64,000 bases of DNA from a virus: the IMG/VR virus record IMGVR_UViG_3300032050_000029, positions 57,979-121,978 of that record; one strand, 5' to 3'. Shown in pieces: positions 1-64,000 of the stretch. The position numbers were made by a program, and so were the translations under genes. The first letter of the stretch is position 1. Each line of letters starts with the position of its first letter. The notes beneath the pieces are model-generated. The model saw nothing but the letters and a program-made list of their open reading frames with translations. It ran no database searches and was not told the origin of the DNA.

Positions 1-1412
1 GTTCCAGTTGCACCAGGATCGCCCTGTGTGCCAGTTGCGCCGGTTGCACCTTTTTGCGTATATGTTACTTGTTGAGCAGTTAAAATTACAGATGGTACAG
101 CTGGGCGAGTAGGACTAAATGTTACGGGTATGTACGTAAGTTCAATATCAGTATTAGGACATGACCAATAGAGTTCAATGTAGTCTCCTGCATTTAGTTT
201 TAGTTGATAATTCCATGCAGCAACATCCTTTGCCCCAGAGCTCGGTCCTGAAATGAACAAAATGGTGTTAGAGTCAGGGATTGATACTCCATTTTTTGCA
301 AACCAAATATCAACCTCTGCCGCTAAAGGAGCGGCAAGTATTCTATTAACCTGTGCAGAAAATTGTATATTATAAACACCTTCATATGCAAATGTTAGTT
401 CCGTGTTATTTTGAATAGAAACACCATTTGAATCTGGGTCAGTGTTATTAAATGACATTACATTAACGGCATTAGGTGTTGGATTGGTTTGTGTTTGTGT
501 ACTCCAAAAACTACCCCAATAACCTAATGTACCACCTGCACCTTGGGGGCCGGTTGCACCTATACCGGTTGCACCAATAAATCCTTGATTACCTTGCGAT
601 CCGGTTGAACCAGTAAATCCTTGATTACCTTGCGATCCGGTTGAACCAGTAAATCCTTGAGTTCCTGTTGCACCAGTTGAACCAGTAAATCCTTGATTAC
701 CTTGCGATCCGGTTGAACCAGTAAATCCTTGTGTTCCTGTTGCACCAGTTGAGCCTTCTCCAGCCAAACCTTGCACACCAGTTGCCCCGTGAATACCTGT
801 TGCTCCAGTTGATCCTATTGCGTATCCTATACCACTACTACCAGGCTGAGGTGGAATGTATCCAGGAAAACATCCGCTATCTCCACCGTTTTTTGCAATT
901 TTTGAATTAAGAATATTTGCAATTAGTAAACATGGAATGCCAAACGTTTCACCATCCGCTCCGGTTGGTGTAGGTACTCCAGTTAAAATTCCTTGCTCAC
1001 CTGTTAATAAACATTCCTTTAATATGATCTCTGCAGAAACAGCACCAGGTGAAGTTAATGTACAGTTAGTTGATAAGCATATTCTAACAAGACCCTTATT
1101 TACAATATGACCACCTGTTGTAGTGTATTGTAAAATCTCAATATCAAATCCTTTTGATCCAGTAGGAACACCAGGATACCAAAAATTTGCAACAACGCAT
1201 TCAAATTCATTCGTTAATTGAATTTGCATTTCGCAAAAACGATCTAGGTCAAGAGGTTGACCATCAGCACCAAAAAACTGAATATCAATACACGCGGATG
1301 TACCTTGCATTATATACTTAATGCAATCTACTTGTGCTATAATTCTACCGCAAATGGTAAGAGCACACGATGGATCACTTGGCGTTGGTACACCTGGTAT
1401 GATATTTGCCAT
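1..1412 (-). CDS. Collagen-like tail fibre / virion surface protein (3' partial)
   Basis: The reading frame starts at the ATG at 1412-1410 and runs off the left edge, so at least 470 codons are present and the C-terminus is missing. Residues 1-190 are a Cys-containing globular region without recognised family. Next comes a Gly-X-Y collagen-like segment ([10 protein letters not shown] and [10 protein letters not shown] units, about 540-830). A beta-rich domain follows, containing [11 protein letters not shown], that resembles the C1q/BclA-type heads common after collagen stalks. A second Gly-X-Y run ([10 protein letters not shown]) begins at the left edge. Such proteins form trimeric fibres on phage heads or tails, so host attachment is inferred. 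The start overlaps the stop of the upstream gene (TAATG), which supports it. Confidence 0.8.
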
Positions 1413-1699
1413 TATTTACCTTGTAATATTTTGATCTCTTTTTCAATTTCGTTTTGACGCTGTACATCCAACATCTTACGATCTGTTGCTTGGATCATTC
1501 TTTTCTCTGCATTTAAGCCTTCAATCTTTACATCAGCCGCAGAGGGAAGCTTATTAATCAATTCAGTGTTTGCTTTAGATTCCTTTTTAAGTCTCTCTAA
1601 TTCGCTATCAACTCCGCATGATTTAAAGTACAAAAGAATCAAAAGAACTGTGATAACTTTTGATCCATTTTTTGCAAAAAATAAATTAATCTTTTCCAT
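1412..1699 (-). CDS. Small membrane-anchored coiled-coil protein
   Basis: A 95-residue protein. Residues 1-11 are followed by a hydrophobic segment ([11 protein letters not shown], about 15-26) and then a charged helical tail rich in Glu/Lys ([11 protein letters not shown] onward) that should form a coiled coil. This looks like a single-pass protein with a cytoplasmic or periplasmic coil, as in spanins or lysis accessory proteins, but no family is recognised. The frame is open further upstream, but the ATG at 1699 lies 4 bases after the upstream stop, and the extended N-terminus would overlap that gene, so 1699 is preferred. It sits between a small internal-protein candidate and the fibre gene. 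Confidence 0.6.
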
Positions 1700-1703
1700 A
1701 TCT

Positions 1704-2009
1704 TTACTTTGTTTTGAATTCTTGTTTTGCTTTACTCTTCTCTTTTTTACCTGGAGGTACTCTATGGTAATTTTGAGTTGACCAAGGATCATCTTCCTGA
1801 CATTGACAATCGTCTTTATGTTCACTGCATCGTGGGCAATAATCAGATTTATCGTCTAAGTAATCTTGTGCATCCTTTTCGGTCTTTTTATCTGATTCAT
1901 TATCAGTTTCAATGTCCTCAATATGCTTAGCTGCCTTATGTCTAGTTTGGTCTAATTCCTCAGATAGAAATCTAGCAAAAAAAGTCTCGAATGTCTGAAT
2001 ATGTTTCAT
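1704..2009 (-). CDS. Small acidic protein with capsid-targeting-like leader
   Basis: A 101-residue protein beginning MKHIQTFETFFARFLSEE. The first eight residues are identical to those of the next gene upstream (2017-2850). In T4, leaders of this form (MKTYQEFIAEA) direct internal proteins into the prohead and are cut by gp21 after L/I-x-E; here LSE at residues 15-17 would be the site. The rest is acidic and contains a C-x2-C...C-x-C set (YCPRCSEHKDDCQC) that could bind zinc, then a Lys-rich tail. Role unknown; a packaged internal head protein is inferred. Confidence 0.6.
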   Translation of the reverse strand: MKHIQTFETFFARFLSEELDQTRHKAAKHIEDIETDNESDKKTEKDAQDYLDDKSDYCPRCSEHKDDCQCQEDDPWSTQNYHRVPPGKKEKSKAKQEFKTK

Positions 2010-2016
2010 ATTACGT

Positions 2017-2850
2017 TTACTTTTTTACTACCAATGCGGCATCTCCAGGTTCTACACCACCATATTTAAGATTTTTGGCTGAATAGTCTGTGTTGTATTC
2101 TGGAGTAGATGTTTTAGCAGGATCTTCGATCCACACAATTACCACACCGTCTTTATATGCGCATGCTTTCAATACTCCCCAAGTTTCTTCCTTTACAGGG
2201 CTCTCTTTTCTGTATTGGTCTCTAACAGCGTCAATTGCAGTGTTGTCATCGGGTCCGTGCTTAAGGTATTTAGTAACCTTGGCACCAACCACAGATTCAA
2301 TAAAACTTGCAAGTTCTCTTACAACATCACCTCTCCCACTTACATAATCATTCACAAGTCGGTCAGCAAAAGCTCTTACAGAAGAAGCAGGACCTGGTTG
2401 TACAGGTATCAGTTCAGGTGTGTAAGAATCGTAAAGTTTATCTAGCAATGCAATTGTCTTGTTGATTGCTGCAACTGCTTCAGATTCATTTGATACTTGC
2501 ATTACAAGAGGATGAGAGTATCTAAACTTAACAAGCTTGAACCCTATACCTTCCATTGCCCTTTCGAACTCTTTGAGGAAAGACGCGTCAATCTTTCCGC
2601 TCTTATCTCCGCGTTTCCAGTTAGTCAAATTCCGAATTGCTTTGTCTATTTCGGGAGATCTCAAGAAGCTGTCTTTGTCGCGAATGTCGGCAAAATCTTG
2701 TTTATCCGAAGGAGCTACTGCAGCTTCCAGGCTGTGGCCTCCTCCGTATTGTTGTCTCAAATTGATCTGAAGGAAGTATGGTCCTCCAGACACTGCTTCA
2801 TTTAATATGCTTTCATTTAAGAAGCTCTCGAATGTTTGTATGTGTTTCAT
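2017..2850 (-). CDS. Putative internal head protein with capsid-targeting-like leader
   Basis: A 277-residue protein starting MKHIQTFESFLNESILNEA, with two possible prohead-protease sites (LNE/S at 11-13 and LNE/A at 16-18). The mature part has no recognised domain. It is a mixed alpha/beta sequence with a C-terminal region (WGVLKACAYKDGVVIVWIED) that reads like a compact beta domain. A late-type promoter motif lies 15 bases upstream of the start, so late expression with other virion genes is likely even though its upstream neighbour belongs to an early-type operon. Packaging in the capsid is inferred from the leader only. Confidence 0.6.
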   Translation of the reverse strand: MKHIQTFESFLNESILNEAVSGGPYFLQINLRQQYGGGHSLEAAVAPSDKQDFADIRDKDSFLRSPEIDKAIRNLTNWKRGDKSGKIDASFLKEFERAMEGIGFKLVKFRYSHPLVMQVSNESEAVAAINKTIALLDKLYDSYTPELIPVQPGPASSVRAFADRLVNDYVSGRGDVVRELASFIESVVGAKVTKYLKHGPDDNTAIDAVRDQYRKESPVKEETWGVLKACAYKDGVVIVWIEDPAKTSTPEYNTDYSAKNLKYGGVEPGDAALVVKK

Positions 2851-2865
2851 TCATTATTTTGTTTT

Positions 2866-2875
2866 TTTATATATT
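2866..2875 (-). promoter_or_regulatory. Late-type promoter motif AATATATAAA (internal head protein)
   Basis: Motif GAATATATAAA on the minus strand, 15 bases before the 277-residue gene and overlapping the end of the nuclease gene at 2867. It would give this gene a separate late transcript. Confidence 0.5.
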
Positions 2876-3610
2876 CTGAGGTAATGGATTGAGTTTATGA
2901 TACTCCTTTACTAGGGATAAGAATTTCTTACCATATTCTTGAATATCATCCCAGGTAAGTTCAAAAACCTGAGGCTCATCATTTTCTACACCTATCCAGA
3001 TTTCTCCACCGTCCGGTTTTTTACCGGTCATTTCCCAATATGCTAGAAAATATGCAGCAATCTGCATAAAATAGTTTTCTATCCATTCTTTTTTCTTTCT
3101 CTTACGAGATGTCTTAAAGTCTAGAATGAGTAGATGAGATAAAACATTCTCGTAAATATTATCTACTCTACCTGCATACCCTCCCATCTGGTGGGAGTAG
3201 ATCGTCTCCTCGATACTTATAACCTTACCAATCTTACTGAAGAGATCATTATTATAAAAACTATAGAATAATTTTCTGCCAACCTCTAATTCATCTTCAG
3301 TAAAACCTTCTGCTTCAACAAAAGTAATGATTTTTTCCTGTGCTTCTCTAAGCCTTTCTTTTTGAGTTTCTTTTTCTGAACCTAAATAATATTCAATCAT
3401 TTGATGCATGATTGTACCACGATTAGCAGAAAACTTAGAGATCTTATCTGCCTCGGCTTCACCAATGTTTTTTCTCCACTTATCAAGTCCAGATGAATCT
3501 GTCATTGATCCTAAGATGGTTGTAACTGATGGGTACTTATGTTCACCTATAACATAGTATCGTTTTCCATTTATTGTCTCGGTCTGTAAAAGAGATTCTT
3601 TTGTTGCCAT
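2867..3610 (-). CDS. PD-(D/E)XK superfamily exonuclease (RecB/Cas4-like)
   Basis: A 247-residue protein. Catalytic motifs in order: an N-terminal helix with H (ANRGTIMHQMIEYYL, about 62-76), E (EVG...), then GYAGRVDNI (the acidic D), LLILDFKTSRKRKK (D-x-K core) and a downstream Q..AYFLAYW helix. This order matches PDDEXK_1-type nucleases that act on DNA ends, as in RecB and Cas4, although no Cys cluster is seen. It is the last gene of an early-type operon (phosphoesterase, sigma factor, membrane protein, nuclease). A role in host DNA breakdown or recombination is inferred. Confidence 0.75.
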   Translation of the reverse strand: MATKESLLQTETINGKRYYVIGEHKYPSVTTILGSMTDSSGLDKWRKNIGEAEADKISKFSANRGTIMHQMIEYYLGSEKETQKERLREAQEKIITFVEAEGFTEDELEVGRKLFYSFYNNDLFSKIGKVISIEETIYSHQMGGYAGRVDNIYENVLSHLLILDFKTSRKRKKKEWIENYFMQIAAYFLAYWEMTGKKPDGGEIWIGVENDEPQVFELTWDDIQEYGKKFLSLVKEYHKLNPLPQNI

Positions 3611-3614
3611 GTTT

Positions 3615-4055
3615 TTAGAATAACCAATTAAAGGCAGAAGTAATGCTGCCCCAATAACTGGAAAGTAAAAGATATACTAATCTTAATAATAAGAAAAGTC
3701 CGCCTGTCTTAAATAATGATATAAGAAATGGCCAAAGCTTAATATAGTCTCTATCGGGTGATAGGATTAAAAGATATGCTTCAGCATCTTGTAAATCAAC
3801 TAGTTCTGGTGCAATAGCATCGGCTATTCCCATATTAAGAAACATCGAGTCATATTCACGAAGTTTCATAAGTACATAACCTTCTCTGGAAAATGGTTGA
3901 TTAACCACTTCTTCAGGCAGATTAATAACGGTATAAATTCTACCGACCCAATCTACCCTAAAGCCATTTTCTTTTAGGAGCCCCTCATTTTCCAATGCAA
4001 TAGCTCTTACCTTTCGCCAGATGTTTATTTCATTGATGAGATTAAAAATATACAT
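3615..4055 (-). CDS. Membrane protein of unknown function
   Basis: A 146-residue protein. The first 100 residues are soluble and mixed. The C-terminal 40 (LWPFLISLFKTGGLFLLLRLVYLLLSSYWGSI) are strongly hydrophobic, with one or two membrane segments and a Trp/Phe-rich end. No family is recognised. It lies between the sigma factor and the nuclease, 4 bases from the latter, so it belongs to the same early-type transcript. A host-membrane-acting early protein or an antiholin-type role are possible but not supported by motifs. Confidence 0.6.
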   Translation of the reverse strand: MYIFNLINEINIWRKVRAIALENEGLLKENGFRVDWVGRIYTVINLPEEVVNQPFSREGYVLMKLREYDSMFLNMGIADAIAPELVDLQDAEAYLLILSPDRDYIKLWPFLISLFKTGGLFLLLRLVYLLLSSYWGSITSAFNWLF

Positions 4056-4074
4056 AGTTCTTTATTTTATCTAT

Positions 4075-4701
4075 TTATGCTTCAGAAAAGAGTTTCATTT
4101 TCTCTAACTGTTTCTGAATTATTTTTCTACCTCGGAAAATGCGATTCTTTACCGTCTGTAGATTGATATCTTTTTCATGTTCTACCATGATATCAAGAAT
4201 ATCGTTATATGATTTATGATTAAGGAATCTCTCTATCATGTATCTCTTATACATTGGAGGTAATGCATTAATCGCTTCTTTAGTTAGTCTTACCTGTTCG
4301 GTTAAGATATCTTCCTCTGCCCAGAAATCATCCTCGGTTTTTACATGCATTTCTGGTTCAAGGAAACCATCTCTTGCCGGAGGTTCAACACCTGCATCGG
4401 TAAATACATTAATACTTATCTTTTTATTGCGGAACCTAATCCATCCAATGCATTCATTATATGCAATACGATAGGCCCATGTAGTTATTTGGTAAGATTC
4501 ATCATATTGATCAATCTTTAAGTAAACATTTGTTAATGTGGTTGATACAATATCATCAGCCACCGCCGGATCTCTTACGATGTTATTTACATAAGACCAT
4601 AATCCTGGTCTCATCTTTTTGTAAAGTTCATTGTAAATTCTTTCTGAGCGAGTTTTCTTAAACTCAATTGCCAGTTCTTTGTAGGTTTTAGATTTTGCCA
4701 T
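4075..4701 (-). CDS. ECF-like sigma factor (sigma2 + sigma4)
   Basis: A 208-residue protein starting MAKSKTYKEL. Region 2 is visible at about 30-100 (AVADDIVSTTLTNVYLKI, then TTWAYRIAYNECIGWIR, the DNA-melting and -10-reading part). Region 4 is at about 140-205 (INALPPMYKRYMIERFLNHKSYNDI...TVKNRIFRGRK, a helix-turn-helix). A long acidic linker separates them. The frame stays open 18 codons upstream, but the ATG at 4701 is preferred because it gives a 14-base overlap with the upstream gene. It should bind host RNA polymerase core and redirect it. It is distinct from the gp55-like late sigma at 47483, so the phage carries two sigma factors. It is driven by the promoter at 5271-5301. Confidence 0.8.
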   Translation of the reverse strand: MAKSKTYKELAIEFKKTRSERIYNELYKKMRPGLWSYVNNIVRDPAVADDIVSTTLTNVYLKIDQYDESYQITTWAYRIAYNECIGWIRFRNKKISINVFTDAGVEPPARDGFLEPEMHVKTEDDFWAEEDILTEQVRLTKEAINALPPMYKRYMIERFLNHKSYNDILDIMVEHEKDINLQTVKNRIFRGRKIIQKQLEKMKLFSEA

Positions 4702-5233
4702 TTGTAAATTCTTTAATTGCCGAAAATTTAATTGGTGAATAATTCCAAAAATCAATGCAAACGTTTACACGATTGGATGATCTTAGATCTGTCTTATGTG
4801 AAAAGACGGTATGTCCATGAAAATGAATAGTCCCTGATGATTTTCCATTCCATACTTCCAACGGATAGTGACAGAGAATAGAATCAAATTGAGGAAGTTC
4901 AATAATTTGTTGATCAAGAACCTCAACGTTTTCAAACTCATCGGCTACTTCCAGTAGAGATTCATCAGAATTTCCAATCATGAAAAAGATTTTGCCTTTA
5001 AGCTTTTTCAAAACAGTTCTTGCGGTATGTGGATCCCACGCAAAATTACCTAAGTGAAAAACGAGGTCAGATGATTTGACCTGCTTATTCCAGTTTTTGA
5101 TGAATTGATCATTCATATCATCAATACTTGAAAACTGGGTACGCCTTGCAATATCAAGGATTTGTGGCCTTCCAAACCACGTATCCGATGTAATGTAAAA
5201 ATCAGAGATTTCTCTTAATTGTTCTTCAGACAT
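4688..5233 (-). CDS. Metallophosphoesterase-like protein with altered active site
   Basis: A 181-residue calcineurin-like fold protein. The family motifs are in order but several metal ligands are changed: DTWFGRPQI where phage relatives have DTHFGH; HLGNFAWD where GD is usual; GNSDE where GNHD is usual. HYP and HFHGHT are kept. The spacing (MNDQFIKNWNKQVKSSDLVFHLGN) is typical of the phage enzymes that cut phosphodiesters or nucleotides. The loss of three ligands suggests reduced or changed catalysis. It is the first gene after the early promoter at 5271-5301 and overlaps the sigma gene by 14 bases. Confidence 0.75.
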   Translation of the reverse strand: MSEEQLREISDFYITSDTWFGRPQILDIARRTQFSSIDDMNDQFIKNWNKQVKSSDLVFHLGNFAWDPHTARTVLKKLKGKIFFMIGNSDESLLEVADEFENVEVLDQQIIELPQFDSILCHYPLEVWNGKSSGTIHFHGHTVFSHKTDLRSSNRVNVCIDFWNYSPIKFSAIKEFTNGKI

Positions 5234-5270
5234 ATCATTGTTTTAAGACAGTATAAAAATACCATCAGTA

Positions 5271-5301
5271 CAAATATAAAACAAAAAAACGAGATTTGAA
5301 A
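5271..5301 (-). promoter_or_regulatory. Early promoter TTTCA-N18-TATATTTG
   Basis: On the minus strand TTTCA (5301-5297) is followed after exactly 18 bases by TATATTTG (5278-5271). The start codon of the phosphoesterase is 37 bases downstream. The TATATTTG element fits the TAnnTTTG -7 box of Bacteroidota promoters. The surrounding 50 bases, including a GTCT..C.AAA.ATTTTCAAATC stretch upstream, are also repeated at 17181-17230. Confidence 0.7.
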
Positions 5302-5320
5302 ATTTTTCGTAGACTTTTTT

Positions 5321-6271
5321 CTACTTTTTTACAGAAAATCTTTTCTTATCGCGTTCCAGTGTTCTTTCAATCATTTCCTTTGAGTATTCGTCTAGTTTTT
5401 GAAGAGATTTTTCATCTAGGGGTTTACCATAGAAGTCTTCATATACTTTCTTATAGATTTCAACTGTGCTATCGAAAGGTACACCGGGCTGGGCATTTGA
5501 CTCAATAACATAGATCTTACCTTCTTTATCCTTCATCATATCAAAACAGATGTAAGGAAACTTTTCAAATATTTTGCAGTATTTTTCTAAAACCTTTTTA
5601 TAGTCTTCTGGAATATTATCAACATTTCTCTTAGCATAATTAAATTCCATTTCCTCATCGGTCTTACCATCACCAGATTTTGCCTTACTGTTTGCAGGTG
5701 TTCTTTCCATCCAAAAAATAGGTTGACCTTTAAAGTTAAAGAATCTCATTTCCTCTACCTTATCTACATATTCAGAAAAAGTGTCAAATATCTTTTCATC
5801 AAGTTCTTCCATTAATTCAGGCTTCTTAATAACCTGAATTCCAATACCGCTATGACCATTTGCAGGCTTTGCAATGATAGGAAAGTTTAATTTCTCTAAA
5901 GCCTCGTTTTTTGAGTAAACGGTCTTAGGTACATTTTCATCTTCACCTACAAGTTTATGAAACTCTTTCTTTGATCCAGATAGTGGAATATACTTAGGAT
6001 GATTATAGATGTTTTCCTCTTTAATCAATTTTCTTTTTAGTAATTCATCAACTATAGTACTATGATAATTAAGTACAGGGTACTCAGGATTAATGTCTAA
6101 CTTATCAATATTATTTTCGGTAACCTGAATAAAAAACTTATCACCGGCAAAACCTTTATAAGACCACCATCTCTGTCCACTATCTCGGCGGGTGGCTAAA
6201 TATACTTTCTTTAATCCGTTATCTTCAACGGCTTCATTTAAGAACTCTTCAAAAAGTTTGACATACTTCAT
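5321..6271 (-). CDS. ATP-grasp ligase with capsid-targeting-like leader
   Basis: A 316-residue protein. Residues 1-14 (MKYVKLFEEFLNEA) form the capsid-targeting-type leader with a predicted cut LNE/A at 13. The rest is an ATP-grasp fold: a lysine plus glycine-rich loop at 134-147 (AKPANGHSGIGIQV) and a metal/ATP region at 240-262 (YICFDMMKD, then VIESNAQPG). Relatives ligate an amino acid or other carboxylate to a peptide, protein or small molecule; the substrate here is unknown. The ATG at 6271 is preferred over an upstream one because only it puts the leader at the N-terminus and it follows a late-type promoter motif by 14 bases. If the leader works as in T4, the enzyme travels inside the capsid. 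Confidence 0.8.
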   Translation of the reverse strand: MKYVKLFEEFLNEAVEDNGLKKVYLATRRDSGQRWWSYKGFAGDKFFIQVTENNIDKLDINPEYPVLNYHSTIVDELLKRKLIKEENIYNHPKYIPLSGSKKEFHKLVGEDENVPKTVYSKNEALEKLNFPIIAKPANGHSGIGIQVIKKPELMEELDEKIFDTFSEYVDKVEEMRFFNFKGQPIFWMERTPANSKAKSGDGKTDEEMEFNYAKRNVDNIPEDYKKVLEKYCKIFEKFPYICFDMMKDKEGKIYVIESNAQPGVPFDSTVEIYKKVYEDFYGKPLDEKSLQKLDEYSKEMIERTLERDKKRFSVKK

Positions 6272-6285
6272 TGTTATAGATGATT

Positions 6286-6298
6286 TTATTATATATCC
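6286..6298 (-). promoter_or_regulatory. Late-type promoter motif GATATATAATAA (ATP-grasp gene)
   Basis: GGATATATAATAA on the minus strand, 14 bases before the ATP-grasp start and overlapping the 3' end of the hydroxymethylase gene. One base differs from the AATATATAAA form seen at capsid genes. Confidence 0.45.
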
Positions 6299-7170
6299 AT
6301 GAAAACCGCATCGGATATCCACACATGTAAAGGATCATCTTTAACTCTTATAACCTCGGAATCTGATTCTATTTCAGATTCAATTTCTTTAATACCTTCT
6401 AAAGGATTACCATTAGGATCGATTAAGAATTCTCTTATCTCTGGAAAACTCATTGGTTCAAAAGAATGATCTAACATTTCATCTATTAAGCCAAAGTGCC
6501 TTTCATAAATATGAAGAGAATGTACAATATGTGTATATGTACCTAATTCTAGATCTGGGTAATACTTTTTAAGATGCTCATACATCTGCTGTTGAAGAAG
6601 ACAGAAAAATGCAATGTCAGTCGGTGTACCTAGAATAAGATCGTTTGATCTCATATCAATGGTAAAGTTAAGATGATTATCACGAATTTGAAATACGCCT
6701 GTAAGAGTACATACAAAATCTTTATTACCTTTCCACTGATGTGAAGGCATATTAAAATGAAGAATAGCTTGACGAGAATCTTTATCTTCAATTAAAGACT
6801 GTAATGCCCATTGGTACTGATTAATACCATGAGGATTCTTATCCGTAAAGATAAGATTACCGTAAGCAGAATTTACCGTACCGTTTCCGTTATCAATTTG
6901 TTCCCAGAACTTTGCAAATTTTGAAATAAAATTAGTATCTCTACGGCCAGTAAAGTACCAAACTAATTCGGCTGCAATATATTTGAATTGACTACTCCTT
7001 CTATTATTTTCATAAAGAGGAAATGTAGGATCTTCGATAACTAACGCAGCATTAGTAACTTCATTAATTTTCATACCTCTTGGAGAGGTAACATATTCAG
7101 GATTTTGGAGTACATCAGTTAGTGCAGTTTGATACACATCAGCAAATGTTTCACCTTTGTAAATTCTCAT
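6289..7170 (-). CDS. 42-like: dCMP hydroxymethylase-like enzyme (thymidylate synthase family)
   Basis: A 293-residue ThyA-fold enzyme. The catalytic Cys is Cys154 in DFVCT, as in T4 gp42 (DFMCT), whereas thymidylate synthases have PCH. The dNMP-binding RSND is at 174-177. The base-reading Asn of thymidylate synthase is replaced by Asp185 (GTPTDIAFF), the same change that gives T4 gp42 its dCMP specificity; the Cys-Asp spacing of 31 also matches T4 (148 and 179). H217-HIYERH closes the site. The enzyme should make 5-hydroxymethyl-dCMP with methylene-tetrahydrofolate. It is followed upstream by two nucleotide kinases in the same transcript. A plain thymidylate synthase or a dCMP methylase remains possible. 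Confidence 0.75.
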   Translation of the reverse strand: MRIYKGETFADVYQTALTDVLQNPEYVTSPRGMKINEVTNAALVIEDPTFPLYENNRRSSQFKYIAAELVWYFTGRRDTNFISKFAKFWEQIDNGNGTVNSAYGNLIFTDKNPHGINQYQWALQSLIEDKDSRQAILHFNMPSHQWKGNKDFVCTLTGVFQIRDNHLNFTIDMRSNDLILGTPTDIAFFCLLQQQMYEHLKKYYPDLELGTYTHIVHSLHIYERHFGLIDEMLDHSFEPMSFPEIREFLIDPNGNPLEGIKEIESEIESDSEVIRVKDDPLHVWISDAVFMDI

Positions 7171-7339
7171 ATTCTTTTAAAGCTTTTTCGTAACATTTTT
7201 CCATTTTAGGAAAGAACTCTTCTACGTATTTTTCGGCTTGTGCCTTTTTCATTTCGAGTTCATATAATTCCATCAACTTAGGATTATCCCAGAGATGATT
7301 CATTATCTCATACATGCGTTCTTCTCTCCACTTACTCAT
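7151..7339 (-). CDS. Small helical protein of unknown function
   Basis: A 62-residue, highly charged, fully helical-looking protein (MSKWREERMYEIMNHLWDNP...). It overlaps the kinase gene upstream by 8 bases and the hydroxymethylase start downstream by 20 bases, the tight packing expected of a real phage gene. No family is recognised. Confidence 0.6.
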   Translation of the reverse strand: MSKWREERMYEIMNHLWDNPKLMELYELEMKKAQAEKYVEEFFPKMEKCYEKALKEYENLQR

Positions 7340-7931
7340 GACTAAACATAGATAATTGTTTAGGATCTCCGGTTATTGTATTTTCATGGGATAAAAACTC
7401 AATAATAATTTTGGAGACTTCATCGGCACCCATAGTACCTACATTAAGAAGAAGTTTATTTTTAATCTTACTCAAACGATGAGCACGTTGGAATCCATCA
7501 ACCTCGGCTTTAATACCTTCTTCATTTTTATAAAATGATTTTCCATCATCTCTGCTCCAAATGGTATGAGGGTCATTTGTTAACGTAATAAGATAAAGAT
7601 TTTCTCTTAATGTATTTACAAAACCTTTTTCAATATCAAAAACATAATCACCGGAATATCCACGGTAAAGTGGAGAGTAAATACTTTCACCTAAATGAGA
7701 ACGATTAAAGATGATATTAATATCTTGATCTTTACAGAGAACCATCATCTTAAACATGTCTTCATACATTTTCTTTGAATATGAAGTATGCATTTCAATA
7801 TCATCTTTAAAGGGTAAAGACGAATAATGAATCTTATGAAAGACAGTATCTTTAAGATTCTTAATAATAAGATTTTGCTGTGTATCTTTACCGGTATTAT
7901 CGGTGCCTTCAATGATAATGAACTTACTCAT
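7332..7931 (-). CDS. Thymidylate kinase-like dNMP kinase
   Basis: A 199-residue P-loop kinase. The Walker A loop is near the N-terminus (IEGTDNTGKDTQ, 8-19), followed by a DR-type motif as FNRSHLGESIYSPLYRG (about 95-111) and a lid region (SRDDGKSFYKNE). The layout matches Tmk-type kinases that phosphorylate dTMP. By analogy with T4 gp1 it may also take a modified dCMP, given the adjacent hydroxymethylase gene; that is inference. The start codon directly abuts the CATATAAAAATAAA element that fills the entire 14-base gap to the upstream gene. Confidence 0.75.
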   Translation of the reverse strand: MSKFIIIEGTDNTGKDTQQNLIIKNLKDTVFHKIHYSSLPFKDDIEMHTSYSKKMYEDMFKMMVLCKDQDINIIFNRSHLGESIYSPLYRGYSGDYVFDIEKGFVNTLRENLYLITLTNDPHTIWSRDDGKSFYKNEEGIKAEVDGFQRAHRLSKIKNKLLLNVGTMGADEVSKIIIEFLSHENTITGDPKQLSMFSHE

Positions 7932-7945
7932 TTTATTTTTATATG
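7932..7945 (-). promoter_or_regulatory. CATATAAAAATAAA element (kinase gene)
   Basis: Exact 14-base motif that occupies the whole intergenic gap before the thymidylate kinase start. A promoter here would give a leaderless or nearly leaderless mRNA. Confidence 0.5.
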
Positions 7946-8425
7946 TTAGAAGTTATGATTGTTTATCTCAATGTCAAAATCTGTAAAATTAGCAAAGTCA
8001 TTTTCATCTGCCTGAATTCTACGTTCCAATGTATCACCTGGCATATTGCGGCTAATAAGTCTTTGGCGTCTTACTTCAATTGGCATATTGAGATAAATGA
8101 TTGTACATTCTTTACGATCAATTGGATTGATATGAGAAATGCCTTTAGGTGTCATTATAAATAAGTTACACTGTTCCTTGAACTGTTTATAACTTGTTCC
8201 ATAATACCAACCATTAAATTCAACCCATTCATACCAAAAGTTATTCTTAATACCATCATCAAATTGTTCTTTTGACATAAAGTAATAATCTTGGCCGTCA
8301 ATCTCACCTTCTCTCGGTGGTCGAGTGGTATAAGAAATACCGTAGATAAATCCACGGCCTTCCATTACCTTTCTCATGTGATCTTTACCTGCAGCGGCTT
8401 TACCTACTAGGATTACTTTATTCAT
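7946..8425 (-). CDS. Guanylate kinase-like nucleotide kinase
   Basis: A 159-residue protein with a P-loop at the N-terminus (ILVGKAAAGKDH) and the GMP-binding signature SYTTRPPREGEIDGQDYYF, followed by GWYYGTS and a C-terminal R-R lid (RRQRLISRN). It is shorter than cellular guanylate kinases (about 200 residues). It should phosphorylate GMP/dGMP or a modified nucleotide. The ATG at 8425 is chosen because it puts the beta strand and P-loop at the N-terminus; the alternative eight codons upstream adds only polar residues. It overlaps the upstream gene by 8 bases. Confidence 0.75.
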   Translation of the reverse strand: MNKVILVGKAAAGKDHMRKVMEGRGFIYGISYTTRPPREGEIDGQDYYFMSKEQFDDGIKNNFWYEWVEFNGWYYGTSYKQFKEQCNLFIMTPKGISHINPIDRKECTIIYLNMPIEVRRQRLISRNMPGDTLERRIQADENDFANFTDFDIEINNHNF

Positions 8426-8678
8426 TATCTTCTGATTTTGAACCTGCAATAGGAGTGTTTACGGTTGTGCCTGGTGAGGTTGATGAAAAACTATACCAAA
8501 GATCGCCTGGTTTATAAGGCGGAGAATAAGGTTGAATGGTTGGCGTAGGGCTAGGTATGTAAAAAGGCTGATTTCTATTTACCTCGGCTTGTAAAAGTAC
8601 TATGGCTTCCTCTGCAGTAATATGTCTTTCATCAAGAAGTCTTTGTACTATCTCAGTTACCGTTTTCATTGGCTGCAT
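8418..8678 (-). CDS. Small protein with helical N-terminus and proline-rich tail
   Basis: An 86-residue protein (83 if the second ATG at 8669 is used). The N-terminal 30 residues (VTEIVQRLLDERHITAEEAIVLLQAE) look like two short helices with an ITAEEA turn seen in small phage regulators. The remainder is Pro/Ser/Tyr-rich (PSPTPTIQPYSPPYKPG) and probably disordered. It overlaps both neighbours. Function unknown. Confidence 0.55.
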   Translation of the reverse strand: MQPMKTVTEIVQRLLDERHITAEEAIVLLQAEVNRNQPFYIPSPTPTIQPYSPPYKPGDLWYSFSSTSPGTTVNTPIAGSKSEDNE

Positions 8679-8889
8679 TTTTTACCTCAAAGGTATTTTC
8701 TAAAGTTTGAATGCAATCATTGGCCTCAGCAAGAGATCTTGTTAAGGTCATCATTTCATCTATATGCTGTGGATGTTCACCGATACCTACTGGATTTGTT
8801 AAGTAGATAGTAAGTGTGGCAAGAGCCTTTTGTTTTTGTGCTTCAAATTGTGCTTTGAGAGCATCATACATTACATTAGTTGGTCCCAT
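8653..8889 (-). CDS. Conserved small phage protein (NPVGIGEHP motif)
   Basis: A 78-residue helical protein containing YLTNPVGIGEHPQHIDEM, a motif met in small uncharacterised proteins of many tailed phages. Two helices flank the motif. No function is known for the family. It lies 2 bases after the KTSC gene and overlaps the next gene by 26 bases, so it is cotranscribed. Confidence 0.65.
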   Translation of the reverse strand: MGPTNVMYDALKAQFEAQKQKALATLTIYLTNPVGIGEHPQHIDEMMTLTRSLAEANDCIQTLENTFEVKNAANENGN

Positions 8890-8891
8890 AA

Positions 8892-9119
8892 TTAGTCTAA
8901 TAAAAGTTTAGAGTTTTGAAAATTGTTTTTAATTTTTTCATTAAAGAATTTTCCTTGAGATTCTGCTCTACAAAATTCTTCATATGTTTGAGAGTCAACA
9001 TTTGAATATTCATAGATAGTACCTGAATTAAATTCAATTTTTAATGTGTTTGCAGAAAAATTATAAACTGCTTTTTTAATCATTGATGAGTCTGTCATCG
9101 AGGTTTGTTCTATTAACAT
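8892..9119 (-). CDS. KTSC-domain protein
   Basis: A 75-residue protein matching the KTSC domain layout: S-S-x-I (DSSMIKKAVYNF), a beta hairpin (LKIEFNSGTIYEYSNVD), then YEEFCRAESQGKFFNEKIKNNF. KTSC domains are found alone in phages and fused to RNA-binding or synthetase domains in cells; nucleic-acid binding is assumed but unproven. The ATG at 9119 sits one base after the stop of the upstream gene (TAA-T-ATG). A GTG further upstream is open but would overlap that gene. Confidence 0.7.
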   Translation of the reverse strand: MLIEQTSMTDSSMIKKAVYNFSANTLKIEFNSGTIYEYSNVDSQTYEEFCRAESQGKFFNEKIKNNFQNSKLLLD

Positions 9120-9120
9120 A

Positions 9121-9282
9121 TTATTGATTTTTTGATTGATCACCGTTTAATACTTTAAACATTTTCTTTAGTTCTGTGATAGGTAATACTTTAATTTTAG
9201 ATAAGGATTCCCATGCTTCTTCCTCGGTATTTGCCTTACACGTCCACTTAACTCCTGAACCTACTATAATAAATGTTTTCAT
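9121..9282 (-). CDS. Small protein of 53 residues
   Basis: Starts MKTFIIVGSGVKWTCKAN and ends with TAA at 9121-9123. The N-terminal half is a beta-hairpin-like stretch, then an acidic helix (TEEEAWESLSKIK). Its stop is immediately followed by the KTSC start, and it has an A-rich leader (AATATAAAAAATAAATCC). These contexts support a real gene although it is short. No family recognised. Confidence 0.55.
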   Translation of the reverse strand: MKTFIIVGSGVKWTCKANTEEEAWESLSKIKVLPITELKKMFKVLNGDQSKNQ

Positions 9283-9321
9283 GGATTTATTTTTTATATT
9301 GAAGTATCTTAATAAGTTTCA

Positions 9322-10665
9322 TTACCCTAATGATTTTTTCAATTGTTCAAGATCAGTTATATACATGTCCTTAGGATCAGTTTTCTTAATGGCTTCTACC
9401 TCAGATTCCTTTTCTGTTTTTTGTTTAAGTAGTTCTTCAAATCTCTCCTTAGTTAATGAATAGATTGCCATACTTAATAGGTATGTATATGAACCATCAA
9501 TCTTATCATATTTGTTATCTTCCAGGTATTTAACAATGATATCTTTTGCTACATTATTTACCTTAAGTTTTCCTTCAATAATATCTTTAATGAATCTTGC
9601 CTTATTTGATATGATAAGAAGCTCTCTTCCTAATTTATCAAGAAGATAGGCCTTTCTCTTATGATAATACTGAAGTCTTATTCCAACAAAGTGGGTTACA
9701 ATATCTTCAGCTTTGGTAAAGATCTTTAATTTACCAGTCTCATCGATAGTGGTAAGGTTTTCAGTTTCTTGTGAATGAATCTTTAACAGATTTTCTAGTC
9801 TATCCTTTGAAATATAGTCCTTAAGAATTGCTCGTTGAAATTTAAGAAGGTATTCAATTTTATCTGATGAATTATCTTCATAATCAACAATGATCTTTTT
9901 ATCAACCAGAGCGTTTAACCACTCTTCATATCTCTCATAAGTAAATGAAGGTGGAATTTCTGTTACTTTTACTGTTGTACTATTTACTATTTCATATGAT
10001 CCACTAATCTTCCACGTATTAGGATTACCAGGATCTCTAGTAAATGATCCCTTAAATTCACTTAACCAAGGAGGAAGTGTTTTAATCTTCTTATCCTTAA
10101 GAACGGCCAAACATGCTTCAACTACATCTTTAGGATTACGATTAAGAATGTTAGTTGCAAATCCTACAGCAATACCAGAAGATCCATTTAAGATAACGGT
10201 TGGAACGATAGGAAGAAAGAAGTCTGGTTCAATTTCTACACCTTCTTCAATCTTATTATTAAGAAGGTCAAAATCCTGATAAATTAATCTAAAATTAGGA
10301 TGTAATTTTGCACTGATGTAACGAGGTGCACCGGCAGAAGGGGAACGTAAAGATCCAAATTGGCCAATGCCATCCAAAAGAGGTAAAGAGTTCTTAAACT
10401 TCTGTGCCATACCAACCATAGCAGATTCCAAGGAAGTATTACCATGATGATAATATGCCTCTGCCGCTACACGGCCTGCAAGTTGGAATAGTTTCATTGG
10501 CTTTTCTGCTCCATTTTTCCAGATTTTATTTGCCACGAAAACGACCTTCCGTTGTGTTGGTTTAAGACCGTCAATACAGCTAGGGATTGCACGATTTTCT
10601 ACAACATATTTGGCATACTCCAAATATTCTTTATCAAAGAATGATGTTACTGTTCTTTTTTCCAT
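9322..10665 (-). CDS. 52: DNA topoisomerase II medium subunit (gp52-like)
   Basis: A 447-residue GyrA/ParC-type breakage-reunion subunit without the C-terminal beta-propeller, the size of T4 gp52. It carries the winged-helix region (IDGLKPTQRKVVFVA), the YYHHGNTSLESAMVGMAQKF stretch, and the catalytic tyrosine in SAGAPRYISAKL. A long coiled coil (EELLKQKTEKESEVEA) closes the protein. It acts with the ATPase subunit encoded just upstream, whose stop overlaps this start by one base (TAATG), so the two are translationally coupled. Expected role: relieving supercoils and supporting replication starts. Confidence 0.92.
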   Translation of the reverse strand: MEKRTVTSFFDKEYLEYAKYVVENRAIPSCIDGLKPTQRKVVFVANKIWKNGAEKPMKLFQLAGRVAAEAYYHHGNTSLESAMVGMAQKFKNSLPLLDGIGQFGSLRSPSAGAPRYISAKLHPNFRLIYQDFDLLNNKIEEGVEIEPDFFLPIVPTVILNGSSGIAVGFATNILNRNPKDVVEACLAVLKDKKIKTLPPWLSEFKGSFTRDPGNPNTWKISGSYEIVNSTTVKVTEIPPSFTYERYEEWLNALVDKKIIVDYEDNSSDKIEYLLKFQRAILKDYISKDRLENLLKIHSQETENLTTIDETGKLKIFTKAEDIVTHFVGIRLQYYHKRKAYLLDKLGRELLIISNKARFIKDIIEGKLKVNNVAKDIIVKYLEDNKYDKIDGSYTYLLSMAIYSLTKERFEELLKQKTEKESEVEAIKKTDPKDMYITDLEQLKKSLG

Positions 10666-12542
10666 TAGAAAAGAGATTTATTGCTTGTTTTAATTTCAAC
10701 AGATTCGCCTAGAATCTTCTTTTTACGAGGGCTAGAGTCACCTGCAAACCAGATATTTAATGTACTGTTAAATCCATTATCTCTGGTAAGAAAGTATGAT
10801 CTAGGGCTTCTAATGATCTCCTGATATTCATCGTCCTCCAATGCAGCCAATCCTTTCTTATATTCAATATTCCATGAGGATAATGATTTTTGTTTTAACT
10901 CCCATTCTTTATAATCTTCTTCAGAATAAAAGCTTAAAGTTTCCTTTCCTTTCTTTGCTACCATAAGAGGTGTTTCTACCTTAAGAACTTTACCTTCTTC
11001 AAATAACTCAGGCCAATATTTACCAAAGAAATTAATTAGCAATGCAGAAATTGAATTCCCATCAACATCGGCATCAGTATAGAATAAGATCTTACCATAT
11101 CTTAAGTCCTTTGGTTCATGACCAATCTTTAATCCTATTGCAGCCATAAGAGATTGTACTTCTTTATTTTGTACCACCTTTGAATCAGGAATCTCTCTTA
11201 CATTAATAAATTTACCGCGAAGAGGAAACGCACCTTGCGTTAGCGGATCACGGTAACGACGAAACGCAGAGGATGCAGAGTCACCTTCAAATATTGCAAG
11301 AGTACAATTTTTTCTATCACCGGTTTTCTTAGCATCGATTAATTTAATTACCTTTGACTTATCGAGGTTATTATTTAATTTTCTAAGTTTTGCTCTTTCT
11401 TCGGCTGCCTGCTTTCTTTCAATCCAGTCAAGAACAGATTGGATGATTTCAGATGCAAATACTTGTTTAAGAATCTTTTCTGATAGTTCATGTATACTCC
11501 CAAAGTCTTTAGGTTCAGTAATGAGTTTCTCCTTAGTTTGAGACGAGAATGCAGGATTAATAACTGTGCAATCAATAAAGAGAAAGATGTGTTGTTTTAG
11601 ATCGGTTGGTTTTACATCAACCCGATATTTTTTCTTAATCTTTTCTCTAAGGTATTGGATGATTTGAAATGTAACATTATTAACATGGGTGCCACCATCC
11701 TTTGTTTCAACCGAATTGACGAATGATATTGCTTTAAATCCTGATGTTGAATGTCCTATACCAATTTTCCAATTAGGAGACTGTTCATAGAAAACATTAT
11801 CAGTATAAAGATCTGCATATTCTTTAAAGTTCTTAAACGATATTAAGGTATCATTAAGATAGATCTTAAGCAAAGTATTACATGCAGCAATATCATAAAG
11901 CCTTTTCTGAATCATTTGCAGAGAAGACTTATCAATTTTCTTCATTCCAAATCTTTCAAAATCTGCAATATAAGAAATTTCAGTATAGCCTTTCTTATGT
12001 GATTTAATTACAGGTTCTGTCTTTTTGGACATGTTATCTGAAAATACCTGCACAAATGATTTTTTACCATCACATGTTTCAATTTTGAATTCTTTACTAA
12101 AGATATTGGTTAATGTACTACCTACACCATTAGTACCTACAACAGTACGGTCTTCAGTATCATCAAAATTACTACCAGTCTTAAGATTACTAAAGATCAT
12201 TTCTGGAACCCATTCTCCGTACTCTTTATGGATCTCTACAGGAATTCCTCCATTATCCCAGATTGATATTCTGCCAGATACTTCATCAATAGTAATTTTA
12301 ATCTGGTTAAGTTGAGGATTTCTTTTATGTTCATCAACTGAATTTGATACGATCTCGTCAAAAAGTTTTATGAAACCTGGATTATAAGTAATCTCCGTAG
12401 GTTCAAATTTACCTTTCTTTTCGTTAAGAAGAAATACTTCCTCGGTATGCGGTTTAATTGAACCGATGTACATACCTGGACGAAGGAGAACGTGTTCAGT
12501 GTCAGTAAGTTTTTGATACCTCTTTTCTACACTTACGGCCAT
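10665..12542 (-). CDS. 39: DNA topoisomerase II large ATPase/TOPRIM subunit (gp39-like)
   Basis: A 625-residue GyrB/ParE-type protein. In order: GHKL ATPase (FDEIVSNSVDEH, DNGGIPV, GTNGVGSTLTNIFS; residues about 45-150), the transducer with a conserved lysine region, and TOPRIM (IFEGDSASSAFRRYRD, then FYTDADVDGNSISALL, about 420-510). In T4 the large subunit is split between genes 39 and 60; here it is one continuous gene. A CATATAAAAATAAA element precedes the start by 4 bases. Confidence 0.92.
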   Translation of the reverse strand: MAVSVEKRYQKLTDTEHVLLRPGMYIGSIKPHTEEVFLLNEKKGKFEPTEITYNPGFIKLFDEIVSNSVDEHKRNPQLNQIKITIDEVSGRISIWDNGGIPVEIHKEYGEWVPEMIFSNLKTGSNFDDTEDRTVVGTNGVGSTLTNIFSKEFKIETCDGKKSFVQVFSDNMSKKTEPVIKSHKKGYTEISYIADFERFGMKKIDKSSLQMIQKRLYDIAACNTLLKIYLNDTLISFKNFKEYADLYTDNVFYEQSPNWKIGIGHSTSGFKAISFVNSVETKDGGTHVNNVTFQIIQYLREKIKKKYRVDVKPTDLKQHIFLFIDCTVINPAFSSQTKEKLITEPKDFGSIHELSEKILKQVFASEIIQSVLDWIERKQAAEERAKLRKLNNNLDKSKVIKLIDAKKTGDRKNCTLAIFEGDSASSAFRRYRDPLTQGAFPLRGKFINVREIPDSKVVQNKEVQSLMAAIGLKIGHEPKDLRYGKILFYTDADVDGNSISALLINFFGKYWPELFEEGKVLKVETPLMVAKKGKETLSFYSEEDYKEWELKQKSLSSWNIEYKKGLAALEDDEYQEIIRSPRSYFLTRDNGFNSTLNIWFAGDSSPRKKKILGESVEIKTSNKSLF

Positions 12543-12546
12543 ACCT

Positions 12547-12560
12547 TTTATTTTTATATG
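12547..12560 (-). promoter_or_regulatory. CATATAAAAATAAA element (topoisomerase operon)
   Basis: Exact copy of the 14-base motif, followed by AGGT and the ATG of the large topoisomerase subunit. The AGG may act as a weak ribosome-binding site. Confidence 0.5.
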
Positions 12561-12577
12561 CTAAAACTCTGTTTGGT

Positions 12578-12775
12578 TTAATTATATTGATGTCTAAGTG
12601 TAAGTTTCAGAAAGGCTTTATATGAATTATAGGCTTCCCTAAATCGTGGATCTTTTTCATTATGTTTCCATTTTGCTGAAAACAAATGAATAAGTTTAAC
12701 CAAAGACTCGTAATGAACGGTCTTGTTGTCTTTGTTTAGGATAACCCTGCGTACCCAAATAAAATCCTTTTTCAT
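12578..12775 (-). CDS. Small basic protein of 65 residues
   Basis: A Lys/Arg-rich small protein (MKKDFIWVRRVILNKDN...) with aromatic residues, possibly nucleic-acid binding. It is the first gene after the early promoter at 12792-12822 and directly precedes the topoisomerase operon. No family is recognised. Confidence 0.55.
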   Translation of the reverse strand: MKKDFIWVRRVILNKDNKTVHYESLVKLIHLFSAKWKHNEKDPRFREAYNSYKAFLKLTLRHQYN

Positions 12776-12791
12776 ACCTAAACTATTTATT

Positions 12792-12822
12792 CAAATATAA
12801 TACATAGATATGATTTCTGAAA
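12792..12822 (-). promoter_or_regulatory. Early promoter TTTCA-N18-TATATTTG
   Basis: TTTCA (12822-12818), 18 bases, TATATTTG (12799-12792), in the short gap between tRNA-Ser(GCU) and the 65-residue gene. The upstream sequence CTCTTTCAGAAA is identical, at identical spacing, to that of the promoter at 15607-15637. Confidence 0.7.
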
Positions 12823-12826
12823 GAGC

Positions 12827-12910
12827 GGAAGGTGAGGGGATCGAACCCTCGCGCCGTTGCCGACCTAACAGTTTAGCAAACTGCCCCCTTCACCACTTGG
12901 GTAACCTTCC
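12827..12910 (-). tRNA. tRNA-Ser(GCU)
   Basis: Cloverleaf with GGAAGGT acceptor, long variable arm and GGTTCGATCCC T arm; anticodon GCT in loop TTGCTAA. Last tRNA of the array, placed after the RNase H-like gene. Confidence 0.93.
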
Positions 12911-12911
12911 T

Positions 12912-13361
12912 TTATCTACAGCAATAATCAGCTGCACGAGTTGCAATTTGCTCGTTAGGTTTTACATTTACTTTATAGCCCAGAGAATTTGCCCACCCTT
13001 TAGCCGCAGAAATAATTCTATATGATTTGTGTTCTTCATCTCCGTTATAGTCCATATCAATTTGAACCTTAACATTAATCTGTTGTGTAAGCCATTCAGC
13101 GGTTTCAATACTCATCTCGGCTTCTTTCCAAAGACGTGTCCACATATCAGTGATCTTTGGCATTTTATGTTTAGTAAAAATATAATGTACACCTGATGAT
13201 CCAAAGCGATATGCTATCACTGTGCTATACATAGTTACATCACCATGATTTTGTGAATCGGTTCCAATGTGAATCGATGCATGAGGATAATTCTTTAACT
13301 GCTCGAGGGTGTGATCTATCACATTAACCTTGACTCCATTTGTCTTTCTAAACACCTTCAT
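12912..13361 (-). CDS. RNase H-like fold protein (DUF458/YkuK-like)
   Basis: A 149-residue protein starting MKVFRKTNGVKV. It shows the YkuK-type layout: a first strand with Asp (ASIHIGTDSQNHGD, about 29-42), strand pairs (MYSTVIAYRFG), then VKVQIDMDYNGDEEHKS (second acidic cluster) and a C-terminal RIISAAKGWANSLGYKVNVKP that supplies a final residue. These match an RNase H-like nuclease fold; the substrate is unknown. It lies inside the tRNA array, its stop one base from tRNA-Ser(GCU), so it is cotranscribed with the tRNAs, and RNA processing or turnover is an attractive guess. Confidence 0.7.
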   Translation of the reverse strand: MKVFRKTNGVKVNVIDHTLEQLKNYPHASIHIGTDSQNHGDVTMYSTVIAYRFGSSGVHYIFTKHKMPKITDMWTRLWKEAEMSIETAEWLTQQINVKVQIDMDYNGDEEHKSYRIISAAKGWANSLGYKVNVKPNEQIATRAADYCCR

Positions 13362-13378
13362 TCATTTTATGTATTTCG

Positions 13379-13451
13379 CACGCCTGGATGGGTTCGAACC
13401 ACCGACACCTGGTTTTGGAGACCAGTGCTCTACCAACTGAGCTACAGACGC
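13379..13451 (-). tRNA. tRNA-Trp(CCA)
   Basis: Acceptor GCGTCTG pairs with CAGGCGT using several G-U pairs; anticodon loop CTCCAAA; T loop TTCGAAC. Confidence 0.92.
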
Positions 13452-13459
13452 ATTTATTG

Positions 13460-13530
13460 AGGCACCAACAGGAATCGAACCTGTGTGAAAGGTTTTGCAG
13501 ACCTCCACCTAACCACTCGGCCATAGTGCC
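13460..13530 (-). tRNA. tRNA-Cys(GCA)
   Basis: Acceptor GGCACTA/TGGTGCC with U73, the usual discriminator of tRNA-Cys; anticodon loop CTGCAAA. Confidence 0.93.
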
Positions 13531-13536
13531 ATTATG

Positions 13537-13611
13537 GGTGATTAATGGGAGTCGAACCCACGACCTTCTGAACCACAATCAGATGCTCTAACCAACTGAG
13601 CTATAACCACC
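13537..13611 (-). tRNA. tRNA-His(GUG)
   Basis: Anticodon loop TTGTGGT. An encoded G at -1 faces C73, the identity pair of histidine tRNAs. Confidence 0.93.
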
Positions 13612-13616
13612 ATGTG

Positions 13617-13690
13617 TTGGAATAGGCAGACTCGAACTGCCGACCCTTCGCGTATCAGACGAATGCTCTAACCAACTGAGCTATATTCCA
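13617..13690 (-). tRNA. tRNA-Ile(GAU)
   Basis: Anticodon loop CTGATAC, acceptor TGGAATA/TATTCCA, T loop TTCGAGT. Confidence 0.93.
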
Positions 13691-13695
13691 ATGTC

Positions 13696-13713
13696 ACAGG
13701 ACCCGCACCCTGT
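13696..13713 (-). ncRNA. Structured spacer A in tRNA array
   Basis: The 58-base gap between tRNA-Ile and tRNA-Asn contains the hairpin ACAGG/CCTGT marked here and a second one (GAAC/GTTC). No tRNA model fits. Confidence 0.3.
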
Positions 13714-13748
13714 TCTGAACTTGTACTTTGTTCTATTAAGCGTTTTTG

Positions 13749-13820
13749 CTCCCCGGGGGAATTACGATATCCCGACCCCATGATTAACAGTCATGTGCTC
13801 TGCCTCTGAGCTACCGAGGA
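13749..13820 (-). tRNA. tRNA-Asn(GUU)
   Basis: Anticodon loop CTGTTAA, acceptor TCCTCGG/CCGGGGA. The T loop reads ATCGTAA instead of the usual TTCRANY, so it is slightly atypical. Confidence 0.88.
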
Positions 13821-13821
13821 A

Positions 13822-13903
13822 TAAAAGTAATAAGCAGAGGCTTTGGGTTAGACACGCCCTAATATTACATAGGAGACCCCTTAGATGCTTACCTATTACT
13901 TAG
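13822..13903 (-). ncRNA. Structured spacer B in tRNA array
   Basis: About 82 bases between tRNA-Asn and tRNA-Phe. The ends are complementary (AAGTAATA with TATTACTT), and TAAGCA/TGCTTA and GGGTTAGAC-type pairs lie inside. Looks like an independent folded RNA rather than random spacer; not a tRNA. Confidence 0.35.
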
Positions 13904-13976
13904 TGGTGATGGACGGAATCGAACCGCCGACACAAGGATTTTCAGTCCTTTGCTCTACCAACTGAGCTACATCACC
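13904..13976 (-). tRNA. tRNA-Phe(GAA)
   Basis: Anticodon loop CTGAAAA, acceptor GGTGATG/CATCACC. Confidence 0.94.
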
Positions 13977-13981
13977 ATTAG

Positions 13982-14054
13982 TAGTCAATAAAGGACTCGA
14001 ACCCTTATCTCTTGATCCGTAGTCAAGTGTTCTATCCAATTGAACTAATCGACT
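13982..14054 (-). tRNA. tRNA-Arg(ACG)
   Basis: Anticodon loop CTACGGA, acceptor AGTCGAT/ATTGACT. The A34 should be deaminated to inosine by the host to read CGN codons. Confidence 0.93.
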
Positions 14055-14059
14055 AAATG

Positions 14060-14133
14060 TGGACCTTGCAGGGCTCGAACCTGCGACCTGCGGATTATGA
14101 GTCCGATGCTCTAACCAACTGAGCTAAAGGTCC
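14060..14133 (-). tRNA. tRNA-Met(CAU), elongator, or tRNA-Ile2 with modified CAU
   Basis: Anticodon loop CTCATAA in a stem with one mismatch at its base; acceptor GGACCTT/AAGGTCC. A CAU anticodon may be elongator Met or, after lysidine modification, Ile reading AUA; identity elements alone do not settle it here. It is not the initiator, which is at 15012. Confidence 0.88.
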
Positions 14134-14139
14134 AAATGT

Positions 14140-14220
14140 TGGAAGGGACGGATTCGAACCGCCGTACTCCGAAGAGAGCAGATTTACAGTCTGCCGGTTT
14201 TAACCACTCACCCACCTTCC
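14140..14220 (-). tRNA. tRNA-Tyr(GUA)
   Basis: Anticodon loop CTGTAAA with a long variable arm, as in bacterial class II tRNA-Tyr; acceptor GGAAGGT/CCCTTCC. Confidence 0.93.
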
Positions 14221-14221
14221 A

Positions 14222-14345
14222 ATAAAAGAGAGACTTCGGGTCTTTCGGGCATTCTGTGATATAATCAACACATCTGAATCTCCTAATGCCTTTTTGACAG
14301 TCAGCGGGATTAAGACCATATCATACAGCTTCACTATCTCTCTTG
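14222..14345 (-). ncRNA. Structured spacer C in tRNA array
   Basis: About 124 bases between tRNA-Tyr and tRNA-Val. An 8-base terminal stem AAGAGAGA/TCTCTCTT closes the element, with GAC/CGAA-type hairpins inside. Largest structured spacer of the array; not a tRNA. Confidence 0.35.
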
Positions 14346-14346
14346 G

Positions 14347-14418
14347 TGCACCCTGATGGTTTCGAACCACCGACCCTCTGCATGTAAGGCAGATGCTCTC
14401 CCACTGAGCTAAGGGTGC
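14347..14418 (-). tRNA. tRNA-Val(UAC)
   Basis: Anticodon loop CTTACAT, acceptor GCACCCT/AGGGTGC, T loop TTCGAAA. Confidence 0.93.
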
Positions 14419-14423
14419 ATTAG

Positions 14424-14504
14424 TACCGAAGAAGGGACTCGAACCCTTAAGCCGTTAGGCACTGGTTCCTAAGACCAGCGTGTATACCATTCCACCACTT
14501 CGGC
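14424..14504 (-). tRNA. tRNA-Leu(UAG)
   Basis: Anticodon loop CTTAGGA, long variable arm (TGCCTAACGGC), acceptor GCCGAAG/CTTCGGT. Confidence 0.93.
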
Positions 14505-14507
14505 AAG

Positions 14508-14604
14508 TTGTAGGATATCGCTTAACCTACTGTGATTGCGCCTTTCACATTTACATCTTATAGCTACATCCTAAACGGGAAAACTATGATGTACGATTTT
14601 TTTG
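14508..14604 (-). ncRNA. Structured spacer D in tRNA array
   Basis: About 100 bases between tRNA-Leu and tRNA-Lys. TAGGAT and ATCCTA near its ends can pair, enclosing a GATGTA/TACATC-type inner region. Not a tRNA. Confidence 0.3.
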
Positions 14605-14677
14605 TGATCCCGGCGCGGCTCGAACGCGCGGCCCATACATTAAAAGTGTATTGCTCTACCAACTGAGCTACGAGATC
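14605..14677 (-). tRNA. tRNA-Lys(UUU)
   Basis: Anticodon loop CTTTTAA, acceptor GATCTCG/CGGGATC. Confidence 0.93.
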
Positions 14678-14681
14678 TTAG

Positions 14682-14755
14682 TGGAGGTAGAGGGATTCGA
14701 ACCCACGACCCTCTGCGTGCAAGGCAGATGCTCTAGCCAACTGAGCTATACCCCC
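14682..14755 (-). tRNA. tRNA-Ala(UGC)
   Basis: Anticodon loop CTTGCAC, acceptor GGGGGTA/TACCTCC with the G3-U70 pair that marks alanine tRNAs. Confidence 0.93.
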
Positions 14756-14756
14756 A

Positions 14757-14828
14757 AAGTGTAGGTAGCCTTCCTACTGTGTAACCGTACGTGTTACTTT
14801 AGGTTATGCATTAACCTCGGCATTTTTT
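14757..14828 (-). ncRNA. Structured spacer E in tRNA array (three consecutive hairpins)
   Basis: About 72 bases between tRNA-Ala and tRNA-Asp. Three perfect hairpins follow each other: AGGTTA/TAACCT with a 5-base loop, GTAAC/GTTAC with a 7-base loop, and GTAGG/CCTAC with a 7-base loop. The arm sizes recall a tRNA, but there is no clear acceptor stem, no T-loop consensus and no readable anticodon arm, so it may be a decayed tRNA or a different RNA. Confidence 0.35.
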
Positions 14829-14830
14829 GG

Positions 14831-14904
14831 CGGCCCGTACGGGACTCGAACCCGTGACCTTCGCCGTGACAGGGCGACATTGTAACCATCTCTACTAACG
14901 AGCC
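14831..14904 (-). tRNA. tRNA-Asp(GUC)
   Basis: Anticodon loop CTGTCAC, acceptor GGCTCGT/ACGGGCC with G73, as expected for Asp. The D arm is somewhat irregular. Confidence 0.92.
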
Positions 14905-14907
14905 AAT

Positions 14908-15008
14908 AAGAGGGTGGCGAAAGATTTGCGATCCTTCATTTCTACTTCTGAATATGCTGATTAAGTCGACTTCACAGCAGGAATTTCATTTTCGTCTAGA
15001 TACCACCT
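14908..15008 (-). ncRNA. Structured spacer F in tRNA array
   Basis: About 100 bases between tRNA-Asp and the initiator-like tRNA. GGTGG/CCACC closes the element, TGCTG/CAGCA and AAGTC/GACTT form a central arm, and AAGGA/TCTTT encloses a 7-base loop near the 3' end, where a T arm would be. No usable anticodon arm, so not called as a tRNA. Confidence 0.35.
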
Positions 15009-15011
15009 TTG

Positions 15012-15086
15012 TTGCGGGGATGGGAATCGAACCCATGTGGTTCGGCTTATGAGACCGAGCTGGAACCATCTCCAGTCCACCCCGCA
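15012..15086 (-). tRNA. tRNA-Met(CAU), initiator-like
   Basis: Starts TGCGGGGTGGA as initiator tRNAs do, with a weak first pair (U1-A72 where E. coli has C1xA72), anticodon loop CTCATAA in a G-rich stem, and CCCCGCAA at the 3' end. The D arm is longer than usual. Confidence 0.85.
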
Positions 15087-15092
15087 ATGTTG

Positions 15093-15166
15093 TAGTCCGT
15101 ACGGGGATCGAACCCGTAAGCTTCTCCGTGAAAGGGAGATGTCCTAACCAATTAGACGAACGGACC
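15093..15166 (-). tRNA. tRNA-Glu(UUC)
   Basis: Anticodon loop CTTTCAC, acceptor GGTCCGT/ACGGACT, D arm TCGTCTAATTGG. Confidence 0.93.
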
Positions 15167-15178
15167 AAATAATGTTTG

Positions 15179-15251
15179 AGCCTCCGATAGGATTCGAACC
15201 TACGACCCACTGATTACAAATCAGTAGCTCTACCAACTGAGCTACAGAGGC
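15179..15251 (-). tRNA. tRNA-Thr(UGU)
   Basis: Anticodon loop TTTGTAA, acceptor GCCTCTG/CGGAGGC. Confidence 0.93.
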
Positions 15252-15253
15252 AA

Positions 15254-15315
15254 AATACAGGATACGTTTTGGCTTCAAAGTTGCAGTTTGATAAAATTTG
15301 CTGTATGTATCCTTG
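15254..15315 (-). ncRNA. Structured spacer G in tRNA array (family with 15946-16003)
   Basis: A 62-base gap element between tRNA-Thr and tRNA-Pro closed by GGATAC/GTATCC and containing ACATACAGCAA. It matches spacer H in its ends and in the TACAGCAA segment, and the closing stem shows a compensating A-U to G-C change between the two copies. Confidence 0.45.
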
Positions 15316-15388
15316 TAGGGAAGACAGGGCTCGAACCTGCGACCCCCTGGTCCCAAACCAGGTGCGCTACCAACTGCGCTACTTCCCT
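15316..15388 (-). tRNA. tRNA-Pro(UGG)
   Basis: Anticodon loop TTTGGGA, acceptor AGGGAAG/CTTCCCT, D arm GCGCAGTTGGTAGCGC. Confidence 0.93.
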
Positions 15389-15393
15389 ATATG

Positions 15394-15464
15394 TTGCCCC
15401 CAAAGGATTCGAACCTCTACACTGTGGACCAAAACCACATGTCCTGCCATTAGACGAGAGGGCA
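15394..15464 (-). tRNA. tRNA-Gln(UUG)
   Basis: Anticodon loop TTTTGGT, acceptor TGCCCTC/GGGGGCA with the weak U1-A72 pair typical of glutamine tRNAs. Confidence 0.93.
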
Positions 15465-15472
15465 ATTTAAAG

Positions 15473-15558
15473 CGGAAAGAGAGGGATTCGAACCCCCGAT
15501 ACCTCGCGGTATGCCGGTTTTCAAGACCGGTGTAATCAACCAACTCTACCATCTTTCC
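15473..15558 (-). tRNA. tRNA-Ser(UGA)
   Basis: Anticodon loop CTTGAAA, long variable arm, acceptor GGAAAGA/TCTTTCC with G73. First tRNA after the promoter and boxA at 15569-15637. Confidence 0.93.
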
Positions 15559-15568
15559 GTTGGTACCT

Positions 15569-15585
15569 CAATATGTCAAAGAACG
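15569..15585 (-). promoter_or_regulatory. boxA-like antitermination element before the main tRNA array
   Basis: CGTTCTTTGACATATTG on the minus strand, 11 bases before tRNA-Ser(UGA). It matches the rRNA boxA consensus (YGCTCTTTRACA) and the GTTCTTTGACATATTG form found ahead of 16S rRNA in Bacteroidota. A near copy precedes the tmRNA at 16387-16403. Confidence 0.6.
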
Positions 15586-15606
15586 AATTTGAAATTCTAT
15601 TCTAAA

Positions 15607-15637
15607 CAAATATAACTCATTCAATCTTTTTCTGAAA
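15607..15637 (-). promoter_or_regulatory. Early promoter of the main tRNA array, TTTCA-N18-TATATTTG
   Basis: TTTCA (15637-15633), 18 bases, TATATTTG (15614-15607). It lies between the terminator at 15650-15683 and the boxA element, so it can drive the 20 tRNAs to its left as a separate unit. Confidence 0.7.
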
Positions 15638-15649
15638 GAGACCCATAAA

Positions 15650-15683
15650 AAAAGCCTCCCGGAATTTTTTATCCAGGAGGCTT
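15650..15683 (-). terminator. Rho-independent terminator inside the stable-RNA region
   Basis: On the minus strand GCCTCC...GGAGGC closes a hairpin followed by TTTTTTT. It should end the tmRNA/tRNA-Gly/31-residue ORF transcript before the main tRNA promoter. Confidence 0.8.
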
Positions 15684-15706
15684 AGTATTATAAGTGTTTT
15701 ATCTTA

Positions 15707-15802
15707 TCAGCTCCTGCCTGGACTTGGTGTAATTGAATCCGCCTGCGGAAAATTCTTTTCCACATTACTAAGAATCCAATATGTACATCCGTGCAGTTGC
15801 AT
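15707..15802 (-). CDS. 31-residue small ORF with its own late-type promoter
   Basis: The 309-base gap between tRNA-Gly and tRNA-Ser(UGA) holds this ORF, starting MQLHGCTYWILSNVEKN and ending SPGRS. It has an A-rich leader, a TATATAAATA motif 18 bases upstream, and ends 24 bases before the terminator at 15650-15683. This promoter-ORF-terminator layout suggests a real short transcript; whether the peptide or the RNA is the product cannot be told. Confidence 0.4.
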   Translation of the reverse strand: MQLHGCTYWILSNVEKNFPQADSITPSPGRS

Positions 15803-15820
15803 TGAAATTGTTTTATTTGT

Positions 15821-15832
15821 TATTTATATATA
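15821..15832 (-). promoter_or_regulatory. Late-type promoter motif TATATAAATA (31-residue ORF)
   Basis: GTATATATAAATA on the minus strand, containing the full T4 late consensus TATAAATA, 18 bases before the small ORF. Confidence 0.5.
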
Positions 15833-15868
15833 CTCACATTGTGTTTGTTTCACATGTGTGAGAATTTG

Positions 15869-15941
<73 letters not shown>

Positions 15942-15945
15942 AGAA

Positions 15946-16003
15946 ACAGGATGCATTGGGTTGTAGTTTACAAGTCTAGTCCAAAGTTGCTGTATGCATC
16001 CTT
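15946..16003 (-). ncRNA. Structured spacer H between tmRNA and tRNA-Gly
   Basis: Closed by a 9-base stem AGGATGCAT/ATGCATCCT, with CATACAGCAAC inside. Sister of spacer G at 15254-15315. It may be a processing signal or a small RNA. Confidence 0.45.
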
Positions 16004-16005
16004 TT

Positions 16006-16387
16006 TGGTGGAGGTGATGGGATTCGAACCCATGTCCGACTAAGGAACCTAAATCCCTCATTCACAAGCTTAGGCCATTTTTCTTAATGGCCAAAATAAA
16101 TGGTTCCTATTTTGACATCGTTACCAATAACTATGTCGAGTTCACTTATAAGGTAGTACTCTGAACGAGACCTTGAATTCTCATTCTTTTTAATATCTCA
16201 CGATGAGTGCGAGACTGATTAGGCTGCTACAGCGTAATCAGCACCAATGAAAGCCATTGCGTCTTCCCAGGTGAATGAAGATTTCTCTTCGCCTTTTATT
16301 GTGCGATAGGTGTTTAAGGGTTTCCATCTAACCCTGCTTGCATCAGTAACCTAATTTCAGCTTAATCGTCAAAACCTGGTCACCCCC
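16006..16387 (-). ncRNA. ssrA: tmRNA (ssrA)
   Basis: A one-piece tmRNA of about 380 bases. The 5' end GGGGGTG pairs with CACCTCC at the 3' end, followed by A and an encoded CCA; the T arm is CATGGGTTCGAATCCCATC. Between them lie pseudoknot-like stretches and a tag frame (16293-16219) that starts GEEKSSF and ends MAFIGADYAVAA-stop, the typical AA-ending degradation tag. The G-E start resembles Bacteroidota tags, but at about 24 residues it is longer. It rescues stalled ribosomes together with host SmpB. It is preceded by a TATATAAATA motif and boxA. Confidence 0.92.
16219..16293 (-). other. tmRNA tag-peptide reading frame
   Basis: Within the tmRNA, GGC (16293-16291) is the most plausible resume codon. 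The frame reads 24 residues to TAA at 16221-16219 and ends ADYAVAA. The exact resume codon is inferred from the Gly-Glu start of related tags; the C-terminal half of the tag is secure. Confidence 0.7.
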
Positions 16388-16403
16388 AATATGTTAAAGA
16401 ACG
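16387..16403 (-). promoter_or_regulatory. boxA-like element directly before tmRNA
   Basis: CGTTCTTTAACATATTG, differing from the copy at 15569-15585 by one base (A for G, allowed by the boxA R position). Its last G is the first tmRNA base. Confidence 0.6.
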
Positions 16404-16409
16404 TACCTT

Positions 16410-16419
16410 TATTTATATA
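16410..16419 (-). promoter_or_regulatory. Late-type promoter TATATAAATA (tmRNA)
   Basis: TATATAAATA lies 22 bases before the 5' end of tmRNA. Unlike the main tRNA array, this unit therefore carries a late-type rather than an early-type promoter. Confidence 0.5.
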
Positions 16420-16426
16420 ATCGCGG

Positions 16427-16729
16427 TTAACGATTGTTTACTGGAGCTCTCCAAGATTCCATTTGTTCGCGGCGATTCTTTTGAATCATATCCCATTCCA
16501 TACGATCATATAGAACATAGGAATACTTCCACCCACAGTCATCATCATAGTCAGAATCTTCTTCTACCACAATAGAATGACCAAGGATTTCTTGAAGAGT
16601 TTTCCAATCTGTTGGTCTCCAATACCCAAAGCGAAGGTAATTATGATTACCGCCACCAAAGATACGGCATACCTCGAATTGCCCTAAGGCATTTTCAATC
16701 TGTTTGAGTTTTTCAATTTCTATTTTCAT
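16427..16729 (-). CDS. Protein of unknown function, 100 residues
   Basis: An acidic, aromatic-rich protein with GGGNHNYLRFGYWRPTDW in the first half and DSDYDDDCGWKYSYVLYDRMEW after it, suggesting a compact beta-rich domain. No family recognised. It is the last gene of the three-gene early operon and ends just before the tmRNA promoter. Its start overlaps the upstream stop by 4 bases. Confidence 0.6.
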   Translation of the reverse strand: MKIEIEKLKQIENALGQFEVCRIFGGGNHNYLRFGYWRPTDWKTLQEILGHSIVVEEDSDYDDDCGWKYSYVLYDRMEWDMIQKNRREQMESWRAPVNNR

Positions 16730-16953
16730 CTTTCTAAAATTACAAAGTTACCAAATTCGCGATCAAATACTTGAAGGAGATGTTCATAATCACCACTCAT
16801 CATTTCAGTGGTAAGTTCTCCGCGCCTATTCGGTTGATACCCTAATTGCTTTGCTAAGTTTTGTGCAAGACCAATTAGTGCGAATGCATTTCCATCAGGG
16901 CCTGTAAGATCAATTACTATAGGGCCAGTTCTTTCGTGTTTTTCTCGTATCAT
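16726..16953 (-). CDS. Conserved small phage protein (IDLTGPDGNAFALIG motif)
   Basis: A 75-residue protein, MIREKHERTG at the N-terminus, with VIDLTGPDGNAFALIGLAQNLAKQLG, a segment seen in uncharacterised proteins of several phages. The C-terminal half is YEHLLQVFDREFGNFVILER. The ATG at 16953 follows the upstream stop by one base (TAA-T-ATG), so the longer upstream opening is rejected. Function unknown. Confidence 0.65.
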   Translation of the reverse strand: MIREKHERTGPIVIDLTGPDGNAFALIGLAQNLAKQLGYQPNRRGELTTEMMSGDYEHLLQVFDREFGNFVILER

Positions 16954-16954
16954 A

Positions 16955-17161
16955 TTACATGCATTGATAAGTTTCAGACTTAGACCAGTATTCATAGAAT
17001 GCGGCAGCAGATTCTGTAACTTCAGTAAGCTTAATACTTTTGAAGTAGACTCGGTTTCCAAAGACAGACTTTAGATTGACCGTATTCTTTGTGCAGTTTG
17101 ATACCCGGTAGAATCCACCTTGGTATGTTACGATTGATCCTTTGTTAATTTGATTTTCCAT
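16955..17161 (-). CDS. Small protein of 68 residues
   Basis: Starts MENQINKGSIVTYQGGFYRVSNC. The GSIVTYQGGFYRV stretch reads like a small SH3/KOW-type barrel strand pair, followed by a helix (SAAAFYEYWSKSE). First gene after the promoter at 17179-17209. Function unknown. Confidence 0.6.
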   Translation of the reverse strand: MENQINKGSIVTYQGGFYRVSNCTKNTVNLKSVFGNRVYFKSIKLTEVTESAAAFYEYWSKSETYQCM

Positions 17162-17180
17162 ATCCGTTTAATTTTATATA
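17162..17180 (-). promoter_or_regulatory. TATATAAAATTAAACGGAT element
   Basis: The leader of the 68-residue gene contains TATATAAAATTAAACGGAT; nearly the same string (one A fewer) occurs before the exonuclease at 18077-18094. It may be a second promoter type or a leader signal. Confidence 0.35.
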
Positions 17181-17209
17181 AATATAAAACAAATTTTTGG
17201 GATTTGAAA
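17179..17209 (-). promoter_or_regulatory. Early promoter TTTCA-N18-TATATTTA
   Basis: TTTCA (17209-17205), 18 bases, TATATTTA (17186-17179). Differs from the other three early promoters only in the last base of the -7 box. About 50 bases around it repeat the promoter region at 5270-5320. Confidence 0.6.
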
Positions 17210-17257
17210 ATATTTGGGAGACTTTTTTCTCTCCAGATGAAAAAAGTTATTAACAAT

Positions 17258-18052
17258 TTAGAATGGCATTGGAGACTCTGCCTTTAACTTTTCTATAAGC
17301 TTTCTTGCAATGATTTTGGTTTCTTTTGCAAATTCACCTTTATCAATCATCCATTCAATATATCTGGAATCTGCTTCATAAACTTCTTTAAAAGGTTTAC
17401 CTGCCCATTTTCCAAAATTAAAGATGATTTCTTTTTTCCCGTTAATTTCGGCAAACTTAAACTTACCGCTTAGGTCAACTTGCGTTTGACGAGACTCATT
17501 AACCGCTTGGTCAATTTCGGCAGCAGATCCTGGCATATCATATAGTTTACGTTGTGCCTGGAAGATTTCCATTGTTGCACGAATATCTGCTTCTGCACGG
17601 TGTGCACCATCTAAAGTTTTACCTGTGTACTTGGTATATGCAGTACTAAGATCTCGTCTTTCGTATTTAGAATAGATTAGGAACGGATCAATAACGGCCT
17701 TACCGCGAGGATTAAATACAAGACCAGCTCGCATAAATTCTTCAGTAAGCATTGGGATATCAAAGTAAAGTGCATTATAACCACCGAGGTCGCTATCACC
17801 TATAAAGTCCATAACTTCTTTGGCAATATATTCAAACCTATCCTGGTCTTCGAGCATATCTGGTGTGATTCCATGTTTATCAATCGCTTCTTGGCGCCAT
17901 TCAATACCAGGCCCAGGATTTACGAGTGTATAAAAAGATGAGATCTCATTACCTTCAAAATCAGTTTTGATCATACAGATCTCAATAATCCTATCTGTTG
18001 CTGTGTTAACACCAGTAGTTTCTAAATCAAACCAAACAATACTCTTATCCAT
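17258..18052 (-). CDS. DEDDh 3'-5' exonuclease (DnaQ-like) with C-terminal DUF3820-like domain
   Basis: A 264-residue protein. Exo I is IVWFDLETTG (5-14), Exo II is in GGYNALYFDIPML (about 92-104), and Exo III is HRAEADIRAT (about 150-159, with the H of the DEDDh class). Residues 200-250 (FNFGKWAGKPFKEVYEADSRYIEWMI) match the small domain that ends exonuclease X-type proteins. It should degrade or proofread DNA ends. It is a monocistronic gene between early small genes and the tail cluster. Confidence 0.85.
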   Translation of the reverse strand: MDKSIVWFDLETTGVNTATDRIIEICMIKTDFEGNEISSFYTLVNPGPGIEWRQEAIDKHGITPDMLEDQDRFEYIAKEVMDFIGDSDLGGYNALYFDIPMLTEEFMRAGLVFNPRGKAVIDPFLIYSKYERRDLSTAYTKYTGKTLDGAHRAEADIRATMEIFQAQRKLYDMPGSAAEIDQAVNESRQTQVDLSGKFKFAEINGKKEIIFNFGKWAGKPFKEVYEADSRYIEWMIDKGEFAKETKIIARKLIEKLKAESPMPF

Positions 18053-18076
18053 AATTACTATACTTTTAGTGGAACA

Positions 18077-18094
18077 ATCCGTTAATTTTATATA
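18077..18094 (-). promoter_or_regulatory. TATATAAAATTAACGGAT element (exonuclease)
   Basis: Second copy of the motif at 17162-17180, located about 25 bases before the exonuclease ATG. Confidence 0.35.
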
Positions 18095-18137
18095 GTAACC
18101 AGATAACTTAGTTTTAGGTTTCTAAGAAAAAGATTTA

Positions 18138-21100
18138 TTAATTACCTTCGGTAGGAATGAGTACGGCAATTTTTCCAGGTAAACCACTCATTGTAGAATT
18201 TAGGTTACCTAAAGTAGTATTAATACTTCTAAGAGTTACTGAAAGACCTTTATCTCCGCCTCCACCGCCAGCATTACCATCAGATGTTGTTGTGGTGGTA
18301 GCAGTAGAAGTATTACTTTGATTTAACGCATCTCTAATGTCTTCGACGGCACTAAGTAATTGAGCATATGCAGCTGCATTGTTACTTAATTCACCTGCGC
18401 CCTTAAATAGATTTGCAAATGATTCTGCTTTATCTGCATCTATCTTATTAATAGCGGCAGCCATTTTATCCATACCTTCAGCAGCTTTATGAATAAGTCC
18501 TTTTCCAGCATTCTTAGATATTTCAGAAATAAATCCTTGCATATGATCGACCTGGGACTTAAATTTAGGTTTCTCATAGTAATATGTAAATGTATCACCT
18601 ATTGATGTAAAGATCTCTTTAATGCTTTTTGCAATTGCTTGTGGATTCTTAAGATCCGTAAATGCCTGTAAACCTTTTGCAATATTTTCTAATTCTTTAC
18701 CTGCACCCTTTACATTCTCAATACCTTTTTGAACAAGGTTTTCATCCCAGCTTATACCAAACAGAGAACTTAATCCAGTTGAATCTTCCTGTTCTTTTCC
18801 ACCTATTGCCATAAATGCATCACCTACAAACATAAGGGTATTTTTAATCGTATATCCTAACTTTTCAAAATCAACATTATTAGAAATCATATCTTGAAAA
18901 GACTTAAGACCATTTGCAATTAAATTAAGTTGCTCACCAGCACCCTTTACACTCTCGACACCCTTTTGGACAAGGTTTTCATCCCAGCTAAAAATAAACC
19001 ACCCATCCTCTTGTTCCATTCCACCTATTGAAGCAAAGGCTTCTCCTACAAAGGTAATTGATTTTTTAACAGCACCTGCTAATGTATCCCAGTTAATATT
19101 TTGATCAACCATGTCTTGGAATGTTTTAAGACCTGTTGCAATATTAGTAAGTTCTTGACCTGCACCCTTTACAGAATCAATACCTTCAGCAACTTTATTC
19201 TTTTCAATTCCAAAAAGAGATCCCATAATTCCACCTGCCTGTACATTACCTTGACTTGCAACCGCAGCAAAAGCTTCGCTAACAAAACCTACGGTATTTG
19301 TAACAGCATAACCTAATGTACCAGGAGCATATCTTCCGTTTGCATCAGGTTGTCCAAATTGAACACCACCATCAATTAATGCCTGGAATGATTTAAGACC
19401 CTCTGCGATGTCTTTAAGCGCTTTACCGGTTCCCATAACTGATTGGATACCTTCCTGTACCTTATTCTGTTTAACATTAAATAAAGTATCAAAGAAACCA
19501 CCACCTTGGACATTTCCTTCATTGGCTACGGCGGCAAAAGCAGTTCTAATAAATCCTACTGTGTTTGTAACAGCATAACCTAATGTACCTTCTTCATAAT
19601 TACCATTACCATCAGGTTGGCCAAAACTAACTCCGCTATCAATAAGAGATTGGAATTCTTTTAGGCCTTTGGCAATATCTTTTAATGCTCTACCGGCGCC
19701 TAGCACTGAATTAATACCTTCTTCAACCGCAGTTCTCTTAAATCCAAACATTTGACCAAAGAAAGATGAACTAGGTACCTGTTCGCTTGATCCTGCTAAT
19801 GCAAATGCAGTAGTAACACCATTTAACATTGTTACCAATTCTTTAGATAACTCATCATTCCATCCAACTTCTTTAAACTTATTAAGACCAAATGATAATG
19901 TTGTTAATGCAATACCAGCAGCAGTAAAACCAGCAGCGGCTTCAACCATCCTAACAGCATCGACTGCGCCAGTAATAGCTCCGCCTAATTTAGCAAAAAA
20001 TCCTTCATCTGCATCGGCATTACCTAAGAATGCTGATTTAATACCAACTAAAGTAGTTGTCATAGCAGAAGCATCATCCTCAGTAAAACCTACTGCTTTA
20101 AATAAAGCCAAACCACCAGATAATACAGCTAAAGATATTCCAACTGCAGCAAATGCTGCAGACCCAGCTAATATAAATAATGCCCCAGCACCAGCCGCAG
20201 CAAATTCTAAACCTAATGCTAATAGGATACCTGATTGTACACCTACATCTTTCAGAGTCATATCCTCTGTTACCTTGGCAAACGGTAAATATCCAAGACT
20301 AAATACAAGTAATCCAAGTCCCATAGCAGCAACCCCTATAGCCCCTTTAATTAATTGACTAGCAAGTAATCCAGCCGCAGCAACAGCAGCTCCGACACCA
20401 ATTAAAATTGCTGATTGTATACCTAATCTTTCAAGAGTTATATCTTTTGTTACCATTGCAAACACTAGGTACCCAACAGAAAATACTATTAAGCTCAATC
20501 CCATAATTAATAAACCAACCGCACCCTTTCTGATTTGCTTATCAAATAATCCTATAAGAGCAAATGCTCCACTTATAAGAACAAGAGTTCCTACCATTGC
20601 TAGCAGAATGATTGGGTTTAATAAGATAAATAGAGAAGCTAAAGCAAATAGAACTAATCCGGCACTAAAGAAAACTAATGATCTTCCCATTAATAAAAGA
20701 GCTCGGGCACCCTGTCTGATTGGTCTATCAAATTTACCTAATAGTGCAAATGCTCCTGCAAATAATACTACGGTCAGTAATATAACAGGAGCCATAACAA
20801 TACCTATAATAGAAGCAATTGCAACTACTACAAGCCCTTTTGCAAATTTAATTAATGAGTCACCCATTAGGCCTAATGCATCGGCGCCTTTACTTATCAC
20901 TTTACTTTTCTTTCCTATCATTTCAAATGTAGGAAGTAATATCTTTAATGTAGCTTTAAGTAAAAGAGCACCTACATATCCTGGTATAAGTAAGAATGCA
21001 GCCGCAGCCAGCCCTCTTGCAAATTTACCTATGTTTGCTGCTATTTTTTCAAATGCTTCTGACCCTTCTTTAATCTTTTTTGTATCTAAATCATCAAAGA

Positions 21101-21476
21101 CAGCCATTATTTCCTTAATGGTTGATGAAAATTTTCTAATAGCACCTTTAGGTACTAGCATAAAAGTTAATAGACCGAACGCTAAAGAAGAAGCACCACC
21201 ACCTAACATTTTGATGGCTTCTGCTCCTTCTTTAAGTTTATCTTTATCCATAGGTTTACCTCCTACGGATATTGCACCATTTTTCGTATTTGTAGCAATC
21301 TGTTTTAATAAATCTGTCTGTACTTGTAATTCGGCTACAATTGCTTGACTTAACTGCCCACTACTTCCACCGGCAACAGCAGCAACCACAGCATCTAATT
21401 TTGATGCAGTTTCTTCAGTCGACTTTGCTATCTTGGTTAGAGGATCCATAAGATCCTTTAAGGTTACTACTGCCAT
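18138..21476 (-). CDS. Probable tape measure protein with hydrophobic and tandem repeats
   Basis: A 1112-residue protein. After a soluble start, residues about 85-500 alternate amphipathic helices (GARALLLMGRSL, GAVGLLIMGLSL) with long hydrophobic stretches. Residues about 575-980 carry five tandem repeats of roughly 75-88 residues built on V-x-G-I-x-S-V-x-G-A-G...IAxGLKxFQxxI. The last 130 residues are helical with a Ser/Thr and Gly linker. Size, repeats, hydrophobicity and position next to tail genes fit a tape measure protein, which sets tail length; T4 gp29 itself is not recognisably similar. Its start lies 16 bases after the leucine-rich-repeat gene. Confidence 0.65.
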   Translation of the reverse strand: MAVVTLKDLMDPLTKIAKSTEETASKLDAVVAAVAGGSSGQLSQAIVAELQVQTDLLKQIATNTKNGAISVGGKPMDKDKLKEGAEAIKMLGGGASSLAFGLLTFMLVPKGAIRKFSSTIKEIMAVFDDLDTKKIKEGSEAFEKIAANIGKFARGLAAAAFLLIPGYVGALLLKATLKILLPTFEMIGKKSKVISKGADALGLMGDSLIKFAKGLVVVAIASIIGIVMAPVILLTVVLFAGAFALLGKFDRPIRQGARALLLMGRSLVFFSAGLVLFALASLFILLNPIILLAMVGTLVLISGAFALIGLFDKQIRKGAVGLLIMGLSLIVFSVGYLVFAMVTKDITLERLGIQSAILIGVGAAVAAAGLLASQLIKGAIGVAAMGLGLLVFSLGYLPFAKVTEDMTLKDVGVQSGILLALGLEFAAAGAGALFILAGSAAFAAVGISLAVLSGGLALFKAVGFTEDDASAMTTTLVGIKSAFLGNADADEGFFAKLGGAITGAVDAVRMVEAAAGFTAAGIALTTLSFGLNKFKEVGWNDELSKELVTMLNGVTTAFALAGSSEQVPSSSFFGQMFGFKRTAVEEGINSVLGAGRALKDIAKGLKEFQSLIDSGVSFGQPDGNGNYEEGTLGYAVTNTVGFIRTAFAAVANEGNVQGGGFFDTLFNVKQNKVQEGIQSVMGTGKALKDIAEGLKSFQALIDGGVQFGQPDANGRYAPGTLGYAVTNTVGFVSEAFAAVASQGNVQAGGIMGSLFGIEKNKVAEGIDSVKGAGQELTNIATGLKTFQDMVDQNINWDTLAGAVKKSITFVGEAFASIGGMEQEDGWFIFSWDENLVQKGVESVKGAGEQLNLIANGLKSFQDMISNNVDFEKLGYTIKNTLMFVGDAFMAIGGKEQEDSTGLSSLFGISWDENLVQKGIENVKGAGKELENIAKGLQAFTDLKNPQAIAKSIKEIFTSIGDTFTYYYEKPKFKSQVDHMQGFISEISKNAGKGLIHKAAEGMDKMAAAINKIDADKAESFANLFKGAGELSNNAAAYAQLLSAVEDIRDALNQSNTSTATTTTTSDGNAGGGGGDKGLSVTLRSINTTLGNLNSTMSGLPGKIAVLIPTEGN

Positions 21477-21492
21477 TCATGGAGTTATTTTA

Positions 21493-22485
21493 TTAGTTAA
21501 CGTCAACCGTCCAGCCGTTACCTTCTAGGACCGCTTTAGCAGCAAGACCAGTTGCGCTAGGAGTAGCATTAGTTCCTCCGTTTAACTCAACATATCCACC
21601 TGATACACCGTTTGTAGAAAGAGCAACTAAGATGTTATCTACCGCTTCTTCCGTTAGGTCACAGTTATATGCATTTACATCATAGCCGCCATTACCTAGA
21701 GGTTGACTGCTATCAATAATTATCTCGGTTAAATCTGTATTTCCATTAAGATCAAATCCAGTTAATGAAGGTAACATTGATATGTCAAGACTACCTGCAA
21801 TAAGAGATTGGTCAGCATCAAAAAATTCAAGATTAACTAATCCTACAAGATCTGGGAATCCACCTGAAAAATCACTATCGTCTACACGAAGCTCAATTAA
21901 ATTATAGCAACCTGATAAATTAACAGAAGTTAATGATGGTGTGTTTGTATCAACAAGATCACAGTCACTTATATCAATATATGTAAGGTTTGTTAAACCA
22001 GAAAAATCTACACTTTCTAACGCATTATAGTCTGCCCTAAATTCTTGTAAATTAGCAAGGGTTTGTAAACGTGATATTGACTTAATAGGTGCATCACCAT
22101 CACCAGGAAAATTTAATTGTAAGATTTTTAGAGGATCATCAAAGTATACTTTAACTGTGTAATCGCCAATCTCATCATATGTATGGTTTTCGCTGTAATA
22201 GCCACCACCACCTGAATCCACATGTACATTACCATCACCCCATTCAATTGTAAATTCAATAGGTTCACCAGTAGAAGTAAAATCAAATTCAAAGTAAGTA
22301 CTGTCAAAGGTATTTACTACAAATTCCAATGAAGGTGTTCTACCACCCCCACCGCTACTTGAGTCTCCGGTTGCAGCAACAGCTGACATATTTCTAACCG
22401 CTTCTTGTAATGCCTGTGTTCTAATTTCAGAAAAAGCAGCCTGGCTCTTTGCCTGAATATCTTTAAGAATTTGTTGTCTATCCAT
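21493..22485 (-). CDS. Leucine-rich-repeat virion protein with PKD-like domain
   Basis: A 330-residue protein. Residues 1-45 are helical and end in a Gly-rich hinge. Residues about 50-120 form a PKD-like beta sandwich (FTIEWGDGNVHV...NHTYDEIGDYTVKVYF). Residues about 125-300 are leucine-rich repeats (LANLQEFRADYNALESVDFSG, LTNLTYIDISDCDL). The end (GLAAKAVLEGNGWTVDVN) repeats a phrase found in bacterial LRR surface proteins. In a tail cluster this suggests a baseplate or fibre part that binds a host surface, and the LRR portion looks host-derived. A TATATAAATA late motif is 13 bases upstream. Confidence 0.7.
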   Translation of the reverse strand: MDRQQILKDIQAKSQAAFSEIRTQALQEAVRNMSAVAATGDSSSGGGGRTPSLEFVVNTFDSTYFEFDFTSTGEPIEFTIEWGDGNVHVDSGGGGYYSENHTYDEIGDYTVKVYFDDPLKILQLNFPGDGDAPIKSISRLQTLANLQEFRADYNALESVDFSGLTNLTYIDISDCDLVDTNTPSLTSVNLSGCYNLIELRVDDSDFSGGFPDLVGLVNLEFFDADQSLIAGSLDISMLPSLTGFDLNGNTDLTEIIIDSSQPLGNGGYDVNAYNCDLTEEAVDNILVALSTNGVSGGYVELNGGTNATPSATGLAAKAVLEGNGWTVDVN

Positions 22486-22498
22486 TATCTTTTGTCTT

Positions 22499-22508
22499 TA
22501 TTTATATA
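22499..22508 (-). promoter_or_regulatory. Late-type promoter TATATAAATA (LRR gene)
   Basis: AATATATAAATAAA on the minus strand, combining both late-motif forms, 13 bases before the LRR gene start. Confidence 0.55.
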
Positions 22509-22509
22509 T

Positions 22510-22752
22510 TTAGAATCTTGGCATACTTATCTTAGGCATAGAAGGTTGCTTATAACTAGACATATTTTTATTCATATTGGTAGCATTTTTCTGCATTCCA
22601 GCTATGTTATACTTATCTTCAGCATCTTGATTTTGTTTCTTTTCTTCATCATTACGTTCTTTAATGATGTCATTATAGATTTCAAGAGTATACTCAAATT
22701 CATAATATGGAAGCATGTCCAGCTCGGTAGGCTGAACATGCAATTTTTCCAT
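22510..22752 (-). CDS. Small tail-assembly protein candidate (gp51-like position)
   Basis: An 80-residue protein starting MEKLHVQPTELDMLPYYEFEYTLEIYND, then a charged coil and a Met/Asn/Lys-rich tail. The N-terminus looks like the small helical partners encoded next to tape measure or hub proteins. The frame is open further upstream, but that part lies over the 3' end of the gp26-like gene and is out of character, so the ATG at 22752 is used. Function inferred from position only. Confidence 0.5.
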   Translation of the reverse strand: MEKLHVQPTELDMLPYYEFEYTLEIYNDIIKERNDEEKKQNQDAEDKYNIAGMQKNATNMNKNMSSYKQPSMPKISMPRF

Positions 22753-22768
22753 AAGTAATACCCTGATC

Positions 22769-23761
22769 TTATAGAAGTTCAGAAGAGATATCTTGAATAA
22801 TGAACAGAGATTTGATTCCGCCGGGAAAGGAAAGCGGAACTGTGACCTCCGCGCCACAAGATTGACATGGGTAAACAAATTCAGGCTTAATACCTATTTT
22901 CATTTTTTCCACCAATCTAAAAATTATTGAATATTTACCAGAATCCCATCCTTGGAATGATGTCATAGCAGAGAAGATTTGCTTTTCATCAAATCCTCGC
23001 CATTCTCTTTGCACATAAGGAAGTATACCAAGAGAAGATTTATCCCACGATTTATTTTCTTCCTCTCTCTTTCTTGCCCAATCAGTAATAGCTCTCATAA
23101 CACCAATTGTAGGTGGTGCTAATACTAATTCACCGTGGCTTTTGGTTGGAATAGTGTAGCATTTATTTACAGAATCATAATACTTTTCAATAAGATCATC
23201 TACTTCATTAAACTGAAGATTGGCTGTTTTTAATTCTACACTATCCTGTGACTTACATGAACCTGAAGTACATTTCTTTTTACCTACTGGCATCATTAAT
23301 TTAGCTTCACCATTTTTGAATGTAAGCTCTCTGATTGAAAGTAAAACATAAATACGGTCTTCTTCAAGAATATCACGATATGATCCTCTTTGGTTACCGT
23401 ACATAATTTTAGTACAGCCTACAAGAATAGAATTTAGTTTTTCATCTACGTCTCTAATGTTTTCTTCATCGATTGTAGAGAAATCTCTAATCTCACCAAC
23501 TCTTGCAGCTCTAATATGAATTTCAAAATCTTCACGATAAAATTTACCAGCAGAAGGAAGATTTCCTAAATCTAACTTCATATAACCGGTTAACTCCTGA
23601 ATTCTTCTAATCTCAGGATCGTCTGGTGAAGTAAGTCCCATCCCTTTGGTTGGATCAACTTTACCTAAATTTGTAATTTTACCATCATTAACTACTGTTG
23701 CTGGTTGAATGCCTTCTGCTGCTTCAAACTCTTTTTTGATATTTTCTTCGTGATTACTCAT
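22769..23761 (-). CDS. 26-like: Baseplate hub protein, gp26-like
   Basis: A 330-residue protein. Its core follows the T4_baseplate family pattern: LGNLPSAGKFYREDFEIHIRAARVGEIRDFS, then an ILVGCTKIM segment and RIYVLLSIRELTFKNG. A C-x-C-pair region at the end (YPCQSCGAEVTVPL) may bind zinc. It is longer than T4 gp26 (208 residues), mainly at the N-terminus and by an insertion with three Cys (KKKCTSGSCKS). It should take part in hub or wedge assembly. Confidence 0.6.
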   Translation of the reverse strand: MSNHEENIKKEFEAAEGIQPATVVNDGKITNLGKVDPTKGMGLTSPDDPEIRRIQELTGYMKLDLGNLPSAGKFYREDFEIHIRAARVGEIRDFSTIDEENIRDVDEKLNSILVGCTKIMYGNQRGSYRDILEEDRIYVLLSIRELTFKNGEAKLMMPVGKKKCTSGSCKSQDSVELKTANLQFNEVDDLIEKYYDSVNKCYTIPTKSHGELVLAPPTIGVMRAITDWARKREEENKSWDKSSLGILPYVQREWRGFDEKQIFSAMTSFQGWDSGKYSIIFRLVEKMKIGIKPEFVYPCQSCGAEVTVPLSFPGGIKSLFIIQDISSELL

Positions 23762-23762
23762 G

Positions 23763-24233
23763 TTATTTGTTTTTTGTTAATTGTTTTTCTGGTGTAGTTT
23801 CTTCTACAATATGTTCAACAATAATGTTTCTAACATATCTTGAGATAGGAATTGGCCTAATACCAGATTCCATTGATTTTTGAATGATAATAGTATTTAA
23901 GTTATCTTCATCCTCAGGTGTTAAAAGAACTTGTAATTTTTTTGTCAATTTCTTTTTTTGAGGAATCATTTCCTGTACGCTTTCATTATATCCAAATTTA
24001 GGATTGTCAGATTTGAATTTTTTAATCCAAAATTCAACCCGGTCCATTACAATACCTAAAGATTCTTCTTCATCAAATCTTTCTAACACATCTCTCTTAA
24101 AGGATGTTGTGCCAAAATCCTTTACGGCTCTCTTAATGTATTTTCCGGTACCTAAATTATTAGGATTATCATTAACTGCATATCCCACATAGGTTTTCCC
24201 ATTGGATATATTTTCTACTTTAAATATAATCAT
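23763..24233 (-). CDS. GIY-YIG-like endonuclease with ribbon-helix-helix C-terminus
   Basis: A 156-residue protein. Residues 1-80 match the GIY-YIG fold in its phage form: IIFKVENISNGKTYVGYA (GIY and YIG replaced by variants), GTGKYIKRAVKDFGTTSFKRDVLERF, and a glutamate-containing helix (RVEFWIKKF). The last 60 residues (LQVLLTPEDEDNLNTIIIQ...ISRYVRNIIVEHI) look like a ribbon-helix-helix DNA-binding domain. Such free-standing genes between structural genes are typical homing endonucleases in T4-like phages. The altered GIY motif leaves activity uncertain. Confidence 0.65.
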   Translation of the reverse strand: MIIFKVENISNGKTYVGYAVNDNPNNLGTGKYIKRAVKDFGTTSFKRDVLERFDEEESLGIVMDRVEFWIKKFKSDNPKFGYNESVQEMIPQKKKLTKKLQVLLTPEDEDNLNTIIIQKSMESGIRPIPISRYVRNIIVEHIVEETTPEKQLTKNK

Positions 24234-24257
24234 GATCTATAGATTATGTATTCTATA

Positions 24258-24266
24258 TTATATATT
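24258..24266 (-). promoter_or_regulatory. Late-type promoter motif AATATATAA (GIY-YIG gene)
   Basis: TAATATATAATA on the minus strand, 24 bases before the endonuclease-like gene and just after the terminator that ends the sheath/tube transcript. Confidence 0.4.
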
Positions 24267-24276
24267 AGAGATAAGA

Positions 24277-24305
24277 CAAAAAAACTGGCCCTAAGGCCAG
24301 TTTTT
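24277..24305 (-). terminator. Rho-independent terminator after tail tube gene
   Basis: Hairpin AACTGGCC-TTAG-GGCCAGTT followed by TTTTT on the minus strand, 15 bases after the tube gene stop. Confidence 0.8.
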
Positions 24306-24320
24306 GTTAAATGTTTAGAT

Positions 24321-24884
24321 TTAGTTATTTGGAGCTCCAACGTTTTCTTCAACCCAATGGTCACAACGATAAGTCATTGATAACTGGGCAGCATCGGCTG
24401 TTCCATAATCAAGTGCATCAATAAAATCAGGTGCACCAGTTGGGAAGATGTCCTTACAAGTAATCTTTCTGAAGATATCCCCTGCACGGTTATATTGAAC
24501 AATGATCATGCTTCCTACATAGTCTTTCTTTAATCCCATTTCACCAGTCAATGGATCGTAGATTAATTTATACCAGTTTCTCATGGTATTGTAAATGTAG
24601 TTTTCATTTGCATCATTTAGATTCAGTGTAAACGCGATAGTAAGATCTACGAAAGTCTGACCAGGCATACCTGCAAAAGAACGATCTGCAAATTTATATT
24701 TTTGACCAATTGCATCTACTGAAGGATTTAATGCATTTAAACCTCCAACAGATATAACATGTTCAAGGATCAAACCAGTATCATCACCATTTGGGGTAAA
24801 GAGTGTTACCTCAAATAGGTTAGGCTGAATAGGTTCGTATCTGTTATTACTTGCCCTTGATTGAGTGTAATGTGGTAATGGCAT
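24321..24884 (-). CDS. 19: Tail tube protein (gp19-like)
   Basis: A 187-residue protein with the layout of T4 gp19: PNLFEVTLFTPNG near the start, GQKYKFADRSFAG, FTLNLNDANENYIYNTMRNWYKLIYDPLTGEMGLKKDY, and an IFRKITCKDIFPTG strand. It forms the inner tube of the contractile tail. It follows the sheath gene by 40 bases, the conserved T4 order 18-19. Confidence 0.85.
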   Translation of the reverse strand: MPLPHYTQSRASNNRYEPIQPNLFEVTLFTPNGDDTGLILEHVISVGGLNALNPSVDAIGQKYKFADRSFAGMPGQTFVDLTIAFTLNLNDANENYIYNTMRNWYKLIYDPLTGEMGLKKDYVGSMIIVQYNRAGDIFRKITCKDIFPTGAPDFIDALDYGTADAAQLSMTYRCDHWVEENVGAPNN

Positions 24885-24924
24885 AGTTTAACTTATTTTT
24901 TTATTTATTCTTTCTTTATTTCTT

Positions 24925-27900
24925 TTATTGGAAGTTTCCTGAACTAATTGCTCCAGTTCTTAAAATAGTGGTTCTTTGAACCAAAATTTCCATTCCTCTT
25001 ACTGGTTCAATATAAGTATCTAGGATACCAACATTTTGATCAATAACTTCCGGCGTATTATTAGTTTCATCCATTACGTTTCTGAAGTCATATACACCAT
25101 CATCGTTTTGGACCGTTGATAAGAAGTTATCAGCAAGAGTTTTAATTTCCAATCTTGTTTGAGCAGTATTGAACTCAAATAAGTAATTCTTAAGAATTGC
25201 CTCAATACCATCCTGGATGTAAATAACAACCTCTCTCACATTAATTGAACTTAATGCAGATTTAGGAGTTTGTTGAGCAGTTTTATTTGCAAAGATAGTT
25301 GGACCAGTTCCACTTTGGAAAATGATTGGATTCAATCCAAATGGTTCTAAGTATTCTCTATCTGATAGGTCAAGATTAATTTCTAATCCTACCACACCAG
25401 TTCCACCTACAACACCTCTACGAACACCTGCAACCAAAGACCAAGGTAATGCATTTTCATACTTTGCAATAAAGTTATTTGATACATAAGCAGCAGGAGG
25501 AACGTTAATGTTCTTTCCTAAATCCCTTACAGTAATAAAAGGATAATAGAATCCACCCCAGCTTCCACCTTGAGTAGATGCAGGCAATGAGTATCTAACT
25601 GTTGGGTTCTTAGAAAGATCACCACCTGTAGAAATAAATCTAGATGATAAGGCTCCAGTTGCATCCACGAATGAAGGGTCTACGTTAGCCTTAAAGTCTT
25701 TTGCAGAAGGTGCATTAATAATTGCAAATGCATTCTTTCTAGTTTGACATAAGTTAGTATAGATTGACTTAGATCCACTTTCAATACCGTTTCCAAAAGT
25801 ATCAATTAAGTAACGGAAGTTAATAGTTTCTCTATCAGTTAATGCTTTAAATAAATTTGTTCCACTTAATGTTCCATTAAGAATAGCATTCTGACGATCA
25901 TTGGTTCCGTTAGGTACGTGTTTATTAACATCCAATACAAATCCGTCAAGAGTAAAGATGTTTAGGTAATCAACCCAAGTATCAATTGGGTAATAAAGTT
26001 CAACCTTCTTAATAGAATTTACAGTAGTAACGTTAATTTCAGATTGACATGTCACAAGTAATGCAGTAGTTCCTACTGGGATAGTAGGGAATTCATTATT
26101 CGTTTTACCACCTTGAACTTGATTAATTCTAGTTAATCTAGAGTGAGGTACTGAAACATTACCTTCAAAATGTAAAAGATAATTTCCTACAACCACAGTA
26201 GAAGCATCAGGGTTAGTTGATGCAATAAGTACCTGGTTAGGTTTAAGAAGTGGTTCAGTTGAAGAATCTGATATAATATCGATTGAACGATTAAGAGATC
26301 CTTTAAGTGTTTGGATATCTAACGTGTTTAATCCAACAGAGCCTCCGTTTGAATTTAAGAAGTATCCTGTACCGCTATCCATATTAAACTGAGATCTTGG
26401 AGTAACGTTTACAAAAGTATCTTGTTGATAAGGAGTTATTCTAACACCTGGTATGTAATATGCAGGGTCAGAGATTGCAAACTTAGTACTTACTGTAGCA
26501 GGTACACCAGTATGAATAAATCCGTAACTAGTAGCATTAAATACTAGGTAAGATGTATATTCATTACCAGAGATTTCCCATACTGCTTCATCACCATCAG
26601 TAAGAGTTCCGTTAGAGAATGAACTGTAAAGAGCACTTCCGTAAGAACCAATGATATTAGCATTAGTATTTGAAGTTTCAAATTCATGAACGGTAAAACC
26701 TAAGTCTTCTTCATTTACATAAGTATATGTAGTTCCTAATGATGTTGGAAAATCACCAGATACAATTCCACCTACTCCTGATAAAACAACAGTAACAACG
26801 GTATTGGTAACATTCACAGAAAGTACAGGAACATACTTATTGCTAATTGCACCTTTAATGTAAGAACCTACTGTTGTAGGAGAGTTAGCAGACATACTTG
26901 CGAATGCATCATATAAAGGATTACCCGCAGATCCAATTACTGAGATCTGAATATTTCCTCCTGTTAAAGTATTAACAGATACTATGTCACCTGTTGCAAT
27001 AGTTGCTAGGTTTACACCTTGTGCAGCTCTTGCATAAGGAAGGTCAGCCACAATTGCTTCGCTATATGAAAGGAAATTAACATCATCCTGAATACCAGTA
27101 GCCTGAGTATATTCGATGTTATGTCCAATTAGGTCAATACCACCTTTTACACCATCGATTAGAAAATCTCCACTGAAGAGATCTTCATTCACAGCGCAGA
27201 ATAATCCGGTTGTAGCAGTATCAGCATTGATTAATTTCTCAATGAATAAGTTATTACCAAGTAAATCTACAAAATCAGGAATTAAACATGCAGTGTAAGT
27301 TGCAATTAGGTTTACTTCTGATTCATTAAAGAATTCTTGTAATTTAGTATCGGTTGTGTCAGATGCAAATTTCTTTCTCTCAATACCTTTAGTTGGATTA
27401 AAATATTGTTGGAATGTAGGATCGGCAGTAAATCTGTCATAAGGTGTAGCAGAACCGAAGTTTCCACCAAAGTTACCTTCAATGACAAATACATCTACCA
27501 TAAAGTCAGAGATTAAACTGTCTTTATCTAAGAAACCAGGAACATTTGCAGTTCCGTACCATTCTTCAACAGTAACATTAAAGCTTGCAACATTATCGTT
27601 TGCAGCTTTTCTAACAATTATTGATATTGGATTTTGACCTAAGTTAACAAAATCTAAAAGATCATTAGTAGTTAGAGAGCTTAATACATTTCTGTTTGCT
27701 CCAACGTTATCTAGGAATGCATCACTATCAGGGAAAAAGAATTTATCCCTGTTGTAAAATTTTTGATATTCTCCAGAAGCACCTGCATTATTTTGAGCTT
27801 CCGGTGTAGCAGCAGTACCTAACTTAATGTAGTCTACATCGTCGTTTGAGTCTAATGCTAAAAGGTTAAGGGCTAAAATTGGTCCTCTTTCTAATGCAGC

Positions 27901-28140
27901 TAAGCAGCTTCTATGAAAGTATGAATCCTTTCTTTCGAGGTTTCTGTCAATATCTCCAAATACTTGCTTAAAAAATGCAGTATCCGGTACAAAAACTGGG
28001 GTATTAAAAGGACCTTTCTTAGAAAAACCAACAATTAATCTTGTTTGGTTTGCAGGAATGCTAACAACTTGACTCTTATCAAATTCGAAGCGGTATGTAC
28101 CTGCGGCTTTAAGAGAAGCGATTCTTGGATCTAGTGCCAT
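24925..28140 (-). CDS. 18: Contractile tail sheath protein (gp18-like)
   Basis: A 1071-residue sheath protein, much larger than T4 gp18 (659). The N-terminal domain includes NQTRLIVGFSKKGPFNTPVFV. The conserved C-terminal assembly domain is clear near the end (INVREVVIYIQDGIEAILKNYLFEFNTAQTRLEIKTLADNFL is the central helix region). The extra 400 residues in the middle (about 340-700) are beta-rich and repetitive, probably an outward-facing insertion. It contracts during infection. Late motif 28 bases upstream. Confidence 0.9.
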   Translation of the reverse strand: MALDPRIASLKAAGTYRFEFDKSQVVSIPANQTRLIVGFSKKGPFNTPVFVPDTAFFKQVFGDIDRNLERKDSYFHRSCLAALERGPILALNLLALDSNDDVDYIKLGTAATPEAQNNAGASGEYQKFYNRDKFFFPDSDAFLDNVGANRNVLSSLTTNDLLDFVNLGQNPISIIVRKAANDNVASFNVTVEEWYGTANVPGFLDKDSLISDFMVDVFVIEGNFGGNFGSATPYDRFTADPTFQQYFNPTKGIERKKFASDTTDTKLQEFFNESEVNLIATYTACLIPDFVDLLGNNLFIEKLINADTATTGLFCAVNEDLFSGDFLIDGVKGGIDLIGHNIEYTQATGIQDDVNFLSYSEAIVADLPYARAAQGVNLATIATGDIVSVNTLTGGNIQISVIGSAGNPLYDAFASMSANSPTTVGSYIKGAISNKYVPVLSVNVTNTVVTVVLSGVGGIVSGDFPTSLGTTYTYVNEEDLGFTVHEFETSNTNANIIGSYGSALYSSFSNGTLTDGDEAVWEISGNEYTSYLVFNATSYGFIHTGVPATVSTKFAISDPAYYIPGVRITPYQQDTFVNVTPRSQFNMDSGTGYFLNSNGGSVGLNTLDIQTLKGSLNRSIDIISDSSTEPLLKPNQVLIASTNPDASTVVVGNYLLHFEGNVSVPHSRLTRINQVQGGKTNNEFPTIPVGTTALLVTCQSEINVTTVNSIKKVELYYPIDTWVDYLNIFTLDGFVLDVNKHVPNGTNDRQNAILNGTLSGTNLFKALTDRETINFRYLIDTFGNGIESGSKSIYTNLCQTRKNAFAIINAPSAKDFKANVDPSFVDATGALSSRFISTGGDLSKNPTVRYSLPASTQGGSWGGFYYPFITVRDLGKNINVPPAAYVSNNFIAKYENALPWSLVAGVRRGVVGGTGVVGLEINLDLSDREYLEPFGLNPIIFQSGTGPTIFANKTAQQTPKSALSSINVREVVIYIQDGIEAILKNYLFEFNTAQTRLEIKTLADNFLSTVQNDDGVYDFRNVMDETNNTPEVIDQNVGILDTYIEPVRGMEILVQRTTILRTGAISSGNFQ

Positions 28141-28168
28141 CTTGTATTATATTTTTTTTATTGCTTTT

Positions 28169-28178
28169 TTTATATATC
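28169..28178 (-). promoter_or_regulatory. Late-type promoter motif GATATATAAA (tail sheath)
   Basis: GGATATATAAAAAAA on the minus strand, between the terminase and sheath genes, 28 bases before the sheath ATG. Confidence 0.5.
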
Positions 28179-28196
28179 CACGGCATAGCCACTTTT

Positions 28197-30014
28197 CTAC
28201 ACAAGATCATAAATATCGTAATTGAGATTTCCTCCCTTAGAATCCTTTTCTAAGATCTCATCAATCTTAGTTTGTAGAGATTCTTCTACGGTATCATAAA
28301 TCTCTTCAACAAAGTCGGAAAAGTCTAAAGTAAAGAAAAATTCTGAACTATTTATGCTGGTCATTATAAGATCGTCATGACCTAATTGTCCTGCATATGT
28401 TCCATTAGGCATCTTTCCAAACGTAGAGGCTTCATACACAGTTTTCTTATCTTTAATTACAATTCTATTCTGGGTTATATATTTCTTAAAGTTTTGACAA
28501 AAGATAGGTTTATTATCTTTTTTGATTTTAAGACCAAAGTTTTTAGTTCTTGCATCAATACGATGTTTAAACTTAACAACCATTTCTTCATCAAATTCAT
28601 TTCTCTGTGGAAAGACAGTTTCCAGTCTCTTAATTAATTCACCGCCAAACATATTCCACTCGATTATTAGTTTTACGTTTTCTGAATGAAACATATCAAA
28701 TGATAAAATATAAACAGCTTTTGCAAATTCTTCTATAGTATGTTCATTACTTCTAAATCTTCCTATTTGTCTAAGTCTAAAAAAGTCTACAAACGACCCA
28801 GGCGAGGTTATCTTTTTCCAGTCCTGCTCATCCATGATTTCAATCTTAAAGATATTTATAATTGAATAGTCACCACCATTTCCTTCTGCAATATCAATTG
28901 AAAAGACCCAATAATTTGTATCTTCTTCAATTTCATCAAGATTAAAATCAGGATCCCATAATAAGCCTGCATACTCAATGTTCTCATCCTCAAATTCAGG
29001 AATCTCTTTATGAATAAATTCTTTTTGGTTTTGTTGAAGCTTTTTAAGACTATCTGCGCCTAATAAGAGAGAAGAACTTGCTATAAACTGATTTCCGTAT
29101 TGTCTATTAAAAGCCTCCTCTGAACCAAGGTTAGCAACTTCTTGCCTCATCCATGCCTCGTCTCTACCAGGAACATCCCACCAGTCAACCCTAAACGGTG
29201 AATATTCATTTAATCCTTTTTCTGCAGATGAGTAAATATCATAAAACTTATTAAATCCGTTCGGTGTACTTGTAATAATTACCTTTGAATTTGAAGAAGC
29301 AGATACAGTAGGATAAACGTTTTCATAAAATGTTTCCACGAAGTTCTGTGGGATGTGAGCGAACTCATCCATAAACAGTAAGTGAATTGTAAAACCAATT
29401 GCGGCTTTCTTTGTAGTGGTTTGACCAATAATACGACAGCCATTATCAAACTTGGAATTAAATACATCCCATTTAATAACACCAGGCTTTAAGAAAAACG
29501 GTAAGTGTTCAAGAATCGTTTTTCCTTTATCAATAATTTCACGAGTGGTAGCCCCTTTGTTTGAAAGTACAAGAGAATTCTTATCAAAATTAAATAAAGA
29601 GTACCATGCAATAAAAATTGATGAGCAAATTGTTTTACCAATCTGACGAGATGCTAAACAACAATTAAATCTTTCCTTTTGAAATTGTCTTAACATCTCT
29701 TCCTGATATCCTCTTAACTTAATTGTCTGAAGACCATGATCGGTCATTACGGTACAATAAGTATTTGCAAAATAAACAATATCAGTTGCGCATTTCTTTA
29801 TTTCTCTAATCTCATGCGGTGTATAATTAAAAACTATGTTTCCCTTCCTAAGATTAGAATTACCTTCATAGAAAGGAGTTGCTTTAGGTTTATACCCTTC
29901 CTCTAATGCAAGCATAAGTTGTTCAACCTTTTCTGATGTCCATGAAAAGGATTCTTCTGCAGCGCCAATCTTAAACTCAAATCCTGCGCTTTCTGCTCTA
30001 GGTTTCTGTGCCAT
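28197..30014 (-). CDS. 17: Terminase large subunit (gp17-like)
   Basis: A 605-residue packaging motor. The ATPase domain carries Walker A in CLASRQIGKTICSS (about 138-150), Walker B in HLLFMDEFAHI, and the coupling motif ITSTPNG. The RNase H-like nuclease domain has YWVFSIDIAEGNGGDYS (first Asp), VKLIIEWNMFG and GHDDLIMTSI (last acidic cluster). It cuts concatemers and pumps DNA into the prohead. It overlaps the GroES-like gene upstream by 17 bases. Confidence 0.93.
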   Translation of the reverse strand: MAQKPRAESAGFEFKIGAAEESFSWTSEKVEQLMLALEEGYKPKATPFYEGNSNLRKGNIVFNYTPHEIREIKKCATDIVYFANTYCTVMTDHGLQTIKLRGYQEEMLRQFQKERFNCCLASRQIGKTICSSIFIAWYSLFNFDKNSLVLSNKGATTREIIDKGKTILEHLPFFLKPGVIKWDVFNSKFDNGCRIIGQTTTKKAAIGFTIHLLFMDEFAHIPQNFVETFYENVYPTVSASSNSKVIITSTPNGFNKFYDIYSSAEKGLNEYSPFRVDWWDVPGRDEAWMRQEVANLGSEEAFNRQYGNQFIASSSLLLGADSLKKLQQNQKEFIHKEIPEFEDENIEYAGLLWDPDFNLDEIEEDTNYWVFSIDIAEGNGGDYSIINIFKIEIMDEQDWKKITSPGSFVDFFRLRQIGRFRSNEHTIEEFAKAVYILSFDMFHSENVKLIIEWNMFGGELIKRLETVFPQRNEFDEEMVVKFKHRIDARTKNFGLKIKKDNKPIFCQNFKKYITQNRIVIKDKKTVYEASTFGKMPNGTYAGQLGHDDLIMTSINSSEFFFTLDFSDFVEEIYDTVEESLQTKIDEILEKDSKGGNLNYDIYDLV

Positions 30015-30270
30015 CTTCTTCTATTATAGCTAAGATATGATTTTCATGTAGAGCTTCGTATTCTTCTCCGTCTATATTAAAAATCGTACCCTTACCAATT
30101 GTTTTTATGATTGTATGCCCATCTCTAACATCTTCGGATGAGGACTTAATTACAATACATTTACGATTATACTTTTCGGTTGGAAGTATAATTCCACCTT
30201 CGGTTACTTTTTCTTCTATGATCTCTTTTGTAAGAACATAGTTATTCTTCAGTTTGATCTGCATCGACAT
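29998..30270 (-). CDS. 31-like: GroES-like co-chaperonin (gp31-like)
   Basis: A 90-residue protein with the GroES layout: KLKNNYVLTKEIIEEKVTEGGIILP (first strands and the region before the mobile loop), GHTIIKTIGKGTIFNIDGEEYEALHENHILAIIEED (second half with the conserved DG.EY..L.E..ILAII pattern). T4 gp31 replaces host GroES so that the GroEL cage can fold gp23. Here it sits between the two terminase genes rather than near head genes. It overlaps gp16 by 29 bases. Confidence 0.75.
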   Translation of the reverse strand: MSMQIKLKNNYVLTKEIIEEKVTEGGIILPTEKYNRKCIVIKSSSEDVRDGHTIIKTIGKGTIFNIDGEEYEALHENHILAIIEEDGTET

Positions 30271-30859
30271 CTTGTATATCTTCTTCGTTAATACTATCTT
30301 GTAAGGCTCTCATAAGATCCTTAGTTCCTCTTGCCTTAACACCAGTGTTACCGGATTTCTTTTGAGCAGTATCAGTATTAGCACCCCCATGATAAACATC
30401 AATATCCCTGGAAAGCTTTTTAGCATTCTCTTCAATTGCAACCATATACATGGTTTGACTTTTAATGATATCTAAAAGTGTTCTCTGTAGGTCGCTAAGT
30501 ACTTCAAACATTCTAGGCGAAACGTCACCTTCATTAATAGTATCCATTAATGTTGAAATTGCAGTTTCACTATTTTGCATTTGGCGAATAAGCATACCTA
30601 ATGCATATTCATCTAGCTCTGCTTTAACCTTAATGTATTCATGCTCCTCAATAATCTCTTCACTTAAATAGAACTTAAGAAGATTATTCATAACCCGCTG
30701 GGCCTTATTCTTTGCGGTTTGTAATGCAACAGCTTGTGTTCCTTCTGCTCTAACCTTTGGTAATTGTGGGGTATCTTCTAAACCAGGTACCTCATCAGGT
30801 AAATCATTTAATAAGTCTCCAAGGCTATCTCTAAATTTATGTTTAGAATCTTCTTTCAT
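30242..30859 (-). CDS. 16: Terminase small subunit (gp16-like)
   Basis: A 205-residue helical protein (long helices from about 45 to 150, then a disordered acidic tail DINEEDIQDVDADQTEE). T4 gp16 has this central coiled-coil character. Identification rests on position directly before the GroES-like and gp17 genes plus helical make-up, since the family diverges strongly. It should recognise DNA and stimulate gp17. A late motif precedes it by 14 bases. Confidence 0.6.
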   Translation of the reverse strand: MKEDSKHKFRDSLGDLLNDLPDEVPGLEDTPQLPKVRAEGTQAVALQTAKNKAQRVMNNLLKFYLSEEIIEEHEYIKVKAELDEYALGMLIRQMQNSETAISTLMDTINEGDVSPRMFEVLSDLQRTLLDIIKSQTMYMVAIEENAKKLSRDIDVYHGGANTDTAQKKSGNTGVKARGTKDLMRALQDSINEEDIQDVDADQTEE

Positions 30860-30873
30860 TAATCCTTAATTTA

Positions 30874-30885
30874 GATTATATATTC
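30874..30885 (-). promoter_or_regulatory. Late-type promoter motif GAATATATAATC (terminase operon)
   Basis: Located 14 bases before the small terminase gene, in the gap after the large structural gene, so it can drive gp16, gp31-like and gp17. Confidence 0.5.
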
Positions 30886-30889
30886 TAGC

Positions 30890-32848
30890 TTATCTAGGAT
30901 TGGTTTCTTTCTGTAGTAATAGTTGTGGTGCAGCATTATCCAGTAGTAAAGTTAAATGAGTATCTTTTACTACATATTGTGATAATATCAATTCCTGTAA
31001 TTCTTCTTCAATAGGTTTACTCCAAATACGAAGGTTAGTTAGGTCTGTTTTACACCCTAATAGTTTCCATGAATTAAAATCTGGTATTTCAATCGGTGTA
31101 TACAATTTGGTCTCAGAAAATATCTTTGTTAATTGAGCGCTATTTTTTGGATTAATTGCACCTGTTTTATCAAGAGTTTCATATCCAAACAGGCTTAATT
31201 GTTTTGCAATAGAATTAAGATTAATTACGAATGCATACCAATTATTCTCAATAAGAGATAGACCTTGTGATTGTAAATTATACTTAAAATAGTTACCATC
31301 CAACTTTACTATAAACCAATTTGGTGTGTATGTGAATTCTACAAGTTGAGCAGGTGGTAAAAGAGACGTTTCATAAACCATAAAGGTATTACTTGCCTCT
31401 CTGTTAAATCTAGGAGTACCTTGGAATGTATTATCAATATAGTCTACATCAATATTAATACTAGTAGATCCTATTGCGGTTATTTTATGAATACCGTTAT
31501 ATGATGCGGTACCAGCAACCTTAACCCAATTTCCAACAGAGAGGGTTTGTGACAGGGTAGGTAAACCTGAAGTATTAAGTTTTACCTTTCCTCCGCTATT
31601 AGTTATGCCTGTGATTGCCACATTTATCCCAATAGGATTTGTGTATTTTGGTCTTACCCAAAAAGTAAATGCTCTATCATCGGTTTCTTTCCATCCTTTA
31701 TTATATCTGTACTCAACACCTTCTATGCCTGTTTCCATTGAGGACAACTGATAGTGATATTTGGAAATAATAGTCCAGTTATTATAAACATTCTCCTCTT
31801 TAATTAAAAGTCTCTTATCAAGTATTCTTCTAACATAATCATTTGATAAAGTACCTATAGTGTTATATTGATTAGGCTTTCTTACATCATCGTATTCTTT
31901 ATTAGCCTCTTCACCAAACTTAGATTCAAGGTCACTTACCAATGCATTCTTTTCAGCTTCAATGTTTTTATTAGGATAGAGAACAGCCGTTCTTTGTTGA
32001 TAAGGTACAAGACTTACTCTCCAATATGATCCGGTATATAAAAAGTCATCCGCTTCAGTAACAGCATCAACTTCATACATTCTGTTCATATATTGTTCAA
32101 AATACAAATAGTCTCTCATCTGTGGTCTTGCACCAACACCAAATACTTGTTCAAATGCTGATTTAACAATATGCACCTCAAACTGTACAGGAAAATCCAT
32201 CATAAGAGGATTATACTGAATGTCCCTTGTTGGTAATTGGTTATCAGGAAACATTATCTTAACTTCTGCAGTTGAGATAACATTAAATAAAGAATATTCT
32301 TTTAGGATAACATCTTTACTTCTTTGATCTGCAGCAGTCTTAAAGTACTTAACACAAAAACCAAATAAATTTGATGCAACAGCAGAAAGTTGGTTATACA
32401 TCTGTGATGCCCTGGACAAATCATACGGGTTCCAGGATGAACCACAGCAATCAATAACAAGGTTTTGCGCACCTGATAATGAACCGCTATCACAACAATT
32501 AATTTGTGGAATTTTACAAATCATTCCACCATCTGTAACTATTTCGAGTGATATAGACTTAAATTCTAGTGTGCCATCGCCCACCTGTTCATACTTATAC
32601 TGCACCCAAAATGGATTAATCGGATTGAGTAACAAACCGTCTAGATTCGCATTAGTTAATGAGATCCAATCAGAATAGGTAACTCCATCAATACCCCATC
32701 TAAAAGATTTACTAAAATAAACTGATGTAGATTCACCTTCGGTTTGATCACTATAACTTAATACCTCAACAACATTCTTGTAAGGCTCTTGAAGACTTAT
32801 TAAAATAGCATCGCCATTTTCATTTGTTGTTGTTCCTATAACGGCCAT
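30890..32848 (-). CDS. Virion structural protein with lectin-like C-terminus
   Basis: A 652-residue protein. The N-terminal 110 residues are beta-rich (YSDWISLTNANLDGLLLNPINPFWVQYKYEQVGDGTLEFKSISLEI). The middle part contains several Cys near CDSGSLSGAQNLVIDCCG and a helical segment. The last 250 residues resemble a concanavalin/LamG-type sheet (NWYAFVINLNSIAKQLSLFGYE, LTNLRIWSKPI). Located before gp16, where T4 has neck and tail-completion genes, it may be a neck or baseplate part with sugar-binding function. No T4 counterpart was recognised. Confidence 0.6.
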   Translation of the reverse strand: MAVIGTTTNENGDAILISLQEPYKNVVEVLSYSDQTEGESTSVYFSKSFRWGIDGVTYSDWISLTNANLDGLLLNPINPFWVQYKYEQVGDGTLEFKSISLEIVTDGGMICKIPQINCCDSGSLSGAQNLVIDCCGSSWNPYDLSRASQMYNQLSAVASNLFGFCVKYFKTAADQRSKDVILKEYSLFNVISTAEVKIMFPDNQLPTRDIQYNPLMMDFPVQFEVHIVKSAFEQVFGVGARPQMRDYLYFEQYMNRMYEVDAVTEADDFLYTGSYWRVSLVPYQQRTAVLYPNKNIEAEKNALVSDLESKFGEEANKEYDDVRKPNQYNTIGTLSNDYVRRILDKRLLIKEENVYNNWTIISKYHYQLSSMETGIEGVEYRYNKGWKETDDRAFTFWVRPKYTNPIGINVAITGITNSGGKVKLNTSGLPTLSQTLSVGNWVKVAGTASYNGIHKITAIGSTSINIDVDYIDNTFQGTPRFNREASNTFMVYETSLLPPAQLVEFTYTPNWFIVKLDGNYFKYNLQSQGLSLIENNWYAFVINLNSIAKQLSLFGYETLDKTGAINPKNSAQLTKIFSETKLYTPIEIPDFNSWKLLGCKTDLTNLRIWSKPIEEELQELILSQYVVKDTHLTLLLDNAAPQLLLQKETNPR

Positions 32849-32851
32849 GTA

Positions 32852-33280
32852 TTAAGAATTTATTTGTTGTTCTATTTCTTCAACTTCAACCACTTCCTTT
32901 TTGAAAGTTTCACCTAAAATATATGAACCTACAAACGGTGTTAATGCTGCAAAATATGCGCTTACTCCAATAAGATCTGAACCATTTACGATTACCCATA
33001 AACCTACGGCTAGCCATAATCCAATTGTAATGTACATCATTACTTCTCTTCTACTGTTAGGGCCTGGCAAAAATATTGAAGAATTTTTACTTCTACGAAC
33101 GCTTTCACCAAATATATATGAAGCAACGAAACCTGTTAAAGAAACAAAATATGCAGCCAAAGCAGTAAAATCGGTTTCAAAATATGTTGCAGTAATACCT
33201 ACAGCTAACCATAAAAGTACCACAAGATATGTTACGCATTCACGCTTAGATTCGCAACATCTCCTTAAAAAACTTTTCAT
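32852..33280 (-). CDS. Four-helix membrane protein made of a duplicated unit
   Basis: A 142-residue protein composed of two halves that align over about 50 residues: YLVVLLWLAVG...YFVSLTGFVASYIFGESVRR and YITIGLWLAVG...YFAALTPFVGSYILGETFKK. Each half has two membrane segments. The N-terminus is basic and Cys-containing, and the C-terminus is acidic. A holin is an obvious candidate role, but position among structural genes is the only support. Late motif 12 bases upstream. Confidence 0.6.
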   Translation of the reverse strand: MKSFLRRCCESKRECVTYLVVLLWLAVGITATYFETDFTALAAYFVSLTGFVASYIFGESVRRSKNSSIFLPGPNSRREVMMYITIGLWLAVGLWVIVNGSDLIGVSAYFAALTPFVGSYILGETFKKEVVEVEEIEQQINS

Positions 33281-33292
33281 AAGACCTTTTTG

Positions 33293-33302
33293 TTTATATA
33301 TT
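33293..33302 (-). promoter_or_regulatory. Late-type promoter AATATATAAA (duplicated membrane protein)
   Basis: GGAATATATAAAC on the minus strand, 12 bases before the start of the duplicated membrane protein. Confidence 0.55.
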
Positions 33303-33304
33303 CC

Positions 33305-33976
33305 TTAATAAGGAGTATAGTCTGTCTTAACCAAAAGGGTAGGATCATCTTCTTCTAGTTTTTGATCAATATGATCAAGAAGATCAAATGTTCCAAGAGT
33401 ACCATCAATTTCAAGTTGGCCTAAAATTTCAAATAAAAGTGAAGCTTTCATATAAAAATATGAAGATCTTTCTAAATACTTGTTAGGCATTATTTTGTAC
33501 TCAATAATCTTTTTATTAATAATATCGAGTTGGCTTCTTTGGAATACTTGAGTTAAGTCAAAAATACCTTCTTCTATCTTAAAATAAAAGCTCATAATTT
33601 CCTTATTCTCAATCTTAACAACTCTTGAGAATTTTTTATCATAAGAAATACTAAATGTCATCCACTCTAGATTTTCTAGCCTTTCTATAATTGACCAAAG
33701 AAAGGTAACCGAATTAGGTTTATTACCAGGCATTGCAGCAAGACCATCTACCTCGGCTTTTGTGATCTCATGATCCAGTCTTTTATTACCTCTAATAGCA
33801 GACTTAAAAGATTCTACATCAACGGTGAAAAGATTTTCATCACCGGATTCATTCCAGTTTTTACACTCTTTTATGACTCTTGATATGATAATACTATCAA
33901 TGAGATCAAACTTATAAAGAGTAAAGTAAATGTGAGTTGGAATACCTAACTCAAACTTATTGTCTATTAGCATCAT
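33305..33976 (-). CDS. Protein of unknown function, 223 residues
   Basis: Mixed alpha/beta protein (MMLIDNKFELGIPTHIYF...) with helical middle part and a C-terminal helix-rich region. No recognised motif. It overlaps the clamp-loader subunit gene by 20 bases, so it belongs to the replication transcript; a start at the second Met (33973) is equally possible. Confidence 0.55.
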   Translation of the reverse strand: MMLIDNKFELGIPTHIYFTLYKFDLIDSIIISRVIKECKNWNESGDENLFTVDVESFKSAIRGNKRLDHEITKAEVDGLAAMPGNKPNSVTFLWSIIERLENLEWMTFSISYDKKFSRVVKIENKEIMSFYFKIEEGIFDLTQVFQRSQLDIINKKIIEYKIMPNKYLERSSYFYMKASLLFEILGQLEIDGTLGTFDLLDHIDQKLEEDDPTLLVKTDYTPY

Positions 33977-34373
33977 TTCCCATCTGTTTTTCTAATATAT
34001 CTATCGCGGTTCGGACTTCTGATGGGTTATATTTTAGGCATTCTTTAAACTCTCTATGACCAATTTCATTAAATTTCATATAAAGTTCAACGGCCTTTGG
34101 ATCTGGTGACCATTGCTTTTCTTTTTCTTGTTTCTTTACCTTTGTGTAAATAAAACCTGGAACTTTATTAAACTTTGAAGCAACCATTCTCCATGCTTCT
34201 GCCTGTCCTACTGGATCAATTTTAAGAGTATTAAACAGATTTGCCTGGATAGGAAATTTAATACTCATAAAACGATTGGTCATAAAAGAATTACGAGACT
34301 TATCATAACTAGAAACTTTATCCCATTGTGCGTCTTTACCAAATAAAACCTTTATGTAGTCAAATAATTGCAT
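33957..34373 (-). CDS. 62: Clamp loader small subunit (gp62-like)
   Basis: A 138-residue protein. The signature WDKVSSYDKSRNSFMTNRFMSIKFP resembles the W..(x)..K.Y..FM.NRFLSM core of cyanophage gp62. The C-terminal part has helices with KFNEIGHREFKECLKYNPSE. In T4 gp62 joins four gp44 subunits to open and load the gp45 clamp. T4 gp62 itself is longer (187 residues) and barely similar, so the call leans on this motif and on nearby gp44 and RNase H. An AAGGAG directly before the ATG is one of few SD-like sequences here. Confidence 0.6.
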   Translation of the reverse strand: MQLFDYIKVLFGKDAQWDKVSSYDKSRNSFMTNRFMSIKFPIQANLFNTLKIDPVGQAEAWRMVASKFNKVPGFIYTKVKKQEKEKQWSPDPKAVELYMKFNEIGHREFKECLKYNPSEVRTAIDILEKQMGNDANRQ

Positions 34374-34392
34374 ACTCCTTTTTTATTATACT

Positions 34393-34683
34393 TTAACAGT
34401 TCATTTTTGTTTTAGGGGAACATCCTAAAACAATAGATATTCTAAATGATTGTCTAAGATATTTAGGGATCTTATATTCTTTATAAATTTCTTTAAAAAT
34501 AGGTTCCCATTTACTTTCTTCTAATTCATAATCTAAAAAAGGTATCTCTTTTTGACCTCTGTCATTTAAAGAAGCAGTTTCAACTAAATAGTCAAAATTG
34601 CCACTAGGAGTTGATTCTCTAAAAAGACGACGATAACATTCCATCATCGCATCATCTACTCTTTTTTGCATTCTTGACGTCAT
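34393..34683 (-). CDS. Conserved phage protein (IPKYLRQSF / VLGCSPK)
   Basis: A 96-residue helical protein, MTSRMQKRVDDAMMECYRRLF at the start. The features DAMMECYRRLFRESTPSGNFDYLVE, GQKEIPFLDYE and IPKYLRQSFRISIVLGCSPK are shared by uncharacterised proteins of T4-like phages. The ATG at 34683 follows the RNase H stop by one base (TAA-T-ATG); the longer opening upstream is rejected. Function unknown. Confidence 0.6.
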   Translation of the reverse strand: MTSRMQKRVDDAMMECYRRLFRESTPSGNFDYLVETASLNDRGQKEIPFLDYELEESKWEPIFKEIYKEYKIPKYLRQSFRISIVLGCSPKTKMNC

Positions 34684-34684
34684 A

Positions 34685-35899
34685 TTAAAATATTTTTCCC
34701 TTTTGTTTACGATCTGATATGAAAGAAAAATCAGAGTCATCTTCATCATCTTTAAAGATCTTAGATGAAACTGCTATTGAGGTATCTTCTGTCTTATATG
34801 GGCTATTTTCTAAAATTGATTTCATTGAAGAAACACCATTAATCTTTAAAGTATTTAAACTAATCTTAGACTCAATAGAGCGAAACATTTCGTCTAGGAT
34901 ACCCTCTGGGATAGATTCGGCAGAAAGAACCATTAAGTTTACGTTTGATTTAATATTGGCAATGATCTGTTCCCTGGTCATATGTTTAGCCTTCATAACA
35001 CGAATAATGATATTGGCAAGGTCAGTTACCAACTCATCATTATAAAGATACATATGAGAAAGGACGCCATGCTTCTGTTTGAATTCAGAAACAATTTCTT
35101 CTGCCTTCTTTTCGCTGATTCCATAACGGCGATCTTTAGATACATACCAATATGCAGGAGTAACATTATCACCAGCATCACCGGTAAGAACTTTTCTAAA
35201 ACGAAACTCTTCGGGGTCAACCTCTATGATATCAACCTTTTTCTTTTTTACCAAAGTTTGTAATAGCTTCTTTGCTTGATTTTCTGGTGAAACTGAAACC
35301 TTCATAAGATCAAAGATATCTGTTGATGTTTCTTGTTCTTCAGTATTCATCCATTCAGAGAAGCCTTGATAGGTATAGAGTTTCTTATGAGCCGGTGAAA
35401 ATAGGATAGTATGAGTATCATTATTTTTACAAACTAATTGAACAATATCACGGTCACCAGTAAACATAATTACTGATTTGTTATTGGCTAAAGATTCAGT
35501 ATTCCATGCATACATTAAATCGTCACCTTCGGCTCCATCAATTTTTGAAACAATTACACCCTGACGAACCAAGAGACCAATAAAGTCTTCTGATACTTTA
35601 GAAAAGTTTTCCCAGTTAATAGTGGAATCTTGTTTACGATTTCCTTTATAATCTGCCTCTGGGTAAAAGTCCTTACGCCATGAACGAGAATCTACCGTCC
35701 ATACAATTTTATCAATAAGACCTTCAAATAATCTAACCTGGTATGCAAAATCAGTTGCGAGTTTTGCCATAAAGGATTGAGACTCTTCAGAAGAACCTAG
35801 TAATTCTTTAGACTTACCTAGACGAGGCAAGACATATAATGTTCTGAATAGAAAATAATTTCCATCCACAACTAGTGTGTGTCTACCTGTTTTTTTCAT
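34685..35899 (-). CDS. rnh: RNase H / 5'-3' exonuclease (FEN1-like, T4 Rnh)
   Basis: A 404-residue PIN/FEN-family nuclease. Acidic metal ligands appear in TLVVDGNYFLFRTLY (about 8-22), WTVDSRSWRKDFYPEADYKGNRK, GAEGDDLMYAW and FTGDRDIVQLV. The helix-hairpin-helix region is around GDAGDNVTPAYW. The C-terminal 80 residues are extra compared with T4 RNase H (305 residues) and end in an acidic DDEDDSDFSFI peptide that may bind a partner. It removes RNA primers from Okazaki fragments. Confidence 0.85.
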   Translation of the reverse strand: MKKTGRHTLVVDGNYFLFRTLYVLPRLGKSKELLGSSEESQSFMAKLATDFAYQVRLFEGLIDKIVWTVDSRSWRKDFYPEADYKGNRKQDSTINWENFSKVSEDFIGLLVRQGVIVSKIDGAEGDDLMYAWNTESLANNKSVIMFTGDRDIVQLVCKNNDTHTILFSPAHKKLYTYQGFSEWMNTEEQETSTDIFDLMKVSVSPENQAKKLLQTLVKKKKVDIIEVDPEEFRFRKVLTGDAGDNVTPAYWYVSKDRRYGISEKKAEEIVSEFKQKHGVLSHMYLYNDELVTDLANIIIRVMKAKHMTREQIIANIKSNVNLMVLSAESIPEGILDEMFRSIESKISLNTLKINGVSSMKSILENSPYKTEDTSIAVSSKIFKDDEDDSDFSFISDRKQKGKIF

Positions 35900-35930
35900 C
35901 TATTTTTGTAATTTATTAAAATATAACAGG

Positions 35931-36095
35931 TCAAGAATTAAACTGAAAGTTTATAATAAGGAATTCTTTTTCAATCTGTTCTTGTGATTGATTAGATCTT
36001 TCTCTCTTAAACTCCCAAAATCTTTTTACTGCTTCACCTAATGCAAAATGATTAGGATATCTCTTAATTAATTCATTTAGTAAATTATCTGACAT
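35931..36095 (-). CDS. Small helical protein of 54 residues
   Basis: Starts MSDNLLNELIKRYPNHFALGEAV, ends FLIINFQFNS. Its ATG follows the gp44 stop by one base (TAA-T-ATG), like other genes in this region. The helical, charged composition is plausible for a small replisome-associated protein; no family recognised. Confidence 0.6.
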   Translation of the reverse strand: MSDNLLNELIKRYPNHFALGEAVKRFWEFKRERSNQSQEQIEKEFLIINFQFNS

Positions 36096-36096
36096 A

Positions 36097-37059
36097 TTAT
36101 GCACCATTTAATATTGATTGCAATTCATAAATACAAGCGAGCATTGATACAGCAGGATCAATTACAAGTTGTCTTTGCGATTGATACTTTGAAACCGTTA
36201 CAATTGTTTGCGGTATGAATTGAATATAAGAAGGTCTTTCCTGTTGTATGTATTCAATAAATTCAGCGCCTAAGGAAGAGAGTACATCATCTACTCGGTT
36301 TGCATAATTTGATAACATATATTGGTAATTTTTTACCGGGTCAGTGTTATCAATAATAAGATCATAAACATCTTTGTAAACCGAACTAAACTTCTTAATA
36401 TCTTCAACAGTAATAGTTTCCTTACCTTGGGATTTAAACCCTTGAAGTTGATTAAGCATATTACGAAGATCCGGAAATTTTCTTTTTACCAATTCAACAG
36501 CTGCATGTTTATCAATTCCAATTCCTTCTTCTTTACAGATTTGTAAAATTCTCATTATGTAACCTTTCATAATTTCCATTTCCTCCTCCTTCGTAAAATC
36601 AAAATCAATCATTTCAAATCTTGATTGAATTGGATCTGGAACCTTATTAATGTAATTACATGTTGCAATAAATCTGGCATTGGATGCAAATTGATCCATT
36701 GTTGCACGAAGGGCTTTAAAAAATTGATCAGATACACCATCAATCTCATCTAGGATAATAACCTTAAGTTTACCAGGTTCATCCATAATGGAACGGTTTG
36801 CGCAGAAGTCAGTAATACGATTTCTAACAATATCAACCGAGGTATCTGTTGATGCATTAATATAAAGATATGGATGCTTAAAATGTTTAACCAATGCTTT
36901 AGCAGCGGATGTTTTACCTGTACCTGGACTACCATGTAAAAGAAGATGTTGATAAACACCCTTTGATAATTTATCACCTACTCGTTTAGGTGTAATAAGA
37001 TCATCTAAGTTTTGTGGCCGGTACTTTTCAGTTAAAAGAATATTCTGTACATTTCTCAT
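36097..37059 (-). CDS. 44: Sliding clamp loader large subunit (gp44-like)
   Basis: A 320-residue AAA+ protein. Walker A is HGSPGTGKTSAAKAL (about 39-53), Walker B is KVIILDEIDGVSDQF, sensor 1 is ARFIATCNYINKVPD, followed by IQSRFEMIDF (the arginine finger of SRC type). The C-terminal collar is helical. With gp62 it loads the clamp on primed DNA. ATG at 37059 chosen: the upstream opening adds only 11 residues in the leader, and CATATAAAAATAAA lies 16 bases ahead of this start. Confidence 0.92.
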   Translation of the reverse strand: MRNVQNILLTEKYRPQNLDDLITPKRVGDKLSKGVYQHLLLHGSPGTGKTSAAKALVKHFKHPYLYINASTDTSVDIVRNRITDFCANRSIMDEPGKLKVIILDEIDGVSDQFFKALRATMDQFASNARFIATCNYINKVPDPIQSRFEMIDFDFTKEEEMEIMKGYIMRILQICKEEGIGIDKHAAVELVKRKFPDLRNMLNQLQGFKSQGKETITVEDIKKFSSVYKDVYDLIIDNTDPVKNYQYMLSNYANRVDDVLSSLGAEFIEYIQQERPSYIQFIPQTIVTVSKYQSQRQLVIDPAVSMLACIYELQSILNGA

Positions 37060-37075
37060 AATTAAGATACTATTG

Positions 37076-37089
37076 TTTATTTTTATATG
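37076..37089 (-). promoter_or_regulatory. CATATAAAAATAAA element (clamp loader)
   Basis: Exact copy with TTTGCATATAAAAATAAA context, 16 bases before the gp44 start, in the divergent gap to the plus-strand gene. Confidence 0.5.
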
Positions 37090-37144
37090 CAAACCTGAGT
37101 GATAGTTTTACTAAGGATAAATAAAAAAATCATATAAGACATCA

Positions 37145-37954
37145 ATGAGAAGAGTAAGAAAATTACTTGGTAATGACAGAAGAGTTCCTGTCATAAAAGA
37201 GAATAAGGGATTACCTCCAACTGTAATTAAGAAAGGGCAATCTAGTAATAGGTTAGGAAGAGTAGTTGTTGCTAATGATAATATACCAACAATACAGCGA
37301 AGAAATCTTAGTATTACAACATCGGCTGAAGTAACAAAAAGACCAATAAGTAAAATTGAACCTATTTGGTTAGGTGAAACCGTTTTCATTATAGGGGGTG
37401 GGCCATCTCTTCAAGATTTTAATTGGTCTGGTCTTTATGGTAAGAAAACCATTGCAATCAATAAATCACTACTTTCGTTTCCTCAAGCAAATGTTCTTTA
37501 TTGGACAGATTCTAGGGTTTATTCCTGGATGAAAGCCGACATTGATAATTTCAAAGGCCCTAAATATACAATACGAGATCACCCATCATATATAGGCGAC
37601 ATTAAGATTTTAAGAAAAGGTAATAAGTTTGGTTTAGAAGAAGCCAAAGATACGCTATCACATGGTAATAATAGCGGATATGCTGCTATTAATCTTGCAT
37701 ACCATTTAGGAGCAAAACGAATTATTCTTTTAGGATATGATATGGGTAATGATGGTAAAAGAGGACATCATCATGATGGATATCCAGTTCCGGTAACAGG
37801 TGATAATATTTACAGGGATCAATTTATCCCAGGATTTAAGATACTTGCAGATCTACTTAAGACAAAAGGAATTGAAGTCTATAATGCATCTCCAAATAGT
37901 TTATTAAATACCTGGCCTAAGATTACATTAGAAAAAGCTTTAACTTTTAAATGA
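37145..37954 (+). CDS. DUF115/Rossmann-like glycosyltransferase-type protein (only plus-strand gene)
   Basis: A 269-residue protein in the opposite direction to all other genes of the window. After a basic, probably disordered N-terminus (about 65 residues) comes VFIIGGGPSLQDFNWSGLYGKKTIAINKSLL, a dinucleotide- or nucleotide-sugar-type loop, then VLYWTDSRVYSWM, SGYAAINLAYHLGAKRIILLGYDMG and HHHDGYP. This pattern occurs in DUF115 and in sialyltransferase-like phage proteins. The sugar or substrate is unknown. An AAGGAT lies 26 bases before the ATG. Converges with the next minus gene and overlaps its 3' end by 15 bases. Confidence 0.7.
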   Translation: MRRVRKLLGNDRRVPVIKENKGLPPTVIKKGQSSNRLGRVVVANDNIPTIQRRNLSITTSAEVTKRPISKIEPIWLGETVFIIGGGPSLQDFNWSGLYGKKTIAINKSLLSFPQANVLYWTDSRVYSWMKADIDNFKGPKYTIRDHPSYIGDIKILRKGNKFGLEEAKDTLSHGNNSGYAAINLAYHLGAKRIILLGYDMGNDGKRGHHHDGYPVPVTGDNIYRDQFIPGFKILADLLKTKGIEVYNASPNSLLNTWPKITLEKALTFK

Positions 37955-38431
37955 TCTTCTAATATGTGTGATAAACTCCCTTTGTTCACCTTTTAGAAGA
38001 GATTTACAGTGTTTAGTAAAGTTAACAGATGAATCTATTACTCGTTGATCAACCCTTTTATTCCGTGAGTTATGAGCCTCAGAACATTTGCTACATACAA
38101 AGTTTTCAATCTTCTTTGAATCCATTCTTGCCTTAATCTCTACAGAACAGATTGCACAGTTCCAGTCTATAACATTTGAGTCTGATTCTACTTCCTTTAT
38201 TGTGGTAAAGGTTTCTCTAAAGGGATTCCAAAGAATCTTATTAGGATTCTTTTCATGGTCATTCATATCCTCAACCTTAAAAATGATTTCATATGTTTGC
38301 GGGTCTGGATCTAACCACTTAAGGTAGTCATTCTCTGCCATAAATCGTTGCTTTGAAGGCGGCAGGTTCTCCAAAAGAATACCATGCCGCCTTCTATACC
38401 ATCCAAAGTTTATTTTACGAACTTTATACAT
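37940..38431 (-). CDS. Zinc-ribbon protein of unknown function
   Basis: A 163-residue protein with two Cys pairs (WNCAICSVEI and FVCSKCSEAHNSRN, residues about 93-120) that should bind one zinc ion; the SRNKRVDQRVIDSS part resembles His-Asn nuclease-like or zinc-knuckle linkers but no catalytic set is complete. N-terminal half is charged and aromatic. It overlaps the upstream gene by 8 bases. Nucleic-acid binding is inferred. Confidence 0.6.
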   Translation of the reverse strand: MYKVRKINFGWYRRRHGILLENLPPSKQRFMAENDYLKWLDPDPQTYEIIFKVEDMNDHEKNPNKILWNPFRETFTTIKEVESDSNVIDWNCAICSVEIKARMDSKKIENFVCSKCSEAHNSRNKRVDQRVIDSSVNFTKHCKSLLKGEQREFITHIRRSFKS

Positions 38432-39581
38432 TTACATTTTTACTTAATCTTCTAAATTTATCAGTAAAAGATTCACCAATATAACCAGCAGATTCATTTT
38501 TACCTGCCTTCTTATCTTTAAGATCCTTTAGTTTATTTTCTTCTGGTTCAAGAGCCTTTGCTAAAACTTCAGGACTTGCAAGAGGACTATTTTTATCCTT
38601 TGCTTTATTCTTAATTGCAGCTATCTTATCTTCCTGATCTGCTATTTCTTTATCAAGAGGATCCTCCTCGGTTGCAACAGCAGCCTTTAGATCATCCTGT
38701 GCAACATTAAGAGCAGATTGTGCAGCGGCAATGTCATCAGAATTACCTCCTAATTTTGCTTTTTCTAATTCTTCTGCTTTAATCTGTCTTTCAATAGCTA
38801 AAACATCAGGGTGTTTTTTAGATCCAAGCGAATCTTCTTTAGACTGTTTATCTGCCTTTAATTTATTGATCTTAGAATCTATAACGTTTATCTTTTCAGT
38901 ATTATCCTCGCCTTCGGGCTTAGTCTCTCCTTCGGGCTTAGTCTCAGCTGCAGGTTTATTATCCTTTACTTTAGGCATTTCTTGCTGCTGTGGTTGCTCT
39001 TGAGCCTGTGGTTCTTCTGCTTTAGGTTCTTCGGCCTTTTCATAATCCTTAATATCTTGCTCTGCCTTAGCAGCTTGTGCATTAAGTTTCTTTATTTGGA
39101 TCTTAAGTTGTTTAGTTTCTTCGGCATCAGCAGCTTTAAGAGCAGTTTCAGCAGCGGCAACTTTAGCCTTTGACATAGCAAGAGATTTAACGGCCTGTAA
39201 ACCTGGACTCGTTGCAAGAGTAGTCATACGGTCAGAAATAGCGCTGGCCTTATCGGTAAGTGCCTGGTTCTTTGCAGCATTAGCCTGTCTAAGAACCTCC
39301 TTTTTATCTGCATCTACTTCTCCACCAGATGCCTGTATTTTCTTTTCATAGTCTACATTATTAAGAGCCTTTTGTACCAATGCTTGTTGGTACTTCTTTG
39401 CATTGTTCTTAATCTTTAAAAATTTAACAGGATTTTGAAAAAGGGCACCTGCTCTAGTTTGTGCAGGTTTAGGCGCAGCTTCATTAATAGCCTGTTCAAC
39501 CACGCGGTCAAGATGAGCCTCTAATCTAGTCTCAGCTTCCTTAATTATTCTAAAATGTTCAAAATTGACAAGTTCTTTCAT
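38424..39581 (-). CDS. Coiled-coil internal head/scaffold-type protein with capsid-targeting-like leader
   Basis: A 385-residue protein beginning MKELVNFEHFRIIKEAE, a leader related to those at 1704, 2017 and 5321, with a possible cut IKE/A at 13-15. The bulk is Lys/Glu/Ala-rich coiled coil with a Pro/Glu/Gln linker (EEPKAEEPQAQEQPQQQE) in the middle. The C-terminus (YIGESFTDKFRRLSKNVNV) is ordered. The composition and the place after capsid genes fit a prohead core component (T4 gp22, gp67 or IP proteins). Late motif 21 bases upstream. Confidence 0.6.
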   Translation of the reverse strand: MKELVNFEHFRIIKEAETRLEAHLDRVVEQAINEAAPKPAQTRAGALFQNPVKFLKIKNNAKKYQQALVQKALNNVDYEKKIQASGGEVDADKKEVLRQANAAKNQALTDKASAISDRMTTLATSPGLQAVKSLAMSKAKVAAAETALKAADAEETKQLKIQIKKLNAQAAKAEQDIKDYEKAEEPKAEEPQAQEQPQQQEMPKVKDNKPAAETKPEGETKPEGEDNTEKINVIDSKINKLKADKQSKEDSLGSKKHPDVLAIERQIKAEELEKAKLGGNSDDIAAAQSALNVAQDDLKAAVATEEDPLDKEIADQEDKIAAIKNKAKDKNSPLASPEVLAKALEPEENKLKDLKDKKAGKNESAGYIGESFTDKFRRLSKNVNV

Positions 39582-39602
39582 TTCTTATTATTTTTTTAGT
39601 AA

Positions 39603-39612
39603 TTTATATATT
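39603..39612 (-). promoter_or_regulatory. Late-type promoter AATATATAAA (coiled-coil core protein)
   Basis: GGAATATATAAATTA on the minus strand, 21 bases before the coiled-coil core gene and just after the terminator at 39626. Confidence 0.55.
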
Positions 39613-39625
39613 CCAGGGTCTAGAG

Positions 39626-39655
39626 CAAAAAAAAGGTTCGCCGAAGCGAACCTTT
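39626..39655 (-). terminator. Rho-independent terminator with UUCG tetraloop
   Basis: AAAGGTTCGC-TTCG-GCGAACCTTT followed by T run on the minus strand, 23 bases after the 371-residue gene. Confidence 0.85.
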
Positions 39656-39677
39656 AGAGTATTTAATTTTACGATTA

Positions 39678-40793
39678 TTAACACATAACTGGTGACCAGA
39701 TGTCATTGTATAACCAGTCTTGGAATGCAGCATGATCTTGAGCATCCCACCAGTTAAGAAAACATTTATAATCAACCCAAACGCTAGAGTCCTGGAATAT
39801 ACCATCAACTATAGTGGAATAGAATGCTTGAAAGTCAAAGCAGTATTGTTGTGCTAATGCATTAAACCAGTCAAGGGTACTTCCGTATCTATTATCAGTT
39901 ACCCCACAAGGATTCGAACCGTCAAAGAATTGCTTAAAATTACTATCGCTAGGTGTTTTTACGGTCTGAGTAAAGAAAAACTGTGGGAGTTCCCAACCTG
40001 CTTTAGTGGTTGTGCCAAAGAAATCAGGTCTTCCATCTATAATGGCTTTAATGTCATTAGTGTTTACAAATCTAGTGCCTTCCCATGCATTTGGAACATA
40101 AGATAATGTCATATTAGGAATAGGAACACCGGTATCCTCAACACGAAGATATGCGCCTTCCTGATTAGAGTATGGAACATATGATCTAACAATTGTTTTG
40201 GTTGCAGTAGTAGGCCAGTTACCTATAGAATAAAATGGGGTTTGTGGTGCTTTAGTAAATGTATATTGTTGAATACCATAACCAAAAGGGACATTGCCAT
40301 AAGATGTGGCATTTAACCATGTAGCTACATCAAGAAGATCATCAAACCTAGTTGCCTGATTTTCATTAGAAACAAGGTAAACTTCCCAGGATGCTGGAGC
40401 AGCACCAGGATTTATCACATAAATGTAGGCGCCTAGATCAAATGAATATAGGATAGCTGTTCTATCTAATGTATTTGATGATTTTGCACCACCTGCAACA
40501 TTCGGTGTGGGTGCAGCCCCAAATGAAGTAGATCCAACCGGATCAGAAAAGAACTTATCCTTAATTTCATATCCATTTGCTGCATCAAAAAGTGTCTTTG
40601 ATTCATCACCCCATTGGTTAGGATACCAGTATGTAGAAGGTATCTGTGCATCGAGTGTATTAAGATTTGTGTATCTTGTTGCGTTATCAGCAATTTCAAC
40701 AGTATCACCCCTAACACCTAATACGGTATTGTCTACTTTAAGCCATCTTCCAGCGTCTTTTGCTTTTATAACGGCTGCTCTATTTACTGCCAT
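39678..40793 (-). CDS. Capsid-associated / decoration protein candidate
   Basis: A 371-residue aromatic-rich, beta-type protein. The middle (residues about 115-185: RTAILYSFDLGAYIYVINPGAA...) is a paralogue of the whole 82-residue product of the next gene upstream. The N-terminus (AVNRAAVIKAKDAGRWLKVDNTVL) and C-terminus (Trp-rich) are unique. It lies between two terminators directly after the major capsid region and has its own late motif, so it is a single-gene late unit. Outer decoration (Hoc/Soc-like) or fibre role is inferred. Confidence 0.5.
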   Translation of the reverse strand: MAVNRAAVIKAKDAGRWLKVDNTVLGVRGDTVEIADNATRYTNLNTLDAQIPSTYWYPNQWGDESKTLFDAANGYEIKDKFFSDPVGSTSFGAAPTPNVAGGAKSSNTLDRTAILYSFDLGAYIYVINPGAAPASWEVYLVSNENQATRFDDLLDVATWLNATSYGNVPFGYGIQQYTFTKAPQTPFYSIGNWPTTATKTIVRSYVPYSNQEGAYLRVEDTGVPIPNMTLSYVPNAWEGTRFVNTNDIKAIIDGRPDFFGTTTKAGWELPQFFFTQTVKTPSDSNFKQFFDGSNPCGVTDNRYGSTLDWFNALAQQYCFDFQAFYSTIVDGIFQDSSVWVDYKCFLNWWDAQDHAAFQDWLYNDIWSPVMC

Positions 40794-40808
40794 AATCTAA
40801 TTTTTATT

Positions 40809-40818
40809 TTTATATATC
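40809..40818 (-). promoter_or_regulatory. Late-type promoter GATATATAAA (371-residue gene)
   Basis: GATATATAAAAATAAAA on the minus strand, 15 bases before the 371-residue gene. Confidence 0.5.
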
Positions 40819-40845
40819 TTTTAGGAGTAAAAATTTTAAAGAGGA

Positions 40846-41094
40846 TTATGCTGCAAAGTATAGCCATTGGATTTCCCAAGGGTATGCATTTATAGTAGGA
40901 TCACCAATAGGTGTATCAGTTAAATAGTATTGAAGTTCCACGATGTTAACCCATTTAGTAGCACCATTAGGATTCGTAACCCATGTCCAAGTAACCGCCG
41001 AAGGATCACCACCAATGGTGCCAGGATCTATTGCAATGTATTTATCTTGGCTAAAATTATAAAGAACAGCTGCGCGGTAAACTCCTTGTGACAT
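40846..41094 (-). CDS. Small virion protein paralogous to domain of 39678-40793
   Basis: An 82-residue beta-rich protein: YRAAVLYNFSQDKYIAIDPGTIGG, then WVTNPNGATKWVNIVELQYYL and AYPWEIQWLYF. Same succession of motifs as residues about 115-185 of the next gene. Own late motif 14 bases upstream and a terminator just beyond that, so it is expressed separately from the capsid gene. Function inferred as decoration protein. Confidence 0.55.
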   Translation of the reverse strand: MSQGVYRAAVLYNFSQDKYIAIDPGTIGGDPSAVTWTWVTNPNGATKWVNIVELQYYLTDTPIGDPTINAYPWEIQWLYFAA

Positions 41095-41108
41095 ATTGTT
41101 ATTTTTGT

Positions 41109-41118
41109 TTTATATATT
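41109..41118 (-). promoter_or_regulatory. Late-type promoter AATATATAAA (82-residue gene)
   Basis: TTAATATATAAAACA on the minus strand, between the capsid terminator and the 82-residue gene, 14 bases before its start. Confidence 0.55.
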
Positions 41119-41121
41119 AAG

Positions 41122-41153
41122 AAAAAAAAAAGGTCCGCCGAAGCGGACCTTTT
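41122..41153 (-). terminator. Rho-independent terminator after major capsid gene
   Basis: AAAAGGTCCGC-TTCG-GCGGACCTTT followed by a run of T on the minus strand, 22 bases after the capsid stop. Same UUCG-loop design as the one at 39626. Confidence 0.87.
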
Positions 41154-41175
41154 CAAACAGTATGATTACTATTGA

Positions 41176-42891
41176 TTAGATAATATCAACTCCGTTGAAG
41201 TTGAAGTTCAATACATAGTACATAGTTTGTGGGTGGAATCCAGCGTCTACTAAGTCGAATCTAGATTTAACCGCGATTTTAGGAGCCATAGTTCCTTCTG
41301 CGATTGTCTCAACAGATTCAGCCATTAAGTAAGGCATGAATACTAAACCAGGAGAGTTACCATCACCTTTACGACCTACAGCGATCTTAACATCGTTAAA
41401 GTCTCTGTTTGGATCTACATAAACAGTAACACCTGCGATAGCTCCGATTGGGTAAAGAGAACCACCAGCTTGGTTAACTGTGTTAGAAAGAGGATAAGCA
41501 ACGAATCCAGCGATGTCCTGAAGAGCAGATGCCATCTTACCGCCAGTTACAGCGAAAGTAGCAGGTCCTCTACGGCCACGAGTAGCGATCAAGTTAGAAG
41601 CAGCAAGAACCTTAGTAAGGATTCTACGTTGCAATGTACCTTGAGTTTCGCCACCACCACCAACTGATACAGAAGTAACAGTTACAGAGCGGTTAACGCC
41701 AGTATTGTCAGTTCCAAGAGGAATAGTAACAGCACCGGTAGCACCAGTAGTAAATGCAGCTGAAAGAACAGTAGCGTCTACTTGAGATACTTGGTAAGCG
41801 TTAGTTACGCCATTCTTGAAGATTCTATCCAAGATATACTTGTTGATAGATTGAGTTAATTCATTAACCAATACAGCTTCTACTTGAGCAACTGCATCGA
41901 TACCGAATTGCTTAAGATCTTGTACTTGTTCGCGAGTTACAGCGGCAGCAACTTGATAAGTTTTAGCGGCAACTGATTTGTTGAACAATGATAGACCCAT
42001 GATGTTATCTGGAGTAGATTCTCCATCTCCTCTTTGATAAGGATCAGTACTGTTAATAGATTCAGCGAAAGAAGGAACACCTGTAGCAGGGTTGTTCTCA
42101 GCGAATGCATTACCAGAGAAACCAACGATGTGGTCTTCTAAAGCTTTAACTAATTCAGGAGCTCCGTCAAAGTTAACACGAACTACAGTTAGAGGATCAT
42201 CAGAATAACCATCAGTAGCTGCAGTGATTGCAGTATAGATTGGCTGATAACCTTCTTCACCTTGTGCAAAAGGATCAGCACCTTGAGCTTGGTCAGTTCC
42301 TTTACCTCTTACGCGGAAAATAGGATAACCATCGATACGAGACTTACCAACGAAAGTTAATTCGTATGCACCGAAGCTACCAGTACCAACGTAAAGAAGA
42401 TCGTTAACTGCTAAGTCACCACCAGTAGCGATAGTTAAAGGAACTTTGATCATTAAAGGAGCAGAGTTACCGTTAATACCACCAGCAGTAGTTACACGAC
42501 CACCACCATATACAAAGTCTAGGTAAGTAAGAACTCCCATAGGACCTTGCATAGGAACTACAGGTACAAGATCAAGACCTACAGTCTGAGCAGCTACTTG
42601 CATAGCAAGTGGCAACAAAGAGAATGGTCTATCACCAGAACCTGGGGCCTGAGAATAGAAAGCGTTCAATGTAGTAGGATCTCCAGGGAAAGTAGGAGCG
42701 CCCATTGATTGAACGTTCATGTTTGGATTGAGGTGTACAGTATTGTAAACACTTTCATTAAGGTTATGGTAATGGCAATACTTAGACATCCAAGATAACT
42801 TAGACTTCTCAGTGATACCAGTAGCCTCCTCAATGATAGGTGCCCACGTCTTTTGTACTTCAGCCTCATTAATTAAATGATTTGCGTACAT
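41176..42891 (-). CDS. 23: Major capsid protein (gp23-like)
   Basis: A 571-residue HK97-fold protein of the gp23 type. The N-terminal delta domain is cut in T4; possible sites here are INE/A at residue 9 and LNE/S at 46 (HNLNESVYN). The P-domain phrases TYQVAAAVTREQVQDLKQFGIDAVAQVEAVLVNELTQSINKYIL and FVAYPLSNTVNQAGGSLYPIGAIAGVTVYVDPN follow the family. It forms the hexamers of the head, with folding probably helped by the GroES-like protein. GC content is visibly higher than the neighbours, usual for a highly expressed gene. It ends at a strong terminator. Confidence 0.93.
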   Translation of the reverse strand: MYANHLINEAEVQKTWAPIIEEATGITEKSKLSWMSKYCHYHNLNESVYNTVHLNPNMNVQSMGAPTFPGDPTTLNAFYSQAPGSGDRPFSLLPLAMQVAAQTVGLDLVPVVPMQGPMGVLTYLDFVYGGGRVTTAGGINGNSAPLMIKVPLTIATGGDLAVNDLLYVGTGSFGAYELTFVGKSRIDGYPIFRVRGKGTDQAQGADPFAQGEEGYQPIYTAITAATDGYSDDPLTVVRVNFDGAPELVKALEDHIVGFSGNAFAENNPATGVPSFAESINSTDPYQRGDGESTPDNIMGLSLFNKSVAAKTYQVAAAVTREQVQDLKQFGIDAVAQVEAVLVNELTQSINKYILDRIFKNGVTNAYQVSQVDATVLSAAFTTGATGAVTIPLGTDNTGVNRSVTVTSVSVGGGGETQGTLQRRILTKVLAASNLIATRGRRGPATFAVTGGKMASALQDIAGFVAYPLSNTVNQAGGSLYPIGAIAGVTVYVDPNRDFNDVKIAVGRKGDGNSPGLVFMPYLMAESVETIAEGTMAPKIAVKSRFDLVDAGFHPQTMYYVLNFNFNGVDII

Positions 42892-42966
42892 TTTGTTTTT
42901 TGTTTTTTTATTTGTTTTTATTAATCAATCTGTAGCTCTTTGCTTCTTAGCTATTAGATTATATTT

Positions 42967-42976
42967 TTTATATATT
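42967..42976 (-). promoter_or_regulatory. Late-type promoter AATATATAAA (major capsid)
   Basis: ATAATATATAAAAAA on the minus strand, 75 bases before the capsid start, giving a much longer leader than other late genes. The leader is A-rich before the ATG. Confidence 0.55.
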
Positions 42977-44705
42977 ATCGTCCTAAGTTGAATTTTACTC
43001 TATTAACTAGGTCATTAGCAAAAGATTCATTTACTAAAGGCTCCTTAGGTGCAGCGGCCTCAGCAGCTGTTTTACTTTCATTAATTTGTTCTAATTCCAT
43101 TTGAGATGGTCTTAGATCTCTGGTTCCCCAGAAGTTATTAATGGCGTAAGGAGTAGTTAAGGTATAGAACTTAGATTCTGCAATAATTTGATTCTTACGA
43201 GATTCTGATAAAGCTTCCCATTTAGCAGAGAATTTCTCAGGCATATCAGCAATAAAATTCAATTCTCTCTTCTTTTCAATAAATGAAGATTCCCATATAT
43301 TTTCAGCCTGAACAGTTGACATAATTGGTTTAGCATTCATTGATTCAACAATCATTTTCTGCTTTTCTTCAGAAAGTGAATTAAATTCATTTTTCTTAGA
43401 TTCAGAAAGGAAGTTCATAAAATGCATTTCAGTAACAACCTTAGTTTTGGCTTCAGCCTTTGCAATTAATTTATTTAAGGCTTCTTCTATTGAATCTTTA
43501 TATTCTTTCTTATCGGATTCTTTTTCTTCATTCTTAGATCCACAAGATCCTTCATGAACTTCACCGCATTTTTCACAAGTAGCTTCTTCAGATACTTCGG
43601 ATTCATTAATAGCAGAACCTTCAACCGTGTTTACATTTTCTGCAATGTATTCAGCATATTTAATACTCTTTCTTAAACCTTCAGCAAGGTGTTCAGAGTA
43701 TGCAATGTTTTGATCAACCTTTTCAGCAACATATTCGGAATACTCAATTCCTTTTTCAAGGTTCTCTCCTAAATAGTTTGCATATTGAATTCCCTTATCA
43801 GCTTTTTCAGCAACATGTTCAGCATATTGAATTGAGTTATCCAATTCTTCAGCAAGGTATGTCGTATAATTCTTAATCTTATCTACATTTTCAGCTAGAT
43901 AGTCAGAATAAGAAATACTCTTATCAAGGTTTTCAGAAAGATACTCGGCATAATCGCTTAACTGATTTACCTTTTCTCCAATATGTTCACTGTACTTAAT
44001 AAGTTTTTCAACGATTTCAGTATTGTCTGAATTTGCGGATTCTTTTACATTATTTAATACGCCTTGAACATATTCGGTGTATTTTTGAAAATCCTCAACG
44101 GTTACAAAATTTTGATTTTCCATTGTTGGTTCTTTTTTATCTTCTGTATTTTTAGTTTCTTCCATTTCATAAATGAATAAAGTAGGGTCGGCATCAAATC
44201 CGTAAGATTCGTTAACCCTTGATAATTCTGCATTTTCAAATCCAGGATCTGCAACTAGGTCATATGTAAAAAACTTCTTAATCTTTACTTTACCGTTTTC
44301 ATCAACAGTTCCAGCGGCACGACTTGAAATATGAAGAGGAATACCGTCCTTAATTAAAGCCTGTGCTTCTTTACCCTTTGTAGTATTTAATAAACGAACT
44401 CTTCCAACAACTTGTTTGTTTTCGGAATCGTACTTTAAAGATTCTATTACATGGGATACGTTAGAGAGACTAATATCAAAATCTTTTGGGTGGTCTAATT
44501 CACCTAAAAGTTTGTTTGTCTTTACCTTTTCTTGGAGTTCATTAATATGAGGTAAAACTTCCTTTTCCTCATAAATTCTGTTATTCTTATTACGAACACC
44601 GAACTCAGTAAAAACGCCTTCTAATACGACGGCGCCATCATCATCTGTCTTAAATGATAAATTAGACTGTGATCTCTCAAGAATTAATAGTTTTTTTCCT
44701 GACAT
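42975..44705 (-). CDS. 21-like: Prohead protease fused to scaffold-like repeat region (gp21/gp22-type)
   Basis: A 576-residue protein. Residues 1-175 match the prohead protease family of gp21: LEGVFTEFGVRNKNNRIYEE, LGELDHPKDFDISLSNVSHVIESL (catalytic His region) and PLHISSRAAGTV (catalytic Ser region). Residues about 205-365 hold ten 14-residue repeats of the form YxxYxxExxxxxxx. Then comes a CEKCGEVHEGSCG cluster and a helical C-terminal 170 residues. In T4 protease (gp21) and scaffold (gp22) are separate genes. Many L-x-E sites in the repeats suggest self-cleavage into small core peptides. Confidence 0.8.
   Translation of the reverse strand: MSGKKLLILERSQSNLSFKTDDDGAVVLEGVFTEFGVRNKNNRIYEEKEVLPHINELQEKVKTNKLLGELDHPKDFDISLSNVSHVIESLKYDSENKQVVGRVRLLNTTKGKEAQALIKDGIPLHISSRAAGTVDENGKVKIKKFFTYDLVADPGFENAELSRVNESYGFDADPTLFIYEMEETKNTEDKKEPTMENQNFVTVEDFQKYTEYVQGVLNNVKESANSDNTEIVEKLIKYSEHIGEKVNQLSDYAEYLSENLDKSISYSDYLAENVDKIKNYTTYLAEELDNSIQYAEHVAEKADKGIQYANYLGENLEKGIEYSEYVAEKVDQNIAYSEHLAEGLRKSIKYAEYIAENVNTVEGSAINESEVSEEATCEKCGEVHEGSCGSKNEEKESDKKEYKDSIEEALNKLIAKAEAKTKVVTEMHFMNFLSESKKNEFNSLSEEKQKMIVESMNAKPIMSTVQAENIWESSFIEKKRELNFIADMPEKFSAKWEALSESRKNQIIAESKFYTLTTPYAINNFWGTRDLRPSQMELEQINESKTAAEAAAPKEPLVNESFANDLVNRVKFNLGR
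43607..44090 (-). repeat. Tandem 14-codon repeats in protease-scaffold gene
   Basis: Ten consecutive 42-base units, coding YAEYLSENLDKSIS, YSDYLAENVDKIKN and variants. The pitch of two heptads fits a long coiled coil, and the L/V-x-E at positions 5-7 recurs in most units. Confidence 0.75.
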
Positions 44706-44723
44706 CTTCTACTTGTTATTTGA

Positions 44724-44733
44724 TTTATATATT
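44724..44733 (-). promoter_or_regulatory. Late-type promoter AATATATAAA (protease-scaffold)
   Basis: GATAATATATAAATC on the minus strand, 18 bases before the protease-scaffold start. Confidence 0.55.
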
Positions 44734-44750
44734 ATCAACTTATAAAGTTT

Positions 44751-46400
44751 TTATCCTAAACCCGCCAATGGATCTTCTTCAATACCGCCTGCAGGCTTTT
44801 CTGGCTTAAAAAGTTTCTTATCGGCGCCTAAAAGAATCTTTTCAATATCTTCCTCAGTGTAACCTTGGGCCTTTAGATCAGATCTATCCTTAGCACGTTG
44901 ATTGGCTTTAAGGTCATCTTGTGTAAATCCTCCATACCTCTTAATTAACCATCCTAAGTCAAAATACGGTATTTCGGTCATATTTTCATCCATTATACTT
45001 AATTGGGTCTTCATATTACCAATAAAGTCTACTCTCTTGGTTTGAAGTTCCATTTCTTTCATTTCTTCAAATACGTTGTCCTTCATATACCTTAATGCCA
45101 ATCCAGCCTTAAATGCAATATCATTTTTAAGTTCTGGATGGTTAAGACACATTTGAAGATAAACAGGTTTGATTAAGATTTCCTGGAAAATTGATCTTAA
45201 GCGATCAATAAATTTAGAAAACTTAATTTCATCTCTTAACATACCACTTGCATCCATATCGTAGGTATTACCACCTTCTTTATCGAAACGTGAGAATGGA
45301 ATTTTTGAGGCAAGTTTAAGTTTATCAGCAAAGTATTTTAATGATTCGGTGTCTCCTAAATCAGGACCATCTCCTCCGATTGTACTAATCTCAGGTTGTT
45401 CGCCATCTTTAGAAGGTAACCAGTATTCCTTATTAAAAGGCATCATTGGTTTTCCGTTTGTTTGAATTTCTCCACTTTCATAATTGAAGTCTACTACTTC
45501 ACGATAAGAATTCATTAATTGGGCAAGGGATTGTTTTGCCCTCGTTTTAGATTTTCCACCGACCGGAATAATAAACTGTGTCTTAAACGAAGCATTAGAA
45601 ACAGCCCAGATAATTCTGGTAGTTTCCATAATTCTTAAAAGGTTAAAAGAGCGGATAAGTCTCTCAACATAAGAGATTCTCTGTGGTGAATTAACTTGTG
45701 AATATGAAAGATAAAGAATTTGAGAATCCCAAAGCTTTCTTTCCTTAGATCCGCCACCTTTATACTGAACCCACATTTTCTTTCCAGTTTCAGTATCTAA
45801 ACCTGGCATTAAAGAAATAGGATCTAGTTCTTTAAAGCCTATGATTTCGGTTTGCTTATCATTATAAACAATTTCAAATGCAAGATATCCATCAACCAAC
45901 CATTTTCTAAAATAGTTCCAAGGTTGGATAGCATCATTAAACCCAAAATAATTGTAAATGTTATTATAGATATCTCCAATTTCTTCTTCAATAGAATTAC
46001 TTATTTCTCCGTTAAATTCTGCATAAGCAAAATAGTTACTCTTATCAAATACTATTGCCTCATCGGTAACTACATCAAGGATATCTTCAATTTCATCTTG
46101 TACCGCAAAGGTTCTTAATTGATCTCTCTTCTTTTCATAATCTCTATCAAAGAATGAGATGTTCTTTTTAAGACTCGTATCGGTTAATGATAAGGCAGCA
46201 AATGCAGCATACATATCATCTGCATCGGATCCCATTGGATTCATTGTATAACCCATTGCATTTTCGGTAAAACCGATTGCTCTGGAATTACGAATGATCA
46301 TATCATCATATGCCATCCCAAGGTTAGAAAGATCTTTTAGAATCTTTCTTACTGGATTGGAGTCTGTAAGAGGACCTCTTCTATTTGTAAATCCTGCCAT
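44751..46400 (-). CDS. 20: Portal protein (gp20-like)
   Basis: A 549-residue protein with the T4 gp20 pattern: DEIEDILDVVTDEAIVFD, FNDAIQPWNYFRKWLVDGYLAFEIVYN, ILYLSYSQVNSPQRISYVERLIRSFNLLRIMETTRIIW, FIIPVGGKSKTRAKQSLAQLMNSYREVVDFNYESGEI and NTYDMDASGMLRDEIKFSKFI. It forms the twelve-subunit ring at one head vertex through which DNA passes and on which prohead assembly starts. Confidence 0.93.
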   Translation of the reverse strand: MAGFTNRRGPLTDSNPVRKILKDLSNLGMAYDDMIIRNSRAIGFTENAMGYTMNPMGSDADDMYAAFAALSLTDTSLKKNISFFDRDYEKKRDQLRTFAVQDEIEDILDVVTDEAIVFDKSNYFAYAEFNGEISNSIEEEIGDIYNNIYNYFGFNDAIQPWNYFRKWLVDGYLAFEIVYNDKQTEIIGFKELDPISLMPGLDTETGKKMWVQYKGGGSKERKLWDSQILYLSYSQVNSPQRISYVERLIRSFNLLRIMETTRIIWAVSNASFKTQFIIPVGGKSKTRAKQSLAQLMNSYREVVDFNYESGEIQTNGKPMMPFNKEYWLPSKDGEQPEISTIGGDGPDLGDTESLKYFADKLKLASKIPFSRFDKEGGNTYDMDASGMLRDEIKFSKFIDRLRSIFQEILIKPVYLQMCLNHPELKNDIAFKAGLALRYMKDNVFEEMKEMELQTKRVDFIGNMKTQLSIMDENMTEIPYFDLGWLIKRYGGFTQDDLKANQRAKDRSDLKAQGYTEEDIEKILLGADKKLFKPEKPAGGIEEDPLAGLG

Positions 46401-46417
46401 GTTTTATCATTTATTGT

Positions 46418-46427
46418 TTTATATATT
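46418..46427 (-). promoter_or_regulatory. Late-type promoter AATATATAAA (portal)
   Basis: CAGAATATATAAAAC on the minus strand, 17 bases before the portal start and overlapping the last codons of the 191-residue gene. Confidence 0.55.
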
Positions 46428-46994
46428 CTGGTAATATAAATCTTGCGCCTGTAAAATTGATCCACCAAAGAAAAAGTTATCATCATTAACAGCACCAAGG
46501 TACCAGTCTTCATAACCAATTATCTTTGGATCTTTCATACGATCTAATCTATATTGCCTAATTGCATATGTTAAGTTATATTTTCTACCTAATGACTTTT
46601 TAACGGCTTCATATGTAAAGTCTTTATTAAATGTTTGTTTTGCAACTTCTCCAGCATTATTAAATTGTCTTTCAAAGAAACCACTAAACGATTTTATGAT
46701 ATCTTCCATAAAAGGTATTCTTGCATCATAAGGAATGTAATGTAAATTAATTCCTAATTGATTTGTCATTGATCCAGGAACAGCACCTAATCCTATAACA
46801 ATAGGAAAGGTATCATAAAAAGTTTCATCTTCAGTAAAATACCTAAATGTATACATCCTACCTTGATCTAAAACGCCAGTTCCCTTAACACCCATTAATA
46901 ATAAATCCTTAGAGGATGCTTTAGAGGCCTTAGACTGACCTTTATTCTCAGCAATGTATAAATCTAAATCATCTGTAAAACTACCTATTATCAT
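46419..46994 (-). CDS. Conserved T4-like structural/assembly protein (LGINLHYIP)
   Basis: A 191-residue protein containing MYTFRYFTEDETFYDTFPIVIGLG and QLGINLHYIPYDARIPFMEDI, a combination seen in uncharacterised structural proteins of marine T4-like phages. C-terminal part is helical and Tyr-rich, ending ILQAQDLYYQNI. Lying between gp4 and the portal, a head-tail joining or head completion role is inferred. Its ATG follows the gp4 stop by one base (TAG-T-ATG). Confidence 0.55.
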   Translation of the reverse strand: MIIGSFTDDLDLYIAENKGQSKASKASSKDLLLMGVKGTGVLDQGRMYTFRYFTEDETFYDTFPIVIGLGAVPGSMTNQLGINLHYIPYDARIPFMEDIIKSFSGFFERQFNNAGEVAKQTFNKDFTYEAVKKSLGRKYNLTYAIRQYRLDRMKDPKIIGYEDWYLGAVNDDNFFFGGSILQAQDLYYQNI

Positions 46995-46995
46995 A

Positions 46996-47472
46996 CTAAA
47001 AAAGATTTGAGTCTTCGGTTAATAACATAACCTTAAAATTTCTTTGAGTTGCAGCTTTATTAAGAGCATCTGTTTTGCAAAGATTTCTAACATACGTTTC
47101 ATAGGCATACTTAAAGTTATCTATTGCTTTTTTGGTATTTCTTTTTGGTGGAGATGGTTTCTTTAATTGTTCTTTTGGCTTTATCTCTACCACATATTCT
47201 TCAACCAAACCCTCTTTATTCATTTTTACATAAAAGTCTGGATAATAGTTATGAAACTTATTATCCAAAACATTAAAGTATTTTATTGAAAAAGGTTCAG
47301 ACACCCAGCTAATTACATTTTCATTATGATCACACCAATGACAGAATTTTCTTTCCCACGAGCTTCTGTATATGATAGGCCCTGGTCCTATATACTTATG
47401 AGGATTGTGTGGTTTATAATAACCTTGTTTAAATCCTGATTTAGCCGTAGGTTTGACATTCTTTATACTCAT
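46996..47472 (-). CDS. 4: Head completion nuclease (gp4-like)
   Basis: A 158-residue protein resembling T4 gp4 (gp50): YRSSWERKFCHWCDHNENVISWVSEPFSIKYFN, then YYPDFYVKMNKEGLVEEYVVEIKP. The E...PD...E-x-K set is a TnsA/PD-(D/E)XK-type nuclease core. In T4 it is needed to finish DNA-filled heads. Starts MSIKNVKPTAKS; it follows the gp55-like gene by 10 bases. Confidence 0.87.
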   Translation of the reverse strand: MSIKNVKPTAKSGFKQGYYKPHNPHKYIGPGPIIYRSSWERKFCHWCDHNENVISWVSEPFSIKYFNVLDNKFHNYYPDFYVKMNKEGLVEEYVVEIKPKEQLKKPSPPKRNTKKAIDNFKYAYETYVRNLCKTDALNKAATQRNFKVMLLTEDSNLF

Positions 47473-47482
47473 TGGTATTATT

Positions 47483-47848
47483 CTAAATGGTATAAATTCC
47501 TTCCCCGTCAGAACTACCGTCTATTGAAACGGTTCCTGCATATTTCTTTGGATGTAATTTATTCCAACCTTTTGCAAATCCTCTTTTTGCGATCTCTGTA
47601 AAATATGCAAATGCATTTTCACTTTTATCTGGATTAAAGTTTCTCCAATAGCGGTAGAGATCCATATAAGCAAATGCTATACAATCTTCTCTATCAGCAG
47701 GATCGCGATATGTAAGCTTGGTTGAACATTTATCTGCTAATAACATTAAGAACTCTAAAGCCTTTGGTGTTAATTCATCGAGTTCTTTTGATTTACGTAT
47801 TTCGTCTAAAAGATCTCTATTATTTAAGTAATTCCTTTTTCTAGGCAT
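47483..47848 (-). CDS. 55: Late sigma factor (gp55-like)
   Basis: A 121-residue protein, shorter than T4 gp55 (185). It keeps NYLNNRDLLDEIRKSKEL at the N-terminus and the sigma region-2-like helices DREDCIAFAYMDLYRYWRNFNPDKSENAFAYFTEIAKRGFAKGWNKL. T4 gp55 directs host polymerase to TATAAATA late promoters without a -35 element. AATATATAAA/TATATAAATA motifs before virion genes in this window would be its targets. The C-terminal part that binds the gp45 clamp in T4 is not obvious. Confidence 0.75.
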   Translation of the reverse strand: MPRKRNYLNNRDLLDEIRKSKELDELTPKALEFLMLLADKCSTKLTYRDPADREDCIAFAYMDLYRYWRNFNPDKSENAFAYFTEIAKRGFAKGWNKLHPKKYAGTVSIDGSSDGEGIYTI

Positions 47849-47873
47849 AACCTGAACTGTTTTTTTATTATAT

Positions 47874-47906
47874 GCAAAAAAAGCCGACAGTTTACCTGTC
47901 AGCTTT
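47874..47906 (-). terminator. Rho-independent terminator before late sigma gene
   Basis: AAGCTGACAG-GTAAA-CTGTCGGCTT followed by T's on the minus strand. One pair is G-U on this strand but a mismatch on the other, which fixes its direction. The gp55-like gene has CATATAATAAAAA immediately after it. Confidence 0.8.
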
Positions 47907-47924
47907 TTATATAAAGGTTAGCGA

Positions 47925-49754
47925 TTAAATTTCAACCTTAAGGCTTGCCTTCTTTACGATTTTAGATTTATCGGTTTCAGGGACGATGATATTAAGTAAA
48001 TCAGTATCACCTAAAGAAGTATATTCTTCTGCATTAACAAAAACAGTTTGACCTTTCTTTAATCCATTTACGTTATCTTGAACTTTTGCTTCAACATAAC
48101 CGTCGTTTAGATATTGGTCTTTACTTTTTTTTTCAACTATAGAATAAGTTTCTTGAAGTTCTTTTTCAAACTTAATGATTTCGGTATTGATTAATTTTAA
48201 TGCTTCCTGTAATTCTTCAGAATCTCCTAATGATTTGATTGCTTCAGATACCTTATTCTTCTTCTCTTCTAAGAAAGAAATTTTATCATTGATTTCATTT
48301 CTCTTTTTATCAGCAACTGCTTTTTGATTACCTTCAGCCACTAATCTTTCAGAAAGAATAGATGATGCATCATAATTAATGAATTCTTTAATCATCTTAA
48401 CAGCTTCAGTTGCAGATGAATAGAATTTCATTTCATTTACCTGCATTCCAAAGTTAACTTTATTAACCCATACACCTTCCTCAACAGCAATTACAGTTAA
48501 GAAAAGATTTAAGAATTCAGTAGAAGTAATTCCAGTGAAATTATCCATTTCATGTAAAAGATCTACATTCTCAAAGAATTTACATACAGTATCAGATTTC
48601 CACTGATCTCTATAACCAAAGAATCTTGTTGCAATAAGGGATTCCTTTAATTCTACGATACTTGCATTGGTAAGATCTACTCCACCTAAGCTTAATGTAC
48701 CTTCAGTAAGGTTATATTCTAAAGTTTTTCCATTTTCAGAAAAAGTAACTAATGAATTACCGTCAAGTTTAAACATTTTAATACCTTCTAAAACATCAAA
48801 GAAACGAGAATCAGTTACTTCAGTTTCAGAAATCTTACCTTCGGTAAAGATATAGTTCTTACCATGTAAGTGGAATGTTAATCCTTCTTCAGACTCCAAC
48901 ACGGGTGAAAGAATTTTAGAAACCTTACCACCATGATTTGAATAGGCCTTTTGCTCAGAGGAAGCCATTTCGTTTAGAATGTTTTTACATTCAGCAGACC
49001 ATGGGTTCTTTGCAGCAATAATAGCAAATTTAGATTTAATGTCTTCAGAAGATTCTTTTAAAAGAATTTCAAATTGATTGGTTAGACTTTCGTATAGTTT
49101 ACCTTTTTGTGAATTTGATCTATCGATTGCTTCAGCAATTCTAAATGACCATTTAGAAGAATCATATGCAGCCATGATATAGCTTCTTAATTCTCTAACT
49201 GGGTTTAACCATTCAGATGCAGCAAGATCTCTGTGAAGATTTTTTGCAATCTTAAATTTAAGAGCGGGGTTTACGTTGTTTTCAATATCTTCACTAATTA
49301 TTGAAATATCTCCGCTAGAGAATCTCATTGGAAAATTACCTAAAGAATTTTCTAAAATGTTAAGTGCATTTTTTGCGGAATAAGATACTCGTGATTGATC
49401 TTCTCCCATCGTATTTAATGCATTAATGGCTTTCATAACGTTTTCATACAAGCCTGCAAGTGTAAATTTCATATTATTATGATTTTTTTGATTGTTTTCG
49501 GTTGTGAATGTTTGAGCAGCGGCTTTATATGCATTAATACCAGATAATGCTAATTGTTGTGGAGTACCCATTCCTACAAGAATAGCTAAAACTTGACTAT
49601 CTGATTTACCACTTTTATAAAATGCGGTAATAAGATCAATCAATTGCTTTGGGGGATTATTTAGATACGGAGCATCAGTGTTTACACCATATTGAGGCTC
49701 AATAGTACCATTCGCATAGACTTGAGTTTGTCCTTCATTAACTGCTTTACTCAT
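47925..49754 (-). CDS. Virion-associated protein of unknown function, 609 residues
   Basis: Starts MSKAVNEGQTQVYANGTIEPQYG. Mostly helical, with an all-helix first half and a beta part near residues 300-370 (LTFHLHGKNYIFTEGKISETEV). The last 130 residues contain a coiled coil (KISFLEEKKNKVSEAIKSLG) and a small barrel-like end (EAKVQDNVNGLKKGQTVFVNAEEYTSL). A late motif 19 bases upstream, a terminator downstream and its place between tail terminator and gp4 point to a virion or assembly protein. The upstream part of the frame (23 codons) contains the late motif and is excluded. Confidence 0.6.
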   Translation of the reverse strand: MSKAVNEGQTQVYANGTIEPQYGVNTDAPYLNNPPKQLIDLITAFYKSGKSDSQVLAILVGMGTPQQLALSGINAYKAAAQTFTTENNQKNHNNMKFTLAGLYENVMKAINALNTMGEDQSRVSYSAKNALNILENSLGNFPMRFSSGDISIISEDIENNVNPALKFKIAKNLHRDLAASEWLNPVRELRSYIMAAYDSSKWSFRIAEAIDRSNSQKGKLYESLTNQFEILLKESSEDIKSKFAIIAAKNPWSAECKNILNEMASSEQKAYSNHGGKVSKILSPVLESEEGLTFHLHGKNYIFTEGKISETEVTDSRFFDVLEGIKMFKLDGNSLVTFSENGKTLEYNLTEGTLSLGGVDLTNASIVELKESLIATRFFGYRDQWKSDTVCKFFENVDLLHEMDNFTGITSTEFLNLFLTVIAVEEGVWVNKVNFGMQVNEMKFYSSATEAVKMIKEFINYDASSILSERLVAEGNQKAVADKKRNEINDKISFLEEKKNKVSEAIKSLGDSEELQEALKLINTEIIKFEKELQETYSIVEKKSKDQYLNDGYVEAKVQDNVNGLKKGQTVFVNAEEYTSLGDTDLLNIIVPETDKSKIVKKASLKVEI

Positions 49755-49773
49755 ATTTGATGATTTTATTTGT

Positions 49774-49783
49774 TTTATATATT
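49774..49783 (-). promoter_or_regulatory. Late-type promoter AATATATAAA (609-residue gene)
   Basis: TAGAATATATAAAAC on the minus strand, 19 bases before the 609-residue gene. Confidence 0.55.
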
Positions 49784-49800
49784 CTAAGATCCTAAAGTTA

Positions 49801-50781
49801 TTATCCTTCGTCATCTTCTGCATTTCTGTATTCTTTACTCTCTGGTGCCTCTAAATCATCATATTTTTTAGCATCAAAGTCAAAGTTGGCAGAAGTCGTT
49901 TCAGTTTCTATATAAGGTCCTCCACGATTAATATCAGAAGGATTAACATACTGCTTATTGGATAATACATTTTCTGGAGCAATCTTTGCAATGTTATCAA
50001 TTGTGTATTCAAATTTCTGGAATACACCACCAAATGATATTCCAATATCTCCATTTGGTCCAGTTCTAAATAGACCAACACCTTCGGCATCAGGGTTACT
50101 CTGAATTGAATCTCTGGCTATTAGATCAACCTCTGATAAGAGAACACCATTTTCAAAACATGGCATAAATGATTTAACTTCCAAATCAAAGGTTACATTA
50201 AATTCTTTCTTATCGTTAAGGGCAAATTCAAAGAGACGATCTTGGCTATAGTCTTCAGGAACTGACATACCAGCCTGAACTCTTGTCATACCTAAATCAA
50301 CACTATAAAGAGTTGTCTTATAGAGTTTTGATAAAATTGATTCGGTAACCTTTAACATTTCAAGATTATTGGAACAAACAACAGTTACTCCAAATGTCAT
50401 AGTAAGAGGTAAAAAGTTTGTCTCTAGTGAAAATCTTTTTAAGACGCCGTTCCACTCTCTGACAAATTCACCTCTAATAAATTTATTTGTCTGGGCGCCT
50501 GAATCAATTGAAAGAGAATTTAATTGAAGTACACCTCTTGGTACAACTTCATAATCTCCTATAGCTTTACCTTCTGCAATAGCATCATATAAGAAGTTAT
50601 CTGCCAGAAACCGATCATCACCCGTAACAGAATAATAGAAAGGTACATTTACCTTTTGTACAGTATCCTCATCAATCTGATTATAATAGTAAACTTTATT
50701 TCTTAATTCAGCAAGAGTAGCTACAGTTACATATCGTAATATTGTGTTGTCTTTATTAAATTCCTGGTTATAAGCAGACAT
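49801..50781 (-). CDS. 15-like: Tail terminator / sheath stabiliser (gp15-like)
   Basis: A 326-residue protein. The order of segments follows T4 gp15: ILRYVTVATLAELRNKV, VQKVNVPFYYSVTGDDRF, VPRGVLQLNSLSIDSGAQTN, LTMTFGVTVVCSNNLEMLKVTESILSKLYKTTLYSVDL and EFNVTFDLEVKSFMP. The last 60 residues are acidic and disordered. gp15 caps the tail and joins it to the head neck. The match is by motif order rather than strong identity, so some doubt remains. Confidence 0.6.
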   Translation of the reverse strand: MSAYNQEFNKDNTILRYVTVATLAELRNKVYYYNQIDEDTVQKVNVPFYYSVTGDDRFLADNFLYDAIAEGKAIGDYEVVPRGVLQLNSLSIDSGAQTNKFIRGEFVREWNGVLKRFSLETNFLPLTMTFGVTVVCSNNLEMLKVTESILSKLYKTTLYSVDLGMTRVQAGMSVPEDYSQDRLFEFALNDKKEFNVTFDLEVKSFMPCFENGVLLSEVDLIARDSIQSNPDAEGVGLFRTGPNGDIGISFGGVFQKFEYTIDNIAKIAPENVLSNKQYVNPSDINRGGPYIETETTSANFDFDAKKYDDLEAPESKEYRNAEDDEG

Positions 50782-50805
50782 TTAGTAGTGATTATTTACT
50801 ATTAT

Positions 50806-52473
50806 TTATTTAATGCTTTCAATTGTAAACTCAGAAAAGCCGCCATCCTTTGTAATTTCCAACTTCTTATCAAAATATTCACTTGGCAGGACGGTATGAT
50901 TAATAACAAATGTGTTTAACCCAATCTCTTGTATCGTTTCATGAAGAATATTTACGATATGATAAACACCATCAGCATCAATTGAAGAAAAGATTTCATC
51001 CAGGAATAAGATGTTAAGACTAGAGAATCTAACCTTAATCATTTTAATTAAAGCCATGATAATTACAAAATCAACTTTTTTCTTTTCTCCAGTACTTAAG
51101 GTTTTAGGACTAATCTCCTGACCTAAATGATGGATAGTACAATTAAATTTATCGTCAAAACGGATCCCAAACGGTATACCCATTTCCTTTGCCATAACAA
51201 GGATATTATTGTTAAAGGATGGTAGAATGGACCTAACTGCCAAGTTTTTAATTCCATCATCACCCATAAGAGTTTCAAGAATACTTAAGTAATAGTCTTC
51301 GCCTTCGCTCTTAAGTTTTACCTGACCCTTTTCTTCTTTCTTTTCCTTAAATTCTTTTATAAGTTCTTTAAGATGCCCAGAAGATGAATCATCCTTTTCG
51401 GCTAATTCAATAATCTCATTCTTTAAGGTATTCATTTGGGATTCCAATTGACCAACCTTTACATGGATTTGTCTACCCTGTTCCCTGAGTGTGGTTAAAG
51501 AATCATCAATTTTTGCAACCTCATCTTGTATCTTTTGATACTTAGCATTTAATGTTTCTAAAAGATCCTGCTTTTCCTTTTTAATATGTTGATGAAATTC
51601 TGAATCAAGAGGAGAGTTACATGTTGGGCATGTATTATTTTCATAAAGCTCTAATCCTTTTTTAACCGCATTAATCTCAGATTTTAATTCAGTTTCTTTT
51701 GAAGATTTAGTTTTATATTTTTTATCGTTTTCATCAATTCTTACCTTGGTCTTATCATTGGCATCCTTTAGTTTCTTTCTCATTTCATTAAGAGAAACTA
51801 ATTTCTTTTTAAGTTCAGCTACTTTATTGGCATCTTTTTCTTTTGATGCTTCTTCGTATTGTTCTATTTTAAGTAAGACAGATTGGATAGATTCTTCAAG
51901 TGTTCTGATTTCATCATCAAAGGTTCTAATTTCATCTATGATTAACTTTCTCTTATTCTTTACCAATTCTCTCATCTGATTGATTACAGAGAAACCAAAT
52001 ATCCTATCAATGATCTGTTTCTTATCAAATGGAGACATTGTAATAAAAGACTTAAAATCATTTACAGATAAGATGATAACATTCTTAAATACATGATAAG
52101 GAATTTCATAAATCTCGGATTCTAAAAACTCTTGTAAATTGGACTTACCTGCAACATCATATTCGGTTCCATTTATTGAAACATTAAATATTCCTGGAGA
52201 TACTCCTCTTTCAATCTCAATTTGATTTCCTTTACTTTCAATCCAGATTTTTCCCCAAAGATTTCCGTTAACACGATTAGGAAGGTCTTTAAGATTTGCC
52301 CCTTCAACTCTACCATAACATAGATAGGTAATTACTTTGGCTAAGGTACTCTTTCCAGCACCGTTACCGCCTAATACTAGATAAAGATCGCTTTGTTCTT
52401 TATCAAATTCAATTACCTGCTTTCTATTACCGTAACTTGCAAAATTCTTAAACTCTACTTTATTAATCCTCAT
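50806..52473 (-). CDS. 46: Recombination nuclease subunit, SbcC/Rad50-like ATPase (gp46)
   Basis: A 555-residue SMC-type ATPase. Walker A LGGNGAGKSTLAKVI (about 33-47), long coiled coil with the zinc-hook CPTCNSPL (about 282), ABC signature LSTGEKKKVDFVI and Walker B LNILFLDEIFSSID. It acts with gp47, encoded just upstream (overlap 11 bases), to process DNA ends for recombination-dependent replication and host DNA breakdown. Confidence 0.93.
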   Translation of the reverse strand: MRINKVEFKNFASYGNRKQVIEFDKEQSDLYLVLGGNGAGKSTLAKVITYLCYGRVEGANLKDLPNRVNGNLWGKIWIESKGNQIEIERGVSPGIFNVSINGTEYDVAGKSNLQEFLESEIYEIPYHVFKNVIILSVNDFKSFITMSPFDKKQIIDRIFGFSVINQMRELVKNKRKLIIDEIRTFDDEIRTLEESIQSVLLKIEQYEEASKEKDANKVAELKKKLVSLNEMRKKLKDANDKTKVRIDENDKKYKTKSSKETELKSEINAVKKGLELYENNTCPTCNSPLDSEFHQHIKKEKQDLLETLNAKYQKIQDEVAKIDDSLTTLREQGRQIHVKVGQLESQMNTLKNEIIELAEKDDSSSGHLKELIKEFKEKKEEKGQVKLKSEGEDYYLSILETLMGDDGIKNLAVRSILPSFNNNILVMAKEMGIPFGIRFDDKFNCTIHHLGQEISPKTLSTGEKKKVDFVIIMALIKMIKVRFSSLNILFLDEIFSSIDADGVYHIVNILHETIQEIGLNTFVINHTVLPSEYFDKKLEITKDGGFSEFTIESIK

Positions 52474-53551
52474 AAGAAGGTGCTAATGTTTGTTTATACA
52501 ATTCAGATACTGACTTAATAAGTCTTTCTTTTAGGTCATCATCATAACCTAAACCATTTATAAAGTCAGCAGCAATTGTCATTAAATTAAATTCTCCATT
52601 AAAGTCAGAAGACTGTACATCGTCATCTAATTCGATTGGATTTTCTTCATCGTATATCTTAGGTTCTAGATTCTTGGCATATCCATCCATAAAATCCATA
52701 AACTTATTAATATTATACTTACCTAGAACGTTGGATGGAATATTAATATCAACAAAATTATCTTTAATTTCATTAAGTATATCCTCCATACGCCTCTCTA
52801 GAATATCATTTATATAATACCGAATAAAGATAGGTGATCTCTCATTCTGGATAAATTCATGATTACCAGTCTTAAGATCTAGTAGATATATTCCTTTAAT
52901 ATTTCCACGGTCGGATCTTGTCATTTGATATGGATTACCTACCAAAATAAAGTTTTCTTTTTCTTGACGATAATGAATATGACCAGAATAAACCCTCTTA
53001 AATCTTTTAAATGTACTTAGATCATTTCCACCTTCGTGGAGATGTTTTGTGCTAGGGCTAGTTTGTACCCCTTGGGTTTCCGTATGACAAAACATATAAT
53101 CAATCTTCTTCTTAATTGAAGATAGAGTTTCTTTTTCATGTTCAGCATTTCTACGCCAAGGCATTAGAAGACAAGTAGCACCGTCATATTCCAAAATCTT
53201 AGGTTCTTTATGTACAGTAACATTAGGAATATACTTAAGGCAATCAACAGAAGATATATCATTTGAATTCTTTCTCATGATATCATGATTACCAACTATG
53301 ATATGTATTTCTGGGAATATTTTTGAGAGTTCTTCAAAAACTCGTATGCCTAAATCTTGAGCAGCTAGGTTTAAACTTTGGCGGTTATCAAATACATCAC
53401 CTAAGTGAAAAAGAACATCGCCCTGTTTATACTCTTTCTTTACAAGAGGAATAAAAAAGTTAAAGAAATAATCTTCAATGATACCAAGCCACAGAACAGA
53501 ATTAGATCTGCAGCCAAGGTGTGTATCACTTATCATCCAAACTCTACTCAT
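52463..53551 (-). CDS. 47: Recombination nuclease subunit, SbcD/Mre11-like (gp47)
   Basis: A 362-residue metallophosphoesterase nuclease with intact motifs: ISDTHLGCRSN (7-17), FHLGDVFDNRQ, IIVGNHDIM, MFCHTETQG and YSGHIHYRQ. These are the five phosphoesterase motifs with all metal ligands, unlike the degenerate protein at 4688. Partner of gp46. Confidence 0.93.
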   Translation of the reverse strand: MSRVWMISDTHLGCRSNSVLWLGIIEDYFFNFFIPLVKKEYKQGDVLFHLGDVFDNRQSLNLAAQDLGIRVFEELSKIFPEIHIIVGNHDIMRKNSNDISSVDCLKYIPNVTVHKEPKILEYDGATCLLMPWRRNAEHEKETLSSIKKKIDYMFCHTETQGVQTSPSTKHLHEGGNDLSTFKRFKRVYSGHIHYRQEKENFILVGNPYQMTRSDRGNIKGIYLLDLKTGNHEFIQNERSPIFIRYYINDILERRMEDILNEIKDNFVDINIPSNVLGKYNINKFMDFMDGYAKNLEPKIYDEENPIELDDDVQSSDFNGEFNLMTIAADFINGLGYDDDLKERLIKSVSELYKQTLAPSYED

Positions 53552-53552
53552 A

Positions 53553-53987
53553 TTAAAATAATTTTCTTATCTTTCGTTTTTCTAAAATATTATACTTATC
53601 ATCAAGTTCCTTAATTAATTCATCCTTGAATTTATTTGATAATGAGTTATAGAACTTATTAGGAAAAACATCAAAGTAATCTGATATAACACTAAATAGA
53701 TCAACTCTGGTATATGAAGTACCTAAATGTTCAATGATATGAAAATAGATCTTATTAATCTGAACCTTATTAAGTTTCTTAATTACGCCATCTTTAGTTA
53801 CCATATTAAGATGTTCGAATTCACTACCACGAATTAAGGAATCCACTTTTGAAAATAGCATATTATAATGCATCTTATCATCAGGGTCCATGTTATCACC
53901 ATAGGTATTAGAAACATTAAATGTTATCTTATTTTCAGACGGATCCTGTTCGCCGTATGAATTATTGAAAATCTTGTCGTGTTGCAT
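53553..53987 (-). CDS. Protein of unknown function between gp41 and gp47
   Basis: A 144-residue protein: disordered N-terminus (MQHDKIFNNSYGEQDPSEN), then helices (MHYNMLFSKVDSLIRGSEFEHLNM, KLNKVQINKIYFHIIEHLGTSYTRVDLFSVI) and a Lys-rich end. It lies between the helicase and gp47 genes with only a 1-base and a 5-base gap. A helicase-loader or replisome accessory role is possible from position, but there is no motif for gp59. Confidence 0.5.
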   Translation of the reverse strand: MQHDKIFNNSYGEQDPSENKITFNVSNTYGDNMDPDDKMHYNMLFSKVDSLIRGSEFEHLNMVTKDGVIKKLNKVQINKIYFHIIEHLGTSYTRVDLFSVISDYFDVFPNKFYNSLSNKFKDELIKELDDKYNILEKRKIRKLF

Positions 53988-53992
53988 AAATG

Positions 53993-55279
53993 TTAATGTG
54001 TTATATCATCAGTTTCGGTAAGGCGCATGTTATCATAGTTTATATTAAATCTGCATCGGCTGCCTTTTCCTTGACCATCACGAATTTTTAGAACCTTTAA
54101 CCAATACTCACGATTTGCATGCATCATACTATCTTGAATAAGAGCATACATTACATCGGCGGTATGGGCAAGACCTGCAGATTCAGCAATGTTTTCCATT
54201 TTAATTTCAGTTGAATCCCAGGCACCACGATTAAGCTGTGTTGCAGAGATTACTAACATATCTCTCTTTACTGCCAATGCCCTAAGATCTTCAGCGATTT
54301 GCTTAATCTTCATATAGGTATTTTCAGTATTAGGATTGCGATAGTTAGATAAAATGTTAATGTAGTCAACTACCAAAACATTAACTTTATGATCTTGTGA
54401 TTCTTGTAATTCTTTAAGATAGGCTTCTATATCAAGAACAGAACCTTGTGATGTTGGAAATTCCTTAATAAAAAGTTTTCCTGGTGGTAATAAACCGCGA
54501 GATATCTTTTCTAATCGGCGTTTCATAAAATCACGATTAACTGATTTTTGATCATACTCCATCATAGGAATATCTAAAAGGTTAGCACCAATTCTTTTAA
54601 GAACTTTTTGTGCAGACATTTCAGCAGTAATGAATACTACATTATGACCCATCCTTACAAAGTTAGCAGCATCATTTGCCAACCAAATAGACTTACCTAC
54701 GTTTTGTTCACCTGCATATATTACTAATGATTTAGGATCATAACCACCACCTGATACATTATCAATAAAAGTCCAACCTGTTTCTAGTTTCTTATTCTTT
54801 CGCTGTATGTGATGTTCAGGATTAAAGAAGTCTAAACCTATATCAGAATCAAAACTTAATGAACCTTCTCCTGATATCATACCAATTGCTCTGGTTACAA
54901 TATCTTCAACATTATCAGGTGATACATCTTGTGTTTTTACATATTCAATTGTTTTAACCAATTGCTTATCAAAATGTTTCCATTTAATCCATGATTCACT
55001 GGTTCTTTTTATCCAATCCTGATCATACTCATTAATGTTTATTGAATAAACCGCAGAAACGATTTCATCGGAAATTTCATTAGGATCATCTTTAACTAAA
55101 GCTTTCATTTGATCCTTTGATGGACTTTCTCCAAATTTGGTATGAAAATCTTTTGCTAATTTTGCAAGATGATCTACATCACTATTAGAAAAGAAACCTG
55201 GTTTTACCGACTTAAGGTAATGAGGCTTATTTATAAAATAGTTAAAGAATATTTTTTCGTGATCTACGCCTGAATACAT
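53993..55279 (-). CDS. 41: Replicative DNA helicase (gp41, DnaB-like)
   Basis: A 428-residue RecA-fold helicase. Walker A GEQNVGKSIWLAND (about 193-206), Walker B VNVLVVDYINIL, and MLVISATQLNRGAWDS (H3/sensor) are present. The N-terminal helical domain (1-150) precedes. It forms a hexameric ring moving 5'-3' at the fork and interacting with primase, which is not seen in this window. Confidence 0.92.
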   Translation of the reverse strand: MYSGVDHEKIFFNYFINKPHYLKSVKPGFFSNSDVDHLAKLAKDFHTKFGESPSKDQMKALVKDDPNEISDEIVSAVYSININEYDQDWIKRTSESWIKWKHFDKQLVKTIEYVKTQDVSPDNVEDIVTRAIGMISGEGSLSFDSDIGLDFFNPEHHIQRKNKKLETGWTFIDNVSGGGYDPKSLVIYAGEQNVGKSIWLANDAANFVRMGHNVVFITAEMSAQKVLKRIGANLLDIPMMEYDQKSVNRDFMKRRLEKISRGLLPPGKLFIKEFPTSQGSVLDIEAYLKELQESQDHKVNVLVVDYINILSNYRNPNTENTYMKIKQIAEDLRALAVKRDMLVISATQLNRGAWDSTEIKMENIAESAGLAHTADVMYALIQDSMMHANREYWLKVLKIRDGQGKGSRCRFNINYDNMRLTETDDITH

Positions 55280-55312
55280 GTTTATTTTTTTATGAAAATA
55301 GTTGACTTAGTT

Positions 55313-55612
55313 TTATTCATAAGGATTTTTAAGTACCTCGTATGTTACATATGCCGAGGTGGAATTAACTTCTCCTAAAATTTTATCTGCAACTAATCTC
55401 TCTATTATAGTGGAGGTCTGTTCTTCGGTTAAACTGTATTTCTTTTGTAAAGAAACATTAGTGAATTTAATCTCCTTTGCAACTTTACCACAATAATCTC
55501 TAATTAATTCAAAGATTACATCTTCAGGATCGGGATATCCTGATAATGCCGTGTGATTGCCTAATACATACTTAACCTTAAGTTTAGCAGTATTAAGCGT
55601 TTTCTTCAGCAT
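55313..55612 (-). CDS. Small protein with winged-helix-like C-terminus
   Basis: A 99-residue protein. The end (VSLQKKYSLTEEQTSTIIERLVADKILGEVNSTSAYVTYEVL) reads as a helix-turn-helix followed by a beta wing. The N-terminus is basic. It overlaps UvsX by 20 bases, so it is translated from the same mRNA. A DNA-binding role in recombination is possible. Confidence 0.5.
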   Translation of the reverse strand: MLKKTLNTAKLKVKYVLGNHTALSGYPDPEDVIFELIRDYCGKVAKEIKFTNVSLQKKYSLTEEQTSTIIERLVADKILGEVNSTSAYVTYEVLKNPYE

Positions 55613-56792
55613 GTTCAGAAAGAATTTCAGTTAGGTTACCAAGATCTACATCATCAGTTCCATAACAGAACTTAGCATTAACAATAGGTTCTAAACGATC
55701 AAGAACATCTTGTGTGATTACTCTAGGCGTAAATAATTCATTTAGTTCAACTAGGTCATTAAGATGGGCAACTGCTAATTTACGAGCGGTTGCTGAAGGT
55801 TGAAAATAAACGGTTACTTCTTTACCGTCTCTGTTATAAATATGTTGACGACATTCAGTTTTACCTGCTTCAGTTAGTTTTTCATATTGACCTTCTGTAA
55901 TGAATCTTCCTTTTTCAATACCGCAATTATCCCAACTAATATATTCCTCTAATCCAATATAAGGATTCATTCCTTTACTAAATGAAATGTGGAATTTAAT
56001 TGGAGAAGGTTTTGCAAAACGGTTCTTATTAGGTTTAGCAGTTACAACAATACCAGTTTGTTCTGTACCTTCTTTAAGTTTTGCCTTACCTAAGAAAAGA
56101 ATGATTGATGCAGCATATTCCGGACCGGTACCACCACCTGAAACCGTTTGTGAAAATAGGTCTTGTGTTTGGTATGTGTGGTTAGTGAATAAGAAAGGAA
56201 TCTTACAGATACCTAATTTAGTCATAAGAATACGAAATGCAGATTTCAATAATTTAGCACGGGTCATATCTGCTTTATCAGATCCACTCTTGGCATCATC
56301 AATTTCTTTTTGTGTAGCAAGGTTACCGGCAGAATCCAATGCAATAAGAATCTTTGGTAATTCTACTCCTTTACTTTTTTGTTCAATTAATAGGTCAGTT
56401 AATGCAGTTACCGAACTTCTAAATTCTTGAACAGTATTACACGGTTCATAGCGGAATTTTGAAGGATCAATTCCAAACTTTTCAACTAGGTCACGATCTA
56501 CTGCATTTTCAGAATCGTAAAATACAATACTATAACCCATAAGTTGAGCCTGTTTAATTGCATTAAGAAGAAGGAATGTTTTTCCAGTTCCTGATGGTCC
56601 GGCTAATGCAACTGCTCTGTTATTAGGATATCCGCCACTAAAGGAGCCGGTTAAACATGCATTAAGATTAAAATTGCCAGTTGGGATGAAGTGATCAATT
56701 TCTGATACTGTTGATTTATCAAGAGTGTCTCCATACTGAGAGTGTTTTGACATTTCCTTGTTTAAATCGTCGAATGAAAATTCTTTACTCAT
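55593..56792 (-). CDS. uvsX: RecA-like recombinase UvsX
   Basis: A 399-residue protein. Walker A ALAGPSGTGKTFLLLNAI (about 60-77), VFYDSENAVDRDLVEKFGI (catalytic Glu region), KILIALDSAGNLAT (Walker B), FTNHTYQTQ (L2-type Gln region) and a GGGTGPEYAASI segment. It forms filaments on single-stranded DNA and drives recombination-dependent replication. CATATAAAAATAAA is 5 bases before the start. Confidence 0.93.
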   Translation of the reverse strand: MSKEFSFDDLNKEMSKHSQYGDTLDKSTVSEIDHFIPTGNFNLNACLTGSFSGGYPNNRAVALAGPSGTGKTFLLLNAIKQAQLMGYSIVFYDSENAVDRDLVEKFGIDPSKFRYEPCNTVQEFRSSVTALTDLLIEQKSKGVELPKILIALDSAGNLATQKEIDDAKSGSDKADMTRAKLLKSAFRILMTKLGICKIPFLFTNHTYQTQDLFSQTVSGGGTGPEYAASIILFLGKAKLKEGTEQTGIVVTAKPNKNRFAKPSPIKFHISFSKGMNPYIGLEEYISWDNCGIEKGRFITEGQYEKLTEAGKTECRQHIYNRDGKEVTVYFQPSATARKLAVAHLNDLVELNELFTPRVITQDVLDRLEPIVNAKFCYGTDDVDLGNLTEILSEHAEENA

Positions 56793-56797
56793 ATTCT

Positions 56798-56811
56798 TTT
56801 ATTTTTATATG
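56798..56811 (-). promoter_or_regulatory. CATATAAAAATAAA element (uvsX)
   Basis: TTTGCATATAAAAATAAAAGAATATG context, 5 bases before the uvsX ATG. Confidence 0.5.
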
Positions 56812-56815
56812 CAAA

Positions 56816-57721
56816 TTACTTACTATTGTTTAATAAAAATTTATCCTTAAAGATAGTCTTCCAATATTGATTAACAACATTATCCCAATTAAGTTCCTTA
56901 GTTATTTCATCATATACTTCTTCTGTATATTTTTTAAGTTTATCTGGATTAAGATTAAAATCTTTTATGATACTTACCGCTTCTTCAACGGTTTCAAATG
57001 TTTTAATACTCTTAAATTTATTTGCAAATCCTGTTTTAGTTGATAATACAGGAATTTTACAAAATGCGGCTTCAGCTATTCCATAAGGTCCTCTATCATT
57101 AGTACTTGTACAAATATACATATCAATATCATTATACATAGTCCGAGATTCGCCTAAGTCTTTACCATGAATAAATACCGCATCACCACCAATACCTTTT
57201 GCAATGTTAACTAACATATGAGGTCTTTTTATCTGATCCCAACCAGGATTTATGAAAGGGGCTCCATTAAGACCTACTTTATTAATCTTTGTTACTTTGC
57301 GATTAGGAATAAATTCTTTGGAATCAACGCCAGCTATTATAAGAGAGGAGTCCAGATTATACTGTTCTTTAAGTACTTTTTGCAAGTCTTCGCCAGCAGA
57401 ACACCAGGTAATACCTTCTCTAGGTATAATATTTTCTCTAAAATGAGAACTAAGATTTGGGATAGACCATATTGCACATACCATTTTTTGATATGCTTCT
57501 TTAGGAAGTCCTTCTATAGCAGATAGTGTGCCATTACCTAATATAATATCAAATTCTTTCCACCCACCATCTCTCCAAAGATAATTAACATGGTCTGAAT
57601 TAGACCAGTTAAAATGAACAAATTCATACTCGTCAGATAAAGCATTACCTAGACCAGTATGAATTCGTCCTATAGCCCAACCGGGCTCATTATATGTTGC
57701 TATTCTGGTTTTTTTTTCCCT
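56816..57721 (-). CDS. Glycosyltransferase (GT-B type) lacking its own start codon; possible -1 frameshift product
   Basis: The open frame begins after an in-frame TAG at 57724-57722 and has no ATG, GTG or TTG before a conserved-looking start KTRIATYNEPGWAIGRIHTGLG. The first ATG (57484) would remove about 79 residues of good sequence, including the N-terminal Rossmann half. The C-terminal half carries VGLNGAPFINPGWDQIKRPHMLV and DMYICTSTNDRGPYGIAEAAFCKIPVLST, a GT4/GT-B donor-binding pattern with the Glu. The frame begins at the nine-A run that ends the upstream glycosyltransferase gene. A -1 shift there, or one extra A, would fuse the two. Fusion by slippage, sequencing error and pseudogene are all open. 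Confidence 0.6.
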   Translation of the reverse strand, partial: REKKTRIATYNEPGWAIGRIHTGLGNALSDEYEFVHFNWSNSDHVNYLWRDGGWKEFDIILGNGTLSAIEGLPKEAYQKMVCAIWSIPNLSSHFRENIIPREGITWCSAGEDLQKVLKEQYNLDSSLIIAGVDSKEFIPNRKVTKINKVGLNGAPFINPGWDQIKRPHMLVNIAKGIGGDAVFIHGKDLGESRTMYNDIDMYICTSTNDRGPYGIAEAAFCKIPVLSTKTGFANKFKSIKTFETVEEAVSIIKDFNLNPDKLKKYTEEVYDEITKELNWDNVVNQYWKTIFKDKFLLNNSK

Positions 57722-58881
57722 CTATTAGTAGAATACATTTTTTCAACCCATTTTTTAGTATATAATTCTGGATCTTCTATTGTGTACCAACCTTTATCTA
57801 GTGTTACATATAAGGCTTCTCTAAAATATTTTTCATATTTTGGAGCAATTGCCTCAAGAGAGAAGTTTTCGCCATGCTTACGGCAATCGATAGATTTAAT
57901 TTTACCAGCTTGGCAATCGCGAGCGGCTTTAACAAAATCTTCAAAAGAACGGCAGCGATATCCAGTTACACCATGAATATTATTTTCAGCAAATGCACCC
58001 CAATCAGTCGTAATTGTTGGAGTACCACATAATAGGTTTTCAATTTGAACTCCACCAAAAGGTTCAACATACATTGAAGGTAAGAATGATGCAATTGCGC
58101 CTTTCATTAAATTCTTTCTCTGTTCTGCATCAACATATCCAATGAATTCAACGTGTTTAGGCCACGGATTCTTTGTATAAAATTCATCACCAATTTGTCC
58201 GGCTATTTTAAGCTTTGCTCCAATTGCCTCGGTTGCCTGGATTGCAATATTAACACCTTTACCATCATATACACGGCCTACATAAAGGAAGTAGTCTTCT
58301 TTCTTTGTTGAATATTCAAATTCGTCAAGATCAAAATAATTAGGAATAACCTGGTCATACCAGCTCTGACGACACATACTTACATTACCTAAACCGCAGT
58401 ACGCATGGTAAATTGCATATGATTCAAAGATCTTAAATACTGACCACATACCACCTGCATATCCAATGCCTGGTTCAATAATACATAAATCAGGGTGGGC
58501 ATCACAGATAGGACGAACACCAGATCCCCAGAAAGGCAAAATAATATCACCGGGTTGTTTTCTCTTTTCTATTTCTTGAATAGCATTTTTATAAAATGTT
58601 TGATATGCTTCATCCTGTGTATCATACTTAAATAAATGAGTCTTATAATCATGACTTCCATAAACCTTTTCCCAAACATCATTTGTAATTACTGTGATGT
58701 TTTCATTTGCATCCGGGTTAGAATCTTCATGACCATAATGCATTAAGTAATGTCCTCGTGATTTCATCATTTTACAAAACTTCCATGCCTTTTGTGTATA
58801 GGCACAAGCAGTAAAATCTTTAGTTGTTTTAGTATGAGGTAAACCTAAAACGTGTATTCTGAACTTTTTGTCTTTTTCCAT
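57700..58881 (-). CDS. GT4-type glycosyltransferase
   Basis: A 393-residue GT-B enzyme. The donor side has FLYVGRVYDGKGVNIAIQA (about 211-229), KLKIAGQ, VEFIGYV and ASFLPSMYVEPFGGVQIENLLCGTPTITTDWGAFAE (EX7E-type motif, about 262-297). The N-terminal acceptor domain is VLGLPHTKTTKDFTACAYTQKAWKF. Placement between UvsX and DNA polymerase, together with a dCMP-hydroxymethylase-like enzyme, suggests action on modified DNA bases as in T4 alpha-glucosyltransferase; capsid or surface glycan targets cannot be excluded. It ends ...TNRGKKKPE at the poly-A run. Confidence 0.8.
   Translation of the reverse strand: MEKDKKFRIHVLGLPHTKTTKDFTACAYTQKAWKFCKMMKSRGHYLMHYGHEDSNPDANENITVITNDVWEKVYGSHDYKTHLFKYDTQDEAYQTFYKNAIQEIEKRKQPGDIILPFWGSGVRPICDAHPDLCIIEPGIGYAGGMWSVFKIFESYAIYHAYCGLGNVSMCRQSWYDQVIPNYFDLDEFEYSTKKEDYFLYVGRVYDGKGVNIAIQATEAIGAKLKIAGQIGDEFYTKNPWPKHVEFIGYVDAEQRKNLMKGAIASFLPSMYVEPFGGVQIENLLCGTPTITTDWGAFAENNIHGVTGYRCRSFEDFVKAARDCQAGKIKSIDCRKHGENFSLEAIAPKYEKYFREALYVTLDKGWYTIEDPELYTKKWVEKMYSTNRGKKKPE
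57709..57717 (-). promoter_or_regulatory. Poly-A (A9) slippery run at glycosyltransferase junction
   Basis: GGG-AAA-AAA-AAA-CCA in the upstream gene frame. An A-AAA-AAA heptamer permits -1 slippage, after which the ribosome reads GAA AAA AAA ACC AGA and enters the second glycosyltransferase frame before the upstream stop at 57702-57700. Confidence 0.5.
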
Positions 58882-58894
58882 ATTTTATTTATTT

Positions 58895-60013
58895 TTAGAA
58901 TAAACTCGTTGTATAAATAAGATTTCTATTAAATCCCTTAAATCCCATTGCAGTTACTACTCTATTTATTGGATCTAAAATTGTCTTTTCAAATTGTACA
59001 TCATAATCTACTTGAGGTGAAAATTCATAAGGATATTCGCCCGGAGTATATGCAAATACATCACATGATTTATCAGTAGAAAAGTACATTTTTAATTTTT
59101 CACCGTTTCCTAAAGGCTTATACTTTCCTTTAAGTTTATTGTTATTATTCAAAAGGTAATTATGATAACCTGCAGCCCTTACACCTATTGGGCATTTAGA
59201 ACCAATTTCAAATTGATCATAATCATTAATAATGTAGTTTTGATAGTTATTAACCTTTTTAGAGAAACTAATTTGATCAATATTTGCAAGTTTAAACTGC
59301 CTCTTAATATCTTTTAATAAAGCGGCAAACTCTTTCATATTTAGTTGGTTATTTGAAAAGATATAGGTTAACAGTTCCTTTAGTTTCTCTCTTGCAAACT
59401 GTGGGGTTGATGATTGAATAATCTCAAACCCCTTGGCACTAATTTTACTTAGTTCATCATAATGAATATCAGGATCTTTCCATACAATGTTTTGCATATA
59501 CTTTTTCTTGGCAAGCCATATTGCATTTTTAGCAATACTCTCCAATTCAAAGCTTAAGAAGTTTTCAGCATTATTATCATCAGCATATTTCTGAAGAATC
59601 TTTTCAATATAATCTGCTAACCTAGTTTTATAGAGGTTAAGAATAAACTCCTTTTCGTTGCCAGACCAATCAGATTTTTCAATAACTTCATCAAACTTAA
59701 CATAGATTGAATCCGTATCAATATAAATACCTACTGGTTTTTCAATTTTACCAGTGACAGTAATACCCATTTGTTTATGGGTTTCTAAATCTTTATGCCA
59801 AAATTCACGGAAGTATTTATTAATTAGTTTTTCAGTGTAGAGAATTGCATCCTTTCCCTGAAGAGTAATAGTTTCCGCAATATCAACATTAAAGAAATAG
59901 AAGTAAGGATTACCAAATGCACCATAAATAGAGTTAAGCATTAGCTTAACAGCCTGTTCATAGTTATAATATTTGGAAGCCTCTTCTTTAATCTGTTGTA
60001 TCTCTTCAGTCAT
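58895..60013 (-). CDS. 43B: DNA polymerase family B, C-terminal half (split gp43)
   Basis: A 372-residue protein containing only the fingers, late palm and thumb of gp43: motif B KLMLNSIYGAFGN (about 23-35) and motif C GIYIDTDSIYVKF (about 104-116), then KKKYMQNIVW and the thumb. The exonuclease domain and motif A (DxxSLYPS) are missing, and no other gene of this window carries them. The N-terminus MTEEIQQIKEEASKYYNYEQAV starts cleanly just before motif B, so this is a natural split as known for gp43A/gp43B of Aeromonas phages, with the other half elsewhere. The C-terminus (NRNLIYTTSLF) may hold the clamp-binding peptide. Confidence 0.87.
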   Translation of the reverse strand: MTEEIQQIKEEASKYYNYEQAVKLMLNSIYGAFGNPYFYFFNVDIAETITLQGKDAILYTEKLINKYFREFWHKDLETHKQMGITVTGKIEKPVGIYIDTDSIYVKFDEVIEKSDWSGNEKEFILNLYKTRLADYIEKILQKYADDNNAENFLSFELESIAKNAIWLAKKKYMQNIVWKDPDIHYDELSKISAKGFEIIQSSTPQFAREKLKELLTYIFSNNQLNMKEFAALLKDIKRQFKLANIDQISFSKKVNNYQNYIINDYDQFEIGSKCPIGVRAAGYHNYLLNNNNKLKGKYKPLGNGEKLKMYFSTDKSCDVFAYTPGEYPYEFSPQVDYDVQFEKTILDPINRVVTAMGFKGFNRNLIYTTSLF

Positions 60014-60015
60014 AT

Positions 60016-60029
60016 TTTATTTTTATATG
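60016..60029 (-). promoter_or_regulatory. CATATAAAAATAAA element (split polymerase)
   Basis: Exact copy of the motif, 2 bases before the ATG of the polymerase C-half and directly after hairpin H1 of the structured leader. Confidence 0.5.
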
Positions 60030-60097
60030 AAACCTTTGTAAAAGGTTTAACTTTAATATTCCGTTATTACTCGTAACGGAAAGGAATTTTCATTCCT
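60030..60097 (-). promoter_or_regulatory. Leader with three consecutive hairpins before split polymerase
   Basis: The 119-base gap after gp45 holds AAACCTTT/AAAGGTTT (60030-60048), TTCCGTTA/TAACGGAA (60059-60081) and AGGAAT/ATTCCT (60082-60097), stacked with almost no spacers. No T run follows, so it is not a typical terminator. T4 gp43 represses its own mRNA by binding a hairpin near its start; an equivalent role is possible. Confidence 0.45.
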
Positions 60098-60132
60098 CTC
60101 CGCTTGAGAATCTAAGTTAATAGATTATGAGA

Positions 60133-60882
60133 TTATTCTTCATCAGTAATAGCAACGGCTACAGTAAGATGCGTATTAGTATCTAATGAACGAAATACTA
60201 CTTTATTCTCGCATACCATTACCTTGTAATTTTCCTTATCTAGAAGGTTCAAATACTTTTTGTAAATAACCACCTTTGCACCGCTATCAACATTACTTTC
60301 AAATGTATGACAAAGTGTAGCATCGTATGAAGAACCTTTGATACAGATTCCTTTATTACTTGTGTAAATAGTAAAAGTATCTTCATCCTTATCAAGGTTA
60401 AACAATGATTTCATTTTATCTACATGAGTAGTAAGAAGATCAAATTCAAACATTTTGTTATCGGTACCAAAGGCACGATCAGTTTCTTCTTTACTCATTT
60501 CCATAAAAGAAAGTGAAGGATCGGTACAAGCAAGACTGATTTGAAGATCATCATTTTCTAAGATAAAATCACTTGCCATTAATTCTCCATCGTATTCAGT
60601 ATATCTGATACGTCCTTTAACATCTCCGTTAAAATGAGTAAGAGCATCAATTACTTTACTCCCATTATAAAAGCTTACCTTGAGCGGGGAACTAATCTCT
60701 GCATCAAAGATATCCTTTGTTGGCGTGTTAACTAATTTAACCGCATCTCTCTCAGGAAAATATACTGATGAAACGGTTCCTTCCTTACCAATCTTCATAA
60801 AGATGAATTTATCAATTGGAAGAAGCTTCTTAACAAACGAACTTAATTCGTATGCATCGATTTTGTTAATTGTGGTTTCCAT
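60133..60882 (-). CDS. 45: DNA sliding clamp (gp45-like)
   Basis: A 249-residue clamp protein. Pattern matches gp45/PCNA two-domain repeats: KFIFMKIGKEGTVSSVYFPERDAVKLVNTPTKDIFDAEISSPLKVSFYNGSKVIDALTHFNG, then ASDFILENDDLQISLACTDPSLSFMEMSKEE and NKMFEFDLLTTHVDKMKSLFNLDKDEDTFTIY. It forms the trimeric ring holding polymerase on DNA and in T4 also activates late transcription with gp55. T4 gp45 is 228 residues. Confidence 0.87.
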   Translation of the reverse strand: METTINKIDAYELSSFVKKLLPIDKFIFMKIGKEGTVSSVYFPERDAVKLVNTPTKDIFDAEISSPLKVSFYNGSKVIDALTHFNGDVKGRIRYTEYDGELMASDFILENDDLQISLACTDPSLSFMEMSKEETDRAFGTDNKMFEFDLLTTHVDKMKSLFNLDKDEDTFTIYTSNKGICIKGSSYDATLCHTFESNVDSGAKVVIYKKYLNLLDKENYKVMVCENKVVFRSLDTNTHLTVAVAITDEE

Positions 60883-60928
60883 TATTTGTTTTTTAATTAT
60901 ATTGATTATTGATTACTTGGTTTTAAGA

Positions 60929-61939
60929 TTAAAAGACAGATGACACTTTAACTGCAGATTTTTTCATTTTACTTTGAACTGCTTTAAATGCAGGAGGTCT
61001 CCATGATTCATCATATAAGATATCCTTCAATTCATATTTAGGTTGATATTCAAATCCAAACTTCCACTCAATTCCTCGTAAGAACTGACGTAAGAAAATA
61101 GGCTTCTTTGTTCCAATAGGATAATGCAAAAGTGACGGTGTAACTTGCTTTAGATAAAGAGGCTGTATATTATTAGCAAGAGCTTCCTTATCAACATTTT
61201 GCATAAGACGAAGATCTTTACTCTTTAACATATTTACAGTTCTGCCTTCCTTTCTAAGTCTATGAAAGTTAAAATGATGGAACCTCTGTTCTACAGTCCA
61301 ACTCGTATATCCTACAAAATCAAAGAATAGGTGATGTACCATCTTGTGATTCATAAATCTTTGAAAGTAATATTCCATTTTAGGATCATGGCCATAAATA
61401 ACATTTCCTGCATTAATTGATAATGCATTCATTTCTTCTAATGTAAAATTACTTTCAAAGATTTCATTAAATGCAGAAAGTACTTCATACTTATCAGCAT
61501 TTCTTAGATTAAAAAGATTTTCTTTTTTATAACCGAACTCTTGGTATTCGGTAAACATATAACTTAAATCATTAAAGATAAATACATCATCATCTGAAAC
61601 ATAGGTTCTTTTAACTTTATACTTATCTAAAAGATACATTGGCATTAAAGCCTTAAATAGACAGCCATGAGTATAAAGGAATTCTTTAGCCTTACCTTCA
61701 TACTCATGCTTCTCTACATAATAATCATATACGCCCTTAATACTGATATAGGTTGCATTCTTGAATGATTCAATATTATGATTACCTATAACTTCTCTTA
61801 CACTTTCCTCGGTGACTTTAGTATCATCTAAGAAAAGGTAAATATCAAAATTTTCTTGAACATCCTTAGGATAGTATGTTAAAAGAATGTTCATAAACTC
61901 ATGGCTAGAAACGCCAATCGCTAATGCATTTTCTCTCAT
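60929..61939 (-). CDS. GT-A type glycosyltransferase
   Basis: A 336-residue protein. N-terminal Rossmann-like strand ALAIGVSSHEFMNILLTYYP, then IYLFLDDTKVT, and the metal-binding DXD motif in TYVSDDDVFIFNDL (about 112-125). The middle part has NAGNVIYGHDPKMEYYFQRFMNHK, and VEQRFHHFNFHRL may supply the catalytic base. The pattern is like GT8 or other nucleotide-sugar transferases. Overlaps the methyltransferase gene by 4 bases. A third sugar transferase for modified DNA or virion sugars. Confidence 0.75.
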   Translation of the reverse strand: MRENALAIGVSSHEFMNILLTYYPKDVQENFDIYLFLDDTKVTEESVREVIGNHNIESFKNATYISIKGVYDYYVEKHEYEGKAKEFLYTHGCLFKALMPMYLLDKYKVKRTYVSDDDVFIFNDLSYMFTEYQEFGYKKENLFNLRNADKYEVLSAFNEIFESNFTLEEMNALSINAGNVIYGHDPKMEYYFQRFMNHKMVHHLFFDFVGYTSWTVEQRFHHFNFHRLRKEGRTVNMLKSKDLRLMQNVDKEALANNIQPLYLKQVTPSLLHYPIGTKKPIFLRQFLRGIEWKFGFEYQPKYELKDILYDESWRPPAFKAVQSKMKKSAVKVSSVF

Positions 61940-63198
61940 ATTACACTGTTTACTTTATATCTTTTTTTAGGTTCTTGATTAAGTTCTTCAACTTCAATTA
62001 TTTTATTTAAGGTATTGTCCTGCTTCATGAATTTATACTGTGTCATTTTAGCAGTACCTTGACAGAATTTTTTAACCTCATCAGCCATATCCTGCGCAGT
62101 TCTTACTGGCACATTTTGTGCAATATGATTTATGTGGCGAGAATCTTGAATTTCAAAATCATGAGGCATACCCATAAGATGTAACATTTCTCTTACATTA
62201 AGATAACGATTTTCTACAGGGTGTACGCCGTTAAACATATTTCTTCCGATAAGAGCAGAAAAAGAATCATGGAAAAAGTGTGGAGATGCATCCCAATATC
62301 CTTTTCCATCATCAACTTTAGCCTGTTGGTGTTGGAGCATATCAATAAACGTTTTAGTACTTTTCTTATTAGAAAATCCTTCCTTTGGATATTTTTCTTG
62401 TAACCAAGAGATACATTCATCAATTAGTTTATGTTCATCGAGATATTGTGCAATGGTACCTTTCTTAAATTCCGCAGCAAATTCTGCATGAGTTAAACCT
62501 TTCTTTTCAAGAATAAATTCATAAGGTCTAAAGTGGTCAGTTACTTTTCCATCCACCATAAACATATCTTGTAGAGTTGCATCTTCAGGAATTTCATTTA
62601 GATATTCTAATAAAGTTTTTCTTTCCCTAAATTTCCAATCCAACATAGGTACAGTTGGAGTGTTCCAAAAGAAATAGAATGTACGGATTCTTCTTTGAGG
62701 AATACCATGCAATTCAGTATTAGTTTTAATAAGAGAAAAACTATAACCATGTTTTTCAGCAATTTCCTTAAGCCTACGAACTACACCTTCACCCATTTTA
62801 GTAAAAAGACCTGGCGCATTTTCACCCCAAAGAACTTTAGGTTTTACGTGTTCTAAAATATATTCAGATGATTCATACATCCATTTATTTTGAACCGCGT
62901 CAGATCCACGAGAAGCGGCACTACCTCTAGCAGAATTAAGTAGACTAAGACCTGCGCATGGACATACAGAGTTTACATAATCAACATTTTCAAATGTATT
63001 ATTAGGAATCTCAAGTTCAGGGTGATCTAAACGATACATAGGAATACCTTCCCAATATCTTTCTATATGACTTTCATTTGCAGCAAATGCTTCATAACTT
63101 AAATGAAATGCAGGTTTAGATTCAGCTGACCTAGAACAACCTATTGCACTTCCACCGATAAGGGGAATAATTGTACCCCATTTAATTTCTTTACTCAT
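61936..63198 (-). CDS. Cytosine-C5 DNA methyltransferase-like protein
   Basis: A 420-residue protein. Motif I is IIPLIGGSAIGCSRSAES (10-27), motif IV is VNSVCPCAGLSLLNSARG (about 74-91, PC present; the usual PCQ is PCA), motif VI is VLWGENAPGLF (ENV becomes ENA), motif VIII is GIPQRRIRTFYFFW. A target-recognition region follows, and motif X-like LNVREMLHLMGMPHDFEI and NVPVRTAQDM are near the end. It should act on carbon 5 of cytosine in DNA; given hydroxymethylase and sugar genes nearby, the substrate or product may differ from plain 5-methylcytosine. Confidence 0.78.
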   Translation of the reverse strand: MSKEIKWGTIIPLIGGSAIGCSRSAESKPAFHLSYEAFAANESHIERYWEGIPMYRLDHPELEIPNNTFENVDYVNSVCPCAGLSLLNSARGSAASRGSDAVQNKWMYESSEYILEHVKPKVLWGENAPGLFTKMGEGVVRRLKEIAEKHGYSFSLIKTNTELHGIPQRRIRTFYFFWNTPTVPMLDWKFRERKTLLEYLNEIPEDATLQDMFMVDGKVTDHFRPYEFILEKKGLTHAEFAAEFKKGTIAQYLDEHKLIDECISWLQEKYPKEGFSNKKSTKTFIDMLQHQQAKVDDGKGYWDASPHFFHDSFSALIGRNMFNGVHPVENRYLNVREMLHLMGMPHDFEIQDSRHINHIAQNVPVRTAQDMADEVKKFCQGTAKMTQYKFMKQDNTLNKIIEVEELNQEPKKRYKVNSVI

Positions 63199-64000
63199 AT
63201 TTTAACTTTTTCAATTTGAAGATCCTCCATAAATGTATAGGGATCTATGTTACCTTTCTTTACCTCTTCTTCTAGATATGTAATGGTTTCTTTAATTGTA
63301 TCTTCCATACTCTTTTTAGGTTCCCATCCCATAGATTTTGCTTTAGATATATCAGCACGAATATTAAGAGCCTCACCGGCAATAGCACCATATTGGTCAT
63401 AATTAACAGTTTCAATTCCCATAACCTTACCGATGATATCTTTAAGATCCGCTAAGGTTGTCATTTTACCAGTACCTAGATTAAATGTTTGATTAGCAGT
63501 TTCTTCATTTTCCATGCATAACATATGAAAGGCATTTACGTCATCTACGTCGATGTAGTCTCTTGCCTTCATAGGATCGCCAAAGATAATAGGATTCTTA
63601 CCACCCATTAGACGAATAATAAAACCTGCAAAAACCGGAGGTACCGTTCTATTATAATCCTGAAGAGGGCCTGCTACATTAAAGTAACGAAGAGCAGTAT
63701 AATTAACACCCTTTGTACGTGAATATGATTCTGCTAATAGTGCAAGACATGCTTTAGTTGTAGAATAAATTGTAGTAGGATCAGATTGACCTTCGTGAAA
63801 CCCAGTAGGGGCCATTAATTCATTTTCATAAACCGCTGAAGTTTCACTAAAGATGATTCTTTTAACTCCGCTCTCCGCTGCTGCATCTAGGATATTAATA
63901 CTACCTAGAATGTTATTATCAACAGCTTCATAAGGATTAGCATGGCAATCATAAATTGAAACAAGACCTGCAAAGTGATAAATGTATTCAGGCTTAAATT
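63195..64000 (-). CDS. NAD-dependent sugar-nucleotide epimerase/dehydratase (SDR, 5' partial)
   Basis: The frame is open through the right edge, so the N-terminal Rossmann GxxGxxG is outside. Present parts are EYIYHFAGLVSIYDCHANP, NILGSINILDAA, FSETSAVYE, the catalytic YSTTK (TTIYSTTKAC), ALRYFNVAGP, GDPMKARDYIDVDD and NLGTGKMTTLADL. This is a GalE-type extended SDR acting on NDP-sugars, probably preparing a donor for the nearby glycosyltransferases. Its stop overlaps the methyltransferase start by 4 bases. Confidence 0.87.
   Translation of the reverse strand, partial: FKPEYIYHFAGLVSIYDCHANPYEAVDNNILGSINILDAAAESGVKRIIFSETSAVYENELMAPTGFHEGQSDPTTIYSTTKACLALLAESYSRTKGVNYTALRYFNVAGPLQDYNRTVPPVFAGFIIRLMGGKNPIIFGDPMKARDYIDVDDVNAFHMLCMENEETANQTFNLGTGKMTTLADLKDIIGKVMGIETVNYDQYGAIAGEALNIRADISKAKSMGWEPKKSMEDTIKETITYLEEEVKKGNIDPYTFMEDLQIEKVKI

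Follow-up and report, generated by a model that had tools for sequence, protein, structure and literature searches.

The gene under study occupies positions 5321..6271 on the minus strand of the window, by which we mean the whole 64,000-nucleotide stretch that was analysed, itself taken from a virus record of 121,978 bases (G000:57979-121978). The reading frame runs from an ATG at 6271 to a stop codon at 5321-5323 and encodes a 316-residue ATP-grasp protein beginning MKYVKLFEEFLNEAVEDNGLKK; its translation, viral relatives and a dN/dS of ~0.03-0.04 against near relatives, indicative of purifying selection, support its status as a gene. A 333-residue reading from a GTG (to 6322) was rejected as mechanical, the ATG at 6271 being the start kept in relatives. 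The frame does contain both motifs that an earlier note had quoted from it: residues 134-144 read AKPANGHSGIG and residues 255-263 VIESNAQPG. In the clade of the window the gene adjoins an apparent thymidylate synthase gene, with nucleotide kinases nearby, and lies away from the head genes, a position that speaks, if only mildly, against a dedicated role late in infection; in the contig G009 it is flanked by other leader genes. No partner hinting at a substrate was found among the families of neighbouring genes, and a search for late promoters upstream of leader genes (TATAAATA-like motifs and k-mer enrichment) was uninformative.

Judging from its gene content, the source is a large uncultured T4-like myovirus with a gp23-type major capsid protein and an S77 head protease. 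The capsid protein gene (41176..42891, minus strand; Pfam PF07068, 4.8e-28) encodes a product that shares 56% identity with its counterpart in the uncultured phage LR756500 (462 kb) and 36-38% with those of Lak megaphages. The head maturation protease (42975..44705, minus strand; Peptidase_S77, Pfam PF03420 2.2e-14, PHROG 207 7.7e-38) is fused to a scaffold-like region and is the predicted cutter of the leaders described below. N-termini of the capsid protein, compared among relatives, carry LINE/A and HNLNE/S (a slash marks the predicted cut), and in the capsid proteins of the clade these are the same type of site as in the leaders. The window also contains, at 12825-16387, a cluster of 22 tRNA genes together with a tmRNA that encodes its own tag peptide.

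The ATP-grasp protein starts with a 13-residue leader, MKYVKLFEEFLNE (6233..6271, minus strand), which is kept across the family, resembles the leaders of T4 IPII and IPIII and has a predicted cut after Glu13. The predicted protease site in MKYVKLFEEFLNE/A, LNE/A, fits the pattern [LI]xE followed by a small residue. In the T4 record, IPII and IPIII begin MKTYQEFIAE/A, and IPI begins MKTFKEFTST...ITE/A. When the leader is aligned to that of T4, F7xxF10 falls on Y4xxF7, Leu11 on Ile8 and Glu13 on Glu10. According to the account of the T4 leader in PMC9026906, residues 4 and 7 serve chiefly for targeting and residues 8 and 10 for processing, and an Asp at position 10 stops processing but leaves targeting intact. 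From this agreement in both targeting and cleavage residues, the leader is, by sequence, of the T4 capsid-targeting type. The hypothetical 54-residue protein gp61.1 of T4 itself (NC_000866:18966-19130) also starts with a stretch, MKTFKEFIKE, that resembles the T4 capsid-targeting sequence.

An aromatic-x-x-aromatic motif in the first 13 residues was found in 37 of 39 representatives of the family, against 13% of neighbouring proteins, and the full leader motif with Glu in 28 of 39 against 73 of 1,260 neighbours (odds ratio 41; p ~2e-24, which is only indicative because the test ignores relatedness among loci). Many of these 73 neighbours are themselves clear leader proteins, and one of the 39 representatives (L010) was counted with a leader start corrected from the DNA. 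The full motif is missing in the remaining 11: the close relatives L007 and L095 have FEEFSND, with Asp replacing Glu, the leader of L009 ends in KDG, and L122, L152 and L163 are only half leader-like. By analogy, the proteins of L007 and L095 would be packaged yet uncut, their SND endings being compatible with the behaviour of T4 leaders with Asp at position 10.

Behind the leader lies the ATP-grasp core. The ATP-binding Lys135 and the glycine loop AKPANGHSGIGI (residues 134-145; 5837..5872, minus strand) are conserved in a 39-member alignment and align with the KP..GSS.G loop of D-Ala-D-Ala ligases, while the predicted metal-binding region from Asp244 through VIESNAQPG (Asp244, Glu257 and Asn259; 5483..5542, minus strand) aligns with their D...E.N residues. 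Seven residues are invariant across the alignment (K101, K135, E174, R176, R190, D244 and E257) and conservation reaches 90% or more at S141, G142 and G144. N259 is mostly conserved and not invariant, being N in the window clade and S in some members. K101 would be the second ATP-binding lysine, a role suggested by its position only.

The AlphaFold2 (AF2) model, built with 39 family members, has a pLDDT of 89.6 and a pTM of 0.86, with the leader as a detached low-confidence helix. Its comparison with the PDB gave 631 matches at E <= 0.001, carboxylate-amine ligases among them at E ~1e-13, so that the fold of a nucleotide site is predicted. The nearest structures by Foldseek were LysX/ArgX, DdlB, synapsin, PsnB and RimK, with TM ~0.5-0.6; most of these nearest folds are carboxylate-amine or peptide ligases, and several act on proteins or peptides. 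Taken together, the model and the alignment contain the fold, two lysines, the glycine loop and the D/E/N metal ligands (N in the window clade) that mark the ATP-grasp superfamily. Given the fold, the invariant residues and the low dN/dS, the enzyme is probably active, and a ligase chemistry would follow from fold and residues.

The enzyme does not fit cleanly into any named ATP-grasp family, and among the near folds, too, no one family is a close match. Pfam gave only partial matches to the window protein, to YheC/D, the Ddl C-terminal domain, sugar-transfer, RimK and TTL families. The YheC/D-like match (PF14398) reaches 28.8 against a cut-off of 26.8 bits and covers only profile positions 181-246 of 255; that to the Ddl C-terminal domain (PF07478) passes with 26.9 against 24 bits, its best stretch being only residues 119-159. 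D-Ala-D-Ala ligase was rejected, the Ddl N-terminal domain having no match. RimK (PF08443) was also rejected, at 17.6 bits against a cut-off of 21, as was the R2K clade (PF14243, PF18299), for which the window protein scored 16 bits with R2K_3 against 26.3; R2K profiles have matches at E <= 0.01 in 14-15 of the 39 family members.

By profile search the family was found at a minimum of 78 viral loci, and a search for cellular relatives, whose operon context was sought among 84,980 species genomes, returned a single weak match. On this census the leader-bearing ATP-grasp family is phage-restricted and almost absent from cells. Among annotated phage records, only the uncultured LR756500 has a full-length match to the window protein, and no cultured phage with the family was found in the phage collection searched, for which three divergent members and an adjacent paralogue from G010 served as further queries. 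The bodies of divergent members are ~30% identical. In G010 two ATP-grasp genes are adjacent (G010:41838-42833 and 42869-43798) and have near-identical leaders (MIIKDFQTFLNE, MKIKDFQTFINE).

The leader is not confined to the ATP-grasp enzyme. Leader scans of the window identified three further minus-strand genes for leader-bearing proteins: one in the head gene module (38424..39581; MKELVNFEHFRIIKE/A), whose orthologues in other contigs also carry leaders, for example MRKVKSYDEFVNE/N and MAKLKTYSEFVNE/G, and two others at 2017..2850 (MKHIQTFESFLNE/SILNE/A) and 1704..2009 (MKHIQTFETFFARFLSEE). Among 19 contigs with a relative of the ATP-grasp gene, an S77 protease is encoded by 12 and a gp23 capsid protein by 13, and most of those without them are short. 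We counted leader-like N-termini per contig and compared them with 200 shuffles of the N-termini. The counts exceeded the shuffles in G001 (11 against a shuffled mean of 1.35, maximum 6), G009 (23 against a mean of 1.0, maximum 4), G003 (10 against 0.94, maximum 3), W01 (28 against 6.6, maximum 14), G011 (20 against 3.25, maximum 9), G013 (16 against 2.6, maximum 8) and G012 (15 against 3.2, maximum 9), and were not clearly above them in G010, G014, G015, G016 and G021. Counts did not rise above background in Sphingomonas phage PAU or Tenacibaculum phage PTm1, and the strategy is therefore not universal among phages with a gp23-type capsid.

A stricter pattern gave 7 to 22 leaders per contig, 95 in total over seven contigs. 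The residue after Glu, which the pattern does not constrain, is A, G or S at 53 of the 95 sites, compared with a background of 19.6% for these proteins (p = 6e-15), and similarity of leaders within a phage is 0.41, against a permutation maximum of 0.29, homologous proteins being included in both tests. Leaders thus differ as dialects from phage to phage, such as MKHI.TFE.FLNE/G in G009 and MKYI.EYEEFLLE/A in W01. When tried on T4, the pattern found IPII and IPIII together with chance or unproven matches, and in its strict form missed IPI and Alt; a match at 114210 was rejected as merely an internal Met of uvsW. The earlier proposal of a capsid-targeting leader joined to an intact ATP-grasp enzyme is borne out in both its parts: the leader persists across a family of ~30% identity, leader counts exceed shuffles in seven contigs and a matching protease is encoded, while the enzyme keeps its core residues under strong purifying selection. 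The comparison of structures that the same note had called for gave a predicted nucleotide-site fold, ligase matches in the PDB and RimK among the near folds.

Several other leader proteins were observed in passing. One of 492 residues (G000:43914-45392) has a weak, sub-threshold match to Gig2-like proteins, which are related to ADP-ribosyltransferases, and is possibly an Alt-like packaged enzyme. Others resemble cytidylyltransferases (G009:17802-18380), DUF2201 metallopeptidase/VWA proteins (W01:200318-201793) and leucine-rich repeats (W01:198758-199531), and an AAA-like protein also belongs to the set. A leader protein of ~420-440 residues with ILEGG near its N-terminus recurs at G010:114092, G012:29871, G013:45033, G014:75930 and W01:267941. 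At G009:30900-32628 six consecutive small genes start with near-identical leader DNA (ATGAAACACAT...), repeats through which recombination could more easily exchange the cargo that follows the leader.

At least 15 relatives have, between leader and enzyme, a conserved module of ~85 residues (GAPDWHDSDAPDAEGRFKDLS...), and L100, L126, L127, L128 and L132 have further segments beyond it, forming chains of 472-562 residues in which the enzyme is the last domain. The same module makes up a stand-alone leader protein (G000:42597-42899), is also present in G011 and G013, and is fused to different partner proteins. Predicted cut sites lie at the junctions of the chains (DLLKE/S, SILNE/G, VIYE/S, GFNE/S and GISE/S); in L128 they follow residues 102, 167 and 230, within or bordering on segments of pLDDT <50 (98-128, 159-167 and 216-231). 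Site-like motifs also occur inside enzyme bodies, at ~0.3 per 100 residues and once at the metal site (VIE/SN), so that the presence of a motif is by itself no proof of cutting. Overall, the chains look like processed multi-domain packaged cargo. They carry either of two diverged enzyme lineages, and the enzyme therefore seems to have been exchanged behind a constant leader and module.

We consider it probable, from the sequence, the model and the analogy with T4, that the gene product is a head-packaged ATP-grasp ligase that is trimmed of its leader, delivered with the DNA and active in the new host. The leader, the protease, the capsid type and the conservation of the gene are established at the level of sequence, and docking, cutting and injection would follow by analogy. 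During assembly the 13-residue leader would dock the enzyme on the prohead core, as the leaders of T4 internal proteins do, and the S77 head protease of the phage would cut after LNE. The freed enzyme would then stay among the packaged DNA and enter the next host with it, where it would activate a carboxylate at the expense of ATP and join it to an amine. Arriving with the DNA, such an enzyme could be at work before expression of any phage gene begins. As predictions, packaging and injection are well supported.

The earlier note's interpretation of the protein is supported in part, less so in what it would modify. As a class of target, a protein of the host or a small molecule connected with defence would be likeliest. 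The near folds LysX, RimK and PsnB are compatible with the addition of amino acids to host proteins, as the earlier note had supposed, and just as much with a product that is a peptide or a small molecule. That host ribosomal or polymerase proteins are the specific targets is a guess from the fold class, and a peptide, metabolite or defence signal would be no less plausible.

Might the protein instead be an ordinary early enzyme, made in the infected cell and never packaged, its leader being incidental? The apparent thymidylate synthase gene and the nucleotide kinase genes near it in the window clade, the loss of the cleavage Glu in several relatives and the leaderless ATP-grasp enzymes of other phages, such as the PA11 group, would all suit such a role. 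However, even very divergent members retain the leader, few neighbouring genes have one, and it resembles other leaders of the same genome; we regard this explanation as unlikely. Similarly unlikely, in our judgement, is a packaged protein that works in head assembly or is a passive, DNA-associated filler rather than acting in the new host. ATP is present during assembly, many different leader proteins would be packaged, and T4 core proteins are likewise cut by the head protease in the description given in PMC5694885; against this, the active-site residues and strong purifying selection point to catalysis, and the tagged proteins of T4 (IPs and Alt) are described as dispensable for assembly and ejected into the host (PMC5694885, PMC9026906). 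It is very improbable that the leader directs the protein to a destination different from the head core, such as a membrane or a phage compartment inside the cell: even if a short helix does not by itself reveal what it binds, this one matches the T4 capsid-targeting sequence position by position, protease-type residues follow the Glu, a leader protein is encoded in the head module and cut sites are predicted between domains.

The packaged and injected ligase that we favour has its closest parallel in T4. Like IPI, IPII, IPIII and Alt, the window protein has a short N-terminal leader with predicted removal by the head protease after [LI]xE, and in both phages the leader is common to several unrelated proteins. 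In T4 one of these is a host-modifying enzyme, Alt being the classic example of an enzyme that is leader-tagged and injected. The enzyme here is an ATP-grasp ligase where Alt is an ADP-ribosyltransferase, and leaders are more numerous (~7-22 in the contigs examined), some of them on multi-domain chains.

Among the ligases, the protein shares its fold with LysX/ArgX, RimK and PsnB (best PDB matches 5k2m, E 1.9e-13; 3vpb, TM 0.56; 4iwx, TM 0.55; and PsnB, 7dro/7drm), but at 12-16% identity, TM ~0.5-0.6 and with the Pfam RimK score below cut-off. DdlB is the best PDB match by sequence (profile E 4e-8), over the ATP-grasp half and with the D...E.N metal residues in common, but its N-terminal domain has no counterpart match, and the window family is restricted to phages. 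Phage RimK-like proteins (PHROG 2599, Pseudomonas phage PA11 group) show weak homology to 22 of the 39 members (best 2.8e-14), which in the phages examined begins past the leader region, in the PA11 group only at residue 61-62. Both these proteins and the R2K ligases of jumbo phages are ATP-grasp ligases from phages, as is the present family, and have been annotated or predicted to modify proteins; the R2K ligases were proposed to modify host proteins and are presented without a packaging tag in PMC7824862.

The multi-domain chains recall the polyvalent proteins of phages and conjugative elements, which PMC5512222 describes as multi-domain, thought to be packaged and injected, and equipped with protein-modifying domains. 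In that account ATP-grasp is mentioned for RNA ligases, and no leader-tagged ATP-grasp amide ligase was found. Leader-tagged internal proteins and injected ADP-ribosyltransferases are covered in the accessible portions of the open-access literature (T4-head and jumbo-phage reviews, PMC5512222), where a leader-tagged ATP-grasp enzyme was not found. By this comparison a protein tagged in the T4 manner is known in kind, and the ATP-grasp class of enzyme would be new to it.

A wider reading is more tentative, and we hold it to be possible rather than probable: that injected ATP-grasp ligases form a widespread family, carried as single or protease-processed multi-domain cargo and modifying a host protein or a defence molecule at entry, among ~7 to 22 leader-tagged cargoes per phage whose own dialect is read by the phage's own head core. 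If this is true, large T4-like phages bear a sizeable injected arsenal that could be catalogued purely from sequence, and amide ligation would be added to ADP-ribosylation as a chemistry delivered with the genome. The leader would also provide a short, testable tag for assigning proteins of huge phages to the interior of the virion.
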